Origin: Thermodesulfovibrio yellowstonii DSM 11347
GTDB lineage: Bacteria; Nitrospirota; Thermodesulfovibrionia; Thermodesulfovibrionales; Thermodesulfovibrionaceae
DNA length: 64,000 nt
NCBI RefSeq assembly: GCF_000020985.1
Contig: NC_011296.1
Span: forward strand, 248,001-312,000
Direction of reading: 5' to 3'
Shown here: positions 1-64,000 of the stretch, piece after piece
How positions within the stretch are numbered: the first letter of the stretch is position 1
Layout of the letters: every line of letters begins with the position of its first letter
Made by a program: the position numbers and the translations under genes
Notes under the pieces: generated by a model
What the model saw: only the letters and a program-made list of their open reading frames with translations
Databases searched by the model: none
What the model was told of the DNA's origin: nothing

Positions 1-690
1 GTTATGCTTCTAAGTGAATCTGTAGACAAGGTGCTCATAGCAGGCGGTGGAGAGGGAGCTACTTTGAGAGAGGTATTGAAACATCCTGTTAATGAAGTCG
101 TCATGGTAGAGCTTGATGAATCAGTTATTACAATTGCTAAACAATATCTTCCAGAATGGAATAGCGGTGCTTTTGACGATCCGAGGGTCAGGTTGGTTAT
201 AGATGATGCAAGGTCTTATATTGAAAAAACAAAAAACTATTTTGATGTAATAATAATAGATTTACCTGAACCAGCAGAAGGAGGACCTGCTTATCTGCTC
301 TATACTAAGGAGTTCTATGAAAAAGTAAAAGAAGCTCTCACAGAAAAAGGCATGATGGTTACGCAATCTGCTTCTGCTTCTGTAAATAACTTAAGGGTTT
401 TTGTTTCAATTGTTTCTACTCTTAAACAGGTATTTCCATATGTTAGACCCTATATTACCTATGTGCCTTCTTTTTTTGCTCCATGGGGATTTGTTCTTGT
501 TTCTAAAAAAATTAATCCTGATGAGTATGTAAATAGAATAAATGAGAAACTCAATTCTGTGGGAGAAAGTTTAAAATTTTACGATATGGATAGTCATACA
601 TCTATGTTTTATCTTCCAAAGCATATCAAAAAAGCTTTTGAAAAAGAGGGGATAGTCATACACGATGACTCCCCTCTTTCTTTTTATTAA
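1..690 (+). CDS. speE: Spermidine synthase (polyamine aminopropyltransferase), 5' end cut by window
   Basis: Transfers an aminopropyl group from decarboxylated S-adenosylmethionine to putrescine in the cytoplasm. The frame is open from base 1, so the N-terminal beta-strand domain lies outside the window. Visible parts are the Rossmann methyltransferase-like motif IAGGGEGATLRE, the acidic MVELDE segment that binds the nucleoside, and the active-site stretch IIIDLPEPAEGGPAYLLYT. The family usually has IDSTDP here, so the DLPEP variant might mean a related aminopropyltransferase with another polyamine specificity. The last codons form half of a terminator hairpin. The gene converges on pgk, and their stop regions overlap. 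Confidence 0.88.
   Translation, partial: VMLLSESVDKVLIAGGGEGATLREVLKHPVNEVVMVELDESVITIAKQYLPEWNSGAFDDPRVRLVIDDARSYIEKTKNYFDVIIIDLPEPAEGGPAYLLYTKEFYEKVKEALTEKGMMVTQSASASVNNLRVFVSIVSTLKQVFPYVRPYITYVPSFFAPWGFVLVSKKINPDEYVNRINEKLNSVGESLKFYDMDSHTSMFYLPKHIKKAFEKEGIVIHDDSPLSFY
642..680. terminator. Bidirectional terminator hairpin between speE and pgk
   Basis: AAAGAGGGG and CCCCTCTTT pair around a second AGTCAT/ATGACT helix, with a two-base bulge and a short loop. A T-rich run follows on the plus strand and an A-rich run precedes it, so it can serve both convergent genes. It lies inside the last codons of speE. Confidence 0.7.
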
Positions 691-1901
691 TCTTTCTTTT
701 TAGAAGGTAACACTGCAAGTCCTGGTAATTCTTTCCCTTCAAGTAATTGTAAAGCAGCACCACCACCCGTTGATATAAATGAAATGGAATCACTCACTCC
801 TGCTTTATGCACTGCATAGTCTGTATCTCCACCACCTACTATTGTAAATGCATAAGAATCAGCAACTGCATGGGCAATCGCGAATGTACCTCTTGAAAAT
901 GCGTCTATTTCAAAAACTCCCATTGGTCCATTCCATAAAATAGTTTTTGCATCATGTAAAGCCTCTGTAAAAAGCTTTACTGAAGCAGGTCCTATATCAA
1001 GCCCTCGCCAGCCCTGAGGTATTTCCTGTACAGGAACTATCTTAGTTTCTGCTCCTGTGTCTATGCTTTGAGCAATCACAACATCTACAGGAAGATAAAA
1101 TTTAACCCTGTTTGCGCGAAGTTTTTCCATTATTTTTATAGCAAAATCTATCATATCGGACTCAACAAGGGAGTTACCAACCTCGTATCCCATAGCTTTT
1201 ATAAATGTAAAAGCCATTCCTCCACCAACTATTACTTTATCTGCTTTGTCTGCAAGATTTTCCAATACTCCAATCTTCCCTCCAACCTTAGCACCTCCCA
1301 GTATTACCACAAAAGGTCTTATAGGAGATTCTACAGCTCCTTTTAGATATTCAATTTCTTTTTTAAGTAAAAATCCAGCGGCTGAAGGAATAAATTTCGG
1401 TATGCCAACAATTGAAGCATGTGCCCTATGCGATGCTCCAAAAGCATCGTTTACATAAAAATCTGCTAAAGATGCAAGAGCTTTTGCAAACTTTTCATCA
1501 TTTTTTTCTTCTTCCATGTGAAACCTTAGATTTTCAAGGAGAATGACATCTCCCTCTTTCATTTTTGAAACAAGCTGTTCAACCTGAGGTCCAATACAGT
1601 CAGGGGCGAAAATTACTTCTTTGTTAAGAAGCCTTTGAAGTCTTCTTGCAACAGGAGATAGTGAAAACTTGGGATCAACCTTTCCTTTCGGTCTTCCAAG
1701 ATGTGAAGCAAGAATTATTTTTGCTCCTTCGTCAATGGCGTAGTTTATAGTTGGTAGTGTGGAACGAATACGTCTGTCATCAGTTATTACTAAATTTGCA
1801 TCAAGGGGCACATTAAAATCAGCTCTTATAAAGACCCTTTTTGATTTTATAGGTAAGTCTTCAATTGTCATTTTGTCAAAAGAATTATTAAAAGGTGTCA
1901 T
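687..1901 (-). CDS. pgk: Phosphoglycerate kinase
   Basis: Catalyses reversible phosphate transfer between 1,3-bisphosphoglycerate and ADP in glycolysis/gluconeogenesis. The 404-residue length is usual. The N-terminal substrate domain begins VFIRADFNVPLD, followed by RIRSTLPTI, ASHLGRPKG and the ENLRFH segment. The C-terminal nucleotide domain has ILGGAKVGGKI, the GPMGVFE motif and the closing VGGGDT loop. A clean AAGGAGG ribosome-binding site sits six bases before the chosen ATG. The gene is last in a DUF1015-gap-pgk operon, ten bases after gap. Confidence 0.97.
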   Translation of the reverse strand: MTPFNNSFDKMTIEDLPIKSKRVFIRADFNVPLDANLVITDDRRIRSTLPTINYAIDEGAKIILASHLGRPKGKVDPKFSLSPVARRLQRLLNKEVIFAPDCIGPQVEQLVSKMKEGDVILLENLRFHMEEEKNDEKFAKALASLADFYVNDAFGASHRAHASIVGIPKFIPSAAGFLLKKEIEYLKGAVESPIRPFVVILGGAKVGGKIGVLENLADKADKVIVGGGMAFTFIKAMGYEVGNSLVESDMIDFAIKIMEKLRANRVKFYLPVDVVIAQSIDTGAETKIVPVQEIPQGWRGLDIGPASVKLFTEALHDAKTILWNGPMGVFEIDAFSRGTFAIAHAVADSYAFTIVGGGDTDYAVHKAGVSDSISFISTGGGAALQLLEGKELPGLAVLPSKKKD

Positions 1902-1911
1902 TTTGACCTCC

Positions 1912-2925
<1,014 letters not shown>

Positions 2926-4161
2926 CTACTTAAAATTTTCTTTAAAACTGTTTATAACCATTCCTGTAAGAAGTTTTGGGTAGAAATATGTTGATTTAGG
3001 AGGCATTCTTAGACCTGCAAGTGCAACTCGTTCTATTTCCTCTACTTTTGTTGCTCTGAGAATAAAAATTGCATCACATTTACCTTCTTGAACCATTTTT
3101 ATGCCTTTTTCAATGTCTATATCATAACAGACTTCTCTTTGAGGAAACATTTTTTTTAGAATTACTTCTTCCAAGATGTTAACATCAAAATATCTTAACT
3201 CCTCAGGTAAATAATCAAGGCATGGTCCTTTGTATTGAAGAATATAAAATTTGTTATCTTTTAAATATACTCCAATATTTTTGGGTCCCATTTTTTCAAT
3301 TACTTCCTGTATATCCTCATCTTTATTGAATTCAAATAAATGAAAAAGATCATTTTGGTTCTCAAGTTGCTCTTTGACTGGTAAAGAAGTGCTTAAAAGT
3401 CTATGAGTTGGTAAAATAAGATAACCATCATCTTCAATATTGGTTAAAAACATAAGCACATAATTCCAGGGAGAATCTTTTTGTTCTGGATAAAGTTCAT
3501 TCATCTGTTTTTTAAACTCAAGAGCAACTTCATATCTATGATGCCCATCAGCAATAAAGATGGGTTTATTTTTAAACTCTTCCACTATTTTATTAATCTG
3601 AGCGGGTTCTTTGATTTTGAATAATCTATGAATATTTCCATTTAAATCTCTTGCTTGAAGATAAGGAGTTTTTAATTTTTCCAATATTTGAGATGTTATT
3701 CTTTCTTTTGAGCGATATATGGAAAATATCAGAGAAGTATTTGCCATACAGGCTTTCATAAGATTTAGCCTATCTGTCTTAGGTTTTGAATAAGTCTGTT
3801 CATGGGGATAAATTCCTTTGCCAAACTCTTCAATTTTTACAGTACCTATGATACCTCTTAATATTTTCTTTTTATTTTTATATGAATAATGAATTTCATA
3901 ACCGTAAAAACAGGGTTCTTTTTCCTGAATAAGGATACCCTCTTCCAGCCATTTATTTAAATACTGTTTTGCAAGAGAGTATTTATCTACATCAGGTGAA
4001 TTTTTTCCATAATCAATTCTTACTATGTTATAAGGGCTTTTATTATAGAGAGTCTCTTTGAGTTCATCAGAAATGATATCATAAGGAGGACACATAACAT
4101 CGTCCTCATTTATTTTTTCAGGATTGTAAACAATTCCTTTAAAAGGCTTGATAATAGTCAT
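2926..4161 (-). CDS. DUF1015 family protein
   Basis: Member of the DUF1015 (HpbD-like) family of about 400 residues; function not established. Characteristic segments are the start IIKPFKGIVYNPEKI, the CPPYDIIS motif, the YPHEQTYSKPKTDRL segment, IADGHHRYEVAL and the GLRMPPKSTYFYPKLLTG end. The frame extends upstream to a TTG, but that codon would be the -35 box of the operon promoter. The ATG that gives MTIIKPF is therefore preferred, at 411 residues. Its placement with gap and pgk hints at a role near central metabolism, which is inference only. Confidence 0.88.
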   Translation of the reverse strand: MTIIKPFKGIVYNPEKINEDDVMCPPYDIISDELKETLYNKSPYNIVRIDYGKNSPDVDKYSLAKQYLNKWLEEGILIQEKEPCFYGYEIHYSYKNKKKILRGIIGTVKIEEFGKGIYPHEQTYSKPKTDRLNLMKACMANTSLIFSIYRSKERITSQILEKLKTPYLQARDLNGNIHRLFKIKEPAQINKIVEEFKNKPIFIADGHHRYEVALEFKKQMNELYPEQKDSPWNYVLMFLTNIEDDGYLILPTHRLLSTSLPVKEQLENQNDLFHLFEFNKDEDIQEVIEKMGPKNIGVYLKDNKFYILQYKGPCLDYLPEELRYFDVNILEEVILKKMFPQREVCYDIDIEKGIKMVQEGKCDAIFILRATKVEEIERVALAGLRMPPKSTYFYPKLLTGMVINSFKENFK

Positions 4162-4170
4162 ATGAGTTTT

Positions 4171-4200
4171 ATGATAACATTTACATTTATTGTAGCTCAA
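4171..4200 (-). promoter_or_regulatory. Promoter of the DUF1015-gap-pgk operon
   Basis: On the minus strand TTGAGC (4195-4200) is followed after 18 bases by TATCAT (4171-4176), five of six matches to TATAAT. The predicted transcript start falls only a few bases before the ATG at 4161, so the mRNA would be nearly leaderless. No ribosome-binding site is visible before that ATG, which fits. Confidence 0.55.
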
Positions 4201-4229
4201 CCTTAGCTAAATATGTTATATTTCATTTC

Positions 4230-4892
4230 ATGAATTTAATTACAAAAATTGTTATTCTTCCAAAGGTTGGAAAAACAAGAATAACATTTTATCGTGATAA
4301 AAGAAAAGTCACAAAGGATAAAACAACATTTTCCTTGCCATTTGATATGCAATTAAATGAAAAGATAGCATCAGGAGAAATAATTTACAGTCCTATGTTC
4401 AGGTCATGCAGAATTATGTGGAATGAAGCTCCTGAAGATATTCAGGTAAAGGAAGAGGCAGAAAATTTTATAAAGGAATTTTTATTTGGTACCCTGTTAA
4501 CTACAACTGAGCCTATAGAGCCTCAAGAGGCTGAAGAAATTTTTGATGGTTTTATAAAATTTTTGAGTTCTTCAATTCAATATAGGATAACTGGTGAAGG
4601 TGCCTGTGTTTTAAATATTCCAATAGCTGCAAAACAGTCAAAAATGTTAAAAATAATATTAAGGAAAAAAGATACAGGTGATTATTTTCTAAGTGATGAT
4701 GGATTTATATTAAGAAGTTTTCGTCCCCATGAAAGAGGACAGAGAGAAAGAGTTGTTTTCGCTACAAAAAAATTAGGGATAGAGATTAAAGAAGATGAAT
4801 TATTTCTTGACTCATCACCTGAGGAGCTTTCAGAAAATCTTTATAAATTTATTCAGTTTGTTTCTGCTGTATATTTATTTTATCTCACATAA
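4230..4892 (+). CDS. Hypothetical protein, DUF1828-like C-terminal half
   Basis: 220 residues, divergent from the DUF1015 operon. I do not recognise the N-terminal third. The second half (FLSDDGFILRSF, then a long charged helix and a final hydrophobic FIQFVSAVYLFYL helix) resembles the DUF1828 domain found near restriction and toxin-like proteins, but this is from memory and weak. There is no signal peptide or cysteine cluster. No clear ribosome-binding site precedes the ATG; a TATATT box lies about ten bases upstream, so it too may have a very short leader. The gene stands alone before the clpC promoter. Confidence 0.55.
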   Translation: MNLITKIVILPKVGKTRITFYRDKRKVTKDKTTFSLPFDMQLNEKIASGEIIYSPMFRSCRIMWNEAPEDIQVKEEAENFIKEFLFGTLLTTTEPIEPQEAEEIFDGFIKFLSSSIQYRITGEGACVLNIPIAAKQSKMLKIILRKKDTGDYFLSDDGFILRSFRPHERGQRERVVFATKKLGIEIKEDELFLDSSPEELSENLYKFIQFVSAVYLFYLT

Positions 4893-4988
4893 AACAAAGA
4901 CTGCCTCATTTTAAACAAGTTAAATTTCAACCAATATCTCTTTCTATTACACAATGACCGAAGAATTTTTCAGAGTAAAGTAAAGGAA

Positions 4989-5018
4989 TTGACATAGAGC
5001 AAACAAACAAATTAATAT
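4989..5018 (+). promoter_or_regulatory. Sigma-70-type promoter of clpC
   Basis: Perfect TTGACA at 4989-4994, an 18-base spacer, then TAATAT at 5013-5018, 36 bases before the clpC ATG, which has an AAAGGAG site. No CtsR- or CIRCE-like operator is evident around it. Confidence 0.65.
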
Positions 5019-5054
5019 TGATTTAGAAGCAAAAATACTTAAAGGAGCTTTAAA

Positions 5055-7505
5055 ATGTTTGAGAAGTTTACAGAAAAAGGCCGCAAAATCATTCTCTATG
5101 CCAGAGAAGAAGCAGAAAAAAGAAATAGCGAGTTTCTTGATACAGAACATTTACTTCTTGCAATTTTAAGAGAAGAAGAATCAATCCCTGTAGCTATAAT
5201 GCGAAAAATTGGTATCGCTCCTGAGAATGTAAGATATGAAATTGAGAAAAGAGTGACAAATGAAGGTAATCTTTTAACCTATGGAGAGATACCCTTTTCA
5301 CCAAGAGCAAAAAAAGTTCTTGAAAATGCTATTGAAGAAGCGAGACTTTTGGGGCATCCCTATATTGGAAGCGAACATCTCTTTCTCGGTTTAATTAAAG
5401 AAGAAGAAGGAATAGCTGGTAAGGTTTTAAGAACTCTTGGGATTAATCTCCTTGCTGCAAGGCAGTTAACGATTAATTTTTCTATAAGACCTCATTTTCA
5501 GGGCACACCTCAGAGAGAAAAGAGAAAAACAAATACGCCAGCGCTTGATGAATTTGGAAGAGATTTAACCTTACTTGCTCTTGAAGGTAAGCTTGATCCT
5601 GTGATTGGAAGAGAGGATGAAATAGAGAGGGTTATTCAGATTCTTGGAAGAAGAATAAAGAATAATCCTGTTATAATTGGCGAACCCGGAGTTGGTAAAA
5701 CAGCAATTGTAGAAGGGCTTGCTCAGAAAATTATTGAGGGAGATGTTCCTGATATTTTACTGGGCAAGAGAATTATTGCTCTTGATCTTGGGGCATTGAT
5801 TGCAGGTACGAAATACAGAGGACAGTTTGAAGAAAGACTTAAGGCAGTAATCAGAGAGGCAACTCAATCTGAAAATATTATTCTATTTATAGATGAGCTT
5901 CATACAATAATTGGAGCAGGTGCTGCAGAAGGTTCTGTTGATGCGTCAAATATGTTAAAACCAGCTTTGGCACGTGGAGAAATGCAATGTATTGGTGCCA
6001 CAACTCCTCAAGAATACAGAAAATATATAGAAAAGGACGGAGCACTTGAAAGAAGATTTCAACCAGTGTATATTCAGCCAACCACAGTTGAGACAACAAT
6101 AGAAATATTACGGGGAATTAGAGAAAAATATGAATCTCATCACAAGGTAAAAATTACAGATGAGGCAGTAGAAGCAGCTGTTAAACTTTCTGATAGATAT
6201 ATTACAGATAGATATCTACCTGATAAAGCAATAGATGTAGTAGATGAGACTGCCTCAAGAATTAAGCTTAGAAGGTCTATAATGCCTCAGGAGTTGAAAT
6301 CTCTTGAGTTTGAGCTTGCTAAAATTTCAAAAGAAAAGTCTTTATATATAAAACTCCATGATTTGTCTTCAGCACAGAAGGCAAAATATGAAGAAGACAA
6401 ATTAAAAAGGATATATGAAACAAATTACAAAAAATGGAAAGACTCAATGTATAAAGAAGTTCCTCTTGTTACAGCCGATGACATCTCATATACCGTATCT
6501 AAGATGACAGGAATTCCACTTTATAAACTTGAACAAACAGAGTCTGAAAAACTGCTTCAAATGGAAGAAATTTTGCATCAAAGGATTGTTGGACAGGATG
6601 AAGCAATAAAAAGTGTTTGTAAAGCAATAAGACGTTCTCGTGCAGGATTAAAGACAAAAAATAGACCAATAGGTTCGTTCTTCTTTCTTGGACCTACAGG
6701 AGTTGGAAAGACCGAACTTGCAAAGGTTCTTGCAGAATTCATGTTTAATGATGAGAATGCTTTAATCAAGTTTGATATGTCAGAGTATATGGAAAAATTT
6801 AATGTATCCAAGCTCATTGGAGCACCTCCTGGTTATGTTGGTTATGAAGAAGGTGGTCAACTTACAGAAAAAATTCGTAAAAGACCTTATTCTGTTGTTC
6901 TATTTGACGAAATTGAAAAAGCTCATCCAGATGTGTTTAATTTGCTTTTGCAGATACTTGATGAAGGTGTACTTACAGACAGTTTTGGAAGGAAGGTAGA
7001 TTTCAGAAACACGATTATAATAATGACATCAAACATTGGAGCAAGATTGATTGAAAAATCAACACCTCTTGGCTTTCGTAAATCTGATTCTGTAGATGTA
7101 TATTCAAAGATTAAAGACAATGTTTTTGATGAACTCAAAAAGACATTTAATCCTGAATTTCTCAATAGAGTTGATGATATTGTTGTATTTCATCCTCTTG
7201 AAGAATCCCATTTGCTTGCTATTATTGACCTTTTAATTGCTGAAACAAATAAAAAACTCGCAGAATATGGATTTGTAATTGCTGTCTCAGATGAGGTTAA
7301 ACACTGGATTTTGAATAAATATTATCAGCCAGCTTATGGTGCAAGACCTATGAGAAGGGCTATTGCCAGAGAGATAGAAGATCCTCTTTCAGAGGAAATT
7401 CTTAAGGGCAATTTTAAGGGTGCAGACTTTATAAAAGTTGAGTTAAATAACAATAATATAGAATTTAAAGAAGTCCAGGAAGAAGTAACAACTTCTGTGA
7501 ATTAA
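5055..7505 (+). CDS. clpC: ATP-dependent Clp protease ATP-binding subunit ClpC
   Basis: Hexameric AAA+ unfoldase that feeds substrates to ClpP. The 816 residues contain two Clp_N repeats (about 1-145), AAA domain 1 with Walker A GEPGVGKT near 209-216 and Walker B ILFIDE near 275, and a short UVR-like coiled middle region near 410-450 ([13 protein letters not shown]). AAA domain 2 has GPTGVGKT near 546-553 and [13 protein letters not shown] near 614. The middle region is short, which separates it from ClpB. It has its own promoter and probably heads the thioredoxin/DUF4416 transcript. Confidence 0.95.
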
Positions 7506-7513
7506 GAGGAAAG

Positions 7514-8038
7514 ATGAAAAAAAATGTATTTTTGATTTTATTTATTCTACTTGCTTTGATTATTACAGGGAGCATTCTCATAAAAAAGAATAGCTCATAT
7601 ACTAAAGAAAATGCTAAGGTCGGATTTCCTGCTCCAGATTTTGAGCTTAAAGATATTAACGGGAAAAAATGGAAGCTTGAGGATTTAAAAGGGAAGATTG
7701 TTATTCTCAATTTTTGGGCATCATGGTGTAATGATTGTAGAGAAGAAAAAAAGTCAATACAGTCTTATTTGAGCAAAAATGGAACACCAGATGACTTAGT
7801 ATTTATTACAGTTCTTTATAAGGACAATCCTCTCACAGTTACTGAAATGGTAAAAAAAGAAGGTTATACTTTTCCTGTATTGATTGATGATGGAGTTGTT
7901 TCAACAATCTACGGAATAAAAGGGGTTCCAGAAACATTTCTTATAGATAAAAAGGGAATTTTAAGACACAAAATTTTAGGACCTGTGCAGTGGGATAATC
8001 CGCATATAATTCCACATTTAAGGCAAGTACTGATGTAA
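7514..8038 (+). CDS. TlpA/ResA-like membrane-anchored thioredoxin-fold protein
   Basis: Periplasmic thiol-disulfide protein, likely in cytochrome c maturation or disulfide reduction. Residues 5-23 form one N-terminal membrane anchor. APDFELKDINGKKWKLEDLKGK is the AhpC/TlpA entry, and the redox motif is WCNDC (Cys72 and Cys75). The family more often has WCxPC, so the missing proline is a variation likely to change redox potential. GVPETFLIDKKG contains the expected cis-proline loop. It follows clpC by eight bases, and its stop overlaps the next ATG. Confidence 0.87.
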   Translation: MKKNVFLILFILLALIITGSILIKKNSSYTKENAKVGFPAPDFELKDINGKKWKLEDLKGKIVILNFWASWCNDCREEKKSIQSYLSKNGTPDDLVFITVLYKDNPLTVTEMVKKEGYTFPVLIDDGVVSTIYGIKGVPETFLIDKKGILRHKILGPVQWDNPHIIPHLRQVLM

Positions 8039-8568
8039 TGGGTAAGCCTGGAAAGCCCAAAAAGGTTTTACTATTTATTGCGACACTTTTCAGTGATAAA
8101 GAAGCATACTACAAAGCTTTAAAAATTTTAGAAGAAAAATTTGGAGAAATATTCTTAGAGTCTTCTCCTACACCATGGAATTATTCAGATTATTATACCA
8201 AAGAACTTGGTAGTCCAATATGGAGAAGATTTATATTTTTTAAAAATTTGATTTCTGAAGGTGATATTGCTCGGATAAAAATTAAAACAAATGAGATTGA
8301 ACAGAATCTTTCTAAAGACGGGAATCGCACAATTAATCTTGATCCAGGTTATATAGGGCTTGCAAAGCTTGTCCTTGCAACCACGAAAGATTACTCACAC
8401 AGAATTTATCTCAAATATGGAATTTATGGAGAAGTTACCTTGATTTTCAAAAACAACTCTTTTAGCCCGAATATAAATACTTATAGAGACTATGCTCAGG
8501 AAGAATATATAAAACTGTTTAACCTTGTAAGAGCCATTTATAAGGATTTGTTACTGCCAGTTAATTGA
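8038..8568 (+). CDS. DUF4416 family protein
   Basis: 176 residues in one compact domain, function unknown. The start MGKPGKPKKVLLFIATLF, the TPWNYSDYYTKELGSPIWRRFIFF segment and NLDPGYIGLAKLVLATTKDY are the family's conserved blocks as I recall them. The family occurs mainly in thermophilic and deltaproteobacterial genomes. Its start codon overlaps the preceding stop by one base (TAATG), indicating translational coupling to the thioredoxin gene. No membrane segment or metal-binding cluster is visible. Confidence 0.82.
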   Translation: MGKPGKPKKVLLFIATLFSDKEAYYKALKILEEKFGEIFLESSPTPWNYSDYYTKELGSPIWRRFIFFKNLISEGDIARIKIKTNEIEQNLSKDGNRTINLDPGYIGLAKLVLATTKDYSHRIYLKYGIYGEVTLIFKNNSFSPNINTYRDYAQEEYIKLFNLVRAIYKDLLLPVN

Positions 8569-8594
8569 CAAAAATTCTCTTTGACTTTTAAACT
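8565..8594 (+). promoter_or_regulatory. Putative promoter of tig-clpP-clpX
   Basis: TTGACA at 8565-8570 directly overlaps the end of the DUF4416 gene. After 18 bases comes TAAACT (8589-8594), a four-of-six match to the -10 box. It lies about 30 bases before the tig GTG codon. Confidence 0.4.
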
Positions 8595-8623
8595 TAAATT
8601 AAAACCATGCTTAGGGAGGGAAA

Positions 8624-9859
8624 GTGTTAAAAGGAATTGAAGAAATCTCAGCAACTAAAAAAAGACTGAAAATTGAAATACCAGCAGATATAGTTGAAGG
8701 AGAAATTCAGAAAGCTTTAAAAGAAATTCAAAAAAAGGCAAAAATTCCAGGATTTAGACCTGGCAAAGCTCCGATTTCAATTATTGAAAAAAAATTCGGT
8801 AAAGAGGCTGAAGCTGATGTTCTTGAAAAACTTGTTTCAGAATCTTACCAAAAAGCAGTAAAAGAGACAAAAATAAAACCTTTGCTTCCTCCTATGGCTG
8901 AGGATGCTATTGATATAAAGAGAAATGAGCCTCTTTCTTTTGAATTAGTTGTTGAGGTAAGACCAGATATTGAAAATCTTAACTACGACAATATAGAAGT
9001 AGAAGAGATATCAACAGAAGTAAAAGAGGAAGAGATTGAAGAAGTGCTTCAGAGGCTCTCTAAGGAAAGAGGTACCTATGAACCTACAGAAGAGCCTGCC
9101 ATGTCTGAAGACCTTGTTGTAATTGACTATACCACAGATATTGGTAAAGAAGCAAAGGATTATATATATAAACTTGGTGCAGGACCTTTTCCAGAAGATT
9201 TTTCAAAGGCGATAGAAGGAAAGAAAAAAGATGAAACTTTCAGTGTAACAATAGATTTTCCGGAAGACTCTATTGCTGATTTTGCTGGCAAAAAGGTTAA
9301 TTTTGAAATTACGATAAAAGAAGTAAAGAGAAGACAGAACATTCCTTTGGAGGAACTACATAAAGAGCTTGGTTTTGAAGATAGTGACAGTCTTAAAAAA
9401 TACATAAGACAAAGTCTTGAAAATGCTAAAAAAGAGCAGGCTTTGGAAAAGCAGAAATTTGATATACTTAAAAAACTTCTTGAAACCTATGATTTTGAAC
9501 TTCCTGAAGGACTTGTAGAGATGGAGATGAAAAGAATAACAGAGGAATATGAATCCTTAGGTCTTGATATAACACAACACATGGATAAAATATCAGAAAG
9601 AGCAAAAAGAAATGTTAAAGCATACATTCTTATTGATCTTATAGGTGAAAAAGAAGGAGTTTCTGTTTCTGAAGAAGAGCTTAAACAGGAAATCATGAAT
9701 ATTGCAAGAAGATATAGCATAACTCCACAGGGAGTTGTTCAATACTATATGTCAAGAGATGGTTCCTTAGAAGCACTTCAAAACAGTGTCTTTGAGAGAA
9801 AAGTTTTTGACATACTTTTACAGAAGTCAAACAGAATTAAAAAAGAGGAGGCAGTATGA
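8624..9859 (+). CDS. tig: Trigger factor (ribosome-associated chaperone/prolyl isomerase)
   Basis: Binds ribosomal protein uL23 at the exit tunnel and shields nascent chains. The 411 residues comprise the N-terminal ribosome-binding domain with the signature GFRPGKAP near residue 43, an FKBP-like PPIase domain at about 150-240 ([10 protein letters not shown]...[18 protein letters not shown]), and the long helical C-terminal chaperone domain. Translation starts at GTG after a GGGAGGG site. Its stop overlaps the clpP ATG, giving the classic tig-clpP-clpX order. Confidence 0.96.
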
Positions 9860-10443
9860 GTATTGTTCCAATAGTAATAGAGCAGACAGGAAGAACAGAG
9901 AGAGTCTATGACATATATTCAAGACTGCTTAAAGACAGAATTATTTTTATTGGCACAGAGATAAATGACCATGTTGCCAATGTTGTAATAGCTCAGTTAC
10001 TTTTTCTTCAGACAGAAGATCCTGAAAAAGACATTCATATTTATATAAACTCACCCGGAGGAATGGTATCAAGCGGACTTGCAATATATGACACAATGCA
10101 GTATGTAAAGCCTGATATTGCCACATACTGCATCGGTCAGGCATCTTCAATGGCATGTGTATTACTTGCAGCAGGAACAAAGGGCAAAAGATTTGCTCTT
10201 CCTCATTCAAGAGTGATGATTCATCAGCCAATAGGTGGATTTTATGGACAGGCAACTGATGTAGAGATTCATGCAAAAGAAATTTTAAAGATGAAGGATT
10301 TGCTCAATAATATTCTTGCAAAACACACAGGACAACCAATTGAAAAAATCCAAAAAGATACAGAAAGAGACTTTTTTATGTCAGCTGAGGAAGCAAAACT
10401 TTACGGAATTGTTGATGAAGTTATTAGTTCAATAAAAAAATAA
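9856..10443 (+). CDS. clpP: ATP-dependent Clp protease proteolytic subunit
   Basis: Tetradecameric serine peptidase that partners ClpX and ClpC. 195 residues. The catalytic triad is visible: Ser98 in GQASSMA, His123 in SRVMIHQP and an aspartate near 172 in the closing YGIVDEVI segment. The INSPGG oxyanion-hole motif is present. The ATG overlaps the tig stop (ATGA), so translation is coupled. Ten bases separate it from clpX. Confidence 0.97.
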
Positions 10444-10452
10444 GGTGTTAGC

Positions 10453-11682
10453 ATGGCAAAGAAAAATGAAGAAACATTAAGATGCTCTTTTTGTGGAAAA
10501 TCACAGAAAGAAGTAAAAAAACTTATTGCAGGAAATGGTGTTTATATCTGTGATGAATGTGTTTCTCTCTGTAATGAAATTCTTGAAGAAGAAAGATTTG
10601 AGCATCTTGAAGGAATAAAACAGGACCTTCCAACTCCACAGGAGATTCATAAGTTTTTAAATGATTATGTTATAGGACAGGAAAGAGCTAAAAAAATTCT
10701 TTCTGTTGCTGTTTACAACCACTACAAAAGAATTTTTAAAGGAACTTCATCTGATGAAATTCAAAAAAGTAATATAATGCTCATAGGACCTACAGGAACT
10801 GGTAAAACTCTTTTAGCTCAAACACTTGCAAAATTTCTTGATGTTCCATTTGCAATTGCTGATGCAACAACTCTAACAGAAGCAGGTTATGTTGGAGAGG
10901 ATGTTGAAAATATTCTTCTTAAACTTCTTCAGAATGCAAATTTTGATATACAGCGTGCGCAGATTGGAATAATCTATATTGATGAAATAGATAAAATAAG
11001 CAGAAAATCTGATAGCCCATCAATAACCAGAGATGTCTCTGGTGAAGGGGTACAACAGGCGCTTTTAAAAATAGTAGAAGGCACATTAGCAAACATACCT
11101 CCTCAAGGTGGAAGAAAACATCCTCAGCAGGAATACATTCAGCTTGATACAACAAATATACTTTTTATTTGTGGTGGTGCTTTTGTAGGACTTGAGGAGA
11201 TTATAAAAAAGAGAATCGGCAAAAGAACTATTGGATTTTTATCTGAGACAAAGAAAATAGATGAAGAAAATGTGCTTTCTCAAGCTGAACCAGAAGATTT
11301 AATAAAGTATGGCATGATTCCAGAGTTTGTTGGAAGATTTCCTGTTGTAGCAACTTTAAATCAGCTTGATGAAGACGCGCTTATAGAAATACTCACAAAA
11401 CCTAAAAATGCCCTTGTAAAACAGTATCAAAAATTATTTAGCATAGATGGGGTAAAACTTACTTTTACCGATGATGCTTTGAGAGCAATTGCAAAGAAAG
11501 CAATTGAAAGAAAAACGGGTGCAAGAGCATTGAGAAGCATACTTGAAGATATAATGCTTGATGTTATGTATCTTATTCCTTCTGAACGGGGTATAAATGA
11601 ATGCATTATAAATGAAGATGTGGTGAACAAGAAGGCTTCACCAATTTTGATATATAAAGAAAAAAAAGTAAAGCATGCCTGA
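10453..11682 (+). CDS. clpX: ATP-dependent Clp protease ATP-binding subunit ClpX
   Basis: AAA+ unfoldase for ClpP. 409 residues. The N-terminal zinc-binding domain uses Cys11, Cys14, Cys33 and Cys36. Walker A GPTGTGKT lies at 113-120, Walker [11 protein letters not shown] follows near 174, and the pore and sensor regions follow in normal order. The ClpP-docking loop carries IGF in [11 protein letters not shown]. The end overlaps the next reading frame by eight bases. Confidence 0.97.
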
Positions 11683-12049
11683 GCAGATAAAAATAATCAT
11701 TGATGGAAAAGAATTAAAAGCAGAGCTTTTTGACACAGAATGTAGCCGAAAAATTGCTGATGTTTTGCCAATTGAAAGCGAAATAAACGAATGGGGTGAT
11801 GAGTTCTATTTTTCAATTGGGATAAAGATGTCTCTTGACAGTACAGCAACAAGAAAAGTAAAAGCAGGAGATATTGGCTACTGGCCGCCCGGTGAAGCTT
11901 TGGCAATATTTTTTGGGAAAACACCTTTAAGCACAGGACAGGATCCTGTGCCTGCCAGTGAAGTAAATATTGTTGGCAGACTCATTGATAGTCCTTCAAT
12001 ATTTAAAAGCCTAAAAGGAGCAAAAAAAATTAGAATTGAAAAAGAATAA
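11675..12049 (+). CDS. Cyclophilin-like fold protein (TM1367-type)
   Basis: 124 residues in one beta-rich domain. The segment [20 protein letters not shown] is typical of the small cyclophilin-like family represented by Thermotoga TM1367. Members keep the barrel fold but lack the classic PPIase active-site arginine and have no established activity. The start overlaps clpX by eight bases, so it is probably co-translated. The position next to ClpX suggests a link to protein quality control, which is inference. Confidence 0.72.
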
Positions 12050-12656
12050 TTACAGGCTTTCTTTCCCTGAAGATGAAAAACGTCATAGCTGGCTACCAAT
12101 GCTTTTAAAAGCTTATGCAATAATGGATGAAGGAGTTAAAAAGGATATTGAAAAATATGAAAAGTCAGGGAAAAAACTTGCCTGCAGACGCGGATGTAGT
12201 TGTTGCTGTAAAACTCATCGTGATATTCCTGTTTATCCAATTGAGATTGTGGGAATTTACTGGTATGTTATTGAAAAAACTAAGGAGCCTATCAGAACAA
12301 AAATTAAAAGTTCTCTTATATTGCACAAAAAAGATGAACCCTGCCCATTTTTAATTGATAATGTATGTTCAATCTATCCCATGAGGCCTCTTGCATGTAG
12401 ACAATTTAATGTATTCGGTAAGCCTTGTGCGGAAGGAGAAGATGCTTTTTATACAAGACCTCATGATGTTTTAAACCCTACAGAGCACTATCTTGCCAGA
12501 GCCCTTTATGAAACTGTTCCTTTTTACAATATTTATGATGAGGATGAAAAAATTGAGTTTATAAACTCAGGTAAGCTCAACTCTCTTGTGAGAATTCTTC
12601 AGAGATATCCATGGATTGAACTTGCAAGAAGAATTTCTTCCTTAAATATTTATTGA
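12036..12656 (+). CDS. YkgJ family cysteine-cluster protein
   Basis: Putative zinc- or iron-binding protein of the YkgJ (UPF0153) family. The cluster begins CRRGCSCCCKTH and continues with CPFLIDNVCSIYPMRPLACRQFNVFG, giving the expected C-rich pattern over residues 50-130. The chosen start is a TTG that overlaps the previous gene. It lacks a strong ribosome-binding site, so an internal ATG at 12099 or 12123 could be the true start. It probably ends the tig-clpP-clpX transcript. Function unknown. Confidence 0.78.
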   Translation: MKKNNYRLSFPEDEKRHSWLPMLLKAYAIMDEGVKKDIEKYEKSGKKLACRRGCSCCCKTHRDIPVYPIEIVGIYWYVIEKTKEPIRTKIKSSLILHKKDEPCPFLIDNVCSIYPMRPLACRQFNVFGKPCAEGEDAFYTRPHDVLNPTEHYLARALYETVPFYNIYDEDEKIEFINSGKLNSLVRILQRYPWIELARRISSLNIY

Positions 12657-12672
12657 AATTTTAATTCTCTAT

Positions 12673-12690
12673 ATGTCATATTTATGACAT
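12673..12690. promoter_or_regulatory. Perfect 18-bp palindrome over the start codon of the next regulator
   Basis: Arms ATGTCATA (12673-12680) and TATGACAT (12683-12690) are perfect inverted repeats with a two-base centre, and the last two bases belong to the ATG of the sigma-54 activator. It looks like an operator that would block both transcription and translation initiation. Confidence 0.45.
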
Positions 12691-13678
12691 GAAGGATGAA
12701 ATTTTGATTATCGGGCAATCTATTCAAATTCAGAGAATTCTGACATTCATAGATAAACTTTCAAAAACTGATACTACTGCTTTAATAATGGGTGAAAGCG
12801 GAACAGGCAAAGAACTTGTGGCAAAAATGATTCATCAAAAAAGTTCAAGAGCAGAAAAACCTTTTATTCCTGTAAACTGTGCTGCCATACCTTCTGAACT
12901 TCTTGAATCTGAACTCTTTGGACATGAAAAAGGAGCATTCACAGGAGCACAGAATTGTCGTTATGGCAGATTTGAGCTTGCAAATGAAGGCACAATTTTT
13001 CTTGATGAGATAGGTGATATGCCCCTTCATCTTCAGGTAAAAATATTAAGGGTCATTCAGGAAAAAACATTTGAAAGAATAGGAGGAACACGTCCTATTC
13101 AAGTTAATGTTAGAATTATTGCAGCAACAAATAAAGATTTAGAAAATGAAGTAAAAGAAGGAAGATTCAGAGAGGACCTTTTCTGGAGGCTGAATGTTGT
13201 TCCTGTGGTAATCCCTCCATTAAGGGAAAGAAAGGAAGACATCCCGCTTTTATGTGAATATTTTATCAATAAATTTTCGCATAAATTTGGATATTCATTA
13301 CAGATTAAGCCTGAAGTTATGCAAATATTTTTAAACTACACATGGCCAGGTAATGTTAGAGAACTTGAAAACTTAATTGAAAGACTTTATGTTTTGAATG
13401 AAGGTGGTAATATTAATATTAAAGACATTCCCGAACGAATAAGATTTGGAGAAAATTCATTTCAAAAGGAGCTTATTCCAGATGATTTAAATCCTTTTAG
13501 TTCAGGAATAGACCTCAATGAGGTTTTAAAGGAGTATGAGAAAAAACTAATTTTACATGCATTGAATTTGCATGGATGGATTAAAAGCAGAGCAGCAAAG
13601 TATTTAAATATAAACAGAACAACGCTTATTGAAAAAATGAAAAGACTTAATATTAAAGACAATGAAAATGAGGATTAA
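12689..13678 (+). CDS. Sigma-54-dependent transcriptional activator without receiver domain
   Basis: Bacterial enhancer-binding protein of 329 residues. The AAA+ domain starts almost at residue 1: Walker A GESGTGKE near 35, the sigma-54 contact loop GAFTGA near 92, Walker B IFLDEIGDM, and the R-finger region LRERKEDIPLL. The C-terminus is a Fis-type helix-turn-helix (SRAAKYLNINRTTLIEKMKRL). No N-terminal sensory domain is present, so it should be constitutively competent or controlled by partners, as in PspF or FleQ-like regulators. No ribosome-binding site precedes the ATG, and a palindrome overlaps it. It leads a block of flagellar-type regulators. Confidence 0.88.
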   Translation: MKDEILIIGQSIQIQRILTFIDKLSKTDTTALIMGESGTGKELVAKMIHQKSSRAEKPFIPVNCAAIPSELLESELFGHEKGAFTGAQNCRYGRFELANEGTIFLDEIGDMPLHLQVKILRVIQEKTFERIGGTRPIQVNVRIIAATNKDLENEVKEGRFREDLFWRLNVVPVVIPPLRERKEDIPLLCEYFINKFSHKFGYSLQIKPEVMQIFLNYTWPGNVRELENLIERLYVLNEGGNINIKDIPERIRFGENSFQKELIPDDLNPFSSGIDLNEVLKEYEKKLILHALNLHGWIKSRAAKYLNINRTTLIEKMKRLNIKDNENED

Positions 13679-15257
13679 CAAGTTTATTCTTATTGCTTCA
13701 ATTTTGATATTCAGCATTGCCTATGCAGAAGACACTCTTAAAAAAGGAGAGGATTTTTTAAAAATAGAAGATTATATTAATGCAAGAGAATTTTTTAAAA
13801 GATACACTGAAGACCCGAAACTTGCAGATAAAGCACTTTTAGGACTTGCTAAGGCAGAATATTTTCTTGGGAATTACTATGAAGCAACTATTCCTCTTAA
13901 AAGACTTCTAAGAGATTTTAAAAACTCTTCTGCCATCAATGAAGCTAATCTTTATATGGGCTTAAGTTATTTAAAAGCTGGCAGATTCAGGGAAGCAGAA
14001 GACTACTTAAAAAAAGTAGAATCGCCATTTGATAAAAAGGCAATGATTGGATATGGCTGGCTTGCACTTCATAAAGGTGATTTAAAATCAGTAGAGGCAG
14101 TTTTACATAAGCTTGACAAAAAAGATTTTAATGAACCAGATACTGCTTTGTTACGGATAAAGTATCTTGCAATGACAGGTAAGGCTGAAGAGGCTTTAAA
14201 GGAGTTTAATAAAAATTTAAAACTAAGAAAAACCCTGTATGATATTGATAAAGCTGATATTTTAATCAGAGCTAATAAATTTGCAGATGCAGAAACTCTC
14301 TTAAAAAAATTTATAGAAAGATCAAAAAAACTGTCTGATACTATCAAGGCAAAAAAAATGCTTTTTGAAATGTATCTTGCGCAAAATAAAACCAGTGAAG
14401 CTTTGAAAGTTGGAAAAGAGATATACTTTTACATTCCTACAGATGATGTAAGACTAAAGCTTTACTCTATTTATATGAACAGCAAGAGCTATGATGAAGC
14501 ATTGAGAATGCTTTTTGTATTGAGAGATAAAGAACTTAAAAATAAAAAAATTGAAGAGTTTATAAAAGCTGTCATGCATGAAAATCCTGAAAAGGCAACA
14601 GCTTATATTGTTAAAATATATCCATTTTTACCCTCAGACTCATTACTACTGCTTCAGTCAGCTCAATTTCTTATTTCTCATGGAAAATACAATGAAGCTA
14701 AAAATCTATTGAGAAAAATACAAACAGGTCCGAGAAAGGCTGAAGCGGTGCTGCCCTATTCCAAAATTTTGATAAATGAGGGAAAATACAATGAAGCTAA
14801 AAAACTTTTGGAACCTCTTAAAGATAAAAATGATATGGCAAAGGCTCTATATGCTCAAATTCTTGATAAAGAAGGAGATAAACTAACAGCACTTTCTTAT
14901 TTAAGAAAGATATCAAAATCAATCAAAGACCCTGATATTTTAACATCAATAGGCAATCTTGAGTATTCTAATGGAGACAGAAAAAAAGCTATTCATTACT
15001 GGATTGAAGCATCAAAGTCTGGAAATGCGGAAGCAACACTTAAAGCTGCTGACTATTTTTATCTTTTAAAAAAAACAAAAGAGGCTATTCAATATTATAA
15101 AAGAGCTATAGATATCGGAATAAAAGACAATGACTCTCTGATGTGGGCATATTATCAGTATGGAAAGCTTGCAAATGATAAAACATATCTTGAAAAGGTT
15201 GCCAATTCAAAAGGAGAACTGGCTGAAGCAGCAAAAGCACTTCTTGAGAAATTATGA
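13662..15257 (+). CDS. TPR-repeat exported protein
   Basis: 531 residues with a signal peptide (residues 1-22, ending SIAYAED). A long series of tetratricopeptide-like helical pairs follows, for example ALLGLAKAEYFLGNYYEA, and a repeated KYNEAKNLL/KYNEAKKLL pair near 345 and 375. It should sit in the periplasm or on the outer face of the membrane as a scaffold. The start overlaps the preceding regulator by 17 bases and the end overlaps the kinase by four, so it is embedded in a sigma-54 regulatory operon. The specific role is unknown; a sensory or motility-assembly partner is plausible. Confidence 0.75.
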   Translation: MKMRINKFILIASILIFSIAYAEDTLKKGEDFLKIEDYINAREFFKRYTEDPKLADKALLGLAKAEYFLGNYYEATIPLKRLLRDFKNSSAINEANLYMGLSYLKAGRFREAEDYLKKVESPFDKKAMIGYGWLALHKGDLKSVEAVLHKLDKKDFNEPDTALLRIKYLAMTGKAEEALKEFNKNLKLRKTLYDIDKADILIRANKFADAETLLKKFIERSKKLSDTIKAKKMLFEMYLAQNKTSEALKVGKEIYFYIPTDDVRLKLYSIYMNSKSYDEALRMLFVLRDKELKNKKIEEFIKAVMHENPEKATAYIVKIYPFLPSDSLLLLQSAQFLISHGKYNEAKNLLRKIQTGPRKAEAVLPYSKILINEGKYNEAKKLLEPLKDKNDMAKALYAQILDKEGDKLTALSYLRKISKSIKDPDILTSIGNLEYSNGDRKKAIHYWIEASKSGNAEATLKAADYFYLLKKTKEAIQYYKRAIDIGIKDNDSLMWAYYQYGKLANDKTYLEKVANSKGELAEAAKALLEKL

Positions 15258-16345
15258 AACATGAAGAACTATTAAGCGAAGCAATATTAAAGATTAATAC
15301 AGCCTCAGAAGCTTTAATTAAATATTATAGAGTTCTTGAGGATAGAATCAGCCGTCTTACAGAAGAAGTTGACCAGAAAAAAAGGCTTCTAAGCAGTATA
15401 ATTGACAGTATTGATATAGCTGTTGTATTTTTTGACAGAGATGGTGTCATTAAATTAATCAATCGTGCAGGTGAAAATCTTTTTAATGTAAAGGCTGAAG
15501 ATATTATAGGTCAAAAAAAATTACCCATAAAAATTAAAGATGATCTTATTTATCCAGCAAACTCAACAAAACCATTTTATTCAATAGTTTCTCAATCAGA
15601 TGTTCTTGATTCAGAAGGAGACAAAATTGGATATGTTTTTTTGTGTAAAGATATTACAAGAATAAAAGAACTTGAAGCAGAAAATGAAAGAAATCGGAGA
15701 CTTACAGCAATGGGCTCTCTTGTAATGAAAATAGCTCATGAGATAAGAAATCCTCTTGGAAGTATTGAACTTTTTGCGAATATGATATCAGAAGACCTTA
15801 AAGAAAGCATTCACGGAGATTATGCAAGAAGAATCTCAAGTTCTGTAAGAATGTTGCGAAATACTCTTGAAAACATGCTCAGTTTTACAAGAGGGATAAA
15901 TCCAAAGAAGACCTCTGTATGTATTAATGAACTAATTGAAGAAATAATAAAAGAGTTTCAGGAATTATTCAGCAGAGTAGGAATAGAAGTCTGTAACAAA
16001 ATAAAAGATAGATTCGTGATATATCTTGATTCTTCCCTCATAAGACAGGCACTTATTAATCTTATTGTTAATGCTTATCAAGCCATGCCTGATGGAGGAA
16101 CTATTACTATTGATGCATACAAGGATGGAGAGTTTGTAAAACTTATAATCAAAGACACAGGTCAAGGGATTGACAGTGAAATAGTTGAAAAAATCTTTGA
16201 CCCTTTTTTCTCTACAAAAGATAGAGGCACAGGACTTGGTTTAAGTATCACAAATAGTATAATTTCTGCTCATGGTGGAAGAATTGAAGTAAAAAGTAAA
16301 ATTAGCAAAGGCACAGAATTTGCAATTTATCTACCAGTAAGATGA
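15254..16345 (+). CDS. PAS-domain sensor histidine kinase (FlrB/AtoS-like)
   Basis: Soluble kinase of 363 residues with no membrane segment. The N-terminal coiled coil is followed by a PAS domain at about 45-130 (DSIDIAVVFFDRDGVIKLINRAGE). The H-box is KIAHEIRNPLGSIELFANM near residue 160, and the ATPase has N-box NLIVNAYQA, G1 DTGQGI and G2 GTGLGLSI. It overlaps both neighbours by four bases and is immediately followed by an NtrC-type regulator. Together they form a cytoplasmic two-component system likely to control the flagellar operon downstream. Confidence 0.88.
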   Translation: MKHEELLSEAILKINTASEALIKYYRVLEDRISRLTEEVDQKKRLLSSIIDSIDIAVVFFDRDGVIKLINRAGENLFNVKAEDIIGQKKLPIKIKDDLIYPANSTKPFYSIVSQSDVLDSEGDKIGYVFLCKDITRIKELEAENERNRRLTAMGSLVMKIAHEIRNPLGSIELFANMISEDLKESIHGDYARRISSSVRMLRNTLENMLSFTRGINPKKTSVCINELIEEIIKEFQELFSRVGIEVCNKIKDRFVIYLDSSLIRQALINLIVNAYQAMPDGGTITIDAYKDGEFVKLIIKDTGQGIDSEIVEKIFDPFFSTKDRGTGLGLSITNSIISAHGGRIEVKSKISKGTEFAIYLPVR

Positions 16346-17616
16346 AATCTGTATTGATAATAGATGATGAACCAGACATGGGTTTTGCTCTTAAGGAGGG
16401 TATGTCAAGGCTTGGATTTGATGCCCATTATTACAGGGACCCTTCGCAATTGCTTTCTAACATCAATTTCAGCGATTTTTCCCTTATTATTACAGATGTA
16501 AAAATGCCGAAAATGGACGGCTTACAACTTCTTGAAGAAATAAGAAAGAGAGGTATTTTTACGCCTGTAATTGTCATAACAGGCTATGGAAATGTAGAGG
16601 ATGCTGTAAGAGCAATGAAACTTGGTGCTGTTGATTACATTATGAAACCATTTTCAATGGAAACTTTAAAATCTCTTGTTTCAAGGTTAATTCCAGAGCA
16701 GGATGAAATTGTTGCAGAATCAAGGGAGATGCGAAGAATTCTTGAAATTGTCAAAGAAATAGCAAGAACAGATATTACGGTGTTGCTTACTGGAGAAAGC
16801 GGTGTTGGTAAAGAAGTTATTGCAAGATATATTCATAAACATAGCCCAAGGTCAAATCAGCCCTTTGTTGCTATAAATTGTGCAGCTATTACAGAAACAC
16901 TCCTTGAAGCCGAACTTTTTGGACATGAAAAAGGAGCATTCACAGGAGCAACTGAAAGAAAACCTGGTAAGTTTGAGCTTGCCAACAAAGGAACAATTCT
17001 CCTTGATGAGATAAGTGAGATGGCTTACAGACTTCAGGCAAAGCTTTTAAGAGTAATTCAGGAAAAAGAAATTGATAGAGTTGGAGGCACAAAGCCTATT
17101 CCAATAGATGTTAGAATAATTGCAACAACCAATAAAGACCTTGCAGAGGAAGTCAAAAAAGGCAATTTCAGAGAAGACCTTTTTTATAGAATAAATGTTT
17201 TTCCAATAAGAATTCCACCACTTAGAGAAAGAAGTGATGATATAATTCCTCTTGCTGAGTTTTTTCTTAAAAGACTTTCTAATAAGATGTCAAAAAATTT
17301 TACAATTACAGAGGATATGAAAAAATTTTTATTGAAAAAATCATGGCAGGGAAATGTGAGAGAACTTGAGAATTTTATTTACAGGTCTGCTGTTTTAAGT
17401 CAAGATGGAATACTGAGACTCCATGAAGATGAAATAAATCTATTTGAAGAAGAAAAACCTGTCAAAGCTGGCAAATTGAAAGATGCTGAAAGAGAATTGA
17501 TTGTAGATGCTTTAAAAAAAACAGAGGGAAATCGCACAAAGGCTGCAAAAATTCTTGGAATTAGTGTGAGAACATTGAGAAACAAAATAAATGAGTATGG
17601 ACTTAAAGATGTATAG
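16342..17616 (+). CDS. NtrC-family response regulator (FlrC-like)
   Basis: 424 residues. The receiver domain (1-120) has acidic DDEPD near the start and phosphoacceptor aspartate in IITDVKMPKMDG. The sigma-54 AAA+ domain has GESGVGKE, GAFTGA and ILLDEISEM. A Fis-type helix-turn-helix lies at the C-terminus (NRTKAAKILGISVRTLRNKI). It is paired with the kinase just upstream. Six bases after its stop begins a -24/-12 promoter, so the target is probably the flagellar operon that follows. Confidence 0.9.
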   Translation: MKSVLIIDDEPDMGFALKEGMSRLGFDAHYYRDPSQLLSNINFSDFSLIITDVKMPKMDGLQLLEEIRKRGIFTPVIVITGYGNVEDAVRAMKLGAVDYIMKPFSMETLKSLVSRLIPEQDEIVAESREMRRILEIVKEIARTDITVLLTGESGVGKEVIARYIHKHSPRSNQPFVAINCAAITETLLEAELFGHEKGAFTGATERKPGKFELANKGTILLDEISEMAYRLQAKLLRVIQEKEIDRVGGTKPIPIDVRIIATTNKDLAEEVKKGNFREDLFYRINVFPIRIPPLRERSDDIIPLAEFFLKRLSNKMSKNFTITEDMKKFLLKKSWQGNVRELENFIYRSAVLSQDGILRLHEDEINLFEEEKPVKAGKLKDAERELIVDALKKTEGNRTKAAKILGISVRTLRNKINEYGLKDV

Positions 17617-17621
17617 TTTAC

Positions 17622-17635
17622 GGCATAAAAATTGC
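17622..17635 (+). promoter_or_regulatory. Sigma-54 (-24/-12) promoter of the flagellar operon
   Basis: GG at 17622-17623 and GC at 17634-17635 are separated by exactly ten bases within CGGCATAAAAATTGCAT, matching the GG-N10-GC core and the TTGCAT -12 element. It directly follows the NtrC-type regulator and leads to flgB about 120 bases away. Confidence 0.62.
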
Positions 17636-17668
17636 ATCTATTTTTTAGAGGTTGTTCAATTACTAACG

Positions 17669-17740
17669 GTCATTCCGACGGGATTGTCTGAGGGGTCTCC
17701 TTCTCTAAAAAGAGGGATTCCTCACTTCATTCGGAATGAC
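17669..17740. repeat. Palindromic dispersed repeat (GTCATTCCGA type)
   Basis: A 72-bp unit ends in perfect 10-bp inverted repeats, GTCATTCCGA (17669-17678) and TCGGAATGAC (17731-17740). Inside is a small TCTCT/AGAGG hairpin. It lies in the flgB leader between the sigma-54 promoter and the gene, so it would be transcribed as a large hairpin. Confidence 0.6.
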
Positions 17741-17755
17741 AGGTGGAGGTAAAAT

Positions 17756-18091
17756 ATGGATAAATCAATAAAAATTCTTGAAAAAGTAATGGATATTTGT
17801 ACCTATAGGCAAAAAATTCTTGCTTCAAATATAGCAAATGCAGACACTCCTAACTACAAAGCAAAGGATATAAATTTTCAGGAAGAATTAAAAAAAGCAG
17901 CAGAAAGCCATAATGCAGAGTATAAAGTTATTGAAGCACCGACAACAATGCCAAACAGAGACGGAAATACTGTTAACATAGAAGTGGAAATGACAAAACT
18001 TGCAGAAACTATGCTTATGTATAATGGTGCAACACAACTATTTTCAACGAGAATTCGTATGTTAAAAGATGCAATAAAAGGAGGTAGATAG
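17756..18091 (+). CDS. flgB: Flagellar basal-body rod protein FlgB
   Basis: Proximal rod component exported by the flagellar type III system. 111 residues. It has the rod-protein N-terminal pattern RQKILASNIANADTPNYKAKDINF and a C-terminal amphipathic helix. A GGAGG site precedes the ATG. It is the first gene of a long basal-body operon, and its stop overlaps flgC by one base. Confidence 0.93.
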   Translation: MDKSIKILEKVMDICTYRQKILASNIANADTPNYKAKDINFQEELKKAAESHNAEYKVIEAPTTMPNRDGNTVNIEVEMTKLAETMLMYNGATQLFSTRIRMLKDAIKGGR

Positions 18092-18498
18092 TGAAGGACA
18101 TATTTTTGCCTCTCAAAGTATCAGCAACAGGACTTGAAGCACAGAAAATAAGGCTTAATGTAATTGCATCAAATCTTGCTAATATAAATTCAACAAAAAC
18201 CCCAGAGGGCGGTCCTTACAGAAGAAAGGATGTTCTTTTTACAACATATATGTATGACCAGATTTCTCAAGGTGTAGATGTGCAGAGAATTGTTGAAGAC
18301 CAGCGACCTTTCAGAATTGTCTATGAACCATCACATCCTGATGCAGATAAAAATGGATATGTAAAATATCCGAATGTAAATCCAATGGAAGAGATGATTA
18401 ATCTTATCTCTGCCTCACGTGCTTATGAAGCAAATCTTACGATGATAAACTCTTATAAGGATATGTTTATGAGAACACTGGATTTATTAAAAGTTTAG
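18091..18498 (+). CDS. flgC: Flagellar basal-body rod protein FlgC
   Basis: Rod protein of 135 residues, starting at GTG. The N-terminal KVSATGLEAQKIRLNVIASNLANINSTKT pattern and the terminal EEMINLISASRAYEANLTMINSYKDM helix are diagnostic for FlgC. It is translationally coupled to flgB and followed 13 bases later by fliE, the usual order. Confidence 0.94.
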   Translation: MKDIFLPLKVSATGLEAQKIRLNVIASNLANINSTKTPEGGPYRRKDVLFTTYMYDQISQGVDVQRIVEDQRPFRIVYEPSHPDADKNGYVKYPNVNPMEEMINLISASRAYEANLTMINSYKDMFMRTLDLLKV

Positions 18499-18511
18499 GA
18501 GGTTTTAAAAA

Positions 18512-18805
18512 ATGACAGAGATAAAAAACATAAGTGAACTTTTGGGGAAAAGCTTACAGGACCTGAAAGAACTTCAGGGAACACAGAAGGAGTCCTTTGA
18601 GCAGGCTTTAAAAGACGCTATAAAAGAGGCTTCTCAGGTTGAACAAGAGGCTCAAAATGCAATTGAGGCATTCTCAAAAGGAGAACTGAGTATTCATCAG
18701 GTTGTGCTGGCTATGGAAAAGGCTGATATGACACTTCAAACACTCATTCAGGTTAGAAACAAAGTATTAACAGCTTATGAGGAAATCTCACGTATGCAGG
18801 TTTAA
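18512..18805 (+). CDS. fliE: Flagellar hook-basal body protein FliE
   Basis: 97 residues. FliE links the MS ring to the rod. The C-terminal half (SIHQVVLAMEKADMTLQTLIQVRNKVLTAYEEI) is the conserved FliE helix pair. It lies between flgC and fliF, six bases before fliF. Confidence 0.93.
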   Translation: MTEIKNISELLGKSLQDLKELQGTQKESFEQALKDAIKEASQVEQEAQNAIEAFSKGELSIHQVVLAMEKADMTLQTLIQVRNKVLTAYEEISRMQV

Positions 18806-18811
18806 TAAAAA

Positions 18812-20329
18812 ATGGCAATTACAGATAGAGTTAAAACAGTATTAGAAAACATCAAAAACATGCCCTTAAACAGAAAATTAGCTCTTGCAGGGCTTACTCT
18901 TATTGTTTTTGCTATAATTTTAACTTTATTCCTATGGTTGCCCAAACAGGATTATCAGGTTTTATACAGTAATCTTTCTGCTGAAGATGCTGGGAATGTT
19001 ATAAATAAGCTTAAAGAGAAAAAAGTTCCCTATCAAGTAAAAGACAATGCAATATATGTTCCTTCTCAGAAAGTTCATGAGCTGAGACTTGAGCTTGCTT
19101 CACAGGGAATTCCATCAGGAGGCGGAGTTGGTTTTGAGATATTTGATAAAACTCAAATAGGGCTTACTGAGTTTTCTCAGCGTGTAAATTATATAAGAGC
19201 TCTACAGGGTGAACTTCAAAGGACAATAAAACAGCTTCAGGAAGTTGATCAAGTGAGAGTTCATATAGCCATTCCAGAAAAATCAATTTTTACAGAAAAA
19301 GAAGATCATCCAACAGCATCTGTGGTTTTAAAGCTTAAGCCAGGCAGAGCTCTTTCAAAAGAACAGGTGTCAAGCATAGTTCATCTTGTCTCAAGCAGTG
19401 TTGAAGGTCTTTCTCCCCAATATGTAACAGTAGTTGACCAATATGGGAATCTTCTTTCTGCACCAAAAGACTCAACTCAACTTGCAGAGGCTACGCATAT
19501 TGAATATAAAAGAAATATTGAAAAAACATATGAGAAAAACATTCAGAGCATGCTTGAAAATATAGTAGGCAAGGGGAAAGCAATAGTCAGAGTTTCTGCA
19601 GATATAGATTTTTCAAAGGTTGAAAAAGTTGAAGAAAAGTATGATCCTGATACAATTGCGATAAGAAATGAACAGCGTACACAGGAAAAGACAATGTCAC
19701 CTCAGCAAGGAGGAATCCCCGGGGTGCTATCAAATCAGCCGGGACAACCTCAGACAGGCGCTACCCAGCAGAACATACAGTCTCAAAAACAACAGGAAAG
19801 TATAAATTATGAAGTAAGTAAAAGTATAAGCAAAATTTTGCAGTCCACAGGTCAAATAAAAAAGATATCTGTTGCTGTTCTGATAGATGGAATTTATAAG
19901 GAAGAAAAGGGTAAAAAAGTTTATGTTCCAAGAAGTGATGAAGAAATTAAAAAATATCAAGAGCTTGTTCAGGCATCAATAGGATATAATAAAGAAAGAG
20001 GAGATTATGTGATAGTTGAGAGCATTCCATTTGAGATTGTGCCCGAAGAAAAACCAGGTATTGATTATTGGGGGATAGCAACAACAATTCTTAAATATCT
20101 GATACCTCTTGTTATTATTGCGCTTATAATTCTTTTTGTTGTCAAACCCATTATTGAACTCCTTAAAAAACCTGTGGAAGAAAAAATTAAGAAAAAAGAG
20201 ATTGTTATATCAGAAGAAGCTGTGCCTCCTGTAATGAAAGAAAGAGACATCAGAGAAGAGATAAGACACATAGCAAGAACCAATCCTAAGAAAGTTATTG
20301 CAATACTGAGAGAGTGGATAACTGAATAA
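18812..20329 (+). CDS. fliF: Flagellar M-ring protein FliF
   Basis: Forms the MS ring in the inner membrane. 505 residues. The first membrane helix is at about 24-45 and the second at about 425-448. The periplasmic ring-building motifs YQVLYSNLSAEDAGNV and GVGFEIFDKTQIGLTEFSQRVNY lie between them, and the C-terminal cytoplasmic tail that binds FliG ends NPKKVIAILREWI. A Gln/Pro-rich linker occupies about 285-325. The start follows fliE by six bases. Confidence 0.96.
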   Translation: MAITDRVKTVLENIKNMPLNRKLALAGLTLIVFAIILTLFLWLPKQDYQVLYSNLSAEDAGNVINKLKEKKVPYQVKDNAIYVPSQKVHELRLELASQGIPSGGGVGFEIFDKTQIGLTEFSQRVNYIRALQGELQRTIKQLQEVDQVRVHIAIPEKSIFTEKEDHPTASVVLKLKPGRALSKEQVSSIVHLVSSSVEGLSPQYVTVVDQYGNLLSAPKDSTQLAEATHIEYKRNIEKTYEKNIQSMLENIVGKGKAIVRVSADIDFSKVEKVEEKYDPDTIAIRNEQRTQEKTMSPQQGGIPGVLSNQPGQPQTGATQQNIQSQKQQESINYEVSKSISKILQSTGQIKKISVAVLIDGIYKEEKGKKVYVPRSDEEIKKYQELVQASIGYNKERGDYVIVESIPFEIVPEEKPGIDYWGIATTILKYLIPLVIIALIILFVVKPIIELLKKPVEEKIKKKEIVISEEAVPPVMKERDIREEIRHIARTNPKKVIAILREWITE

Positions 20330-20367
20330 TGCAAAGCAAATTCCCGAAAAGATAGTGGAGATTACAG

Positions 20368-21348
20368 ATGAGGAAATTTTCAGGGGTAGAAAAAGTTGCT
20401 GCTCTTCTTTCTTTAATTGGCGAAGATGCAGCAACAGAACTTTTTAAACATTTTGACCCTATTGAGCTTGCCAGAATTATTCCTATGATGTCAAGAATAA
20501 AGCTTACTCAAGAAGAAGCTGAGGCAATTCTAAATGAGTTTGCCGAAAAAGTTGGCACTGCTCCGGTCATGGTTGATGAAGAGTATATAAAAACAATACT
20601 TACAAAAGCATTTGGAGAAGAACAGGCAGCAAAGCTTATAAGCAAGATAGAAAGTGGTGCTTCTGCTTTTGATATTTTGAGGTGGCTTGATTCATCTGCG
20701 ATAGCAACAATGCTTCAGAGAGAGCATCCTCAAACTATAGCAATTATACTTGCTCATTTAGAACCTACACAGGCAGCAGAAGTTTTAAGCAAGTTTCCTG
20801 AACAGTTTAAAATAGAAATTTCTCAAAGAATTGCAAATCTTGAACAGATTTCTCCTACAATTTTGACTGAACTTGAAGACGTACTTCAGAGCCAGCTGCG
20901 TTCATATACGCAATCAAGAAGAATAGGAGGAGTAAAGACAGTTGCTGAAATACTTAATCAGATGGACAGAACAAGTGAGGAACTGATTCTTAAAAATATT
21001 GAAGAGAAAGACCCAATTTTAGCTGATGAAATTAGAAAACTTATGTTTACCTTTGAAGACCTTATCTATGTTGATGATAGAGGTATCCAGACAATTCTTA
21101 AAGAGATCTCAACTGATGACCTTGCACTTGCACTGAAAATGGCATCAGAGGAATTAAAAGAAAAGATATTTAAGAACATGTCAAGTAGAGCAGTTGAGAT
21201 TCTTAAAGAGGAAATGGAAGCAAAAGGACCTGTGAGAGTCTCAGATGTTGAGAAGGCTCAGATGAACATTGTGAGAGTCGCAAGAAAACTTGAGGAAGAG
21301 GGTAAAATTGTAGTTGGTAAAAGAGGAGGTGAAGCAATTGTTACCTGA
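20368..21348 (+). CDS. fliG: Flagellar motor switch protein FliG
   Basis: C-ring component that contacts FliF and the stator. 326 residues. The N-terminal domain begins KVAALLSLIGEDAATELFKHFD, the middle domain carries EHPQTIAIILAHL, and the C-terminal domain holds the charged torque helix (DLALALKMASEELKEKIFKNMSSRAVEILKEEME). About 38 bases without another gene separate it from fliF. The end contains the ribosome-binding site of fliH. Confidence 0.96.
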   Translation: MRKFSGVEKVAALLSLIGEDAATELFKHFDPIELARIIPMMSRIKLTQEEAEAILNEFAEKVGTAPVMVDEEYIKTILTKAFGEEQAAKLISKIESGASAFDILRWLDSSAIATMLQREHPQTIAIILAHLEPTQAAEVLSKFPEQFKIEISQRIANLEQISPTILTELEDVLQSQLRSYTQSRRIGGVKTVAEILNQMDRTSEELILKNIEEKDPILADEIRKLMFTFEDLIYVDDRGIQTILKEISTDDLALALKMASEELKEKIFKNMSSRAVEILKEEMEAKGPVRVSDVEKAQMNIVRVARKLEEEGKIVVGKRGGEAIVT

Positions 21349-21991
21349 GGATATTAAGCCTTATGTTCCTTTATCCTTTGATGAAAATAAGAAGATAGCA
21401 ATTGACAAACACGAAAATAACTTTGATGAAGACCTTATAAAAAAAGGTTATGAACAGGGGTTTAACAAGGGATATGAAGTTGGATATAATGAAGGTCTTA
21501 GTAAGGGTTATGAAGAAGGATTTAATAAGAGTCAGAAGGAGATAAAAGAAAAATCAGATGAATTTCTCAGAGCAACTCAATTTTTTAAAAACATAATAAA
21601 AGAATTATCTCTTTTTAAAGAAAAACAAATAGAATTTTTTCTTCCACAGATTTTAAAATTTGCTTTTAAAATAGCAGAAAAAATTGTAGCCACAAAGATT
21701 TCCCTTGACAGAGAAGTAACTTTTTCAATTGTCAAGGAAACTTTAAAATCTGTTCCTTTTAATGAAGACAGGATTATTATAAAGCTTAATCCAGAGGATT
21801 ATGATTTCATTGCAAACAAAATTAATGAACTTGACATTGACAAAGCAAAACTTCAAATAGAGTCTTCTCCTGATATAACAAAAGGAGGATGCTGGATTGA
21901 AACTCAATCTCAGCACATTGTATCAACAATTGAGCAGAGGCTCAAGGAGATAGAGAATGCTCTCAATTCAGTCATTTCTCAGCAAAGCTGA
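21338..21991 (+). CDS. fliH: Flagellar assembly protein FliH
   Basis: Regulator of the FliI export ATPase. The frame is open from a TTG at 21314, but GAGGAGG at 21323-21329 is correctly spaced for the TTG at 21338, giving 217 residues. The protein has a run of GYEQGFNKGYEVGYNEG-type repeats (about 45-75), the glycine-rich helix-packing repeat of FliH. An alpha-helical middle and the conserved C-terminal domain (GCWIETQSQHIVSTIEQRL) follow. It overlaps fliG by 11 bases and fliI by 35. Confidence 0.87.
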   Translation: MLPEDIKPYVPLSFDENKKIAIDKHENNFDEDLIKKGYEQGFNKGYEVGYNEGLSKGYEEGFNKSQKEIKEKSDEFLRATQFFKNIIKELSLFKEKQIEFFLPQILKFAFKIAEKIVATKISLDREVTFSIVKETLKSVPFNEDRIIIKLNPEDYDFIANKINELDIDKAKLQIESSPDITKGGCWIETQSQHIVSTIEQRLKEIENALNSVISQQS

Positions 21992-23270
21992 AGAAGTTTT
22001 GGAAGAAATAAGTCCGATTAAAATTTATGGTAAAGTAACAAAGGCTGTCGGACTTATTGTTGAGAGTGTTGGAATAGATGCAAGCATTGGAGATATTTGT
22101 GAGATTATCACTGATGAAAACAGTGTTGAAGCAGAGGTTGTTGGATTTAAAAATGGAACTATTTTGCTTTCTCCTCTTGGTGAAGTTTACGGGATAAAAG
22201 CAGGAGCAACAATTGCTGTAAAGGGAAAACAAAGTTACATCCCCTTAAATAATGATATTCTTGGAAGAATAATTGATGGAACAGGAAATCCTATTGATGG
22301 TGGAGTTTCATTAAAAGGAAAGCCCTTTCCAATATATAAGGAAGTTATAAATCCTCTTGAAAGAGAAATAATTAAAGAACCTCTTGACCTTGGCATTAGA
22401 GCAATAAATGCACTCATAACATGTGGTAAGGGACAGAAAATTGGGATTATGGCAGGAAGCGGGGTTGGTAAAAGTGTTTTACTTGGAATGATTGCGAGAT
22501 ATACTTCAGCTGATATAAATGTAATAGCACTGATTGGTGAGCGAGGCAGAGAAGTAAGAGAGTTTATTGAAAATGATCTTGCTGATGGATTAAAAAAATC
22601 AGTTGTTGTTGTTTCAACATCTGATGCTCCAGCCCTTGCACGCATTAGAGGCGCATTTTTAGCAACTGCCATAGCAGAGTATTTCAGAGAGCAAGGTAAA
22701 CATGTGCTTTTACTTATGGATTCTCTCACTCGTTTTGCAATGGCTCAGAGAGAAATAGGACTTGCAGCGGGTGAACCTCCTACAATGAAAGGATATCCTC
22801 CGAGTGTTTTTAATTTAATGCCTAAGCTTCTTGAAAGAGTCGGCGTTATAAAAAATGGTGGGTCAATAACAGGAATATACACTGTTCTTGTTGAAGGAGA
22901 TGATCTTACAGACCCTGTTGCTGATGCATCAAGAGCAATCCTTGATGGTCACATAGTTCTAAGCAGAGAACTTGCAAATAGAAACCACTATCCAGCAATT
23001 GATCCATTAAAAAGTATAAGCAGGTTGATGAAAGACATAGTAGATGATAAACATCTTAAATATGCTGGTAGACTCCTTGATATTATTGCAACTTATGCCA
23101 GATATGAAGATATTATAAATATCGGGGCATACAAAGAAGGAACAAATGCACAAGTTGATTTTGCAATTAAGATGATGGATAAAATAAACAGCTTCTTAAA
23201 ACAGGATATAAGCGAAAAGGCTGATTTTAAGGAAAGCCTTCAAAAACTTTATAGTTTGTTTGAAGATTAA
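21957..23270 (+). CDS. fliI: Flagellum-specific ATP synthase FliI
   Basis: Hexameric F1-like ATPase energising flagellar protein export. 437 residues. Walker A is MAGSGVGKS near 164-172, followed by VIALIGERGREV, Walker B LLLMDSLTRFAMAQREIGLAAGEPP, and the GSITGIYTVLVEGDDLTDPVAD segment typical of the flagellar/type III branch. Its ATG follows AGGAG and lies inside the end of fliH. Confidence 0.96.
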   Translation: MLSIQSFLSKAEEVLEEISPIKIYGKVTKAVGLIVESVGIDASIGDICEIITDENSVEAEVVGFKNGTILLSPLGEVYGIKAGATIAVKGKQSYIPLNNDILGRIIDGTGNPIDGGVSLKGKPFPIYKEVINPLEREIIKEPLDLGIRAINALITCGKGQKIGIMAGSGVGKSVLLGMIARYTSADINVIALIGERGREVREFIENDLADGLKKSVVVVSTSDAPALARIRGAFLATAIAEYFREQGKHVLLLMDSLTRFAMAQREIGLAAGEPPTMKGYPPSVFNLMPKLLERVGVIKNGGSITGIYTVLVEGDDLTDPVADASRAILDGHIVLSRELANRNHYPAIDPLKSISRLMKDIVDDKHLKYAGRLLDIIATYARYEDIINIGAYKEGTNAQVDFAIKMMDKINSFLKQDISEKADFKESLQKLYSLFED

Positions 23271-23689
23271 TGAATACAAGAACATTAAATATGATATTTA
23301 AATTAAAAGAATGGGAAGAAGAGCTTGAAAAACAGAAGTTTGCAAAAATTATGTCAGATAGGCGAAAAATAGAGATGTATATGAGAGAATTGGAAGAAAG
23401 ATTTAGTTCAGGATTTTCCTCTTGTTCTTTTTTTACCTCAGAGGAACTCACTTCAATCTATAATGAGATACAGTATCTTATTGCACAGTTAATGGAAACT
23501 GAAAAAATACTTCAGAAAATAGATGAAGAACTTGAAAAGCAGAGACAGGCATATGAGGAAGCATTTAAAGAGAAAAAGAAAATTGAACAACTTAATGATA
23601 AGCTAATTGGCAAAATTAAAAACGAAAGAGAAAAACTTGAAGAAAAAATAGCCGCTGATATTTTTACAAGTCGGATAAGGAGTGGATGA
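23270..23689 (+). CDS. fliJ: Flagellar export protein FliJ
   Basis: 139 residues, almost entirely predicted coiled coil with high Glu/Lys content. It is identified by size, composition and position directly after fliI (start overlaps the fliI stop). FliJ acts as the central stalk of the export ATPase. Sequence conservation in this family is low, so the call rests mainly on context. Confidence 0.82.
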   Translation: MNTRTLNMIFKLKEWEEELEKQKFAKIMSDRRKIEMYMRELEERFSSGFSSCSFFTSEELTSIYNEIQYLIAQLMETEKILQKIDEELEKQRQAYEEAFKEKKKIEQLNDKLIGKIKNEREKLEEKIAADIFTSRIRSG

Positions 23690-24141
23690 TGCTTAAAAGG
23701 GCAATTATTTTTTCAGTATTAATTCTTGTTTTAGGTCTGGCTGCTGGTACTTTAATTGGACAGCAGACATCAACTAAGCAGGCAACAAGTATAGAAGAAG
23801 ACAGGTTAAAAATTCTTCAGGAAGACCTATCTAAAAAGACAGAAGAATTGAAAAAACTTAAAAATGAAATTGATGCAAAAATAAAACAGCAGGAGGAACT
23901 TAAAGCACAGCTTGAAAAAGCTCAGGCAGAAAACTATCAGAGACTTGCAAAAATATATGAACAAATGCCTCCTGAAGAAGCTGCAACAAGGCTTGAAAAG
24001 CTTGATGAAGATACAGCAACTATTCTTCTGCTTGCCATAAAACCCCGTCAGGCAGCAAAAATTCTTGCTAATGTTAATCCTGAAAAAGCAGCAATTCTTT
24101 CCAAAAAAATCGTTGCTATAAAGGAAAAATCGTCCAAGTAG
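23686..24141 (+). CDS. MotE-like/FliJ-adjacent MgtE N-domain protein
   Basis: 151 residues with one N-terminal membrane helix (5-24), a coiled coil (35-90) and a compact C-terminal domain (IYEQMPPEEAATRLEKLDEDTATILLLAIKPRQAAKILANVNPEKAA) of the MgtE intracellular-N type. This arrangement matches MotE, the periplasmic chaperone for the stator protein MotC, and related proteins encoded after fliJ. Start overlaps fliJ by four bases. Confidence 0.75.
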   Translation: MMLKRAIIFSVLILVLGLAAGTLIGQQTSTKQATSIEEDRLKILQEDLSKKTEELKKLKNEIDAKIKQQEELKAQLEKAQAENYQRLAKIYEQMPPEEAATRLEKLDEDTATILLLAIKPRQAAKILANVNPEKAAILSKKIVAIKEKSSK

Positions 24142-24185
24142 GAATTTTTTTCTCTTTAGTATCTATTTTTTCTCAATAAAAAATC

Positions 24186-25292
24186 GTGAAAAATCAACAT
24201 ATCAAAACTGGCATAAAGATTGAATTACTCTTTTGCATGATATTAGTAGGAAACATTAATTTGGATGAATTAAACATAATCAAAAACCAAGTAACATCAA
24301 CAAATCAGTCTACAGGGTCTGATGATATTTTTAATGAACTTCTAAAACTTCTCTTTGAAAACAAAGATATCTCAACTGATGGCTCAACTGATAATAACTT
24401 TTTTATTTTTCCTTTTGCATCTTTCCAGAATTTCTTATTGCAGGACATTAAAAATTTTCAAGAAATTTCTCAGTCTGTAGAATTTTCTCCTGCTCTAAAA
24501 ACAACTCTTTTCAATCTTCTTAAGGAAGGACAGATAGATATCAAGGATTTGAATAATTTTTTACAAAATCTGAAGTCTAATAATGATAAATATGACATTC
24601 AAAGCTTTTTTGAGAGTGTTGATGCAAAAAGCTTTTTAAATACAGAAAACTCAAAAGAATTAGTTAATATTTTAAATTCCCAGCAAACTAAAAATGATCA
24701 AGCCACAGAGCTATTTAAATTAAATATACAACCTGACAACTCTAATCAAAATAAATCATTTCTTTTAAACATTGTTAATGAGAGCTATTCAGAGAATCAA
24801 GATATTAAGTCTAAATTTTTTAATACTGATAAAGTAGAAAAAATCCTTAATAATGACAAGCTATCATTGCAATTAAATATATTTAACAATGTTCAGTCCA
24901 AAAACAGTGAGATTAATGATGTTCAACAAAAAGTTGAACTTCCCTTTACTCAGCTTAAAGAAGTTTCAGATATAGTTTTTAAAGCTCTATCCAGTTCTCA
25001 GAAAACAATTATAGTGCAACTTGAACCACCTGAACTTGGTAAAATACTGATTAAGCTTTCTATGGATAATGCAGGTGTCAGGGCTGATATGAAGGTTGAT
25101 TATCCTCATGTAAAAGAAGCTCTTACAGGACTTATTCCAGAAATTAAAAGCAATCTTCAGTCATCAGGAGTAAAAGTTTCTGATTTTTTACTTGATTTAA
25201 CAAAAGAGCACAGAGGTTATTCTGATTCTTACAATGGACAGGGGCAAAAAAGATATAGGGGTAATGAAAAATTTATTGAATACTTTGCATAG
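24186..25292 (+). CDS. fliK: Flagellar hook-length control protein FliK
   Basis: Molecular ruler exported to set hook length. 368 residues, starting at GTG with no strong ribosome-binding site. The first 250 residues are low-complexity, Asn/Ser/Gln-rich, as is normal for the ruler part. The C-terminal switch domain is recognisable (IIVQLEPPELGKILIKLSMDNAGVRADMKVD, ending NLQSSGVKVSDFLLDL). It is followed nine bases later by flgD. Confidence 0.87.
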   Translation: MKNQHIKTGIKIELLFCMILVGNINLDELNIIKNQVTSTNQSTGSDDIFNELLKLLFENKDISTDGSTDNNFFIFPFASFQNFLLQDIKNFQEISQSVEFSPALKTTLFNLLKEGQIDIKDLNNFLQNLKSNNDKYDIQSFFESVDAKSFLNTENSKELVNILNSQQTKNDQATELFKLNIQPDNSNQNKSFLLNIVNESYSENQDIKSKFFNTDKVEKILNNDKLSLQLNIFNNVQSKNSEINDVQQKVELPFTQLKEVSDIVFKALSSSQKTIIVQLEPPELGKILIKLSMDNAGVRADMKVDYPHVKEALTGLIPEIKSNLQSSGVKVSDFLLDLTKEHRGYSDSYNGQGQKRYRGNEKFIEYFA

Positions 25293-25301
25293 GAGGTTAA
25301 A

Positions 25302-25715
25302 ATGTCAGACGTAACAACTATATTTAATAATCCACTTTATACGGTGCAAGAGAAAACAACTGCTACAGGTAACAGCCAGATAGACAAAGAAGCTTTTCTC
25401 AAACTTCTTACTGCTCAGCTAAAATATCAAGACCCATTAAATCCTATGGATAACACAGAGTTTGTTGGACAGCTTGCCATGTTTTCAGCTCTTGAACAAG
25501 TTATAAACATAAACAATACTCTGGAACAATTGGCGAATTCTCAAGTATACTCAAATGCACTGATGATTGGTTCAACAATAATCGGTAAAACTATTGTTAC
25601 TACAGATGGTACTGAATACAAAGCACAGGGAATTGCAGTAGAGGATGGGGTGCTGAAAATAAATACAGGTGAGCAATATATAAGCATGAATCAAATCAAG
25701 GAAATAAAGGCTTAG
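25302..25715 (+). CDS. flgD: Flagellar hook assembly (cap) protein FlgD
   Basis: 137 residues, a minimal FlgD. The N-terminal block DKEAFLKLLTAQLKYQDPLNPMDNTEFVGQLAMFSALEQV is diagnostic. The C-terminal Ig/Tudor-like part seen in proteobacterial FlgD is reduced to a short segment ending ISMNQIKEIK, as in YlxG-type FlgD of Gram-positives. It is between fliK and flgE with good AGGAGG sites. Confidence 0.92.
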   Translation: MSDVTTIFNNPLYTVQEKTTATGNSQIDKEAFLKLLTAQLKYQDPLNPMDNTEFVGQLAMFSALEQVININNTLEQLANSQVYSNALMIGSTIIGKTIVTTDGTEYKAQGIAVEDGVLKINTGEQYISMNQIKEIKA

Positions 25716-25726
25716 GAGGTGATACT

Positions 25727-27031
25727 GTGTTAACATCACTTTTTACTGGAATAAGTGGACTGAATGCAAATGGACTGGCACTTTCTGTCATAGGTGATAA
25801 TATTGCCAATGCAAATACAGTAGGATTTAAGGCAAGCAGGGCAAATTTTGCTGATATTCTCAGTCAGACTCTCGGTGGAGCTTCTGCAATGCAGGTAGGT
25901 AGAGGAACTATGATTATAGACATTCAGAAACTTTTTACACAGGGAACTCTTGAGACAACTTCAAATCCTCTTGACCTCGCCATAGAGGGAGATGGATTTT
26001 TTGTTGTTCAGCAACCTAATGGACCAACCTATTATACCCGCGCCGGACAGTTTAGAGTAAACAAAGATGGTTATATAGTTGACCCAAATGGATACCTCCT
26101 TCAGGCATACCAGATGGACGTTAATGGTAATGTAACTGGCGCAATAGGGAATGTTTATCTTGCTGGCTTAATGAGTGACCCATCAGCAACAGATCTTATA
26201 ACCACCCAGGTAAATTTGGATTCAAGAGAAGATACAACAACTTGGAGCTTTACATCTGGGTCAACATTACCGGTTGCTGGAACTTATAATTATTCTACAG
26301 CTATCACCATATATGATAGTCAGGGCAATCCCCATCTGGTTTATACCTATTTTTGTAAAACAGCTGCAAATACATGGGAAGCTCATGTAGTGTATAATAA
26401 TAGTGCTACAGGCACCAATTATGTTGAGGTTGATTTTGATAGTGGTACAACACAGCCTGTAACCATAGCATTTGACAGCAATGGTGCGCTTTCTGATGTT
26501 TATGTAACAACTCCTCATACTCCTCCTGATCCAACTTTTAGGCCAACAGCAGCATTAGATTTTTCAAGTTGGGGAGTCACATCGCCTCAGAATGTTGATA
26601 TAGATTTGAACAACTCAACCCAGTATGGTTCTTCAAATGCAGTTGTCTTTCAGAATCAGAATGGTTATTCTGCAGGTAATCTCATAGCTGTTACTGTTGA
26701 CCAAGATGGAGTAATTTCTGGAGTATTTACAAATGGACAGGTTAAAAAAGTTGCTCAGGTTGTGCTTGCAAAGTTTGTTGCAGCACACAATCTTACAAAG
26801 GTAGGAAATAATCTTTATCTTGAATCCTATGCATCAGGTGGTCCAACCTACGGTGCACCAGGAACTGTTGGTGTTGGCAAAGTCTATGCAAACTCTCTTG
26901 AAGCAAGTAATGTAGACCTTGCAGAGGAATTTATCCGAATGATTGCAGCACAGAGAGCTTATCAGGCAAATGTGAGAGTCATTACAACAACAGATAATAT
27001 GCTCAATGAATTGATGAATATTGTGAGATAA
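25727..27031 (+). CDS. flgE: Flagellar hook protein FlgE
   Basis: Hook subunit of 434 residues, starting at GTG after AGGAGGTG. The N-terminal helix LFTGISGLNANGLALSVIGDNIANANTVGFKASR and the C-terminal SNVDLAEEFIRMIAAQRAYQANVRVITTTDNMLNELMNI mark it as an axial protein. The internal region GDGFFVVQQPNGPTYYTRAGQF is the conserved FlgE/F/G core. It closes the operon in this window. Confidence 0.95.
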   Translation: MLTSLFTGISGLNANGLALSVIGDNIANANTVGFKASRANFADILSQTLGGASAMQVGRGTMIIDIQKLFTQGTLETTSNPLDLAIEGDGFFVVQQPNGPTYYTRAGQFRVNKDGYIVDPNGYLLQAYQMDVNGNVTGAIGNVYLAGLMSDPSATDLITTQVNLDSREDTTTWSFTSGSTLPVAGTYNYSTAITIYDSQGNPHLVYTYFCKTAANTWEAHVVYNNSATGTNYVEVDFDSGTTQPVTIAFDSNGALSDVYVTTPHTPPDPTFRPTAALDFSSWGVTSPQNVDIDLNNSTQYGSSNAVVFQNQNGYSAGNLIAVTVDQDGVISGVFTNGQVKKVAQVVLAKFVAAHNLTKVGNNLYLESYASGGPTYGAPGTVGVGKVYANSLEASNVDLAEEFIRMIAAQRAYQANVRVITTTDNMLNELMNIVR

Positions 27032-27124
27032 TTGTATTGCTATATTTTAAGGACCCATTATACTTCTCTAATCTCTATTGTGGCGTCCTGATGCGGTTCT
27101 TTTGTTGTAATTCCGAGTTTTTTA

Positions 27125-27218
27125 TGTCATCCTGAGTTTTCCACTGTGTCATTCTGAACCGAAGGTGAAGAATCTCATCCTCAACAAAAGTAGACCCATT
27201 GCTATTGCTCTGGGTGAC
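27125..27218. repeat. Degenerate GTCATTCYGA-type dispersed repeat
   Basis: Contains GTCATCCTGA (27125-27134), GTCATTCTGA (27148-27157) followed by ACCGAAGGTGAAGAATCTC, and a partner GGGTGAC at 27212-27218. It resembles the palindromic repeat in front of flgB but is decayed. It occupies most of the 226-bp gap between convergent flgE and tyrS, where it may help terminate both. Confidence 0.5.
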
Positions 27219-27257
27219 AGAAAAGTATCTATCTGGGAAGATAAAATTACAAAGTAA

Positions 27258-28472
27258 TCAGGTATGAACCTTTATCTTAATAAATCTTCTTTTGCCAATT
27301 CTTACAATATATTCTCCGGCTGTAAGCTTAATATCTGGATTTGTTATCTGCTCATCATTCACCCTTATTCCACCTTGCTTGATGAGCCTTACAGCCTCTG
27401 AAGTGCTTTTTATGATACCACTTTCTTTAAGAATTTTTGGTAGCCATACACCTTGTTTTTCTTCTTTTATTTCTACAGTTTCAATTTCCTCGGGAATCTC
27501 CCTTTTCCTGAAAAGCCTGATAAAATTCTCCCTTGCTTTTTCTGCATATTCTCTGCCATGATATCTGTTTACAATTTCAAAGGCTAAGGATTCTTTCGCA
27601 TCTCTTGGATTTATTCTGCCTTCCTTTATCCCTGTTTTAAGCTCATTAAGTTCCTCAATTGATATATGGCTTAAAAGTTCATAATATTTGAGCATTAACT
27701 CATCATTTATTGACATTAACTTCCCAAACATTTCATCAGGTGGTTCATTTATCCCAATGTAGTTTCCAAGACTTTTTGACATCTTCTGTACTCCATCAAG
27801 TCCTTCTAAAAGAGGCATAGTTATTATTACTTGCTCTTCCATTCCATACATCTTCATAAGCTGTCTTCCCATAAGAAGATTAAATTTCTGATCAGTTCCG
27901 CCGAGTTCTATGTCAGCTTTGAGATATACTGAGTCATAGGCTTGAAGAAGTGGATATAGAAATTCAAGGATTGTAATTGGTCTTCCTTCAGTAAACCTCT
28001 TTTTGAAGTCTTCTCTTTCCAGCATCCGTGCCACTGTCTCTGCACCTGCAAGTCTACACATATCAAGTGCTGTCATAGAAGCAAACCATTCACTATTGAA
28101 TCTTATATCTGTTTTTTCAGGATGAAGTATTTTAAAAACTTGTTCTTTATATGTTTCTGCATTTTTTAAAACTTCTTCTCTTGTAAGAGGTTTTCTTGTT
28201 TCTGTTTTTCCTGAAGGGTCTCCAATCATTCCTGTAAAATCCCCAATTAGAAAAATTACTTCATGCCCGAGTTCCTGAAACTGTCTCATTTTTTCAAGTA
28301 AAACTGTATGTCCAAGATGAATATCAGGAGCAGTTGGATCAAAGCCGACTTTTATTCTTAATGGTTTTTTATCTTTGTATGCTTTTTCAAGCTTCTTTTT
28401 AAGGTCTTCTTCAAGAATTATTTCAACAGTGCCTCTTTTAATTATTTCAAACTGTTTTTCAGGTGGTAACAC
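27258..28472 (-). CDS. tyrS: Tyrosyl-tRNA synthetase
   Basis: Class I aminoacyl-tRNA synthetase. 404 residues. [19 protein letters not shown] contains the HIGH-type motif (HLGH), and [12 protein letters not shown] contains the KMSKS loop near 240. The C-terminus ends in an S4 RNA-binding domain ([18 protein letters not shown]). The [11 protein letters not shown] segment belongs to the TyrRS type with the shorter insert. Upstream lies panB on the same strand, 11 bases away. Confidence 0.96.
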
Positions 28473-28483
28473 AGCTTCCTCCT

Positions 28484-29278
28484 TTAAAAAGAATGCTCTT
28501 TATCAGGAAACTCTCCTTTTTCAACTTCTTCTTTGTATTTTATTATTGCCTTTAAAACATCTTCTCTCAGATTGGCATATTTTTTTACAAATTTAGGTGT
28601 AAATTTTTCAAAAAGTCCAAGAAGGTCATGAATTACAAGAACTTGTCCATCGCAGTGCACACCTGCACCAATTCCTATTGTAGGAATTTCAAGGCTTTCT
28701 GTAATCTCTTTTGCAAGTTCTGAAGGAATTACCTCAAGAACAATTGCTACTGCACCTTTATCCTGTAATCTCAAGGCGTCCTCTATTATTCTTTTTGCCT
28801 GTTCTTCTGTTTTGCCTTGAAGCCTGTATCCACCCATTCTGAGAAATGCCTGAGGAGTAAGTCCAAGATGACCTATAACTGGAATCTCAGCTTCGGTTAT
28901 TGCTTTTACATGAGATAGTATTTCTCTGCCCCCCTCAAGTTTAACAGCATGAGCACCAGCTTCTTTAATTAATCTGCCTGCATTTCTTACAGCCTCTTCA
29001 ATACTTACCTGATAGGACATAAAAGGCATATCAGCTACAACCATAGCTCTTTTTGTTGATTTGACAACTATTTTTGTATGATAGAGCATATCATCCATTG
29101 TTACCGGTAAAGTAGTTTCATTTCCTTGAACAACCATTGAAAGAGAATCTCCTACTAAAATCATGTCTATTCCAGCTTCGTCAACAAGATGGGCAAAGGG
29201 ATAGTCATAGGCAGTTAACATTGTAATTTTCTGTTTTTCTTTTTTCTTCATTAGCAAATCTGTAACTGTAAATCTCAT
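28484..29278 (-). CDS. panB: 3-methyl-2-oxobutanoate hydroxymethyltransferase
   Basis: First committed step of pantothenate synthesis: transfers a hydroxymethyl group from methylene-THF to ketoisovalerate. 264 residues. [27 protein letters not shown] and the metal-binding [14 protein letters not shown] segments are present, as are HLGLTPQ and the [21 protein letters not shown] signature. Its start overlaps the end of recJ by four bases. Confidence 0.96.
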
Positions 29279-30948
29279 TTTTGTGTCCTTCTTAATGCTT
29301 TAAGCTGTAGTTGAAGACTTTTCATTCCTTCCCACTCATTAATTGATGGTGTAAATGCTGCATCAATCAGTGAGCCTTCTAAAATTTGTGCATCTCCCAT
29401 ATCAAATCCTATTGCTCCGATGGTATTTCCATTTTGTCTTAAAAACATTTTAAGATGATTATTTCCTACTTTTCTTAAATTTAACACAGTAAGTTCCTTT
29501 GCTCCAAAAAGAGGTTCCCGATTGCCCTCGCCAAAGGGTTCAAGAAGAGATATTTCTTCTGCTACCTTTTCTGTAACCTCATTCAGATTTACAGCAGCGT
29601 CAAGAAGAAGTATATTTTTATCATCCCTTACTATCTCTTGAGCAATAAGACAGAGTTTTTCTTTAAAGGCATAGAGATTATCTTTTAAAAGAGTCATTCC
29701 TGCTGCCTGCTTATGTCCCCCAAATCTTATAAGTAAATCCTTAGAAGCATTTAAAAATTCCTGTAGGTCTATCCCTGCTGGACTTCTTGCAGAACCCTTT
29801 GCCTTTTCTCCTTGAATAGATAATATGAAGGCAGGTCTATTGAATTTATCCATAAGCTTACTTGCTACTGTACCAACTACTCCAGGATGCCAATCTCCCC
29901 ATAGAACTATAACAGGCTCATCATCAAACTCCTTAGAAAGCTTCTCTTCAACTTCTGCCATTATTTTTTCTTCAGTTTTTTGCCTCATAGAATTAATCTG
30001 ATTTAACCATTTGCTCAGGCTATCAAGCTCAGATTCATCTTCAGAAATTAAAAATCTAACTACATCTCCTGCTTGGTCTATTCTGCCAGGTGCATTTATT
30101 CTTGGGATAAGACAGAAGCTTAAATGAAAACCTCTGATGGAGTTTGAATTTATTCCTGCAATATTCTTAAGCATTTTTATAGAATTTCTTACAGGAGAGT
30201 CAATCATCTCCCATCCGTGTTTAATAAGTGTTCTATTAGCATGGATAAGTGGAACCATGTCAGCATAAGTTCCCAAAGTTACAAGGTCTAAATATCCGAG
30301 TGCTTCTTCACGACTTAAAGCCATAGCAAGCATAAAGGCAACCCCAACTCCAGCAAGATAGTTGTAATAGGGCTTGCCATCAATTTTTGGATTTATTACT
30401 GCTAAAGCATGAGGAGTAACAACTTCTTCATTTAATCTCAAAGGTTCGTGGTGGTCTGTAATTATAACACCAATGCCTTCTTTATTAGCATATTCCACTG
30501 CTTCAAAATCTCTTATCCCGCAGTCAACTGTTATTATGAGTTTTGCCCCGATTTTTTTTGCTTCTTCTATGCTTCTTATACTTAATCCGTATCCATGTTG
30601 TATTCTATGTGGAATATGGTAAAAAACTTTTGCTCCCTTTTTTATGAGAATATCGTAAAGTATGGCTGTTGAGGTTAAACCATCTGCATCATAATCACCG
30701 TTAATTAAAATTTTAGTTTCTGATTTTATTGCTGCATCTATTATTTTTGTGGCTTCATAAATTCCTGTAATTTCAAAAGGATCAATATTATCTATGTTGG
30801 GATTAAGAAAGGAATATATCTCATCAATATCTTTAAGTCCTTTTGATAGTAAAACCTGTGCAGTTGGAATAGTTATATTCAGAGACTTTGATATATATTG
30901 AAGATACTCCTGATTTGTTTTTACAACAACCCATTCTGAATACTGCAT
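29275..30948 (-). CDS. recJ: Single-stranded-DNA-specific exonuclease RecJ
   Basis: 5'-3' ssDNA exonuclease of the DHH phosphoesterase family, for recombination and mismatch repair. 557 residues. Metal-binding motifs are [29 protein letters not shown] and the DHHA1 motif [14 protein letters not shown] near 400. The final OB-fold domain ([18 protein letters not shown]) is present. It begins one base after the secF stop and overlaps panB, so it is embedded in one long minus-strand transcript. Confidence 0.94.
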
Positions 30949-30949
30949 T

Positions 30950-31855
30950 TTATCTCTTGATTAGAGAGTTTTTACCAAGAAGAAGGACAACAGGACTTGC
31001 CACAAAAATGGAAGAGTATGTCCCCACTAAAATTCCCAGTATCATGGCAAGGGCGAAATCATGCAAAACTTCTCCACCGAAAAAGAATAATGCCACTGCT
31101 GCCATTAAAGTTGTAAGTGATGTCACTATAGTTCTTGATAAAACTTCATTTATGCTTTTATTCATCAAAGCTTCAAGAGTCATTGTGCCTTTTGCAACTT
31201 TCCCAAGATTTTCACGAATTCTATCAAATACTACCACCGTATCTGTAAGAGAATAACCGGCGATCGTAAGAAGAGCACTAATAAAAATTAAGTTTATTTC
31301 CTTATCAAGAATATAAAAAATTCCAAGTACCGCCATTACATCATGAAAAGTTGCTACAGTTGCACCAATGGAAAAATGAAATTTAAATCTGATTGCAATA
31401 TAAATAAGAATGCCTGCTGTAGCTGCTAAAATTGCAAAAAGAGCATCCCTTTTTGTTCTTTCACCTATTTTAGGTCCTATCTCAGTAACTGATTCAATAA
31501 TAGGCTCTTTAGCAGTGAGATTTTCTTTTAATGCTTTTTCAATGGTATCCTGTATGCCTTCCTGCTGTTTTTTAAGTTTTATAAGAATCTTTTTTTCTGT
31601 TGGCAGTTCCTGTATATCTGCATCCTTTATCCCTGCCTTATCTAAAACAGTTCTTACTTCAGCAAGGGTTACAGGTTGGGAAAATCTTATCTGAAGACTT
31701 AAACCTCCTGCAAAATCTACTCCAAGATTTGCTTTACCTGCATGAATCTGAAATATAGCAAATATACCAAGAATTATCATTATGCATGAAAGCGCCAGGG
31801 CAATATATTTTTTCCCAAGAAAATCAATATTTGTCTTGCCAAGAATCTGTATCAT
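30950..31855 (-). CDS. secF: Protein translocase subunit SecF
   Basis: Inner-membrane RND-type component that pulls secreted proteins across using the proton gradient. 301 residues, six membrane helices. The short periplasmic domain begins [13 protein letters not shown]. The helix [28 protein letters not shown] and the [13 protein letters not shown] motif are diagnostic. It overlaps secD by four bases. Confidence 0.95.
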
Positions 31856-33474
31856 ATGCTCAGGCTCTTACGCTCCTTTCCTATGTATATGAAGTCAAAA
31901 ACTGTTTTCGTTCCAATTAAAGCAGTAAAAAGATTTATAGCAACGCCCAAGGACAGAGTAACAGCAAAACCTTTTATAGGTCCAGAACCAAAATGGAAAA
32001 GCACTGCTGCTGTAATAAGCGTTGTCACATGAGAGTCAAAGATGGTCCAGAATGCCTTTTTATAACCTGTTTCTATAGCTGCCTTAGGAGTTTTGCCCAG
32101 TCTCAATTCTTCTCTTATTCTTTCAAACATGAGCACGTTTGAATCTACAGCCATGCCAACTGCAAGAGCAATGCCTGCAATGCCTGGTAATGTTAGTGTA
32201 GCATTCAAAGCAGCTAATGCACCAATAAGAAGAATAATATTAAGTATCAGAGCAAAATCAGCGATAACTCCACTTAGACGATAATAGATAATCATAAACA
32301 GAGAAACAAAAATTGATGCTATGATTACAGCCATTTTCCCTGCTTCAATTGAGTCTTTACCCAATGTTGGACCAACTGTCACATTTTGAATAAGCTTTAC
32401 AGGTGCTGGAAGCGCACCTGCTCTTAAGACTATTGCCAAATCTTTAGCTTCTTCAAGAGTGAAACTACCTGAAATCTGGGCATTACCACCTTCAATTTTT
32501 TCTTGAATTACAGGAGCTGAATAGAGATTCCCATCAAGTATTATTGCAAGTCTTCTCTTTACATATTTACCTGTGATATCTTCAAAAATTTTTGCTCCTG
32601 CGTCATTGAATCTTAAAGATACATAGGGTTCATTAAATCTCTGGTCAATACTTACATGAGCCTCTGCAAGAAGGTCACCTGTAAGAAGCACATCTTTTTT
32701 GACAATATATGGTCTTTTATAAACCTCTCCTGTTTCTTTGTTTACAATCTTCTGGAAAACTATTTCATCGCTTTCTGGAAGCTTAGACTTCCATTGATTT
32801 AAAAAAGTATCTTCCTCTCCAGCCTTTATTAATGAAGGAAGTTGTTTCCAGAGAGTTGTTTCCTCATCAAGAAGTTTAAACTCAAGCTGGGCTGTTTTTC
32901 CTATTATTTCAAGAGCTTTTTTGGGGTCCTTTACCCCTGGCAGTTGCACAACAATCTCATTTTCTCCCTGTTTGTGAATTGCAGGCTCTGCAACCCCGAG
33001 TTGGTCAATTCTATTACGAATTACTTCTATTGCCTGCTCAACTGATGTTGTTTCAACTCTTTTAAAGGCAGTTTCTGGAAGTTCGCAGATAATATTGCCA
33101 CCATGTTCAGAAATTGAAAGGTCTGCATAGTTTTCTTTAATAATTTTTTTAACATCTTCATTCACAGGCTGAATAAATATCTTTTCTCCTTGAACTTTTA
33201 CAGAAGGTTTTAGCCCCTTTTTTTCAAGAAGGCTCTGAAGATGCATGCCAATTCTCTCAACTGTTATTTCTCTTGCTCTTTTGAGGTCAACCTCAAAAAT
33301 CAGATGAGAACCACCTCTAAGGTCAAGTCCGAGAACAATTCCTTTGTGTGGAAGATTCTTTTTCCACCACCCAGGCATATAGCTAAACAAAGGTGTATTC
33401 GGTAAAAAGAAAATAATTGCAAGAATAACAGTAAAGGCAATAAGAGCTATTCTAAGGTATATGCCTTTTCTCAT
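31852..33474 (-). CDS. secD: Protein translocase subunit SecD
   Basis: Partner of SecF. 540 residues. One N-terminal membrane helix is followed by [16 protein letters not shown] (D1 motif), a large periplasmic domain with [24 protein letters not shown], and five C-terminal helices with [22 protein letters not shown]. It is between yajC and secF, forming the standard yajC-secD-secF set. Confidence 0.96.
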
Positions 33475-33483
33475 GAAAACTTA

Positions 33484-33834
33484 TTAATCCTCGTCTGTTG
33501 CAGGTCTTAGTGCAGCGATTGACTGCTTTGAAAATTTTAATTTCACATTTTCAGCAACCTTAAGAATCACTGTATTTGGATTTACACTATCTACTACACC
33601 GTAAAGTCCACCCACTGTTATTACCTTATCGCCTCTTTTAAGATTTTCAAGCATCTGCCTATGTTCTTTTGCTCTTTTTTGCTGTGGTCTAATTAGAAGA
33701 AAATAGAAGACAACAATAATTAATACCAGGGGTAAAAGGCTTGCAACGAGACTCATTATTGGATCTCCTTGACCGCCACCTTGAGGTGCAGGTCCCATTG
33801 CAAAAGCATCTGTTATTAAATTCAATAAATACAT
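33484..33834 (-). CDS. yajC: Preprotein translocase subunit YajC
   Basis: Single-pass membrane protein of the SecDF-YajC complex. 116 residues. Gly/Gln-rich lead, one helix (LLPLVLIIVVFYFLLIRPQ), then KRAKEHRQMLENLKRGDKVITVGGLYGVV, the family signature. A GGAGGTG site precedes the ATG. It is likely the first gene of the yajC-secD-secF-recJ-panB-tyrS transcript. Confidence 0.94.
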   Translation of the reverse strand: MYLLNLITDAFAMGPAPQGGGQGDPIMSLVASLLPLVLIIVVFYFLLIRPQQKRAKEHRQMLENLKRGDKVITVGGLYGVVDSVNPNTVILKVAENVKLKFSKQSIAALRPATDED

Positions 33835-33929
33835 AATTCACCTCCGAAAATTTTTAAATCTTTTTATAGTAGCAATCTTGAACAAAAAATGGCAAGTTAT
33901 ATAAGCTTTTTCTTATTTACCGATAAAAT

Positions 33930-34733
33930 TTATTCTATTTTGACAGTTTCTCCTATTTTTATTTTTAAAATTTTTGTTTGAATTTTTTGCTCTGCGATTT
34001 CTTTTTCAAACTCTTCAACAGTTCCGTTAAGCATAGGAAAAGTGCCAAAGTGCATGGGGATTACCATCTTTGGATTAACAAATTTTGTTGCAATAGCTGC
34101 TCTTTTTGGTCCCATGGTGAATTTATCTCCAATACATACCATCATAATGTCAACTTTGTACATTAAGCCAAGTAGTTTCATGTCCTCAAATAAATCAGTA
34201 TCTCCTGTATGATAGAGTGTTGGTCCATTTTTTATTGAAATTAAGAAACCACCAGGATTTCCTCCATAAATAAGACTTTTGGGTGAATCTGGAATTTCTA
34301 AAGCAGAACTATGAACTGCTGGCACAAATAGAATTTTAACTTCTCCGTTAAGCAGAGTTATTTCTCCACCAAAATTACCTGTAGTTTCATAGCCAAACTG
34401 TTTTTCAGGATATCCTGCATATTTAACTATAGCTTTCCCTAAATCATATGTAGCAACAAGTTTAGCCCCTGTTTCCTTAGCTATTTCTATAGAATTTCCA
34501 ATGTGGTCTCCGTGAGCATGGGTTAATAGAATAAGATCAACTTTAGGGAGTTCTTTTAGATGTCTTTTACCTTCTTTATTTGCAGGGTTAGTAAGCCATG
34601 GGTCTATTAGTAATACTTTGCCATTTGGAGTCTGGATTTTGAAACTTGAATGTCCATACCATGTTATTTCCGTAGCTCCAAAGGAGGCTACAGGTAAAAG
34701 AATAATCAACAATAGAAAAATTAATTTTTTCAT
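33930..34733 (-). CDS. Exported metallo-beta-lactamase-fold hydrolase (UPF0173-like)
   Basis: Zinc hydrolase fold. The internal ATG (34731-34733) has an ideal AGGAGG site, giving 267 residues and a clean signal peptide (KLIFLLLIILLPVASFGA). The metal motif is THAHGDHIG, with further ligands in YHTGDTD and IPMHFGTFP, matching the UPF0173 subgroup that is related to UlaG/AIM-type enzymes. Family members are normally cytoplasmic, so a signal peptide is notable. Substrate unknown. It stands alone, about 100 bases from yajC. Confidence 0.83.
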   Translation of the reverse strand: MKKLIFLLLIILLPVASFGATEITWYGHSSFKIQTPNGKVLLIDPWLTNPANKEGKRHLKELPKVDLILLTHAHGDHIGNSIEIAKETGAKLVATYDLGKAIVKYAGYPEKQFGYETTGNFGGEITLLNGEVKILFVPAVHSSALEIPDSPKSLIYGGNPGGFLISIKNGPTLYHTGDTDLFEDMKLLGLMYKVDIMMVCIGDKFTMGPKRAAIATKFVNPKMVIPMHFGTFPMLNGTVEEFEKEIAEQKIQTKILKIKIGETVKIE

Positions 34734-34853
34734 GATATTCCTCCTATACAAGAGAATATAGTTTTTAATTATATCAAAAATAATTTAGAAACAATCCAAT
34801 ACTTTCAAAATAAAGTGTGGTCAAAAAAATTATAACCCTTAGTTTGTAACAAC

Positions 34854-35249
34854 TTAAATGCTGTGTAACATGTAAATTATTAAAAAAACAGCTATTGCAA
34901 GGAGAGAAATCACAAGGAGGATATCAAGCAAAACTGAATGCTGATAGGTGTCTTCATCAATCTGTTTTTCAACTTTTTTATATCTGATAAAAGCAAGAAA
35001 ACCCATAATAGCTCCAAGAGCAACCAAGAATATACCAAAGAATGAAGAGTATCCTGAATGAGGCATTGTGGAGATTTCTTTGCCAATAAAAATAGAAAAC
35101 TGTTTTACAAAAAGAGCAAACTTTTCAACAACAAATCCAAATGCCATTATCCCAATACTTGTTCTTATCCATGCAAGAAAGGTTCTTTCATTTGCAAGAT
35201 GAACTCTTCTGTTACGGATTTTTGGATGAATGTTTTCCTGTTCATTCAT
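34854..35249 (-). CDS. DUF202 (YidH-like) membrane protein
   Basis: 131 residues with three membrane helices. The N-terminal block HLANERTFLAWIRTSIGIMAFGFVVEKF is the DUF202 hallmark. The last helix ends the protein (LLVISLLAIAVFLIIYML). The function of DUF202 proteins in bacteria is unknown. It is the last chromosomal gene before the integrated element. The 213 bases that follow hold no recognisable gene. Confidence 0.87.
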   Translation of the reverse strand: MNEQENIHPKIRNRRVHLANERTFLAWIRTSIGIMAFGFVVEKFALFVKQFSIFIGKEISTMPHSGYSSFFGIFLVALGAIMGFLAFIRYKKVEKQIDEDTYQHSVLLDILLVISLLAIAVFLIIYMLHSI

Positions 35250-35462
35250 TTTTTAATTCTAAAATAAATATTAAAAAAACCACAATGAAATATTAATCAG
35301 CCGTAGTGTAAAATATCATCATAGTATCATTGTATATAGTCATTTTAGAACTTGTTGAGCAACTATTCGTAACTATTATGTATCTCTAATATCAAAAACT
35401 AAATTCCTGAATTAAAATTTTTTAGGAGTGTGTCACTTGGTGCAAACCCTTGAGAAATAAAA

Positions 35463-35504
35463 TGGAGCTGATGGGAGTCGAACCCACGACCTCTTGAATG
35501 CCAT
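35463..35504. repeat. Left attachment site (42-bp tRNA-Ala 3' fragment)
   Basis: Identical over 42 bp to positions 59742-59783 inside the intact tRNA-Ala gene, covering the acceptor 3' strand, T arm and anticodon stem up to the anticodon. On the minus strand the bases after the discriminator A are not CCA, unlike the right copy. Confidence 0.92.
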
Positions 35505-35556
35505 AAAACAACAAAACTCAGAACTTGGCTTATTTGCTTGATTTTTGATTGTGAAA

Positions 35557-35597
35557 AATCACAGTTTTTGGATAAGTTTATCACAGTTTTATCACAC
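35557..35597. promoter_or_regulatory. Left arm-type integrase binding sites
   Basis: Three TCACA-containing direct repeats: AATCACAG, TTATCACAG (35578-35586) and TTATCACA (35589-35596). The same TATCACA-A/G-TTT repeat occurs three times at the right end (59661-59690), as expected for tyrosine-integrase arm sites. Confidence 0.55.
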
Positions 35598-35601
35598 TAT
35601 C

Positions 35602-35868
35602 TTACCTAAATAATTGAGCATGTGAACCAATATCTATAAGCCTTATTTCGTCTTCAAAAGCCTGATATATCAGCAACAAATCATTTTTTAAGTGACATTC
35701 CCTAAATTCTCTTAAATCTCCACTTAATTGATGATCTCTGAATTTTCTCTCAAGTTTTCCACCCTTAAGTAATTTATCTACAACATACTTGAAAATCTCA
35801 TCATCCTTGTCAGATACTCTCTTTTTGTAATGTTTAAGGAATCTCTTTGTAGTGGTGAGTTTTTTCAA
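35602..35868 (-). CDS. YafQ/RelE-type mRNA interferase toxin
   Basis: Type II toxin of the RelE/ParE superfamily, YafQ branch, expected to cut mRNA at the ribosome. 88 residues. Features are TKRFLKHYKKRVS, the ERKFRDHQLSGDLREFRECHLKNDLLLIYQ core and the terminal RLIDIGSHAQLF, which holds the conserved histidine near the C-terminus. Translation appears to start at TTG, six bases after the antitoxin stop, without a strong ribosome-binding site. That would keep toxin synthesis low and coupled to the antitoxin. Confidence 0.85.
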   Translation of the reverse strand: MKKLTTTKRFLKHYKKRVSDKDDEIFKYVVDKLLKGGKLERKFRDHQLSGDLREFRECHLKNDLLLIYQAFEDEIRLIDIGSHAQLFR

Positions 35869-35874
35869 GGAGTG

Positions 35875-36108
35875 CTATTTTCTGATTTCTTTCAAGAGTT
35901 CTTCAGTGTTTTTAAAGGCAACAACCTTACCTTTTCTGGATTCCTCAATAGCTTTTTTAAGCTCTTTACCAGCTTCTAAAGGAAGTTTTTTCTCCTTCAC
36001 AATCTGCCTTAACAGCATATTAATCCCTTCATTTAAAGAAAGATTATACTTTTTAAATACTTTCTTTGCTTTTTCCTGTAAATCCTTATCTATCATCAAG
36101 CTTTCCAT
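35875..36108 (-). CDS. DinJ/RelB-type antitoxin
   Basis: 77 residues. The ribbon-helix-helix N-terminal half (DKDLQEKAKKVFKKYNLSLNEGINMLLRQIVKEKKLP) is typical of DinJ/RelB. The charged C-terminal tail should wrap the toxin. The first ATG has no clear ribosome-binding site; the internal ATG at 36096 is preceded by GGAAAG and may be the real start. It partners the toxin immediately downstream and should autoregulate the pair. Confidence 0.8.
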   Translation of the reverse strand: MESLMIDKDLQEKAKKVFKKYNLSLNEGINMLLRQIVKEKKLPLEAGKELKKAIEESRKGKVVAFKNTEELLKEIRK

Positions 36109-36144
36109 ACTTTATTTTACCCCGCCAGAGAGAGAAAATCAATC

Positions 36145-36163
36145 GGTGGAAAAATTTTCCACC
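36145..36163 (-). terminator. Hairpin after the repressor gene
   Basis: Nine-base perfect arms GGTGGAAAA/TTTTCCACC with a one-base centre lie two bases past the repressor stop. On the minus strand the 3' side continues GATTGATTTT. It separates the repressor from the toxin-antitoxin pair. Confidence 0.45.
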
Positions 36164-36164
36164 A

Positions 36165-37202
36165 CTACATAAACCCATACTTTTCGATGTAACACATTTG
36201 CAACCACTGCCAGAGTTTTGTGTTTTCTTTAATCTTTTTAAAGCACTCTCGTAAACATTCGAATTCCTTAAGTGACAAAGACAATGTGATATCTTTTTGT
36301 TTTATATTAGCCAGCTTCTCATACTCAGTATAAAAAATTTCATAGTCAAGCATTTTCTTTTTTTCATCGTTTTTGATATTGAGAACAGTAGATATAAATC
36401 CAAACAACTTCTCTTTCTCAAACTCAATAAATCCCTTGCCAGCAAAATCAAGCACAAAATGACCATCAAAACTGAGTTTTATTCTTTCAGCTTCAAACAC
36501 ACCCCTTGGGATTTGTTTCTCATATTCTACCAAAGCATTTTTGTTTTGTTTGAAATTTTTTAAAACTTCCAAATCAATGTAAATACTCTCTAGGGGAACT
36601 AACTTTTTCTCATGCATAGTAGCCGCAATAAAAACATACATACCCCAATCCTGAATTAGTTTTTGAAGTTCACTTTTAAGCTCTTCAGTTATATCAAAAT
36701 CTCTTTCAACAATATAATTTGTGATGTAAGCAATCATCTTATCCATAAGCCTACCCCATGCAACACTCTCATTTTTGATTGCTTTTTTGTATTTTTCTAA
36801 TTCATTTTCAGAAACAAGAGAAAATTTAGACAAAATTTCAAAAACATAAATAGCTATATCTTTTGATACAGAAAAATCTTTAAAAAAAGAGTACACGTTC
36901 TGAACTTGTGATAAAATGTAGAAAATTTCTTCTATACTGTATTTGTCTTTGCTTTTTAAAACACTTAAAGCTTTTTCAGAATCTGCAAAAATTAAACCCT
37001 CGCCAGTTTCTAACCATTTTTTTGATATACCCACCTCTTTCTCTAATACCATTAAAGTTTGTGGAGACGGTTTTCTAATTCCTGCCTCAATTTGAGCTAA
37101 AAAGCTTCTGTTAAGCGATAGAAACCCCGCCAATCTTTCTTGTGTTACCCCCAATATGTTTCTCAACTTTAAAAGCCTCTCAGCTATTGTCATCTTCATC
37201 AC
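36165..37202 (-). CDS. XRE-family repressor with long C-terminal domain
   Basis: 345 residues. The N-terminal helix-turn-helix (about 6-65: RLLKLRNILGVTQERLAGFLSLNRSFLAQIEAGIRKPSPQTL) is of the XRE/Cro type. The remaining 280 residues are mostly helical and not recognised. No LexA-type Ser-Lys protease motif is visible, so induction is probably not by self-cleavage. Divergent from the 37341 gene, with three GTTAC-N3-GTAAC palindromes between them. It is the likely master repressor of the element. Confidence 0.82.
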   Translation of the reverse strand: MMKMTIAERLLKLRNILGVTQERLAGFLSLNRSFLAQIEAGIRKPSPQTLMVLEKEVGISKKWLETGEGLIFADSEKALSVLKSKDKYSIEEIFYILSQVQNVYSFFKDFSVSKDIAIYVFEILSKFSLVSENELEKYKKAIKNESVAWGRLMDKMIAYITNYIVERDFDITEELKSELQKLIQDWGMYVFIAATMHEKKLVPLESIYIDLEVLKNFKQNKNALVEYEKQIPRGVFEAERIKLSFDGHFVLDFAGKGFIEFEKEKLFGFISTVLNIKNDEKKKMLDYEIFYTEYEKLANIKQKDITLSLSLKEFECLRECFKKIKENTKLWQWLQMCYIEKYGFM

Positions 37203-37205
37203 CTC

Positions 37206-37224
37206 CTACTATACATAATGCAAT
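37206..37224 (-). promoter_or_regulatory. TGCATTA...TATAG motif before the repressor
   Basis: On the minus strand TGCATTATGTATAGTAG runs straight into the AGGAGG site of the repressor gene. It is one of ten copies of the element-wide motif and the only one in this orientation. Confidence 0.45.
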
Positions 37225-37239
37225 CAAGTATAACACATC

Positions 37240-37359
37240 TGTTACATTGTAACAAAATTTTATACCCCTATAAAAATTTTAAATCAAAAAAATAGCAAAT
37301 CCTCTTGACATGTTACTTTGTAACATGATAGATTAAAGACATGAAGTTACAAAGTAACA
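37240..37359. promoter_or_regulatory. Three-operator switch region (GTTAC-N3-GTAAC)
   Basis: Operators TGTTACATTGTAACA (37240-37254), TGTTACTTTGTAACA (37311-37325) and AGTTACAAAGTAACA (37345-37359). The middle one starts right after a TTGACA -35 box (37305-37310). An 18-base spacer leads to TAGATT (37329-37334), so the transcript start falls at or near the ATG at 37341. The third operator covers codons 2-6 of that gene. The layout resembles a CI/Cro-type switch and predicts a leaderless mRNA. Confidence 0.72.
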
Positions 37360-37910
37360 TAAATGAGTATATAAGACAAATACAAGAGCAGTGTAAAAAA
37401 TATGCCTCCAAACACTACTACCCTGTCAGGGCAGGCAGGGATGATATCACATATGAGGATGTGACACAGGAAATGCTCAAGATAGCATGGCAGTCATACA
37501 GGAATGGCAATGGGCTTTCTAAAGTAATCTTGGAGAAAAAACTTATACCAAGATGGCAGCTGGATTTGATTTTTCAAAATGCTTTGAGAAACTTAAAAAT
37601 TACAGATATTCCAGATACAGAATCAGCCCCCGAACCAGCCAAAGTGGTTTTAGACGAAAATGGAGAAGTCATAGATTTCTACTATCCCAATATTCCTGAC
37701 CCCCTGAGACAAGATGAGGAGGAGTCAATTATAAATAGTATGTCTTTAGCCGAAAAACAAAAGTGGTTAGAAGAGATTCAAAGGCTCAAAAAGTTAGGCT
37801 ACTCTGATACGGAAATTATTAGCATGCTTACTCCTGCAGCTCAAGCTCAGAAAAGGAATCAGAAAGAAAATCTTATTTCAAATATTTCAAAGCAGGAGGT
37901 TTTGTTTTGA
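37341..37910 (+). CDS. Early regulatory protein, possibly sigma-factor-like
   Basis: 189 residues, first gene opposite the repressor, in the position of Cro or an activator. The segment DITYEDVTQEMLKIAWQSYRNG recalls sigma-70 region 2, and EKQKWLEEIQRLKKLGYSDTEIISML recalls a region-4-type helix-turn-helix, separated by a Pro/Glu-rich linker. These similarities are by eye and weak; it may instead be an unrelated DNA-binding protein. Transcription should start at or next to the ATG under repressor control. Confidence 0.5.
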   Translation: MKLQSNINEYIRQIQEQCKKYASKHYYPVRAGRDDITYEDVTQEMLKIAWQSYRNGNGLSKVILEKKLIPRWQLDLIFQNALRNLKITDIPDTESAPEPAKVVLDENGEVIDFYYPNIPDPLRQDEEESIINSMSLAEKQKWLEEIQRLKKLGYSDTEIISMLTPAAQAQKRNQKENLISNISKQEVLF

Positions 37911-37912
37911 AT

Positions 37913-37931
37913 TGCATTATTACATATAGCA
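37913..37931 (+). promoter_or_regulatory. TGCATTA...TATAG motif before the RHH gene
   Basis: TGCATTATTACATATAGCA begins three bases after the 37341 gene stop and lies 25 bases before the RHH gene ATG, which has an AGAGGAGG site. No -35 box is seen. Confidence 0.5.
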
Positions 37932-37956
37932 TACATTGAAATAAGAGGAGGTAAAA

Positions 37957-38124
37957 ATGAGGAGAGAAGTAACAACGATTAGGCTTTCAAAAGAGATCAG
38001 AAACATTCTCACCCACACTGCTAAAAAATCTGGCAGAACTCTATCTGAACTGGTCAGAGAGGCAGTCCACGACTGGATTGAAAAACGTGAAAAAGAAAAG
38101 GCAGCCTCTAAGAGGACTGCCTAA
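37957..38124 (+). CDS. Small ribbon-helix-helix (CopG/Arc-type) DNA-binding protein
   Basis: 55 residues, translated as RREVTTIRLSKEIRNILTHTAKKSGRTLSELVREAVHDWIEKRE plus a basic tail. The beta-strand TTIRLS followed by two helices is the RHH fold. Such small proteins control replication or copy number in plasmids (CopG-like). It is preceded by an AGAGGAGGT site and a copy of the shared motif, and followed 22 bases later by the VapE helicase gene. A role in regulating replication is inferred from position. Confidence 0.72.
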   Translation: MRREVTTIRLSKEIRNILTHTAKKSGRTLSELVREAVHDWIEKREKEKAASKRTA

Positions 38125-38146
38125 AAACTGAGAAAGGAGTTGCTAC

Positions 38147-39361
38147 ATGTCTCAAACCCAAAAAAAGATTATCAATTTTAGGACCGAAAAGTCAAGTCAG
38201 GACATTATTGACGATGCAATAAGAAAAAGATATTCAAAAAAACCCCTCACTATTGAAAGAGTTGCTTCAATTATTTCTGGTATCACCATGGCGCATGAAA
38301 AGCCAAATTATGACGAATTTCACGTGAAATTTTTCTGGGGAGAAAGAGTGCATGACGAAGAAATTGAGATTACAATGCATGCCAAAGCAGAGGAATCAAT
38401 TGGAGGAAAAAGAATCCCCATTGAGGTATTCAGAGAAGCCATATCATATCTTGCATATCAAAGGAAAAGAGATAGACTTAAAGAGTATCTTCTTAAATGC
38501 AAAGAGAAGTGGGAAAAAGACAGAATTAACAGACTGGAACATTTTTTTGCAGATGTGTTTGGAGTGCCAAGAGACAAGTATTCTATGACAGTTGCCAAAA
38601 ATTTTTTTCTATCAGCTGTTGCAAGAGCTCTAAATCCAGGTTGCTTTCAAAAATATGTTCTGGTGATACAGGGTCCGCAAAACTGGAGTAAATCCAGAGT
38701 CATAGCAACGCTTGGGGGAGAATTCTACCGGGAACTGAACGTATCTGTTACTACTGAAAAAGATTTTTACATGGCCATCCAGGGAGTTTGGATCATTGAG
38801 ATACCCGAAAATGATGCTTTCAGAAAAGCTCACAACAGCCGAACCAAAGCTGTTATATCTTCTACCACTGATAGATTCCGACCACCATATTCCCGTGTTG
38901 TCCGTGACTTTCCAAGAAGATGTATCTTTGTGATCAGCACTAACGAGGAGACTGTATACGAAGATCCCTCAGGAGGCAGCAGATTCTGGCCTGTGAAAAT
39001 ATGCCACCCCGGAAATGTTGAATATGTCCAGAACACCAGAGACCTGCTCTGGGGAGAGGCTACATACAGGTACTTACAGGGAGAGTCATACTGGGAAATG
39101 CCTGAACAAGTAGAAAAAGAGCAAGAACGGGTGAGGAGACATGATGAGTGGGAATCTATTATTTCTGATTATATCGCTTTAAATAATATACATGAAATAA
39201 CAATAACTAAAATAGCTAAACTTGCTTTAGGAATAGAAGCCAAAGACTTGCACAGACACCAGCAGGATAGAATTTCCAACTGTTTGTCTGTTTTAGGCTT
39301 CGAAAAAAGGGTTGTATGGAGAGACAACAAAACAAAAAAGATATGGATAAAAAAATCATGA
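38147..39361 (+). CDS. VapE/VirE-family replicative helicase-like ATPase
   Basis: 404 residues. The P-loop region VLVIQGPQNWSKSRVIATLGG, the GVWIIEIPEND Walker B region, KAVISSTTDRFRPPYSRVV and the GGSRFWPV motif place it in the virulence-associated E (PF05272) family, a superfamily 3-like helicase of satellite phages and mobile elements. The Walker A reads GPQNWSKS, where most members have a glycine before the lysine. The C-terminal 80 residues look like a winged helix. Directly downstream lies an iteron array, suggesting that it drives replication of the excised element. Confidence 0.82.
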   Translation: MSQTQKKIINFRTEKSSQDIIDDAIRKRYSKKPLTIERVASIISGITMAHEKPNYDEFHVKFFWGERVHDEEIEITMHAKAEESIGGKRIPIEVFREAISYLAYQRKRDRLKEYLLKCKEKWEKDRINRLEHFFADVFGVPRDKYSMTVAKNFFLSAVARALNPGCFQKYVLVIQGPQNWSKSRVIATLGGEFYRELNVSVTTEKDFYMAIQGVWIIEIPENDAFRKAHNSRTKAVISSTTDRFRPPYSRVVRDFPRRCIFVISTNEETVYEDPSGGSRFWPVKICHPGNVEYVQNTRDLLWGEATYRYLQGESYWEMPEQVEKEQERVRRHDEWESIISDYIALNNIHEITITKIAKLALGIEAKDLHRHQQDRISNCLSVLGFEKRVVWRDNKTKKIWIKKS

Positions 39362-39377
39362 CATTCTCCCCCAGACC

Positions 39378-39764
39378 TTACCCATCCTTACCCATCTTTC
39401 AGGGGATGGGTAAGGGAAAAGTTATTGAAAAATAAGAACTCTTACCCACCTTACCCATCTTACCCATCTTTTTCTATAAACTTCCCAATTTTTGCAACCA
39501 ATGCTAACTTATTGTTTTTTAAAGCAAAAATCCTTCTATCTTTAGTAAGCACAACTCAATACTTGACTGTAACTAACTGATTTATATACACTTTTTACCA
39601 CTTCTGATTTTCTGGTATTTTTTACCCTCTAAAAAACATAAAAGATGGGTAAGAATCCAGTATTATCAATGGTCTTACCCATCCTTACCCATGTATATAT
39701 ACAATGTATATAGGGTAAGGATTTAGAATTATCAAGCATTTACGGCCTTACCCATCCTTACCCA
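39378..39764. repeat. TTACCCA iteron array
   Basis: Eleven TTACCCA sites: forward at 39378, 39388, 39442, 39451, 39460, 39675, 39685, 39748 and 39758; reverse (TGGGTAA) at 39407 and 39646. Neighbours in a cluster are nine or ten bases apart, about one helical turn. Most extend to CTTACCCATC. Confidence 0.78.
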
Positions 39765-39920
39765 TCCTTGAAATCCTTAATTTATCTGGAAATTCATTTT
39801 TTGTGCCCTGTGAAGATTTGATTTTTCTTATAAAAGGAGAATTGTTTTATTCTTTTTCAATAAAATCGCTCTTTTCCGAATAGGGTAACTTTTCATTTCT
39901 GGATTTCTTCATATCACAAT

Positions 39921-40053
39921 CGCTCAGAAAAGCTCACAAAAGCTCAGTATCGCTCAGAAAAGCTCTTTCCTCTTTTTTGCTGGTCCATATATTTTATGCT
40001 TTTCGTGACTTTTCTAAGCTTTTCATGTCTTTTCCTGACTTTTCTAAGCTTTT
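39921..40053. repeat. Paired 30-bp-spaced repeats containing GAAAAGCT
   Basis: CGCTCAGAAAAGCTC occurs at 39921 and 39951. GACTTTTCTAAGCTTTT occurs at 40007 and 40037. Both pairs are exactly 30 bases apart, and the two types share AGAAAAGCT/AGCTTTTC in opposite orientation. Confidence 0.6.
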
Positions 40054-40069
40054 TTATGACAGAGAAAAC

Positions 40070-40163
40070 CCCCTTGTGGAACTGGTTCCACAAAGGGGTA
40101 TGCAAGCGAAACCGTTTCGTTTGCAAACCCCCTTCTGGAAAATTTTCCAGAAGGGGGTTTTTT
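40070..40163. terminator. Three consecutive hairpins, the last a strong terminator
   Basis: Hairpin 1 (40070-40098) pairs CCCCTTGTGGAAC with GTTCCACAAAGGGG, one bulge. Hairpin 2 (40101-40125) has 12-base arms around CGAAAC-C-GTTTCG with one wobble. Hairpin 3 (40125-40160) is a perfect 36-bp palindrome with AAACCCCCTTCTGGAAAA arms followed by six T. It isolates the origin region from the tnpB-relaxase transcript. Hairpins 1 and 3 are related in sequence. Confidence 0.7.
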
Positions 40164-40170
40164 CTTTCGG

Positions 40171-40190
40171 TGCATTAATAGATATAGATA
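40171..40190 (+). promoter_or_regulatory. TGCATTA...TATAG motif before the TnpB-like gene
   Basis: TGCATTAATAGATATAGATA starts ten bases after the hairpin-3 T run and ends just before the AGGAGG site of the tnpB-like gene. There is no -35 box: poly-T occupies that position. Confidence 0.6.
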
Positions 40191-40208
40191 CAAAAAAAAG
40201 GAGGATTT

Positions 40209-41819
40209 ATGGGCAAAGAGGTGGCAGGAGACATGATAACGATACAGACTAAACTTGCTTTTTCAAATATAGAAGATAAGCAAGCTGTAGTAGATTTAAT
40301 GAGAAGATGGTCATCCTGTATGAGATTTGCGTACAACAGGCTTTTAGAAGATAAAAGCAGGAACGAACTTAAAAGAAAACTTCAAGAGGTTTTTAACATA
40401 AACTCAAGATATGTAGACGATGCAATAGCAAAGGCAAAAAGCATGCTTCATTCTTATAAGGAGAAGGGCAAAGATCCGAGTAAGGTTATATTTGGTGGTA
40501 GGAGTTTGTTTGAAAAGCTCAAAAAACGACACATAAACGGAAAGGCTTACAAGAAATTAAAACAAATGTGGCAGGAAAAAAGAAAGGGCAATCTCTACTC
40601 AAGAGGAGATAGAAGTAAGAAGGGAAATCTGAATGCAAGGATTGAGAGAAATGAAAATGGCATTTATCTAAGGATCAATATAGGAGAGAGAAAGTATGCC
40701 TATGCAAAGATACAAGCAGGATGGAAAAAAGGAAAAAGCAGAGAAGAACTGCTTAAAGCAATCGGTACTTGTGGGGAAGCTTATTCAGTTGAATTAAAGC
40801 TAAAAAATGGAAAAATATATGCTTACTTTGCTATTAAGGAAAACTCTCCAGAAACTTTAGTAACAAAAGAAAACGGTGTCATAGGCATAGACATAAATGC
40901 ATATCCTGATAACATAGCGTGGGCAGAAACGGATGTGAATGGACAGCTTGTAAGTTACGGCAAGATACCGATGCCGTGTCTTACAAGCGGCAGTTCAAAC
41001 AAAAGGGAATATTACAGATGGCTATATGCCCATGAGATAGTAAAACTGGCAGAGGAAAGAAAGAAAGCAATAGTAATTGAGAGATTAGATATAAAAAACA
41101 AAGGAAGAAGAGGAGATTACTCTGGAAGGAAGTCAAGAAGAATAAGGCATAACTTTAGTTATCGATCCTTCTTAAATAAGCTCAAGGTTTTAGCTCAGCG
41201 GAAGGGTATACAGGTTATAGAAGTTAATCCCGCCTATACCTCAGTGATAGGGCTTCTGAAATATGCACCGCAGTATATGATAAGTAAGGACGTTGCAGCA
41301 GCATATGTCTTAGCAAGAAGAGGACTTGGACTAAAAGAGCAAATCCCTGACGGATATATGAAAGTTATAGAACATTTAAATGTTGATGACTTAGATAGAC
41401 TGAAGGATTATATAAAGAAAGTAGTTAAGAATAGATATTTAAAGAGAAAACATTTCAAAGAGATAGAAAGGGTCAAAAATCTTATACAAAACCTTAAGAG
41501 TGAGTCAGGGAGGGTGTCAGGGCCTCTGGATGGAACAAGTCTTGGCACTTGTAGCAGTAGCTACAAAACCTGGCAAGTTCTTAAGGTAGCGGTGGTAACA
41601 CCACTCTCCCCTGAGAAAACGTTAAGAGATGTCTCTGTCCTAAGGAGAATAATACATTTAGGGCAAGTGGGGAGACCTTGGCATGGGCGTAAGTTCCTGC
41701 TTCTTGGGGCGGGGGCTATGGTTGTTCCAAATACCGCCAGCTGGGGATGGAACAACCTGAAAGGCGGTAAAAAATACCCCAGCCGTTTAAACTTGTACAG
41801 TTTTGTACAGTTTAAGTGA
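40209..41819 (+). CDS. TnpB-like (IS605 OrfB family) RuvC nuclease without zinc finger
   Basis: 536 residues. A helical N-terminal half is followed by a split RuvC domain with an intact triad: Asp228 in GVIGIDINAYPDN, Glu291 in AIVIERLDIK and Asp361 in ISKDVAAAYVLARRG. The CxxC...CxxC ribbon usually found between the last two motifs is absent; EVNPAYTSVIGLLKYAPQY passes straight into the third motif, as in the TnpB-related branch. Residues after about 430 are unlike protein domain sequence and coincide with strong RNA hairpins. No TnpA transposase is adjacent. The stop lies 13 bases before the relaxase ATG, and both follow one promoter motif. ATG 40233 is an alternative start. Confidence 0.8.
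   Translation: MGKEVAGDMITIQTKLAFSNIEDKQAVVDLMRRWSSCMRFAYNRLLEDKSRNELKRKLQEVFNINSRYVDDAIAKAKSMLHSYKEKGKDPSKVIFGGRSLFEKLKKRHINGKAYKKLKQMWQEKRKGNLYSRGDRSKKGNLNARIERNENGIYLRINIGERKYAYAKIQAGWKKGKSREELLKAIGTCGEAYSVELKLKNGKIYAYFAIKENSPETLVTKENGVIGIDINAYPDNIAWAETDVNGQLVSYGKIPMPCLTSGSSNKREYYRWLYAHEIVKLAEERKKAIVIERLDIKNKGRRGDYSGRKSRRIRHNFSYRSFLNKLKVLAQRKGIQVIEVNPAYTSVIGLLKYAPQYMISKDVAAAYVLARRGLGLKEQIPDGYMKVIEHLNVDDLDRLKDYIKKVVKNRYLKRKHFKEIERVKNLIQNLKSESGRVSGPLDGTSLGTCSSSYKTWQVLKVAVVTPLSPEKTLRDVSVLRRIIHLGQVGRPWHGRKFLLLGAGAMVVPNTASWGWNNLKGGKKYPSRLNLYSFVQFK
41510..41785 (+). ncRNA. Candidate structured guide RNA (omega/reRNA-like) overlapping the tnpB 3' end
   Basis: TTGTAGC/GCTACAA (41549-41566, AGTA loop), GGTGGT/ACCACT near 41590, and AGAGA/TCTCT near 41624 form local hairpins. 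At the end three helices cross each other: GGTTGTTCCA (41720) with TGGAACAACC (41748), TACCGCC (41732) with GGCGGTA (41763), and GCTGGGG (41740) with CCCCAGC (41777). TnpB guide RNAs are known to come from exactly this position, the tnpB 3' end. Boundaries are estimates. Confidence 0.5.
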
Positions 41820-41832
41820 CCAGGAGTGAACT

Positions 41833-44800
41833 ATGTTAAGTTTTGGTCAAATTTACCAAAGTCTTGAACAGTATGAAAAAGATAATTACTACGTTTCAAC
41901 TAATGAAGTAGAGACACGCTTTCAAATTGGTTCGGGATGGCAAGAGTTGGGGGTAAAAGATGGCTATGAAATCACTTCAGAGGACTTCAAAAATTTTGCA
42001 AATGGAAGGGACTTACAAGGCAATTATCTTAGCAAGGAATTTGAACAGAAAGATCACCGTCAGGGGTTTGACTTCGTATGGAGTCCTCATAAGTCTGTAA
42101 CACTCTATGCTTTCACCTCTGAAGAGAATCTGCAAACTGTAACAAACAGTATGAATGAAGCAACTAAAAATTTGGTCAACTTTCTTGAGAAAGAGGGCTA
42201 TATTCAATATCGTGAAACTGTGAATGGGGAAACTATTTCAAAGTCAAGTGACAATGCAACCGTTCTGGTTAATACCCATCTTTGTGGACGATTAGACCCA
42301 CAAATACACAACCACATTTCTTTTTTCAACTTCACCAGGACAGAAAATGGTGACTGGAAAGCAATTAACTCTGATGCAATTTATAGCAATAAATACATGT
42401 TTGAAGCATACCTTGAGAATCAGTTAGCGTATCAGCTTAAACAGCAAGGAATAAATACTGAACTTGTAAAAGAGGGCAATAGTAAGGAATATGTGACAAA
42501 AATAGCTGGATTAAATGAAGAACATTGGAAAGGTATAGCGAGGACTTCTGAGCTAATAGACAAGTATCTTGAGCAACATAAAGAAGAGCTACTTCAGAAA
42601 TATCCGAATGCTACTGAAAGTCAACTCAGGGAGTATGCATATCTTGAAATTAGACAATCAAAGCAGAGCAAGACTATTGGTGAGCTTTTCAAGCAAGTTG
42701 AAGACTCTTTAAAAGAACAGGGATTAACTCAACAAGATATAATCAAGCTTGTAAGTGAAAAGAGAGAAAATCTAACTCAAGAATTAAATCAAGCTAATAA
42801 AGAAGAACTTGCGAAAGAGATAATCAACAAAGCAATTGATGAAGTCATAGATAGAAATTCAACATTCAGTCAATCTGATCTTTTTAAAGCTGCATTCCAA
42901 ATCAGTGCTGGTCGAGTGGATTCTGATACGCTTGTGCAGGCTGTGAAGGAGAATGAGAGACTTATTGAAATGGGGTATGTGCAAGATAAGCAGCATAACA
43001 GAGCAAATGCAACATATCAGGAAAAGTATTTTACTTCTCAGGAGGTCATTGCATGGGAGCATAACATATTAAAGAGCATTGAAGAGGGGAAAGGTTCAGT
43101 TGAAAAAATAACAGAGCAGAGATACGAAAATGAGAAGCTAACCAAATCTCAACTTGAAGCTATCAATCATATCCTTCAAAGTACTGACAGATACACTGCC
43201 GTTGTAGGCTGGGCAGGTGTCGGAAAAACAACGTTTGTTGGCGAAATGTCGAAAGAGCTTGGAAAAATTAATGAAATTGCTAAAGAAGCTGGATATCGGC
43301 TTATAGGAGTATCTAACACAAACACGGCTGTGAACGAGTTAAAAGAAGTTGGTATAGAAGCGATGACTACTGCAAAGTTTTTGAACTCTGCAAAGGCACT
43401 GCAGAGCCTTGACTCTAAGACAATTCTAATCGTTGATGAAGCAAGTTTTCTCTCAACTAAAGACATGTCGACTATTCTGGATAAAACAAGGGAATCAGGC
43501 TGTCGGATAGTATTTATTGGTGATGACCGTCAGCTGCCTGGAGTTCAGGCTGGCTCTCCATTTGCGGCTTTGATTCGTGAAAACAAAATCAACCACGTCA
43601 AAATGACTGATATTGTAAGGCAACGCAACGAAGAGCTTAAGAGTGCTGTATATGACATATACCACAAAAACATTGAATCTGCACTTAATAAAATTACTTT
43701 CAAAACTATAGAGAGGGATTCGGCTCTTGAAATTGCTACGCATGCACTTAAAAGCGATAAACCAATCAATATAGTAGATAGAGAAATCTTTGAAAAAGTA
43801 AAAGAAATGTTTGAAGGTCAAGGCTCTGCTACTCAATATGTTCAGCAGTTTAAATCTGCACCGTTTGAACGTGAAATAATAGAGAAACTTGGCATAGAGG
43901 ACGCAGGACAGAGAGAAGCTTTCTTTTTCTACAAAGATTTCGGTTTTCATGAAGGTGAAAATCCTCATGGAATAAAAGAGGATCAAGCTAAAAAAAGTAT
44001 TAGGCAAATGATTAAAATGGGCTGGGTAGTAGCTACAGAGGTAGAGGTAAATGGCAAGAAATATGGGGCATATCAAAAGACTGGATTGTTCGGGGTTGAC
44101 CCATCTCGGATTAGAGAAGTTCTCGGTGAAAAATATGAGGAGTATCAAAAGCAAATAGAGCAGCAACAAAAGGAAATTCTGCGAGAGATAGCGAAAGAGT
44201 ATATAAGTCAAGGCTATAAAAATTCTGCCATATCTGTAGCTACAAATCAGGACGCTAAAATCTTAAACAGTTTAATCAGCGAAGAATTGCGGAATGGCGA
44301 GCTTAAAGGGGCTAAATCTATAGAGGTAAATGTGTGGGTAAACAAGAATTTAGATAATGTAGAGAGGCTAAAGGCAAGTAGCTACAATGTTGGCGATAAA
44401 TTACTTGTAATGTCTTCGGGCGGTGGAGTTAGCGTTGGAAAAGAGCTTTTCGTGAAAGAAGTTGATATTGTCAAGAATACTTTAAAAGTAGAATATACAA
44501 CAAAGAAAGGTGAAGTTAAAGAAAGAGTTTTCAATATCGAAAAGCTTGGTGACAAGGTTCAGGCTTTTCAGAATGAGAGCATTCAAATAGCAGAAGGAGA
44601 GAAATTGATATTCAATAATACATATAGAAATAAAAACTTTGCAAATTCTGAGTTTGCTTATGTGAAGTCTATAAATAATGAGGATGGTTCTATAACTATA
44701 GTTTCAAAACTTGATTCAGACAAAGCTAAAACTACAACATTCACAAAAGAAGAACTTGCTCAGGGTGTTCATTTTCAGCATGGCTATGCAGTGACAGCTG

Positions 44801-47703
44801 ATCACATGCAAGGGAAAACTACCCAGAATGTCATAGCGTTTGAAACAAGAAACTATGAGAATTTCCTCGTTTCAATCACTCGTGCAAAACAGAATGCGAC
44901 TATATACTCTACTATGAGCAAAGAGAGATTCATTGAAAAAGCATCAGAAGAGGCAACGAAGGAAAGAATAGAAAGGATGGCATACAAATTCAACGAGGAA
45001 GTGTTTAATACCGTAAAAGAGCAAATATATAAGAATTTCAAACAACAGCAAGAGCAGGTAAAAGAGCAAGGATTTGAAAATGAAAGAGAAGGGCAATTTC
45101 AGAAACAAGAGAGCAAAGAACAATCAGAGAGATACCAGGAATCAGTTTTTTGGGCGTCAGAGGCTATAAAAAACTACGAAAAATCAGAGTACCAAAAATG
45201 GGCTAAAAATTTCAGTGAAAAAGATTTCAAAGCAGTTCAGAAACCTCAAAAGCCAAACATTGTTAAGAAAATAGCAAATGCAATGGTGGATTCAAATTAT
45301 GTTGATAGAAAGTTCAAGGACTGGCTAAATGGAAAGACTCGGGATAAATTTGAGAAATGGACATTAAAAGATCAGATAAAAACATGGTGGAAGAATAACC
45401 TAAACCGTGACCTGGAAAAACTCACTGGCCAGAAAAGAAGAGACTACTGGAAGACTTACGAGGTTTATACAAAAGACCAAAATGGACAGTGGCATAAAGG
45501 AATTCAAAAACTGCATGTGAGAGTCAGAGGGGATAAGACCACCATTGAGGGCTATACTCTTACAAAAGATGGAATCCATTACTTTAAAATAGAAAAACAA
45601 AAAGGACTTTTTGGCATAGAGAAAGTTCTTGATCAGAGTATGGAGTTTGCACCTCACCAGCTATCTCCTGTTCAGCAGATTGCAGCAGTAGGAGCTCAGA
45701 AGCCTGTTATCCAGCATGTTGAACCCCCTAAGCTTGAGAAATACTTCACTCCTGCCCAGATGAAGAACATCCAGGATATGGCCAGAGAAATAGTCCAGAA
45801 ACAACAGGAAAAACAGCAAAAAATATCAGAAGTTCGTGAGTATGAGCAGAAATCCCATGAACATATTCGTGAACCAATCCAGAAATGGCAGGAGATGGTT
45901 CAAGCAGGGGATAGGTTTAACGAGGTACTCGCCAATACGTGGCAGAAATGGCAGTCACAGGCTCAGAATGTTAGAGAGTTTATCATTCAGAAAGACAGAA
46001 CAACCAATAAAGAGATATTCCAGTGGTCAAAAGAGAATCAGATAGGTAAAGAAGTTGTATTAGCTACCACCAGAGAAATGCAGGATAAAGGACTTATATG
46101 TGTAGAATCCTACGATGAAAAAACCAGGACTATCACCTTTATCTCAGCCTCAAAACTTTCTGAACAACAGAAAGCTATATCTAAAGCAGTAGAAAGCATA
46201 TATAGAAATTCCTCTAAATGGAGTTTTTCTCTAAAAGACATAAAAGCAGAATTGAAACGCTCCGGAGTTGATGCAGCAGACAGGACTATATATAAACACC
46301 TAAGCAGCATGGGATACAAAAAAGACGATAAAGGACGATTCCACTTTCTCAACGATTCTATACATGTCAGGCAGGATAGAGAAATCATTTCTGTTTTTGC
46401 TGAAAAAACCTCTGGAAAAGGATATTTCACTGCGTCAGAGTTACACAAAAACATATCTCACATTCACCATATCCATCCTCAAAGGCTTGAAAAGTATCTA
46501 CACGAAGAAAAAACACTCAAACTGATAGGCTTTCAGAAAAATTCAGATGGAAAATTAGAAGCTATTTTCTGTCACAAACAGGACTATGAAAATTCTAAAC
46601 AACATTGGCTTAATTCAATCGCCTCTATACCTCAGAAAGCAGACGAACAACTGGTCAGATTTTATATTGAAAAAGAGGGCATTTCGCCCTGGAAAAATCT
46701 CACAAAAGATCAATTACAAAAGCTACAGTCCGAATTCAAAAATGCAGGAGTGAATGAAAAAAAGGGATACTTTTTTTCATGTGTTGAAAGAGTGCAACAT
46801 CAGATGAGAGAAACAGAGATTCAAAGAGTCATGCAGACCATTCGTTTTATGACAGAACGAATGCAGCAGTCACAACAGCAGCAAGAACATAGTCTGGCCC
46901 AACAAAATGTTCAGATAGACAGGGAGGTTCTAAAAATGCATTCTATGTTGAACCGAAATATTCAATACGATATTACACATGAAGAGTTTCAAAGGGTTAA
47001 GGAGTATATGGATACCCACAATGGCTCTGTTGTTGCTATGCAAAATCCACCTCAAAATGAAAAGTATTCTTCGGTGCTATATACTACCAAAAAGGATATA
47101 TATATGGAAAAGGCTATGGCAGAAAAAATCGGAGTGAAATATCAGAATGAATCTACAGCTTATTTCTCATCCAAAGACCTCGTTTCAAATACAGGACTCG
47201 GAAAGGACAAAATAGACCAAGCTATGCACAAAATGTTCAGATCTGGCTGGGTTATTCCTGTTACAGTTTCAACAGACAAAAAACTATATGGTGCATGGCA
47301 AAAAACCTCTTTGTATGGGGTTGACACAGAACGGGTAAAAGAAGCATATGGCAAAGAGAAAGAAAAAGTGGTCCAACAGCTTAAAGAAGAATGGAAAAAA
47401 ATAAAAGCACAGGAACAGGGAAACAAAAAGGAAAAGGACTACATTTCAAAAACTGACATCCGAAATGAACTCAACAATGAAGTTCACACAAAAGCTATAT
47501 CAGAGGGGATAAAAAGAAGTCTGGATGGCAACATTATTTCTGAACATAAAATAACAATCAAAACTAAGGAATCAGATTCCAAAGAAGTTACGGTCTACAA
47601 ACCTGCCCAGTCTATCGAAAAATCCCAGTCACAAAGTCATGAAAAATCAACCAACCCCTCTCAGGATAAGACAGCCTCAGTCTCAATGGAACGAGGCAGG
47701 TAG
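41833..47703 (+). CDS. MobF-family conjugative relaxase-helicase (TraI/TrwC-like)
   Basis: 1956 residues. The N-terminal relaxase has tyrosines at 8, 14, 19 and 20 and the metal site H149, H159, H161 in the pattern HLCGRLDPQIHNH. The RecD-like helicase has Walker A GWAGVGKTT (459-467), ILIVDEASFL near 530, GDDRQLPG and DIVRQR, and the late motif VTADHMQGKTTQ near 989. A module ending GAYQKTGLFGVD (about 695-776) is inserted in the helicase and recurs near the C-terminus (about 1776-1856, GAWQKTSLYGVD). The long C-terminal part contains several winged-helix-like segments. It nicks oriT and unwinds the transferred strand. ATG follows AGGAGTG. Confidence 0.93.
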   Translation: MLSFGQIYQSLEQYEKDNYYVSTNEVETRFQIGSGWQELGVKDGYEITSEDFKNFANGRDLQGNYLSKEFEQKDHRQGFDFVWSPHKSVTLYAFTSEENLQTVTNSMNEATKNLVNFLEKEGYIQYRETVNGETISKSSDNATVLVNTHLCGRLDPQIHNHISFFNFTRTENGDWKAINSDAIYSNKYMFEAYLENQLAYQLKQQGINTELVKEGNSKEYVTKIAGLNEEHWKGIARTSELIDKYLEQHKEELLQKYPNATESQLREYAYLEIRQSKQSKTIGELFKQVEDSLKEQGLTQQDIIKLVSEKRENLTQELNQANKEELAKEIINKAIDEVIDRNSTFSQSDLFKAAFQISAGRVDSDTLVQAVKENERLIEMGYVQDKQHNRANATYQEKYFTSQEVIAWEHNILKSIEEGKGSVEKITEQRYENEKLTKSQLEAINHILQSTDRYTAVVGWAGVGKTTFVGEMSKELGKINEIAKEAGYRLIGVSNTNTAVNELKEVGIEAMTTAKFLNSAKALQSLDSKTILIVDEASFLSTKDMSTILDKTRESGCRIVFIGDDRQLPGVQAGSPFAALIRENKINHVKMTDIVRQRNEELKSAVYDIYHKNIESALNKITFKTIERDSALEIATHALKSDKPINIVDREIFEKVKEMFEGQGSATQYVQQFKSAPFEREIIEKLGIEDAGQREAFFFYKDFGFHEGENPHGIKEDQAKKSIRQMIKMGWVVATEVEVNGKKYGAYQKTGLFGVDPSRIREVLGEKYEEYQKQIEQQQKEILREIAKEYISQGYKNSAISVATNQDAKILNSLISEELRNGELKGAKSIEVNVWVNKNLDNVERLKASSYNVGDKLLVMSSGGGVSVGKELFVKEVDIVKNTLKVEYTTKKGEVKERVFNIEKLGDKVQAFQNESIQIAEGEKLIFNNTYRNKNFANSEFAYVKSINNEDGSITIVSKLDSDKAKTTTFTKEELAQGVHFQHGYAVTADHMQGKTTQNVIAFETRNYENFLVSITRAKQNATIYSTMSKERFIEKASEEATKERIERMAYKFNEEVFNTVKEQIYKNFKQQQEQVKEQGFENEREGQFQKQESKEQSERYQESVFWASEAIKNYEKSEYQKWAKNFSEKDFKAVQKPQKPNIVKKIANAMVDSNYVDRKFKDWLNGKTRDKFEKWTLKDQIKTWWKNNLNRDLEKLTGQKRRDYWKTYEVYTKDQNGQWHKGIQKLHVRVRGDKTTIEGYTLTKDGIHYFKIEKQKGLFGIEKVLDQSMEFAPHQLSPVQQIAAVGAQKPVIQHVEPPKLEKYFTPAQMKNIQDMAREIVQKQQEKQQKISEVREYEQKSHEHIREPIQKWQEMVQAGDRFNEVLANTWQKWQSQAQNVREFIIQKDRTTNKEIFQWSKENQIGKEVVLATTREMQDKGLICVESYDEKTRTITFISASKLSEQQKAISKAVESIYRNSSKWSFSLKDIKAELKRSGVDAADRTIYKHLSSMGYKKDDKGRFHFLNDSIHVRQDREIISVFAEKTSGKGYFTASELHKNISHIHHIHPQRLEKYLHEEKTLKLIGFQKNSDGKLEAIFCHKQDYENSKQHWLNSIASIPQKADEQLVRFYIEKEGISPWKNLTKDQLQKLQSEFKNAGVNEKKGYFFSCVERVQHQMRETEIQRVMQTIRFMTERMQQSQQQQEHSLAQQNVQIDREVLKMHSMLNRNIQYDITHEEFQRVKEYMDTHNGSVVAMQNPPQNEKYSSVLYTTKKDIYMEKAMAEKIGVKYQNESTAYFSSKDLVSNTGLGKDKIDQAMHKMFRSGWVIPVTVSTDKKLYGAWQKTSLYGVDTERVKEAYGKEKEKVVQQLKEEWKKIKAQEQGNKKEKDYISKTDIRNELNNEVHTKAISEGIKRSLDGNIISEHKITIKTKESDSKEVTVYKPAQSIEKSQSQSHEKSTNPSQDKTASVSMERGR

Positions 47704-47741
47704 TTCATGCTCCTTCGGTGCATCGAGCACCTCAGAGCATA

Positions 47742-47881
47742 CCCCTCACATGAACCACCGCTCGCTAAAGCAGTGCCAATATGTTAGCTTTGTTACAGAC
47801 AACCGATTGATTTAGCCTCGATGGTGCTCTCCGCTCGCTTGCCGAGATACCTCGAACTCTCGGCATGGTTCATGTGAGGGG
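47742..47881. repeat. 104-bp repeated intergenic element, copy 1, with 16-bp closing stem
   Basis: Core 47757-47860 matches 55106-55209 at 98 of 104 positions in the same orientation. It is enclosed by perfect inverted repeats CCCCTCACATGAACCA (47742-47757) and TGGTTCATGTGAGGGG (47866-47881). Inside, GCTAAA (47764) pairs with TTTAGC (47811), and TGCCGAGA with TCTCGGCA. It contains no open frame. Confidence 0.75.
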
Positions 47882-47983
47882 GGAACTATGCACTTCCTCA
47901 CCAGTGGTTTTTAAGGTTCAATCACCTTCATAACCACTGGTTCAGACGTGCATTCGGGGGAATCCCCCAAACCCCCGCTTTTT

Positions 47984-48058
47984 CCACCACACCACCCGCA
48001 ACCTTCGGTTGAGGTTGGAATTTTTGCCAGACCCACGCCAGAACCAAGCCAGACAAGG
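47984..48058 (-). other. Candidate origin of transfer (oriT) with F-like nick site
   Basis: Read on the minus strand: three 11-bp repeats (TCTGGC core, 48026-48058), then hairpin CAACC-GAA-GGTTG (47999-48011), then ten bases, then GGTGGTGT/GGTGG (47984-47996). The last part resembles the F-plasmid nick region GGGTGT/GGTGC as I remember it. Hairpin 5' of the nick and direct repeats beyond it are the standard oriT layout. It lies between a MobF relaxase and an RHH accessory protein. The predicted nick is between 47989 and 47988. Confidence 0.6.
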
Positions 48059-48202
48059 CTTTATCGGTTTTTGGAGTTTTTAAGCATAGTAATAGGAGAT
48101 TAAGGTTTTTGATGAGGCTTAAAGGTAATACTACCAAAGGTTTACGACATAGGAGATATAGTTTTCAAGAAAACATAGGAGATTCTCCTATTAGGGAAAA
48201 GT

Positions 48203-48223
48203 TGCATTAATTAATAGTAGAGA
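48203..48223 (+). promoter_or_regulatory. TGCATTA motif before the relaxosome RHH gene
   Basis: TGCATTAATTAATAGTAGAG lies 25 bases before the ATG of the RHH gene, followed by an AAAGGAGG site. Confidence 0.5.
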
Positions 48224-48247
48224 ACAATAAGAAAGGAGGATTAAAGG

Positions 48248-48655
48248 ATGGCTAAGTATGTAAGGATTTATATGAGTGAAAGTGATTATGAATTGATTGA
48301 GAGAATGGCTAAGAACTCTGGTAAGGGAATAAGCACACTGGCAAGAGAGATTCTTTTAAATGGACTTAAGCAAGAACTAAGGGATACAAACCTCTTGAAC
48401 CGACTCATTCAGAAGATAGAGAACCTCTCAGACTCACAGCCACAGACCCTGCCGGTGCAGCAGTTACAGAGTGAAAGGTTAGAGGAGTTGAGAAACCTCA
48501 TTTTTGCAGTCTATTTAGTGGCACGAAATACTTTGCTCAACTCAAGCATTCCAGAGGCAACCAAGCACAGCCTGATGAACTTTTTTGAACGCCATGAGAG
48601 AGAGGTATTTGGTGGGACTCTTTATGAAATTTTTGGCTTAAAGAAATCTGAGTAA
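48248..48655 (+). CDS. Ribbon-helix-helix protein, probable relaxosome accessory factor
   Basis: 135 residues. The N-terminus KYVRIYMSESDYELIERMAKNSGKGISTLAREILLNGLKQ is an RHH-type DNA-binding domain like those of TraY, TrwA and MobC. The C-terminal half is helical with no recognised domain. Located directly beside the oriT candidate and its 11-bp repeats, and before the coupling ATPase. It most likely binds the repeats and assists the relaxase. The functional assignment is from position and fold. Confidence 0.72.
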   Translation: MAKYVRIYMSESDYELIERMAKNSGKGISTLAREILLNGLKQELRDTNLLNRLIQKIENLSDSQPQTLPVQQLQSERLEELRNLIFAVYLVARNTLLNSSIPEATKHSLMNFFERHEREVFGGTLYEIFGLKKSE

Positions 48656-48661
48656 GTGAAC

Positions 48662-48680
48662 TGCATTATATATATCAGAA
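48662..48680 (+). promoter_or_regulatory. TGCATTA motif before the 60-residue gene
   Basis: TGCATTATATATATCAGAA starts nine bases after the preceding TAA and runs into AGGGGGTG, the ribosome-binding site of the next gene. TATAG is replaced here by TATCAG, so it is the weakest copy. Confidence 0.4.
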
Positions 48681-48693
48681 AGGGGGTGATAGT

Positions 48694-48876
48694 ATGAAAG
48701 ATTTCTGGAGAAAAGAGGCAGAAAAAGTTAGGGTTCTTCTTCGTGAGAAAGGATATGACATTATTCCTGATATGCATGAGATAGTTGAAGTAGTGAAAAA
48801 GTCTGAACTCAGTTATCTTCTGGAAAATGAAAAAGTATTTCAGGACATTTTAGCCACCATGAAAGGGGGTGAGTAG
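48694..48876 (+). CDS. Hypothetical protein, 60 residues
   Basis: Small, charged and helical, without cysteine, signal or membrane segment (KDFWRKEAEKVRVLLREKG, then HEIVEVVKKSELSYLLENEK). It has a good AGGGGGTG site and overlaps the next coding region. Not recognised. Its place between the RHH protein and the coupling ATPase suggests a transfer-related role. Confidence 0.62.
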   Translation: MKDFWRKEAEKVRVLLREKGYDIIPDMHEIVEVVKKSELSYLLENEKVFQDILATMKGGE

Positions 48877-48877
48877 A

Positions 48878-49063
48878 GTGAAAAGGAACATTTCTAAACT
48901 TCAGAAGAGAATGAGGGAAATTCAGAAACAGATGAGAGAGGCAGAGAGGGCTTTTTATGCCTCTCTTGGAAAGGCACTTGAAAGCAAGCTAACCGACTCT
49001 GAGTGCACATTGAATGATATCAGGGACATGTATGAAAAAATTAAAAAAGACTTTGGGAGGTAA
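48878..49063 (+). CDS. Hypothetical coiled-coil protein, about 61 residues
   Basis: Starts at GTG 48878, with AGGGGGTGAG at proper distance; another GTG at 48869 would add three residues and overlap the previous gene. The protein is a basic-acidic helix (KRNISKLQKRMREIQKQMREAERAFY) followed by a short acidic tail, so probably a coiled coil. It ends seven bases before the coupling ATPase gene. Function unknown. Confidence 0.6.
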   Translation: MKRNISKLQKRMREIQKQMREAERAFYASLGKALESKLTDSECTLNDIRDMYEKIKKDFGR

Positions 49064-49069
49064 GACTGT

Positions 49070-50782
49070 ATGAAAGAGGGTTACAAAGAGGCAAAAACCT
49101 ATAAAGGCTTTGAAAAGTGGTTTCATGAGTTGCAGATGAGTTTTAAGATGCACGTTTACACGTTCATGATAGTGTTACTTATTCACTTGCTTATTCCTGC
49201 AGTTTATATGATTTTATTTCAGCCAAAACTGCTTGGAACAGTGATTCAGGTTTTCACTGGTTTTTATGTGCAGTTATGGCCAAAGGCATTAGAGGTTTTA
49301 TTCAAAAAAGGCTTCTGGATATTTCTTCTTGCCACTCCTGTATGGCTACTGTATCCGATATTGCTTACTAAGTTTAAGTTGAAAGCAAAGGCAATAGTAA
49401 AAGATGAACACATGAGAGGGCAGAGGATAGTTGAGCCATCTGAATTAATATCGCTTATAAGGAGAGACCATCCTCAAATCGGAATATTTCATATAGGCAG
49501 AATACCGATACCAAAGCAGTATGAGACGACACACTTCTTTGTGGTAGGTAAGAGTGGTTCAGGAAAAACCACAATGTTGAATCAGGTTATAGAAAAAATT
49601 AGACAAAAAAAGCATAAGGCAGTAATCTATGACACCAAAGGAGACTATATAGCAAAATTCTACAATCCAGAAAAAGACCTCATATTCAACCCTCTTGATA
49701 GCCGAACCCTACATTGGAACATATTTGATGAACTCTATCTTGTTAGTGACATTGAGTCTTTCGCTTATTCTCTGATTCCACCAGTACCAAGTGGGCATGA
49801 AGATGAATATTTCATAACAGGAGCAAGAGAGGTTTTTTATTCTATCCTCTATTATCTTTATGCCACCAACCAAAGAACCATGTCTGCTTTATGGCAAACA
49901 GTTTCACAGGGAGAGGCAGGAGTGATTGAAACCTTAAAGACAGCAGTGAACCACTACAAACTTGATGACTGCAAAAGAGGTTTAGGATTGCTTGAGGGAT
50001 ACGAAAAAGGAGTGAAATCAGCAAGTGATATTATTTCCACCATGAAGAAATACAGTAACTGTTTTAAGTATGTAGAACACCACCAGAGTAGTTTCAAAAT
50101 TCAGGACTGGTTAACCAAACAAGACAGTGGATTTCTTTTCTTGGTGAACTATGACAAAATCAAAAACGTGCTAAAGCCTCTTGCTTCAGTCCTTCTTGAA
50201 CAACTTGGCAATGCAGCCTTGACTTTGCCAGATGATAGAGAAAGACGATTATTCTTTGTCTTAGATGAATTTGCCTCACTTCAGAGAATGCCAAAGTTTG
50301 TAGACTTCCTTGAGAGAGGTAGAAGTAAGGGGATCTCTCTCTGGATAGCCACGCAGGATATCAACCAGATAGAGAAAGAATATGGCAACCGAACCATGAA
50401 CACAATCATAAACAACTGCACAACTACGGTAGCCTTTGCAGTGCAGGATGTAAACACAAGTGAGTATCTTTCAAAGTTTCTTGGTGATAGGGAGATTCTT
50501 GAAACTGATGAATCTCTCTCTATGGGACCAGCAGACCTCAGAGATGGATTAAGCCTTACAAGACGGAGAAAGACAGACAGGCTAATTCTTCCAAGTGAGT
50601 TTGCTTTACTTCCTGTATTTCATTTCTACATCAAGATTGGTGAGTACCCAATATCAAAAAGCCGAATAGACCTGAAAATATACCCAGATACCCAGCCAAG
50701 CTATATTCCTGATGAAAACAGGTTCAGAATAGCAACTGTATCGGAACAGTCAGAACAGGCTCAGGAGCAGGTAATCAAGTGA
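49070..50782 (+). CDS. TraD/VirD4-like type IV coupling ATPase
   Basis: Inner-membrane ATPase that presents the relaxase-DNA complex to the secretion channel. 570 residues. Two N-terminal membrane helices (about 26-50 and 82-103), Walker A VVGKSGSGKTT near 160-168, the AVIYDTKGDY motif, Walker B FFVLDEFASLQRM near 396, and ISLWIATQDINQIEKEYG, all standard for the TraD/TraG family. The C-terminal tail is Gln/Glu-rich and short. Despite its presence no channel ATPase (VirB4/TraC) is found in the element. Confidence 0.93.
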   Translation: MKEGYKEAKTYKGFEKWFHELQMSFKMHVYTFMIVLLIHLLIPAVYMILFQPKLLGTVIQVFTGFYVQLWPKALEVLFKKGFWIFLLATPVWLLYPILLTKFKLKAKAIVKDEHMRGQRIVEPSELISLIRRDHPQIGIFHIGRIPIPKQYETTHFFVVGKSGSGKTTMLNQVIEKIRQKKHKAVIYDTKGDYIAKFYNPEKDLIFNPLDSRTLHWNIFDELYLVSDIESFAYSLIPPVPSGHEDEYFITGAREVFYSILYYLYATNQRTMSALWQTVSQGEAGVIETLKTAVNHYKLDDCKRGLGLLEGYEKGVKSASDIISTMKKYSNCFKYVEHHQSSFKIQDWLTKQDSGFLFLVNYDKIKNVLKPLASVLLEQLGNAALTLPDDRERRLFFVLDEFASLQRMPKFVDFLERGRSKGISLWIATQDINQIEKEYGNRTMNTIINNCTTTVAFAVQDVNTSEYLSKFLGDREILETDESLSMGPADLRDGLSLTRRRKTDRLILPSEFALLPVFHFYIKIGEYPISKSRIDLKIYPDTQPSYIPDENRFRIATVSEQSEQAQEQVIK

Positions 50783-50790
50783 TTGGTGAC

Positions 50791-50827
50791 TGCATTAATT
50801 ATAGTAGAGGGACTCATCCTGAGTCCC
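50791..50827 (+). promoter_or_regulatory. TGCATTA...TATAG motif with 5' hairpin
   Basis: TGCATTAATTATAGTAGAGG (50791-50810) contains TATAGT as a possible -10 box but no -35 box. It runs directly into hairpin GGGACTCA-TCC-TGAGTCCC (50809-50827), then AAGGAGGTAAAAA and the next ATG. Confidence 0.6.
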
Positions 50828-50851
50828 TAATCCCTCTTAAGGAGGTAAAAA

Positions 50852-51208
50852 ATGATACCTACAAAAGAGCAACTTGCAGCCAGACTGGTGGCACTTGCTT
50901 TGACAGGACTTGCAGCTGGATATGGAGTTAGTGAACTTGACAAGCTTGCAGAGTCAAAACACATGCAAGAAGTGACCAAGCAGGCAGTAGAGATACTCAA
51001 ACAGCCAGAGAAAGCTTTTCAGAGCCAACAGGCACAAAGACAGGTAGACACAACAAAACTAATTGACTTCACAAAGCCATTCCAGTATGAGTTGCCTAAA
51101 CCTCTTGTGATGGAAGATTTATGCCAGTATTACCCCGCCATGCAACAGTGTAAAGACAAAGCAATAGCAAAGAAAGGAGAGGAGAAAGATGAAAAAGCAG
51201 AAAACTAA
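50852..51208 (+). CDS. Hypothetical protein, 118 residues
   Basis: Begins IPTKEQLAARLVALALTGLAAGYGVSELDKLAESK, where LVALALTGLAAGYGV is a short hydrophobic stretch that could be a membrane anchor. The rest is Gln/Lys-rich and ends with two cysteines (CQYYPAMQQC) and a charged tail. Heads a run of overlapping small genes. I do not recognise it; an envelope-associated role in transfer is possible. Confidence 0.62.
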   Translation: MIPTKEQLAARLVALALTGLAAGYGVSELDKLAESKHMQEVTKQAVEILKQPEKAFQSQQAQRQVDTTKLIDFTKPFQYELPKPLVMEDLCQYYPAMQQCKDKAIAKKGEEKDEKAEN

Positions 51209-51467
51209 ACCACATTTCTTTGGTCTGCGTGCAGATGATTACGAAAGGCTTCTTGAGCTTGGAATGACTCATGCAGCTTTGAATGTACTTAGACACAATC
51301 CAGCAAGGTTTTTTAGTGAGTTTTCAAGATACACAAAGAACGTAGCAGACGAATTTAAGTCAGAGATATACATGCTCTGCTTTCAAATAGCCACTCAGCC
51401 AAACAGAGCAAGAATTGAAAGCATTATATATAACAGAAAAACTAAGAGAAAGGAGGTAGTAGCATGA
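51189..51467 (+). CDS. Hypothetical protein, 92 residues
   Basis: Basic protein with helical pattern (KPHFFGLRADDYERLLELGMTHAALNVLRHNPARFFSEFSRYTKNV). It overlaps the previous gene by 20 bases and the next by four, so it is translationally coupled. No signal, membrane segment or known motif. Possibly cytoplasmic and nucleic-acid- or protein-binding, which is a guess from composition. Confidence 0.6.
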   Translation: MKKQKTKPHFFGLRADDYERLLELGMTHAALNVLRHNPARFFSEFSRYTKNVADEFKSEIYMLCFQIATQPNRARIESIIYNRKTKRKEVVA

Positions 51468-51781
51468 CAAATCTTTTCAAGATAGCAATCATTGCAGCTC
51501 CATTGGCAGGGCTGATTTTTTACTATGTAGTCATGCAACAAAGCAAGCTTGACACAGAAATTGAAAAAGAGAGTTTGAAATTTGAACAGGAATGGAATGA
51601 ATTTAAAGCAGAAAGTCCTTTTACTACCAATAGGCAGAAATATGAGGAACGTGCAAAAGTGGCAGAGCAGAAACAGAAAGAGCTTGAAGAGAAGAAAAAG
51701 CAGAAAGAGCAGAAAATTGAGAAGTTTGAGCAGAATTTTGAGAAAGCATTGGAAGAGGCAGGAAAGGAGGTGAGACAGTGA
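51464..51781 (+). CDS. Hypothetical membrane-anchored coiled-coil protein
   Basis: 105 residues. One N-terminal membrane helix (IAIIAAPLAGLIFYYVV, about 8-24) followed by a long Glu/Lys/Gln coiled coil (about 55-100). Such a topology suits a periplasmic or cytoplasmic stalk. Overlaps both neighbours by four bases. Not assigned to a family. Confidence 0.63.
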   Translation: MTNLFKIAIIAAPLAGLIFYYVVMQQSKLDTEIEKESLKFEQEWNEFKAESPFTTNRQKYEERAKVAEQKQKELEEKKKQKEQKIEKFEQNFEKALEEAGKEVRQ

Positions 51782-51984
51782 AAGTTTACGACCTTTTAGC
51801 AAAAGTTGACAGCACAGTAACTGAAAATGGAGAAAAGGCAAAATGGGCAAGAATTGGAGTTCTACTGGAAAAGGAAAAGGGATTCTCTATAAAACTTGAT
51901 TTTATTCCTGTAAGCACAACATGGGATGGCTGGTTAACTGTAAAAGAGAGAAAAGAAAAGGAACAGACTGAAGAACCTTTCTAA
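51778..51984 (+). CDS. Hypothetical protein, 68 residues
   Basis: Starts at GTG, overlapping the coiled-coil gene. Beta-rich pattern: KWARIGVLLEKEKGFSIKLDFIPVSTTWDGWLTVKERKEKE. This resembles small single-domain proteins of plasmid operons in which a similar ARIGVxFxNKDGSxxIxLDxxP pattern occurs, of unknown function. It ends the transcript that starts at 50791. Confidence 0.6.
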   Translation: MKVYDLLAKVDSTVTENGEKAKWARIGVLLEKEKGFSIKLDFIPVSTTWDGWLTVKERKEKEQTEEPF

Positions 51985-51986
51985 GT

Positions 51987-52025
51987 TGCATTAATAATAG
52001 TAAAGGGACTGCATATAGCAGTCCC
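51987..52025 (+). promoter_or_regulatory. TGCATTA motif with 5' hairpin
   Basis: TGCATTAATAATAGTAAAGG (51987-52006) is followed by hairpin GGGACTGC-ATATA-GCAGTCCC (52005-52025) and AAAGGAGGTAAAAA before the next ATG. The stem base GGGACT/AGTCCC is shared with the copy at 50809, while the two upper base pairs differ but still pair. Confidence 0.6.
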
Positions 52026-52048
52026 AAAACCAACAAAGGAGGTAAAAA

Positions 52049-52216
52049 ATGATTGAAGTAATTGCAAATCTAATTAACCAAATCGTGGATTTCTTTGTCA
52101 AGCTCTTCTACATTTGTCTTCTGATTGCAATCTTTGGGCTTGGATTTCTAAATTGGCTTGGAATGGAAGTAGAGAAACAAAGAAGAATGAGAGAGGGAAA
52201 GGAGGGCAGGCAATGA
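52049..52216 (+). CDS. Small single-pass membrane protein, 55 residues
   Basis: Translated as IEVIANLINQIVDFFVKLFYICLLIAIFGLGFLNWLGM plus a basic tail EKQRRMREGKEG. One strong membrane helix (about 17-38), probably N-out/C-in by the positive-inside rule. AAAGGAGGT lies five bases before the ATG. Stop overlaps the next ATG (ATGA). Not recognised. Confidence 0.65.
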   Translation: MIEVIANLINQIVDFFVKLFYICLLIAIFGLGFLNWLGMEVEKQRRMREGKEGRQ

Positions 52217-52398
52217 AAGAGTATATCTATTACCTTGTCTTTCGTTCAAGTTTGCCAACAGAAGAATGCAGGGAGTTCTCTTTCAAAAAATACTGTGACC
52301 TTGTAGGACTTGACTATGAAAAAGCTCTATTTAAAGCTAAAAGACAGTTTGGGGTTACATTCACATTCACAGTGCTTTTTGCACTGGTAATCTTTTAG
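52213..52398 (+). CDS. Small protein with C-terminal membrane helix, 61 residues
   Basis: Starts at the ATG overlapping the previous stop, after GGAGGGCAGG. The N-terminal part (KEYIYYLVFRSSLPTEECREFSFKKYCDLVGLDYEKALFKAKR) is soluble, with two cysteines. FTFTVLFALVIF at the very end is a short tail anchor. Not recognised. Confidence 0.58.
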   Translation: MKEYIYYLVFRSSLPTEECREFSFKKYCDLVGLDYEKALFKAKRQFGVTFTFTVLFALVIF

Positions 52399-52414
52399 GA
52401 AAGGAGGTGAAATA

Positions 52415-52711
52415 GTGAGAACTGTTGCTATTGTTTTAGTATTAGTAGTGGGTCTTGCAGGAGTTGTTTTTGCAGAACCGCCGGCTGAGAAAAATGCAGT
52501 TGAATACGTTTGCACAGTATGCTACAATTCACTCCAAAAAACACCATGTGAAACTTTAATCTCCGATACTTTAGAGGGAGTACAGCAAATGATAATATCA
52601 ACAGCAGAGGAAAAGCAGGGAGTGGACAGAGTGATAGTTGAGTGCAGTTTTCCACAGTGCACAAAAAAGGGCTATACAGGCTACAAGGCAGTTATTGATA
52701 TGAAAAAATAA
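52415..52711 (+). CDS. Exported cysteine-containing small protein
   Basis: 98 residues from GTG after an AAAGGAGGTG site. The signal peptide TVAIVLVLVVGLAGVVFAEPP should be cut after residue 19 or 20 (FA-EP). The mature part has five cysteines, including CTVCYNSLQKTPC and CSFPQC, so disulfides in the periplasm are likely. No known family. Followed by a terminator-like hairpin. Confidence 0.68.
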   Translation: MRTVAIVLVLVVGLAGVVFAEPPAEKNAVEYVCTVCYNSLQKTPCETLISDTLEGVQQMIISTAEEKQGVDRVIVECSFPQCTKKGYTGYKAVIDMKK

Positions 52712-52716
52712 CCCAA

Positions 52717-52738
52717 AGGCAGGCCTTAGAGCCTGCCT
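52717..52738 (+). terminator. Hairpin between the two exported-protein genes
   Basis: AGGCAGGC-CTTAGA-GCCTGCCT, eight perfect pairs, then GATTTAAAAA. The short T run makes it a weak terminator or attenuator that would lower expression of the next gene. Confidence 0.5.
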
Positions 52739-52769
52739 GATTTAAAAATTCAAAAAAGGAGGTAAAAAG

Positions 52770-54029
52770 ATGAAAAAAATATTGGCAACAATTATGAGTT
52801 TGATTTTCCTTTTGCCAATTCCTATTTGTGCAGAACAACCACAAGATCAGGTACAACAAAAGTATACTCTTACGAGACTCCTTTTACCCAACTTTGTATA
52901 CCCAAACTGTCACCTCTTCAAGCCAGCCGATACAGTTATATTTTACTTAGACGAAAGGTTTTACAACAGTGTTGGTTCAAATGTTGCACCTACAAGCTGC
53001 AAGGGTGGCAGTGTATGCTGGAGTTGGAAAGTGCTACATGGAGAAGACCCTTCTAATATTCAAATCTACAGTTCTGAGTTACCCTTGAAAATCACAAACC
53101 TCAAAAAACTTTCAGAAAGCATTTCAAGCACAATCAAGGAAAGTCAATCTCTTCGAAAATCAAGCAACAGCCTTGTCAGTGCAGCTCAGGAATTCCTGAA
53201 TTCATCCTTTGGAGTAGGAAAGGAGAGAGGCATCTCAAAAGAACGTAGTATGACCCAGTCAGAATCCCGAGAGCGAGGCACAGAGTTGAACGTAACCCCT
53301 CAGTTTCATGTATTCCTTGCCAGGGGTCTCATGGGACCTTTTTGGGCTTCATATCCTTTTTGTATAGCTTCTGCAGTTGACTTGTTTTTTAAGGCTTATT
53401 ACAGTGATAGAAGCGATGATCTTATTCATGCTTTTACTATCTATAAAAGTATCAAACCAGAAGACATTGATTTTTCAAGCTCTAACGACATGCTAAATAG
53501 AGCCAAATTCCTTTACACCCTTGTGGAGCAAGCAGCATATAACCAATTGGCGAAAGACGCAGCATGGGCTCAGGCAGTGCTCTTCAGTGAGTTATTGACG
53601 AATTGGAAAGAATTTGAGGAAGTCAAGCATTTTGTAGACAGCGAGATTCAGAAAGTCTATCCTAAGTATCAAACCCTGACCTCAAAAACCACTGCAGAGA
53701 TAGCTCAACAAGACAAAAATCTTGCAGCGATAAAATATAATACAGACAAAAACTTGAAAGTGGACGATAAGCAGATAAAGCAAAAACAGAATGAAATCCG
53801 TGACGAATACCTGAAAGCCTCAATAGTAGCCACAACCAACAAAGCTACAGATAAAGAAAACCAGGAGCTTGAACAAGCTCTTGCCAAAAAAGACTCTCTT
53901 GTCACGAAAAAGTTTGTTCAGTCTACCACCACTACTGGCTCAAAGTGGCTCTTTTTTACACTGGCAGGAGTTGTTGTTGTAGGTATAGTGGGAATTGTTT
54001 TTGTAAAGCTCAGAAAAAAAAGGAGGTAA
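52770..54029 (+). CDS. Hypothetical exported protein with C-terminal membrane anchor
   Basis: 419 residues. Signal peptide 1-21 (ILATIMSLIFLLPIPICA), a soluble periplasmic region with CKGGSVCWSWK, a Ser/Glu/Arg-rich linker near 150-170 (ISKERSMTQSESRERGTELN), a helical part, a coiled coil, and one C-terminal membrane helix (WLFFTLAGVVVVGIVGIVFV) with a basic end. The topology is periplasmic body, cytoplasmic KLRKKRR tail. Not recognised. It pairs with the next exported protein four bases away and may belong to an envelope complex. Confidence 0.68.
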   Translation: MKKILATIMSLIFLLPIPICAEQPQDQVQQKYTLTRLLLPNFVYPNCHLFKPADTVIFYLDERFYNSVGSNVAPTSCKGGSVCWSWKVLHGEDPSNIQIYSSELPLKITNLKKLSESISSTIKESQSLRKSSNSLVSAAQEFLNSSFGVGKERGISKERSMTQSESRERGTELNVTPQFHVFLARGLMGPFWASYPFCIASAVDLFFKAYYSDRSDDLIHAFTIYKSIKPEDIDFSSSNDMLNRAKFLYTLVEQAAYNQLAKDAAWAQAVLFSELLTNWKEFEEVKHFVDSEIQKVYPKYQTLTSKTTAEIAQQDKNLAAIKYNTDKNLKVDDKQIKQKQNEIRDEYLKASIVATTNKATDKENQELEQALAKKDSLVTKKFVQSTTTTGSKWLFFTLAGVVVVGIVGIVFVKLRKKRR

Positions 54030-54033
54030 GACA

Positions 54034-54984
54034 ATGAAAAAGTTTATTATCTTTTTGTTTATGTTTATTATGTTATTAATAACTGTTTCAAATTCTGAGG
54101 CAGTTGTCTTATTCTGCGATACTGAAAAAGTTGATTGCAGAACAGTCGCTGCCTTTCTAACATTAAAAGAAGAACCAGAGAAAGAAAAAACGTTGCTTCA
54201 AAGTTTAGCTTCACCAGAAAATCAGGTTGATGTAAAAATTTCTGAAAAATTTCAAGGATATATTTTGCCCACATTGGTCCTGGTGAAACCAAAACATATA
54301 CTATATCAAACTGAACCTGTTTTGTGGAAAGCAACATTGGATTTAAAAACAGTTTTAGTAACGCTTAACAGTGGTTTTGTTGACCTTGAGTATAAATATA
54401 ACAAAATATATGATCCACCAACTCTTGTTTCAGCACAAACTCCTGTTTTTGAATTGAAGAAAAAAATACTGGAAAGTTTTACAAAGCAAAAATATTTAAA
54501 CTCAAAAGATATTACTGCTTCAGGGTCGGAATCGCAGCAACAACAAAATGATATAGCAGTGAATACTTTTATTCAGCTGATTAGGGATATAACAAAAAAA
54601 TATATCATTAACGACCCCAACATTTTAGTTTTTTTGACGAAATCGGTTTCCAATAATCCAACATTTTTTCAAAAAATTAGAGAAGAAAAAATTGAGGAAA
54701 TTGAGAGGGATGCAAAATATGGTAAAGGGATGCTTCAACTTTTTGCACTAAAAAACGGCATTCCTGTTGTTTTAGACAAAATCCATGATAACAGTAAAAG
54801 TAATTATGATTTCAAAAAAGACCTTTTTCTGTATTTGTTTGCTTCTTCTGGTGGAGTTTACTTTGCAAAAGACTCATATTTGCAAGACCATCCTGTTTTA
54901 AATGCATTGGCAGTGGAAATCTTAATGATACATTATTATGACTACGATTTGAACAAATTTATTAAAAAACTAAAAAATCAATAA
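54034..54984 (+). CDS. Hypothetical exported protein, 316 residues
   Basis: Signal peptide 1-23 (FIIFLFMFIMLLITVSNSEA) then a soluble region beginning VVLFCDTEKVDCRTVAAFLTL with an early cysteine pair. The rest is helical and Lys-rich; no membrane anchor, catalytic motif or repeat is visible. AAAGGAGG site. Last gene of the exported-protein set. Not recognised. Confidence 0.66.
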   Translation: MKKFIIFLFMFIMLLITVSNSEAVVLFCDTEKVDCRTVAAFLTLKEEPEKEKTLLQSLASPENQVDVKISEKFQGYILPTLVLVKPKHILYQTEPVLWKATLDLKTVLVTLNSGFVDLEYKYNKIYDPPTLVSAQTPVFELKKKILESFTKQKYLNSKDITASGSESQQQQNDIAVNTFIQLIRDITKKYIINDPNILVFLTKSVSNNPTFFQKIREEKIEEIERDAKYGKGMLQLFALKNGIPVVLDKIHDNSKSNYDFKKDLFLYLFASSGGVYFAKDSYLQDHPVLNALAVEILMIHYYDYDLNKFIKKLKNQ

Positions 54985-54990
54985 CCCCCG

Positions 54991-55014
54991 CCCAGGGCCA
55001 CCCCCCTGGGTGGC
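54991..55014 (+). terminator. GC-rich hairpin after the exported-protein operon
   Basis: CCCAGGG (54991-54997) can pair with CCCTGGG (55004-55010); alternatively GCCACCC (54997-55003) pairs with GGGTGGC (55008-55014). No T run follows, so termination would need another factor. Confidence 0.4.
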
Positions 55015-55099
55015 TTCGTAGAATCGATTTAGAGACGATTTTTTGCCTTGACCCATAGTTAGTTAGGTATACCCCTGCAAACGGAAGCAAACCACCCAA

Positions 55100-55221
55100 C
55101 CACCGACCGCTCGCTAAAGCAGTGCCAATATGTTAGTTTCATACCAGACAACCGATTGATTTAGCCTCGATGGTGCTCTCCGCTCGCTTGCCGAGATACC
55201 TTGAACTCTCACCATCGGTGG
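55100..55221. repeat. 104-bp repeated intergenic element, copy 2
   Basis: Core 55106-55209, 98 of 104 identical to copy 1 and in the same orientation. Its closing stem is different in sequence: CCACCGA (55100-55106) with TCGGTGG (55215-55221). The internal GCTAAA/TTTAGC pairing is kept, whereas the terminal TGCCGAGA hairpin is only partly kept. Confidence 0.75.
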
Positions 55222-55338
55222 CTCTCACTACCCTAAAACACTATTTTTAGGTAGTTATCCCTCTAAAAACACCTCTTTTGACCCTTTTTTTGAGACCTTA
55301 AAGAGAACATACATACCTAAAAATGTATTCTGAGAAAG

Positions 55339-55369
55339 TGCATTAAATATATATAGAGTGCATGGCACT
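55339..55369 (+). promoter_or_regulatory. TGCATTA...TATAG motif with 5' hairpin before the recombinase gene
   Basis: TGCATTAAATATATATAGAG (55339-55358) is followed at once by AGTGC-ATG-GCACT. The recombinase ATG lies 27 bases further, with CAGGAGG. Confidence 0.5.
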
Positions 55370-55395
55370 TTAAAAAACTTTTCAGGAGGTGGTTT

Positions 55396-56010
55396 ATGTC
55401 TTTGATTGTCTTTAAACCCAACCTAACCCCTGCAAGACCTATCTTTTACCTTTCAGAAGAGGAACTGAATCGCTTTACACAGGCATGGCTTAACTACTAT
55501 GACTCAAAGCAAAAGAAAGCCCGAAGAAAAGCCCGAGGACAGTATTTCCTGACCTTCTTAGCTTTGAGATTCACAGGAGCAAGGCATGGAGAGGTTTTGC
55601 TATTAAGGGATGACAGAGACATAGACTTCAGAAACTCTGAAATCACTATACCGACTTTAAAACAAAAACGACCCACAGCCAGAGTTGTTCCAGTTCCACC
55701 CCAGCTTGTGGCAGAGATAGCCCGCTACCTTGCTGAGTATCCAGACATGAAAGGGAAAGTCTTCAGGCTTGACCGATTCAACTTCAGAAAGAAATTTGCC
55801 GAAATAGCCACCCAGACAGGCTTAGATAGAAAAAAAGCCCACCCTCATATACTCAGACACACAAGAGCTATGGAACTCCTTAAAGCAGGAATACCTATCA
55901 CTATGGTCCAAAGCCTCTTAGGCCATGCAAGCCTGAATTCCACCGCCATGTATCTCAGATTCAGTAATCTTGAGGCAAGACAGCTACTGAGGGAGAAAGG
56001 ATTGATATAA
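55396..56010 (+). CDS. Tyrosine recombinase, catalytic-core only
   Basis: 204 residues, lacking the SAM-like core-binding domain of XerC/D. Catalytic residues: Arg in FTGARHGEVLLL near 62, Lys in TLKQKRPTARVVPVP, HxxR in HPHILRHTRA, His in LLGHASLNST and Tyr in AMYLRF near 190. It is distinct from the element integrase and sits just after repeat copy 2, so that repeat could be its target. Likely roles are resolution of multimers or rearrangement within the element; the target assignment is inference. Confidence 0.85.
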   Translation: MSLIVFKPNLTPARPIFYLSEEELNRFTQAWLNYYDSKQKKARRKARGQYFLTFLALRFTGARHGEVLLLRDDRDIDFRNSEITIPTLKQKRPTARVVPVPPQLVAEIARYLAEYPDMKGKVFRLDRFNFRKKFAEIATQTGLDRKKAHPHILRHTRAMELLKAGIPITMVQSLLGHASLNSTAMYLRFSNLEARQLLREKGLI

Positions 56011-56037
56011 AAAACACAACAAAGGAGGAGGTAAGCT

Positions 56038-56385
56038 ATGAAAGAAATATTGATTCATCCATTTTGTTATCTCTTACCATGGATGACTGATGAAGAATTT
56101 AAAGCATTAAAAGAAGACATTAAAAAGCATGGACTGATTGAGCCTATCACTCTATACGAAGGACAGATACTTGACGGAAAATGCCGATACAAAGCATGTA
56201 AGGAACTCAAAATCACCCCTAAATTTGTTGAGTTTCACGGAGATGACCTTGAGGCTCTTATATATGTGATTAGGAAAAATATTCTCAGACAGCAGCTAAA
56301 CAAAGACCAGATAAGCTGCATAATTGCAGAGGCTGTCACAGAGGCTGAAAAGTTTATAAAAAAACAATATTCTCTATTTGAATAA
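56038..56385 (+). CDS. ParB/sulfiredoxin-fold domain protein
   Basis: 115 residues. The segment LKEDIKKHGLIEPITLYEGQILDGKCRYKACKEL is the ParB N-terminal (ParB/Srx) motif; GKCRYKA replaces the usual GERRxRA box. IRKNILRQQLNKDQ begins the following helical part, which then stops, so the DNA-binding half of a true ParB is missing. No ParA is nearby. AAAGGAGGAGG site. Probably a regulator, or a CTP- or DNA-binding accessory protein. Confidence 0.75.
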   Translation: MKEILIHPFCYLLPWMTDEEFKALKEDIKKHGLIEPITLYEGQILDGKCRYKACKELKITPKFVEFHGDDLEALIYVIRKNILRQQLNKDQISCIIAEAVTEAEKFIKKQYSLFE

Positions 56386-56389
56386 AAAG

Positions 56390-56707
56390 ATGAACAAATG
56401 TTTATTGAAAAGCAAAAATTTTGAAAACCAAACTGAAGTTGAAAATTTTCTGAGTACTCATCCTGAATGCTTTTCCTGTCAACCCTATATTACCGAATTT
56501 ATGAAAGAGAACATAGACAGATACTCAGAAATAGTTCAAAAATACAATTACTGTCTATGGTGCATGCTTAAAGGAGAATACAATAATGTGAGAAAAAGAG
56601 GACTCATAGAGGCACTTGATTTGTGTAAATCTTGTGAACGATTTCACAAACACGAAATCGTTCACGCTCAATACATTCAAAAAACAATTCAATTCACCCT
56701 GTTTTAA
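56390..56707 (+). CDS. Hypothetical cysteine-rich protein, about 105 residues
   Basis: Starts at ATG 56390 or at a TTG twelve bases earlier that overlaps the previous gene. Three CxxC pairs (CFSC, CLWC, CKSC) suggest zinc binding; overall helical. Near the C-terminus the coding sequence contains a perfect 12-bp hairpin. Its stop overlaps the convergent hicB. Not recognised. Confidence 0.6.
   Translation: MNKCLLKSKNFENQTEVENFLSTHPECFSCQPYITEFMKENIDRYSEIVQKYNYCLWCMLKGEYNNVRKRGLIEALDLCKSCERFHKHEIVHAQYIQKTIQFTLF
56634..56665. repeat. Perfect 12-bp-arm hairpin inside coding sequence
   Basis: GTGAACGATTTC (56634-56645) and GAAATCGTTCAC (56654-56665) with an eight-base loop. It codes for CERFHKHEIVHA at the end of the cysteine-rich protein and may act as transcription terminator for it. 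Confidence 0.6.
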
Positions 56708-56913
56708 GCAAAAGCAAGCCTACCCCTTGGTATCGGAATCTCTCTTCCTATCTCCTTAGCTGTCTCAATCCATTCCTCTATCGCTACCTGAGCATTTGTT
56801 AAAGCTTCTTCATAAGTCTTTCCATCTGCCATGCACCCGGGAAGTTCTGGAACTTCAGCTATAAATGCTTCGTCTTCCTCTGACCAGTAAATTATTATCT
56901 CATATTTATACAT
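56704..56913 (-). CDS. hicB: HicB-family antitoxin
   Basis: 69 residues with the degenerate RNase H-like HicB fold: IIIYWSEEDEAFIAEVPELPGCMADGKTYEEALTNAQVAIEEWIETAKE, ending in PIPRGRL. No C-terminal DNA-binding domain, so this is the short HicB type. It overlaps hicA by eight bases and neutralises it. Confidence 0.92.
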   Translation of the reverse strand: MYKYEIIIYWSEEDEAFIAEVPELPGCMADGKTYEEALTNAQVAIEEWIETAKEIGREIPIPRGRLAFA

Positions 56914-57172
56914 CTGCTACCCCCTTATGGAGTTTATATTTCAATATCAGGTTTCTTACCTGTTTCACCTGATATGGCTTAGCTTTCCCATTCTCTAAAG
57001 GTTGCAGGTTTATTATCTCTTCAATACCAGATTTGAAAAATATGTGATGACTTCCTTTAATCCTTTCCTGAAATCCAAAATCTCTTAACAATTTTCTCAA
57101 ATCCTCAAACCTCAGATTCCTGTCTACCAGCCCTGATAAAAGCTTTTTCAAAAATTTCTTATCAACGCTCAC
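56906..57172 (-). CDS. hicA: HicA-family mRNA interferase toxin
   Basis: 88 residues. The double-stranded-RNA-binding-like fold is shown by LRKLLRDFGFQERIKGSHHIFFKSG, with the catalytic histidine in GSHHIF. Starts at GTG (57170-57172) or at a TTG six bases downstream; neither has an ideal ribosome-binding site. Toxin-first order with overlap into hicB is typical. Confidence 0.88.
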   Translation of the reverse strand: MSVDKKFLKKLLSGLVDRNLRFEDLRKLLRDFGFQERIKGSHHIFFKSGIEEIINLQPLENGKAKPYQVKQVRNLILKYKLHKGVADV

Positions 57173-57215
57173 TTCTATATTTTACCACCTATAAAATTTT
57201 ATTCCTACCCAGACT

Positions 57216-57235
57216 GCATTAATAAATATAGAAGC
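57216..57235 (+). promoter_or_regulatory. TGCATTA...TATAG motif before the 57256 gene
   Basis: TGCATTAATAAATATAGAAG is identical to the copy at 57678, and the similarity continues through TTTGAGGAGGTAAA. It lies in the divergent space between hicA and the zinc-ribbon gene. Confidence 0.6.
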
Positions 57236-57255
57236 CCATTTGAGGAGGTAAATTT

Positions 57256-57723
57256 ATGAAAAAATGCAAAAACTGTCAAAAAGAATTCTATCCCACCTAC
57301 AACCTGAAAAACTTCTGTAGCCTGAAATGCCAGAAAGAATATCGCAAAAACTATATGAAAACCCTTATGCAACAGAAAAGAAATTCTGTTAGCAAAATCC
57401 ACCGCTATGTTAATACTCATGATAATACTTTTGAGTCTCTAAAAGGCTTTAAAAAAACTTCTAAGGGGGATTTTGAGACCGAATATGGTAGTCATGAGAA
57501 CTACCAGATAGCTAAAACATGCTGTAACTGGGAGACCAAACAGAAAGAGGGATACTGTATTACCCTTTATGAGCCATATTTCCTGTTCAGAAAGCCATGC
57601 AGGGAATGCCATATCTTAGATGCTTTGAAATTTTACGACATAAAAAAGAAAGCAGAGAAAAAGACAAAGAGAGAAACTGCATTAATAAATATAGAAGCAA
57701 CATTTGAGGAGGTAAAGCAATGA
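57256..57723 (+). CDS. Hypothetical zinc-ribbon protein, 155 residues
   Basis: N-terminal CKNCQKEF...FCSLKCQKEY is a four-cysteine ribbon of the kind found in small plasmid- and phage-encoded proteins. A second cysteine group (CCNWE, CITLYE, CRECH) lies in the middle. The last 15 residues (TALINIEATFEEVKQ) are encoded by a duplicated promoter/leader segment, so the native C-terminus may have been extended by that duplication. Overlaps the next gene by four bases. Confidence 0.62.
   Translation: MKKCKNCQKEFYPTYNLKNFCSLKCQKEYRKNYMKTLMQQKRNSVSKIHRYVNTHDNTFESLKGFKKTSKGDFETEYGSHENYQIAKTCCNWETKQKEGYCITLYEPYFLFRKPCRECHILDALKFYDIKKKAEKKTKRETALINIEATFEEVKQ
57678..57697 (+). promoter_or_regulatory. 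TGCATTA...TATAG motif inside the 57256 gene
   Basis: Second identical TGCATTAATAAATATAGAAG, here within the 3' end of the zinc-ribbon gene, leading to GAGGAGGTAAA and the ATG at 57720. Confidence 0.6.
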
Positions 57724-58049
57724 AAAAAGCATTTAAAGACATGTATGCAGACCTAAAGGAAATGTGGACAGACACGCTTAGACCAGTGCTAAAAGGCTTT
57801 CTCACTTATGCACCAGGAAAAACCCTTGCAGCAGTATTGCTTACAGGTTTTAACCTATCCTCATTTTTCAAGGATTTTGGTTTAGGCTATGCTCTTACGG
57901 TTCTTGTCTCTTTTGTAGGTTCAATCTATCTTTTCCTGAAAGCCTATCAAAGGACTAAAGAGGGAATGATTCAAGAGGAAAAGGAACGGATAGAGAAACT
58001 TTGCCAGACTGTTGATTTTCACTTAAGAAAGGAGCAGAGAAATGAATAA
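57720..58049 (+). CDS. Hypothetical membrane protein, 109 residues
   Basis: A soluble N-terminal helix (KKAFKDMYADLKEMWTDTLRPVLKGFL), two membrane-helix candidates at about 36-52 and 56-76 (LAAVLLTGFNLSSFF and GYALTVLVSFVGSIYLFL), and a charged C-terminal helix. Both ends are predicted cytoplasmic. Overlaps its neighbours. Not recognised. Confidence 0.63.
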   Translation: MKKAFKDMYADLKEMWTDTLRPVLKGFLTYAPGKTLAAVLLTGFNLSSFFKDFGLGYALTVLVSFVGSIYLFLKAYQRTKEGMIQEEKERIEKLCQTVDFHLRKEQRNE

Positions 58050-58353
58050 GAAAGCCTTTGCTATCTATCACCGAAAACGAAACGGTTTCGTTTTCGGAAG
58101 AGGAGAAAAGGCTATGAATGAGAAAGCCTTTGCTATCGCAAACGCTTTAGCCAGATACTACGGCATACCTGAGCCAGAGTTTGTCTCTGCTCAGGAATGC
58201 CACCAGTGGATTAAGTCAGTGCTCAATAAAAGCAATGCTCAACTAAAGAAGTGTCCTCATTGTCAAACTGTTATGGCACGGAAGTTAGTGAATGGCAGGC
58301 TTAGATATGTTTGCAACTCCTGCAATAAAACCTTTGCACTTAAGGGAGTGTAA
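58042..58353 (+). CDS. Hypothetical zinc-ribbon protein with internal duplication
   Basis: 103 residues. The C-terminal CPHCQTVMARKLVNGRLRYVCNSC is a four-cysteine ribbon. The first 24 residues are unusual: NKKAFAI is repeated as NEKAFAI, and between the two copies lies a perfect 27-bp palindrome coding for RKRNGFVFG. The second ATG (58114) has its own GAGGAG site, so a 79-residue protein starting there may be the ancestral form. Possibly DNA- or RNA-binding. Confidence 0.62.
   Translation: MNKKAFAIYHRKRNGFVFGRGEKAMNEKAFAIANALARYYGIPEPEFVSAQECHQWIKSVLNKSNAQLKKCPHCQTVMARKLVNGRLRYVCNSCNKTFALKGV
58071..58097. repeat. 27-bp perfect palindrome between 24-bp direct repeats
   Basis: Arms CCGAAAACGAAAC and GTTTCGTTTTCGG around one base. 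It is flanked by ATGAATAAGAAAGCC... (58042) and ATGAATGAGAAAGCC... (58114), 24 bases with one difference. The core CGAAAC-N-GTTTCGTTT also forms hairpin 2 at 40101-40125. Confidence 0.7.
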
Positions 58354-58587
58354 ATGGAACTACTTACTCCAAATGAAGTAACTCAAATTCTCAAAATCAC
58401 AAAAAGAACCCTCTACCACTATATCAAACAGGGAATTATTCCATACGTGAGACTGCAGAAAAGAATCCGATTCAGAAAAGAAGACATTGACCAATTTATT
58501 CAGAACCGACTGAGTAGAAATCCTGAAGTTGACGATATTGTTGTCACTATTAAAAGAAAAATCCAAAAAGCACTCAAGGAGTCTTGA
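58354..58587 (+). CDS. Excisionase-type helix-turn-helix protein
   Basis: 77 residues. LLTPNEVTQILKITKRTLYHYIKQGIIPYVRLQKRIRFRKEDIDQFIQ is the MerR-like winged helix of the helix_turn_helix_17 / AlpA excisionase group. It starts directly after the previous stop and lies 84 bases before the integrase, the usual place for a recombination directionality factor. It should bend the attachment site during excision. Confidence 0.86.
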   Translation: MELLTPNEVTQILKITKRTLYHYIKQGIIPYVRLQKRIRFRKEDIDQFIQNRLSRNPEVDDIVVTIKRKIQKALKES

Positions 58588-58671
58588 CCCGCCTGATGAT
58601 TTTTTTCTATCCTACCATATCTCTGTTCATTGACAAGCAAGTAAGCCATGTTCTGAAGAAAGGAGCAGGAC

Positions 58672-59709
58672 ATGGGACTGTATAAAAGAGGCAATATCTG
58701 GTGGTTTTCTGTAACCATTAAAGGTAAACAATTTAGATTTTCAACCAAAACCACAGATAGAAAGAAAGCCACCGAGATTTATGCTAAAGCCCTACTTGAG
58801 CTTGATAATCCAACTAAGGACGTTGAAAATCAGATTTCTTTTGGTGAATTCTTTGAGAATCAGTATTTACCTTTTTCAGAGAGGCAGGCTTCTCACCAGA
58901 GTAAAAAATATTACTTCAAAGTTATCCCTGAGTGGTTTAAAAAAATACCTATAAATCAAATTACCACCAGAGACATTGAATTGCTTCAGGGAGACCTCCT
59001 GAAAGGCAGAACTCCAGCCAGTGTAAACAGAATTATTGCAACTATCAAACACTCACTGAGAAAAGCTTACGAATGGGAATTGACAGAAGAGGAAACCCTT
59101 AAAAGAGTGCAAAGAGTAAAACCTCTTAAAGGAGAAGTGCAAAGACTGAGATTCCTATCCCTTGAGGAATGTCACAAACTTATAGAGGTAGCTGAGCCAC
59201 ACTTAAAGCCTATCATTATTACTGCTCTTAATACTGGAATGAGAAAGGGAGAAATTCTGAGCCTCACGTGGAGCCAGATTGACCTCAAACACGGCTTTAT
59301 CCACCTCGAAAAGACTAAAAACGGAGAGAGAAGAGATATTCCAATGAATGATACTCTTAAAATTCTATTCCGAGACCTCATAAAGAACAGAAGACTCGAC
59401 TCGGACTATGTATTCTTGAACCCCGAAACAGGAAAGAGACTTACAGACATAAAAAGAAGTTTCAGGACAGCCTGTAAGAGAGCAGGAATTACTGATTTCA
59501 GATTTCATGACTTAAGACACACCTTTGCCAGTCATCTTATAATGAATGGAGTTGACCTAAAAACTGTTCAAGAACTTTTGGGACATAAAACCATTAAAAT
59601 GACCTTAAAATACAGTCACTTATCAAAAGCACACAAGGAAAAGGCAGTAAATACCTTGAATATCACAATTTATCACAATTTTATCACAGTCAGGCAGGAG
59701 AGGGGATAG
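58672..59709 (+). CDS. int: Phage-type tyrosine integrase of the element
   Basis: 345 residues. N-terminal arm-binding domain (RGNIWWFSVTIKGKQFRFSTKT), SAM-like core-binding domain at about 60-155 and catalytic domain with Arg in LNTGMRKGEIL, HxxR in FHDLRHTFASHL, His in LLGHKTI and Tyr in TLKYSHLS. It lies next to the tRNA-Ala attachment site. The last codons coincide with three TATCACA arm-type sites. AAAGGAGC site before the ATG. Confidence 0.95.
   Translation: MGLYKRGNIWWFSVTIKGKQFRFSTKTTDRKKATEIYAKALLELDNPTKDVENQISFGEFFENQYLPFSERQASHQSKKYYFKVIPEWFKKIPINQITTRDIELLQGDLLKGRTPASVNRIIATIKHSLRKAYEWELTEEETLKRVQRVKPLKGEVQRLRFLSLEECHKLIEVAEPHLKPIIITALNTGMRKGEILSLTWSQIDLKHGFIHLEKTKNGERRDIPMNDTLKILFRDLIKNRRLDSDYVFLNPETGKRLTDIKRSFRTACKRAGITDFRFHDLRHTFASHLIMNGVDLKTVQELLGHKTIKMTLKYSHLSKAHKEKAVNTLNITIYHNFITVRQERG
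59661..59690. promoter_or_regulatory. Right arm-type integrase binding sites
   Basis: TATCACAATT (59661), TATCACAATT (59671) and TTATCACAGT (59681) are in tandem with a ten-base period inside the end of the integrase gene. They match the repeats near the left end. Confidence 0.6.
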
Positions 59710-59738
59710 TTGAAAATTCAAAAACCATTGATTTTACT

Positions 59739-59814
<76 letters not shown>

Positions 59815-59824
59815 GATTTATAAA

Positions 59825-59853
59825 ATTAACATATATACACATTTATTTGTCAA
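59825..59853 (-). promoter_or_regulatory. Promoter of tRNA-Ala
   Basis: On the minus strand TTGACA (59848-59853), a 17-base spacer and GTTAAT (59825-59830), ending about ten bases before the tRNA 5' end. Confidence 0.6.
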
Positions 59854-59883
59854 TTACTATTAATTTTTCTTACTTTTTTAAGG

Positions 59884-59889
59884 TATAAT
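59884..59889 (+). promoter_or_regulatory. -10 box of the lapAB gene
   Basis: Perfect TATAAT 31 bases before the lapAB ATG; the -35 region is poor (TAATTT-like). GAGAGG serves as ribosome-binding site. Confidence 0.45.
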
Positions 59890-59920
59890 TAAAAAATTGC
59901 AATAGCGAGAGGTACTTGAT

Positions 59921-61234
59921 ATGTCAAAGTTTTTTATTTTTCTACTACTTGTTTTCCTCACTATTATTGGACTTTTTGCAATGGAAAATAAAGAGATGGT
60001 AATTCTTAAAATACCTTTTGGTGCATCATATGAAATGCCCAAAATAGGATTAATGCTTCTTTCTTTAAGTTTCGGAGCCTTTTTTATTTTTCTTGTTTTT
60101 TTTATTAGAGACACTACCAATCTTATAAGTAAGTTTCAATTACAGAAAAAACACAAAAAAGAGGAAAAAATAAAGGATTATTACGCAAAGGCACTGAATG
60201 CAATCATGAGAGACAAAGTCACAGAAGCAAAAGAAGCTTTACAGGAAATATTGAAAGAGGAGCCTGAGCATATAGATGCACTTATAAGACTTGGAGATCT
60301 TTCAATGAAGGAGGAAGACTATAAGACAGCTCTTAAATATTATAAAAAAGCCTATGAACTTGATCCTAAAAACATAGTCCCTCTCTTTTCTATTGAGAAT
60401 GTTATGGAAAAAATGAATGAAAATGAGCTTGCCCTCAAATACATAGAGCAGATTACAAATCTTGAACCCGATAGCCCTTTAGCACATTATAAAATGAGAA
60501 ATATTTTAGAAAGGCTTGAAAAATGGGAAGATTTAATTGTTTTGCAGAAAAAAATTCTTAAACTTGTCCCAGAGTATAAAAAATCAGAGGAAGAAAGAAG
60601 GCTTGTAGGATATACATATGAGTATGGAAGAGTAAGTCTTGAATCAGGAGAGATTGAACAAGCTGAAAGAATTTTTTCAAATCTTGTTAAAACATCTTCA
60701 GATTTTATTCCTGCTTATCTGGGTCTTGCAGAAGTTATAATTTCCAAGGAAGGTGTTGAAGAAGCAATTGATTTTCTAAAAAAATGCTATGAAGATTTAA
60801 AATCTAAACTTTTACTTATCAGGCTTGAAGATTTGCTTATTAGCATAGGTGATCCAAAAAGATTAATTCAATTTTACCTTAAAGCAATAAACGAAAAGCC
60901 AGATGATATTGAGCTCAAATTCCTTCTTGGAAGACTTTATTATCGTCTGGAAATGATTGATGATGCTATAGAGACATTATCTTCTATTGATCCAGCTATA
61001 TGTTCTACTCCGAAGCTTCACTGTATAAAGGGGTATCTTTATCTAAGAAGAAATCAAACTACAAAAGCTGTTTCTGAGTTTAAACAGTTATGCCCTGAAA
61101 CAAAAGTATCAAATTTATCATACTTATGTAGAGAATGTCATTCAACATTTGAAGAATGGACAGGAAGATGTTCTGTTTGTGGCACATGGAACAGCTTTGA
61201 GGTTGATCTAAGAGGCTGTGAAATCCTAAAATGA
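59921..61234 (+). CDS. LapA-LapB fusion: LPS assembly regulator with TPRs and rubredoxin-like zinc knuckle
   Basis: 437 residues. Residues 1-75 form a LapA-like unit with two membrane helices (FFIFLLLVFLTIIGLF and IGLMLLSLSFGAFFIFLVFFI). Then follow seven to nine TPRs (for example AKEALQEILKEEPEHIDALIRLGDL) and a C-terminal zinc pair CRECHSTFEEWTGRCSVCGTW, exactly as in LapB (YciM). In E. coli LapA and LapB are separate and control LpxC turnover through FtsH. Here they appear fused. The stop overlaps the next gene. Confidence 0.82.
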   Translation: MSKFFIFLLLVFLTIIGLFAMENKEMVILKIPFGASYEMPKIGLMLLSLSFGAFFIFLVFFIRDTTNLISKFQLQKKHKKEEKIKDYYAKALNAIMRDKVTEAKEALQEILKEEPEHIDALIRLGDLSMKEEDYKTALKYYKKAYELDPKNIVPLFSIENVMEKMNENELALKYIEQITNLEPDSPLAHYKMRNILERLEKWEDLIVLQKKILKLVPEYKKSEEERRLVGYTYEYGRVSLESGEIEQAERIFSNLVKTSSDFIPAYLGLAEVIISKEGVEEAIDFLKKCYEDLKSKLLLIRLEDLLISIGDPKRLIQFYLKAINEKPDDIELKFLLGRLYYRLEMIDDAIETLSSIDPAICSTPKLHCIKGYLYLRRNQTTKAVSEFKQLCPETKVSNLSYLCRECHSTFEEWTGRCSVCGTWNSFEVDLRGCEILK

Positions 61235-61821
61235 TTAATTTTTTTCGCAAAAAACGAAAAATTGTTCTTGATACAAGCGTTTTTATCAATCCAGATATAA
61301 GAAATTTTTTTGGTGAAAATCCTGAAAAGGCGATTGAGGAATTTATAAAAATAGCAAAGAGAGCCAAAAATCTTGAATTTTATATTCCTTCCACTGTTTT
61401 TAAAGAATTGATGTATTTTGTTGATGAAAAAAAAATCCCGAAAGATTTTTATTTTTTAATTAGAATTAAATCTCCTGATAAACACAGAAGTGTCTGTCCT
61501 GCAATATTTTTTTATGAACTTGTTGAGGAAATGAGGCAAAGAATAAATAAGGGTTTGAGAGTTGCAGAGAATGCTGTAAGAAATGTAAATCAGAAAGATG
61601 CTGATGAAATAATCAAAGATTTAAGAAAAAAATACAGAGAAGCACTTCGTGAAGGTATAATTGATAGTAAAGAAGATGTTGATTTAATATTTCTGTCTAT
61701 GGAACTTCAAGCAACATTGATTACAGGTGATCAGGGATTGATTAAATGGGCTGATAAACTCGGGATTGAATGGATTGTCCCTGAAAAATTTAAAGATTTT
61801 TTACTTTCTGCGATTGGATGA
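61231..61821 (+). CDS. RNA ligase partner-type PIN domain protein (UPF0278)
   Basis: 196 residues. [19 protein letters not shown] opens a PIN nuclease fold with its first aspartate. [12 protein letters not shown], the central [33 protein letters not shown] block, [24 protein letters not shown] and [18 protein letters not shown] complete the acidic site. This set matches the MJ1548/UPF0278 family known mostly from archaea and annotated as partner of an RNA ligase. No ligase gene is adjacent here. It overlaps lapAB by four bases and convergent accA by 21. Confidence 0.82.
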
Positions 61822-62787
61822 ACCCCAGAAGTTACCAATTTTTCTGAATTTTTCATATCTTTTTTTAATAAGTTCGTCAGGAGGAATCTTAATAAGTTCT
61901 GTTGCCACGCTAACTATTTTAGCTTTAATTCTTTTCCCAACTTCCTGAGGTTCTCTGTGAGCTCCTCCAAGTGGTTCAGAAATAATATCATCAATAATTC
62001 CAAATTTTTTTAAATCTTGTGCTGTAAGCTTAAGTTCTTCAGCTGCTCTCATGTAATCTTCTACTCCTACATCAGAATTCTTTTTCCATAATATAGCTGC
62101 ACATCCCTCTGGTGAGATAACTGAATAAATTGCATGTTCAAGCATGAAAATTTTATCACATACACTCAGTGCAAGAGCTCCTCCGCTTCCACCTTCACCT
62201 ATTACAAATCCAATCAAAGGTATTTTAAGTAGCGACATCTCCATAAGATTATTTGCTATTGCTTCAGCCTGTCCCCTTTCTTCTGCACCTATTCCAGGGA
62301 ATGCACCAGGAGTGTCAATCATGGTAATAACAGGTATTGAAAATTTTTCTGCCAGTTTCATGACTCTTAATGCTTTTCTGTATCCTTCTGGATGAGCCTG
62401 CCCAAAGTTGCGATATATTCTTTCTTTTATTGTTCTACCTTTCTGATGTCCCACCAACGCATAGGGATCACCATCAATTTTCCCAATTCCTGCTATAACA
62501 GCAGGATCATCTCCGAAACGGCGATCTCCGTGAAGTTCAATGAAATCTTCAAAAATTATTGAAATATAATCAAGTGTATAAGGCCTCTCTGGATGTCTTG
62601 CAATCTGGGTTTTCTGCCATGGGGTTAGATTTGAGAAAACTTCAGTTTTTAATTCTTTTAACTTTTTGTTGAGTCTTTTTATCTCCTGAGTAAGGTCAAT
62701 ATCACTGCCATCGGAGAGTTTTTTTAACTCTTCAATTTTTATTTCTAATTCCTGTATAGGTTTTTCAAAGTCAAGATAGTAGGTCAT
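61801..62787 (-). CDS. accA: Acetyl-CoA carboxylase carboxyltransferase subunit alpha
   Basis: Transfers the carboxyl group from biotin to acetyl-CoA. 328 residues from ATG 62785-62787, which has GGTGAGG before it and overlaps the dnaE stop (ATGA); a TTG six codons earlier is less likely. Key segments: [54 protein letters not shown] and [39 protein letters not shown]. The dnaE-accA order is common in bacteria. Confidence 0.95.
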
Positions 62788-64000
62788 CTTATCCTCACCT
62801 GACAATCTTTGATTTTTTGTATCTTTGTTTCAAAATCAATGCATGGTTCAAAGGGACTAAGAATTATAACATGGTAATCAGGAAGATTTAAACAAATATA
62901 TATGTTTCCTTCTCCATTATGTCTTTCCTCAAGGCATTGCCTCACTTCTTTTAAAATTCTGTAAGCCTTTTCAGTATCTGAACAATCAATGCTGATTTCA
63001 TATTTTATTTTTAAATCTACATTTCTCAAATCTTCTATCTCTCTTGCAAGAAATTTTGTTGAATCAGGATATTTAAATATTATTCCCTTGATAAGAATTG
63101 CATTTTTTTCTGTTAAAATATTGCTAAATTTTTTAAAAAGTTCAGGATAAATAACAACTTCAACTCTACCTGTTTCATCTTCTATTGTAATATAAGCGGT
63201 TACTCCTTTTTCTTTTGCTTTACTTTTGATTTCCTCTACAATCCCTGCAATTTTTATTTCGTGTGTTTCTTCATTGTTATTAACAAAATCATCTTCATCT
63301 GTATCAAAAATATCAGCAATGGTGGAGACATTTATTTTATTTAAAACAGGTCTAAGAGGTTTCATCGGATGTCCAGTAAGATAAAAACCAAGTGAGGATT
63401 TTTCCTCACTTAAAACTGTGTTATTATCCCATGCTTCTATATTCTCATGAGTAAAGAACAGTCCTCTTGAAGATTTAACTCCTTTAAAGGATAAAAGTTC
63501 ATGCATTGCTATTGCTCTTGCCTGATTGGGAGTGTATTGAGGATAAAGGGAATCAAAAGCTCCTGCTTTAATAAGCGATTCTATAACCTTTTTATTAACT
63601 TTCCTTGTATCTAGTCTGGTTAAAAAATCATCTATTGATGTAAATTTTTTCTTTTCTCTCTCATTAAGTATGCATTGAAGAGCAGAGCCTCCGACTCCTT
63701 TAACTGCTTCAAGACCGAATCTTATAAATTTTTCTTTTACAGTGAATGCTCTATCACTTTCATTTATATCAGGTCCTTTAATTTCTATGCCCCAAGCTTT
63801 GCATTCATTTATAAATTTAACAATTTTGTTTGTATCTCCCATTTCATTGGAAAGGTTTGCTGCAAAAAATTCCTGAGGATAGTGAGCTTTCAAATAGGCT
63901 GTAATATATGCAAGATAGGCATAGGCAGCAGAGTGAGATTTATTGAAACCGTATTCACCAAAGGCTGCCATTATATTAAATAAAGATTCTGCTTTCTCAT
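62784..64000 (-). CDS. dnaE: DNA polymerase III alpha subunit, C-terminal part (continues past window)
   Basis: Replicative polymerase. The frame is open to the window edge, so only about 405 residues are visible. It starts in the fingers region ([31 protein letters not shown]), continues through the helix-hairpin-helix region ([18 protein letters not shown]) and the OB-fold ([41 protein letters not shown]), and ends in a short terminal domain. It is translationally coupled to accA. Confidence 0.95.

What the first reader, a model, noticed from the sequence alone, without database searches (positions are those of the whole stretch)
41510..41785. Interlocked pseudoknot and hairpin series at the tnpB 3' end: candidate guide RNA
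The last 105 codons of the nuclease gene carry several stable hairpins and three helices arranged 1-2-3-1'-2'-3' (10, 7 and 7 base pairs), each crossing the other two. Selection for RNA pairing explains the unprotein-like translation. TnpB guide RNAs come from this position with the guide at the 3' end, which would place a guide in the stretch leading into the relaxase start.
Basis: partly seen in the sequence, partly recalled or inferred. Interest (0 to 1): 0.78.

Follow-up and report, generated by a model that had tools for sequence, protein, structure and literature searches.

The report
Structured RNA end of gene-start-targeting transposon
The odd folded stretch is the RNA-coding right end of a small TnpB (Cas12-ancestor) transposon that inserts between a gene's ribosome-binding site and its start codon; it probably makes the nuclease's guide RNA while also serving as the new leader of the gene behind it, and copies of its last 110 bases persist alone in front of dozens of other genes.

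Summary
In detail: helices of 10, 7 and 7 bp in order 1-2-3-1'-2'-3' lie at 41720-41783 (3 of 3,000 shuffles give such a triple). Homologues conserve the whole ~335-nt 3' region even in copies with broken reading frames. Helix 1 and a terminal hairpin show many compensatory changes, helix 3 a few; helix 2 is invariant and so untested. In 10 of 11 intact homologues tnpB stops before the pseudoknot; the window copy lost that stop. The element is IS607-type, 40205-41824. In sister genomes without it, GGAGG (Shine-Dalgarno) abuts the insertion point exactly in 22 of 32 orthologous sites and within a few bases in 7; the relaxase site itself is found empty in a sibling species. This agrees with published IS607 TnpB TAMs (AGGAG, GAGGG) and places the guide at 41825-41844, spanning the relaxase start codon. 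Best reading: TnpB reRNA scaffold at the right end, doubling as the host gene's leader and repeatedly kept as a stand-alone leader. No RNA or protein data exist; both functions are inferred.

The parts
40200..40204 (+). GGAGG: Shine-Dalgarno of the invaded relaxase gene; insertion motif and predicted TAM; now serves tnpB (ATG 4 nt further on)
   Evidence: Sequence; empty sites
40205..41824 (+). IS607-type tnpB element (1620 bp, no tnpA in this copy), inserted without target duplication between SD and ATG
   Evidence: Empty site in sibling genome G011 with 99.7-100% identical flanks; IS607 TnpA in related copy L050
40209..41819 (+). tnpB, 536 aa; RuvC D-E-D residues present; reads through the usual family stop
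41682..41684 (+). CAT codon where 10 of 11 homologues have the tnpB stop TAA; the rest of the ORF lies over RNA-only sequence
41490..41824 (+). Candidate reRNA (omega RNA) scaffold, about 335 nt, several long hairpins plus the distal pseudoknot module; 5' limit approximate
   Evidence: Consensus fold of 29 copies; fold energy
41715..41824 (+). Distal ~110-nt module, also found stand-alone before other genes (covariance model R1)
41720..41729 (+). Helix 1, 5' arm (pairs with 41748-41757)
   Evidence: 8 of 9 modelled pairs show changes on both sides
41732..41738 (+). Helix 2, 5' arm (pairs with 41763-41769); CCGCC/GGCGG core nearly invariant, so covariation cannot test it
41740..41746 (+). Helix 3, 5' arm (pairs with 41777-41783)
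   Evidence: One pair changed on both sides (C-G to U-A), two more change on one side, three never vary, outermost pair lost in 12 of 30
41748..41757 (+). Helix 1, 3' arm
41763..41769 (+). Helix 2, 3' arm
41777..41783 (+). Helix 3, 3' arm
41786..41817 (+). Helix 4, terminal hairpin (41786-41799 with 41804-41817)
   Evidence: 5 of 8 modelled pairs show changes on both sides, 98% of cells paired
41820..41824 (+). CCAGG, element right terminus; replaces GGAGG at SD distance from the host ATG, with GG as the presumed IS607 exchange dinucleotide
   Evidence: Shared right boundary of copies; spacing to start codon mostly 6-9 nt; GG exchange in IS607
41825..41844 (+). Predicted 20-nt guide AGTGAACTATGTTAAGTTTT, containing the relaxase start codon; length taken from ISFba1
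   Evidence: Boundary; guide length; inferred
41833..47703 (+). TrwC-type relaxase gene whose SD-ATG interval was invaded

Best explanation
The region is the right end of an IS607-type tnpB transposon. Its ~335-nt RNA is most likely the TnpB reRNA scaffold, with the guide taken from the host sequence just past the end (41825-41844). The element inserts directly 3' of GGAGG, usually the Shine-Dalgarno of a gene, and predicted TnpB cutting of empty GGAGG+start-codon sites would keep or spread it (inferred from known TnpB biology). Because it separates SD from ATG, its structured end (pseudoknot, terminal hairpin, CCAGG at SD distance) must also act as leader of the host gene. After decay of tnpB the distal ~110-nt module can be kept as a stand-alone leader. 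Shown here: RNA-level conservation, element boundaries, GGAGG-adjacent insertion, stand-alone copies with compensatory changes. Inferred: reRNA and guide function, nuclease activity, the leader role.
For: Helices present, 3/3000 by chance. Covariation on 30 modules: 94.4% of cells paired against 82.3% shuffled and at most 53% when slid; 93 cells changed on both sides against 33. Whole 3' region pairs consistently in 29 copies. tnpB stop lies before the pseudoknot in 10 of 11 homologues; the third-codon-position share of differences falls from ~58-61% in the core to ~36-46% in the tail and ~27-46% in the module. RuvC residues kept; TnpB domain matches TIGR01765 and TIGR01766, with NF040570 below its cut-off. 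Full TnpA with IS607-type features in copy L050; its N-terminal 45 residues match NF033518 IS607 transposase, E 4e-7, below cut-off. 32 orthologous sites: GGAGG exactly at the junction in 22, within a few nt in 7, absent in 3, one of which carries a stand-alone module. Relaxase empty site in G011. IS607 TnpB TAM AGGAG/GAGGG; IS607 inserts at (G)GG without duplication. Of 135 distinct modules 130 have an ORF start 25-110 nt downstream; in a 19-nt slot 96/134 against 7% background. Stand-alone copies keep H1 and H4 by compensatory changes.
Against: No expression, small-RNA or protein data. H2 cannot be tested by covariation. reRNA length and 5' end are guesses. The distal module persists in genomes without a close TnpB homologue, so a purely cis-acting role is possible. 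CCAGG is a weak SD, and some stand-alone copies show no clear SD, so how translation starts is unclear. The G011 empty site reads GAGGGGG rather than GGAGG, so the window copy's motif changed before or after insertion. A distant homologue (G022) has a different distal module and no gene start nearby. The structure model of TnpB was too poor to use.
Confidence: 0.72

Rival explanations
1. The distal module is only a cis-acting leader RNA (translation or stability element) that a tnpB transposon happens to carry; the guide RNA scaffold is the upstream ~225 nt or another segment.
For: Module occurs without tnpB, including in genomes with no close TnpB homologue, nearly always by a start codon; the upstream domain is conserved in the distant G022 homologue while the distal part differs.
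Against: A reRNA must be continuous with its guide, so the distal module would lie inside it; full and internally deleted copies keep the module at the extreme right end.
Confidence: 0.3
2. The structure is only DNA: transposase-binding right end or a chance palindromic stretch.
For: IS607 ends do bind TnpA; the module sits at the end of the element.
Against: H1 exists in many different sequences with compensatory changes (GGTTGTCCC, GAGTGCTT, GGCTTCCC, TTGCCTC, GCAGAGG types), which a DNA-binding site would not need; stand-alone copies keep it without a left end.
Confidence: 0.06
3. It is an IStron-like or other self-splicing element that removes itself and rejoins SD to ATG.
For: IStrons combine IS607 elements with group I introns and insert at GG-ending targets (PMC4227781); the position between SD and ATG would make splicing useful.
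Against: No group I or II intron match even at E <= 1 in the loci searched; IStrons are 58% intragenic whereas almost all copies here lie at gene starts; stand-alone copies lack the 5' part; the window copy has a different left end.
Confidence: 0.04
4. The stand-alone modules are guide RNAs used in trans by TnpB from elsewhere in the genome (non-autonomous elements), not leaders.
For: Short copies with left end and CCAGG exist (L078, L080; a decayed one in L099); many occur in genomes that also carry tnpB.
Against: In the window's genus the module stays at one locus in relatives in which no close TnpB homologue was found and ends in a strong SD instead of CCAGG.
Confidence: 0.2

Closest known systems
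RAGATH-18-derived reRNA with IS607 TnpB (ISFba1; PMC11061315)
   Same: IS607 context, RNA immediately 3' of tnpB with guide at its 3' end, pseudoknotted scaffold, purine TAM (AGGAG or GAGGG) close to GGAGG
   Different: ISFba1 scaffold is 187 nt with two pseudoknots and lies outside the coding sequence; here about 335 nt, mostly overlapping the ORF, with another 3' module and no Rfam hit to any family; TnpB is longer (~490-536 against 387 aa). The terms 'ribosom' and 'start codon' have no occurrence in that paper.
ISDra2 TnpB / IS200-IS605 reRNA
   Same: reRNA overlaps the 3' end of tnpB and reads the flank as guide (own knowledge of the family)
   Different: Y1 transposase and TTGAT TAM there (own knowledge); serine transposase and GGAGG here
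IStrons, group B (IS607 with group I intron; PMC4227781)
   Same: IS607 parts, GG-ending target, structured RNA thought to make insertion harmless
   Different: No intron found; insertions at gene starts, not mostly intragenic; the leader is replaced rather than spliced (inferred)
TldR, TnpB-derived RNA-guided repressors
   Same: TnpB relatives that act on gene expression (own knowledge)
   Different: RuvC residues intact here; copies are mobile and lie before unrelated genes

Membership tests
IS607-family element | Serine transposase TnpA with MerR-like N-terminal domain | tested here: met
   Met in related copy L050 (199-aa open frame with YARVSTKKQ and AARIYGQKGG); N-terminal 45 aa hit MerR and, below cut-off, NF033518. 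Absent from the window copy.
IS607-family element | Insertion at a GG target without target duplication | tested here: met
   Occupied against empty sites; rule from PMC6188088
RNA-guided TnpB nuclease | RuvC catalytic D-E-D | tested here: met
   GIDINAYP, IVIERLD, SKDVAAAY in the window copy
RNA-guided TnpB nuclease | Curated family model above cut-off | tested here: inconclusive
   TIGR01765 and TIGR01766 above, NF040570 (68 of 100) and PF07282 (21 of 26.3) below cut-off
TnpB reRNA (omega RNA) | Structured RNA at the element's right end, conserved at RNA level | tested here: met
TnpB reRNA (omega RNA) | RNA expressed and bound by TnpB | not testable with these tools
   Needs small-RNA sequencing or pull-down
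TnpB reRNA (omega RNA) | TAM equals the motif 5' of the insertion site | tested here: inconclusive
   Insertion motif GGAGG is clear; the nuclease TAM was not measured
RAGATH-18 RNA | Match to a known Rfam covariance model | tested here: not met
   No match at gathering thresholds in the window nor up to E = 1 in 15 loci apart from unrelated or chance hits; whether Rfam 15 holds RAGATH-18 was not checked
IStron / group I intron | Group I intron at an end of the element | tested here: not met
   No intron family match
Known riboswitch or leader class | Rfam match, or downstream genes of one pathway | tested here: not met
   No Rfam match of the module; downstream genes unrelated
TldR repressor | Degenerate RuvC active site | tested here: not met
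   D-E-D present

The most novel reading that the evidence does not exclude
An RNA-guided transposon lineage of thermophiles targets Shine-Dalgarno sequences, and its pseudoknotted RNA end is both the TnpB guide scaffold and a portable translation leader that keeps the invaded, often essential, gene working; hosts have repeatedly kept that leader as a new class of cis-acting RNA in front of unrelated genes.
Probability: 0.5. Interest if true: 0.86.

Novelty: new variant of a known kind. Interest (0 to 1): 0.7.

Why it matters
It gives a concrete answer, readable from empty sites, to how a TnpB element can insert in front of essential genes without killing them: it targets the ribosome-binding site and brings a replacement leader. 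It would explain why published IS607 TnpB TAMs look like Shine-Dalgarno sequences (a link not found in the paper searches made here), predicts exact guides and targets for a thermophilic TnpB, and adds an undescribed structured RNA with at least 135 distinct copies, nearly all at gene starts, that can be tested directly for a role in translation.

Tried and rejected
Rfam at gathering and permissive thresholds: no family for the module. TnpB in viral contigs and the 3' region in plasmids: nothing. Self-splicing or IStron reading: rejected for lack of an intron match and for insertion pattern. DNA-only end: rejected by compensatory changes. Metabolite riboswitch: unlikely, downstream genes unrelated. 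Sigma-70 promoter just upstream of stand-alone modules: 16 of 76 against 12.5 in shuffles, no support. Structure prediction: mean pLDDT 41 from a 12-sequence alignment, not used. PDB sequence search: no meaningful relative. TAM escape as the reason for the altered SD in G011 was considered; the outgroup G003 suggests GGGGG is ancestral, so this is not claimed.

Full report
Observation. Three perfect helices of 10, 7 and 7 bp lie at 41720-41729/41748-41757, 41732-41738/41763-41769 and 41740-41746/41777-41783, in the order 1-2-3-1'-2'-3'. In 3,000 dinucleotide-preserving shuffles of 41500-41785 only three contained any interlocked triple of that size. The region 41490-41845 folds 4.6 standard deviations better than its shuffles. 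No Rfam family matches it above its threshold.

Homologues. The 536-aa TnpB has relatives, most at 73-78% identity, in thermophilic Firmicutes: Caldicoprobacter oshimai, Fervidicola ferrireducens, Thermovorax subterraneus and unnamed bins. Five of those genomes hold about 70 copies of the 3' region or parts of it, most ending at the same base. Conservation stops at ...GATGACCAGG; after that each insertion has its own flank. Copies with broken frames or large internal deletions keep the region.

RNA, not peptide. In 10 of 11 intact homologues tnpB stops at a TAA about 140-153 nt before the right end, ahead of the triple helix; in the window this codon is CAT (41682-41684) and the frame runs on to 41819. 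Differences between the window and homologues fall mostly on third codon positions in the core (58-61%) and much less so in the tail and module. On an alignment of 30 modules, 94.4% of cells pair against 82.3% in shuffles, and no slid version exceeds 53%; 8 of 9 pairs of helix 1, 1 of 7 of helix 3 and 5 of 8 of terminal helix 4 have changes on both sides. Helices 1 and 3 cross, so a real pseudoknot is supported, more strongly for H1 than for H3. Helix 2 (CCGCC/GGCGG) is nearly invariant: conserved, but not tested. Upstream of the module the consensus fold of 29 copies shows further long hairpins.

Element boundaries and target. Most full copies have a left end directly after AGGAGG or a close variant. 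For 12 genes invaded in one genome, orthologous sites in sister genomes were read. Of 32 sites, 22 have GGAGG exactly at the insertion point, 7 within a few bases and 3 do not, one of those three carrying a stand-alone module. By their N-terminal sequences (own reading, not a database search) the invaded genes include SerRS, AspRS, Rho, EF-P, MurD, RimM and IlvD. For the window itself, genome G011 of the same genus has the relaxase with flanks 99.7-100% identical and no element...CAAAAAAGAGGGGG|AGTGAACTATG against ...CAAAAAAAAGGAGG|element|AGTGAACTATG. The element is therefore 40205-41824, placed between SD and ATG, and tnpB appears to use the captured SD. Two differences between these flanks fall in the SD; with G003 as outgroup (AAAGGGGG) the A in GGAGG looks derived in the window lineage, before or after insertion.

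Family. One copy (L050) carries a complete serine transposase with a MerR-like N-terminus and IS607-type features, ending where tnpB begins. The left boundary of the window copy corresponds to a CCAGG inside that tnpA end, which suggests mobilisation through a cryptic end (inference). Published work says that IS607 inserts at (G)GG without duplication (PMC6188088), and that 23 IS607 TnpBs with RAGATH-18 reRNAs use AGGAG or GAGGG as TAM, with a 187-nt scaffold and 20-nt guide in ISFba1 (PMC11061315). The insertion motif found here belongs to the same class. By analogy the guide is 41825-41844. On a plasmid such a nuclease can act as a gene drive against empty copies (PMC11870625); the same could hold on this conjugative element (inference).

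Unexpected part. A covariance model of the distal 110 nt (R1) finds the module in Caldicoprobacter relatives, in nine of 26 genomes of the Fervidicola class, in 21 of 398 genomes sampled from that phylum, and in the window's own genus, where six genomes have it; in five of them no close TnpB homologue was found. Many copies stand alone. Of 135 distinct modules, 130 have an ORF start 25-110 nt downstream (the loose control gives 50-63%); in a strict 19-nt slot it is 96 of 134 against 7% background. Two of the exceptions precede a selD-like gene interrupted by an in-frame stop. Stand-alone copies at orthologous genes keep the core and restore H1 and H4 by paired changes while flanks diverge (a glycosidase-like gene in seven genomes, a 71-aa ORF in five, an NrdR-like gene in three); mean H1 length is 8.6 bp against 4.9 when arms are exchanged (a count that includes duplicates). 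Copies with CCAGG mostly have it 6-9 nt before the start codon; the stand-alone copies before the 71-aa ORF end in a strong SD instead.

Reading. The simplest account that covers all of this is a TnpB reRNA scaffold at the right end of an SD-targeting IS607 element that doubles as the leader of the invaded gene, with the distal module kept afterwards as a leader. The RNA-level selection, boundaries and target are shown by sequence comparison. The reRNA role, nuclease activity and leader role are inferred. CCAGG in place of GGAGG would leave an SD-like AGG while removing the predicted TAM, so that TnpB does not cut its own insertion; this is a hypothesis.

Limits. No transcript data; H2 untested; reRNA 5' end unknown; genomes sampled, not exhaustive; the stand-alone set was partly collected with a sequence pattern that fixes the H2 core, so it says nothing about H2 variation; the list of 135 comes from genomes chosen because they have matches, and some orthologous copies are counted as distinct. 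The literature search covered open-access papers only.

Noticed in passing
G000:C1:1362825-1362923 (L165): A second, stand-alone copy of the module in the window's own genome, ending in TTAGGAGG before a conserved 71-aa ORF without Pfam match; the same arrangement occurs in several other species of the genus.
   Followed up: partly
40060-40165: Three palindromes in a row (CCCCTTGTGGAAC.., GCAAGCGAAAC.., CCCCCTTCTGGAAAA..) preceded by repeats of AGCTC and CTTTTC, also in G011 just upstream of the relaxase: possible oriT or replication origin of the integrative element.
   Followed up: no
38147-59814: Likely integrative conjugative or mobilisable element: VapE-like protein, TrwC relaxase, NikA-like protein (48248), TrwB coupling protein (49070-50782), two phage-type integrases (55396, 58672), a tRNA gene at 59742-59814.
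   Followed up: partly
L236 (G011:C63) against window 40190-40204: Flanks are 99.7-100% identical over 2.4 kb, and the two differences seen in the 758-bp left flank seem to be the two in the Shine-Dalgarno at the insertion point.
   Followed up: partly
L096 and L100: Module directly before a selD-like gene whose frame is interrupted by an in-frame stop codon, possibly UGA for selenocysteine.
   Followed up: no
L015 (G022:C53), reverse strand: More distant tnpB homologue keeps the upstream hairpin domain and a CCAGG end, but its distal module is different and the site is not at an obvious gene start.
   Followed up: partly
Right ends such as L023, L030, L041, L045: The terminal hairpin contains ATGACCAGG, which in some copies is in frame with the host gene and could add an N-terminal M-T-R extension.
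   Followed up: no
L012 / L016 (G013:C46): Decayed tnpB (46% identity, many stops) in the window's genus: an older invasion.
   Followed up: no
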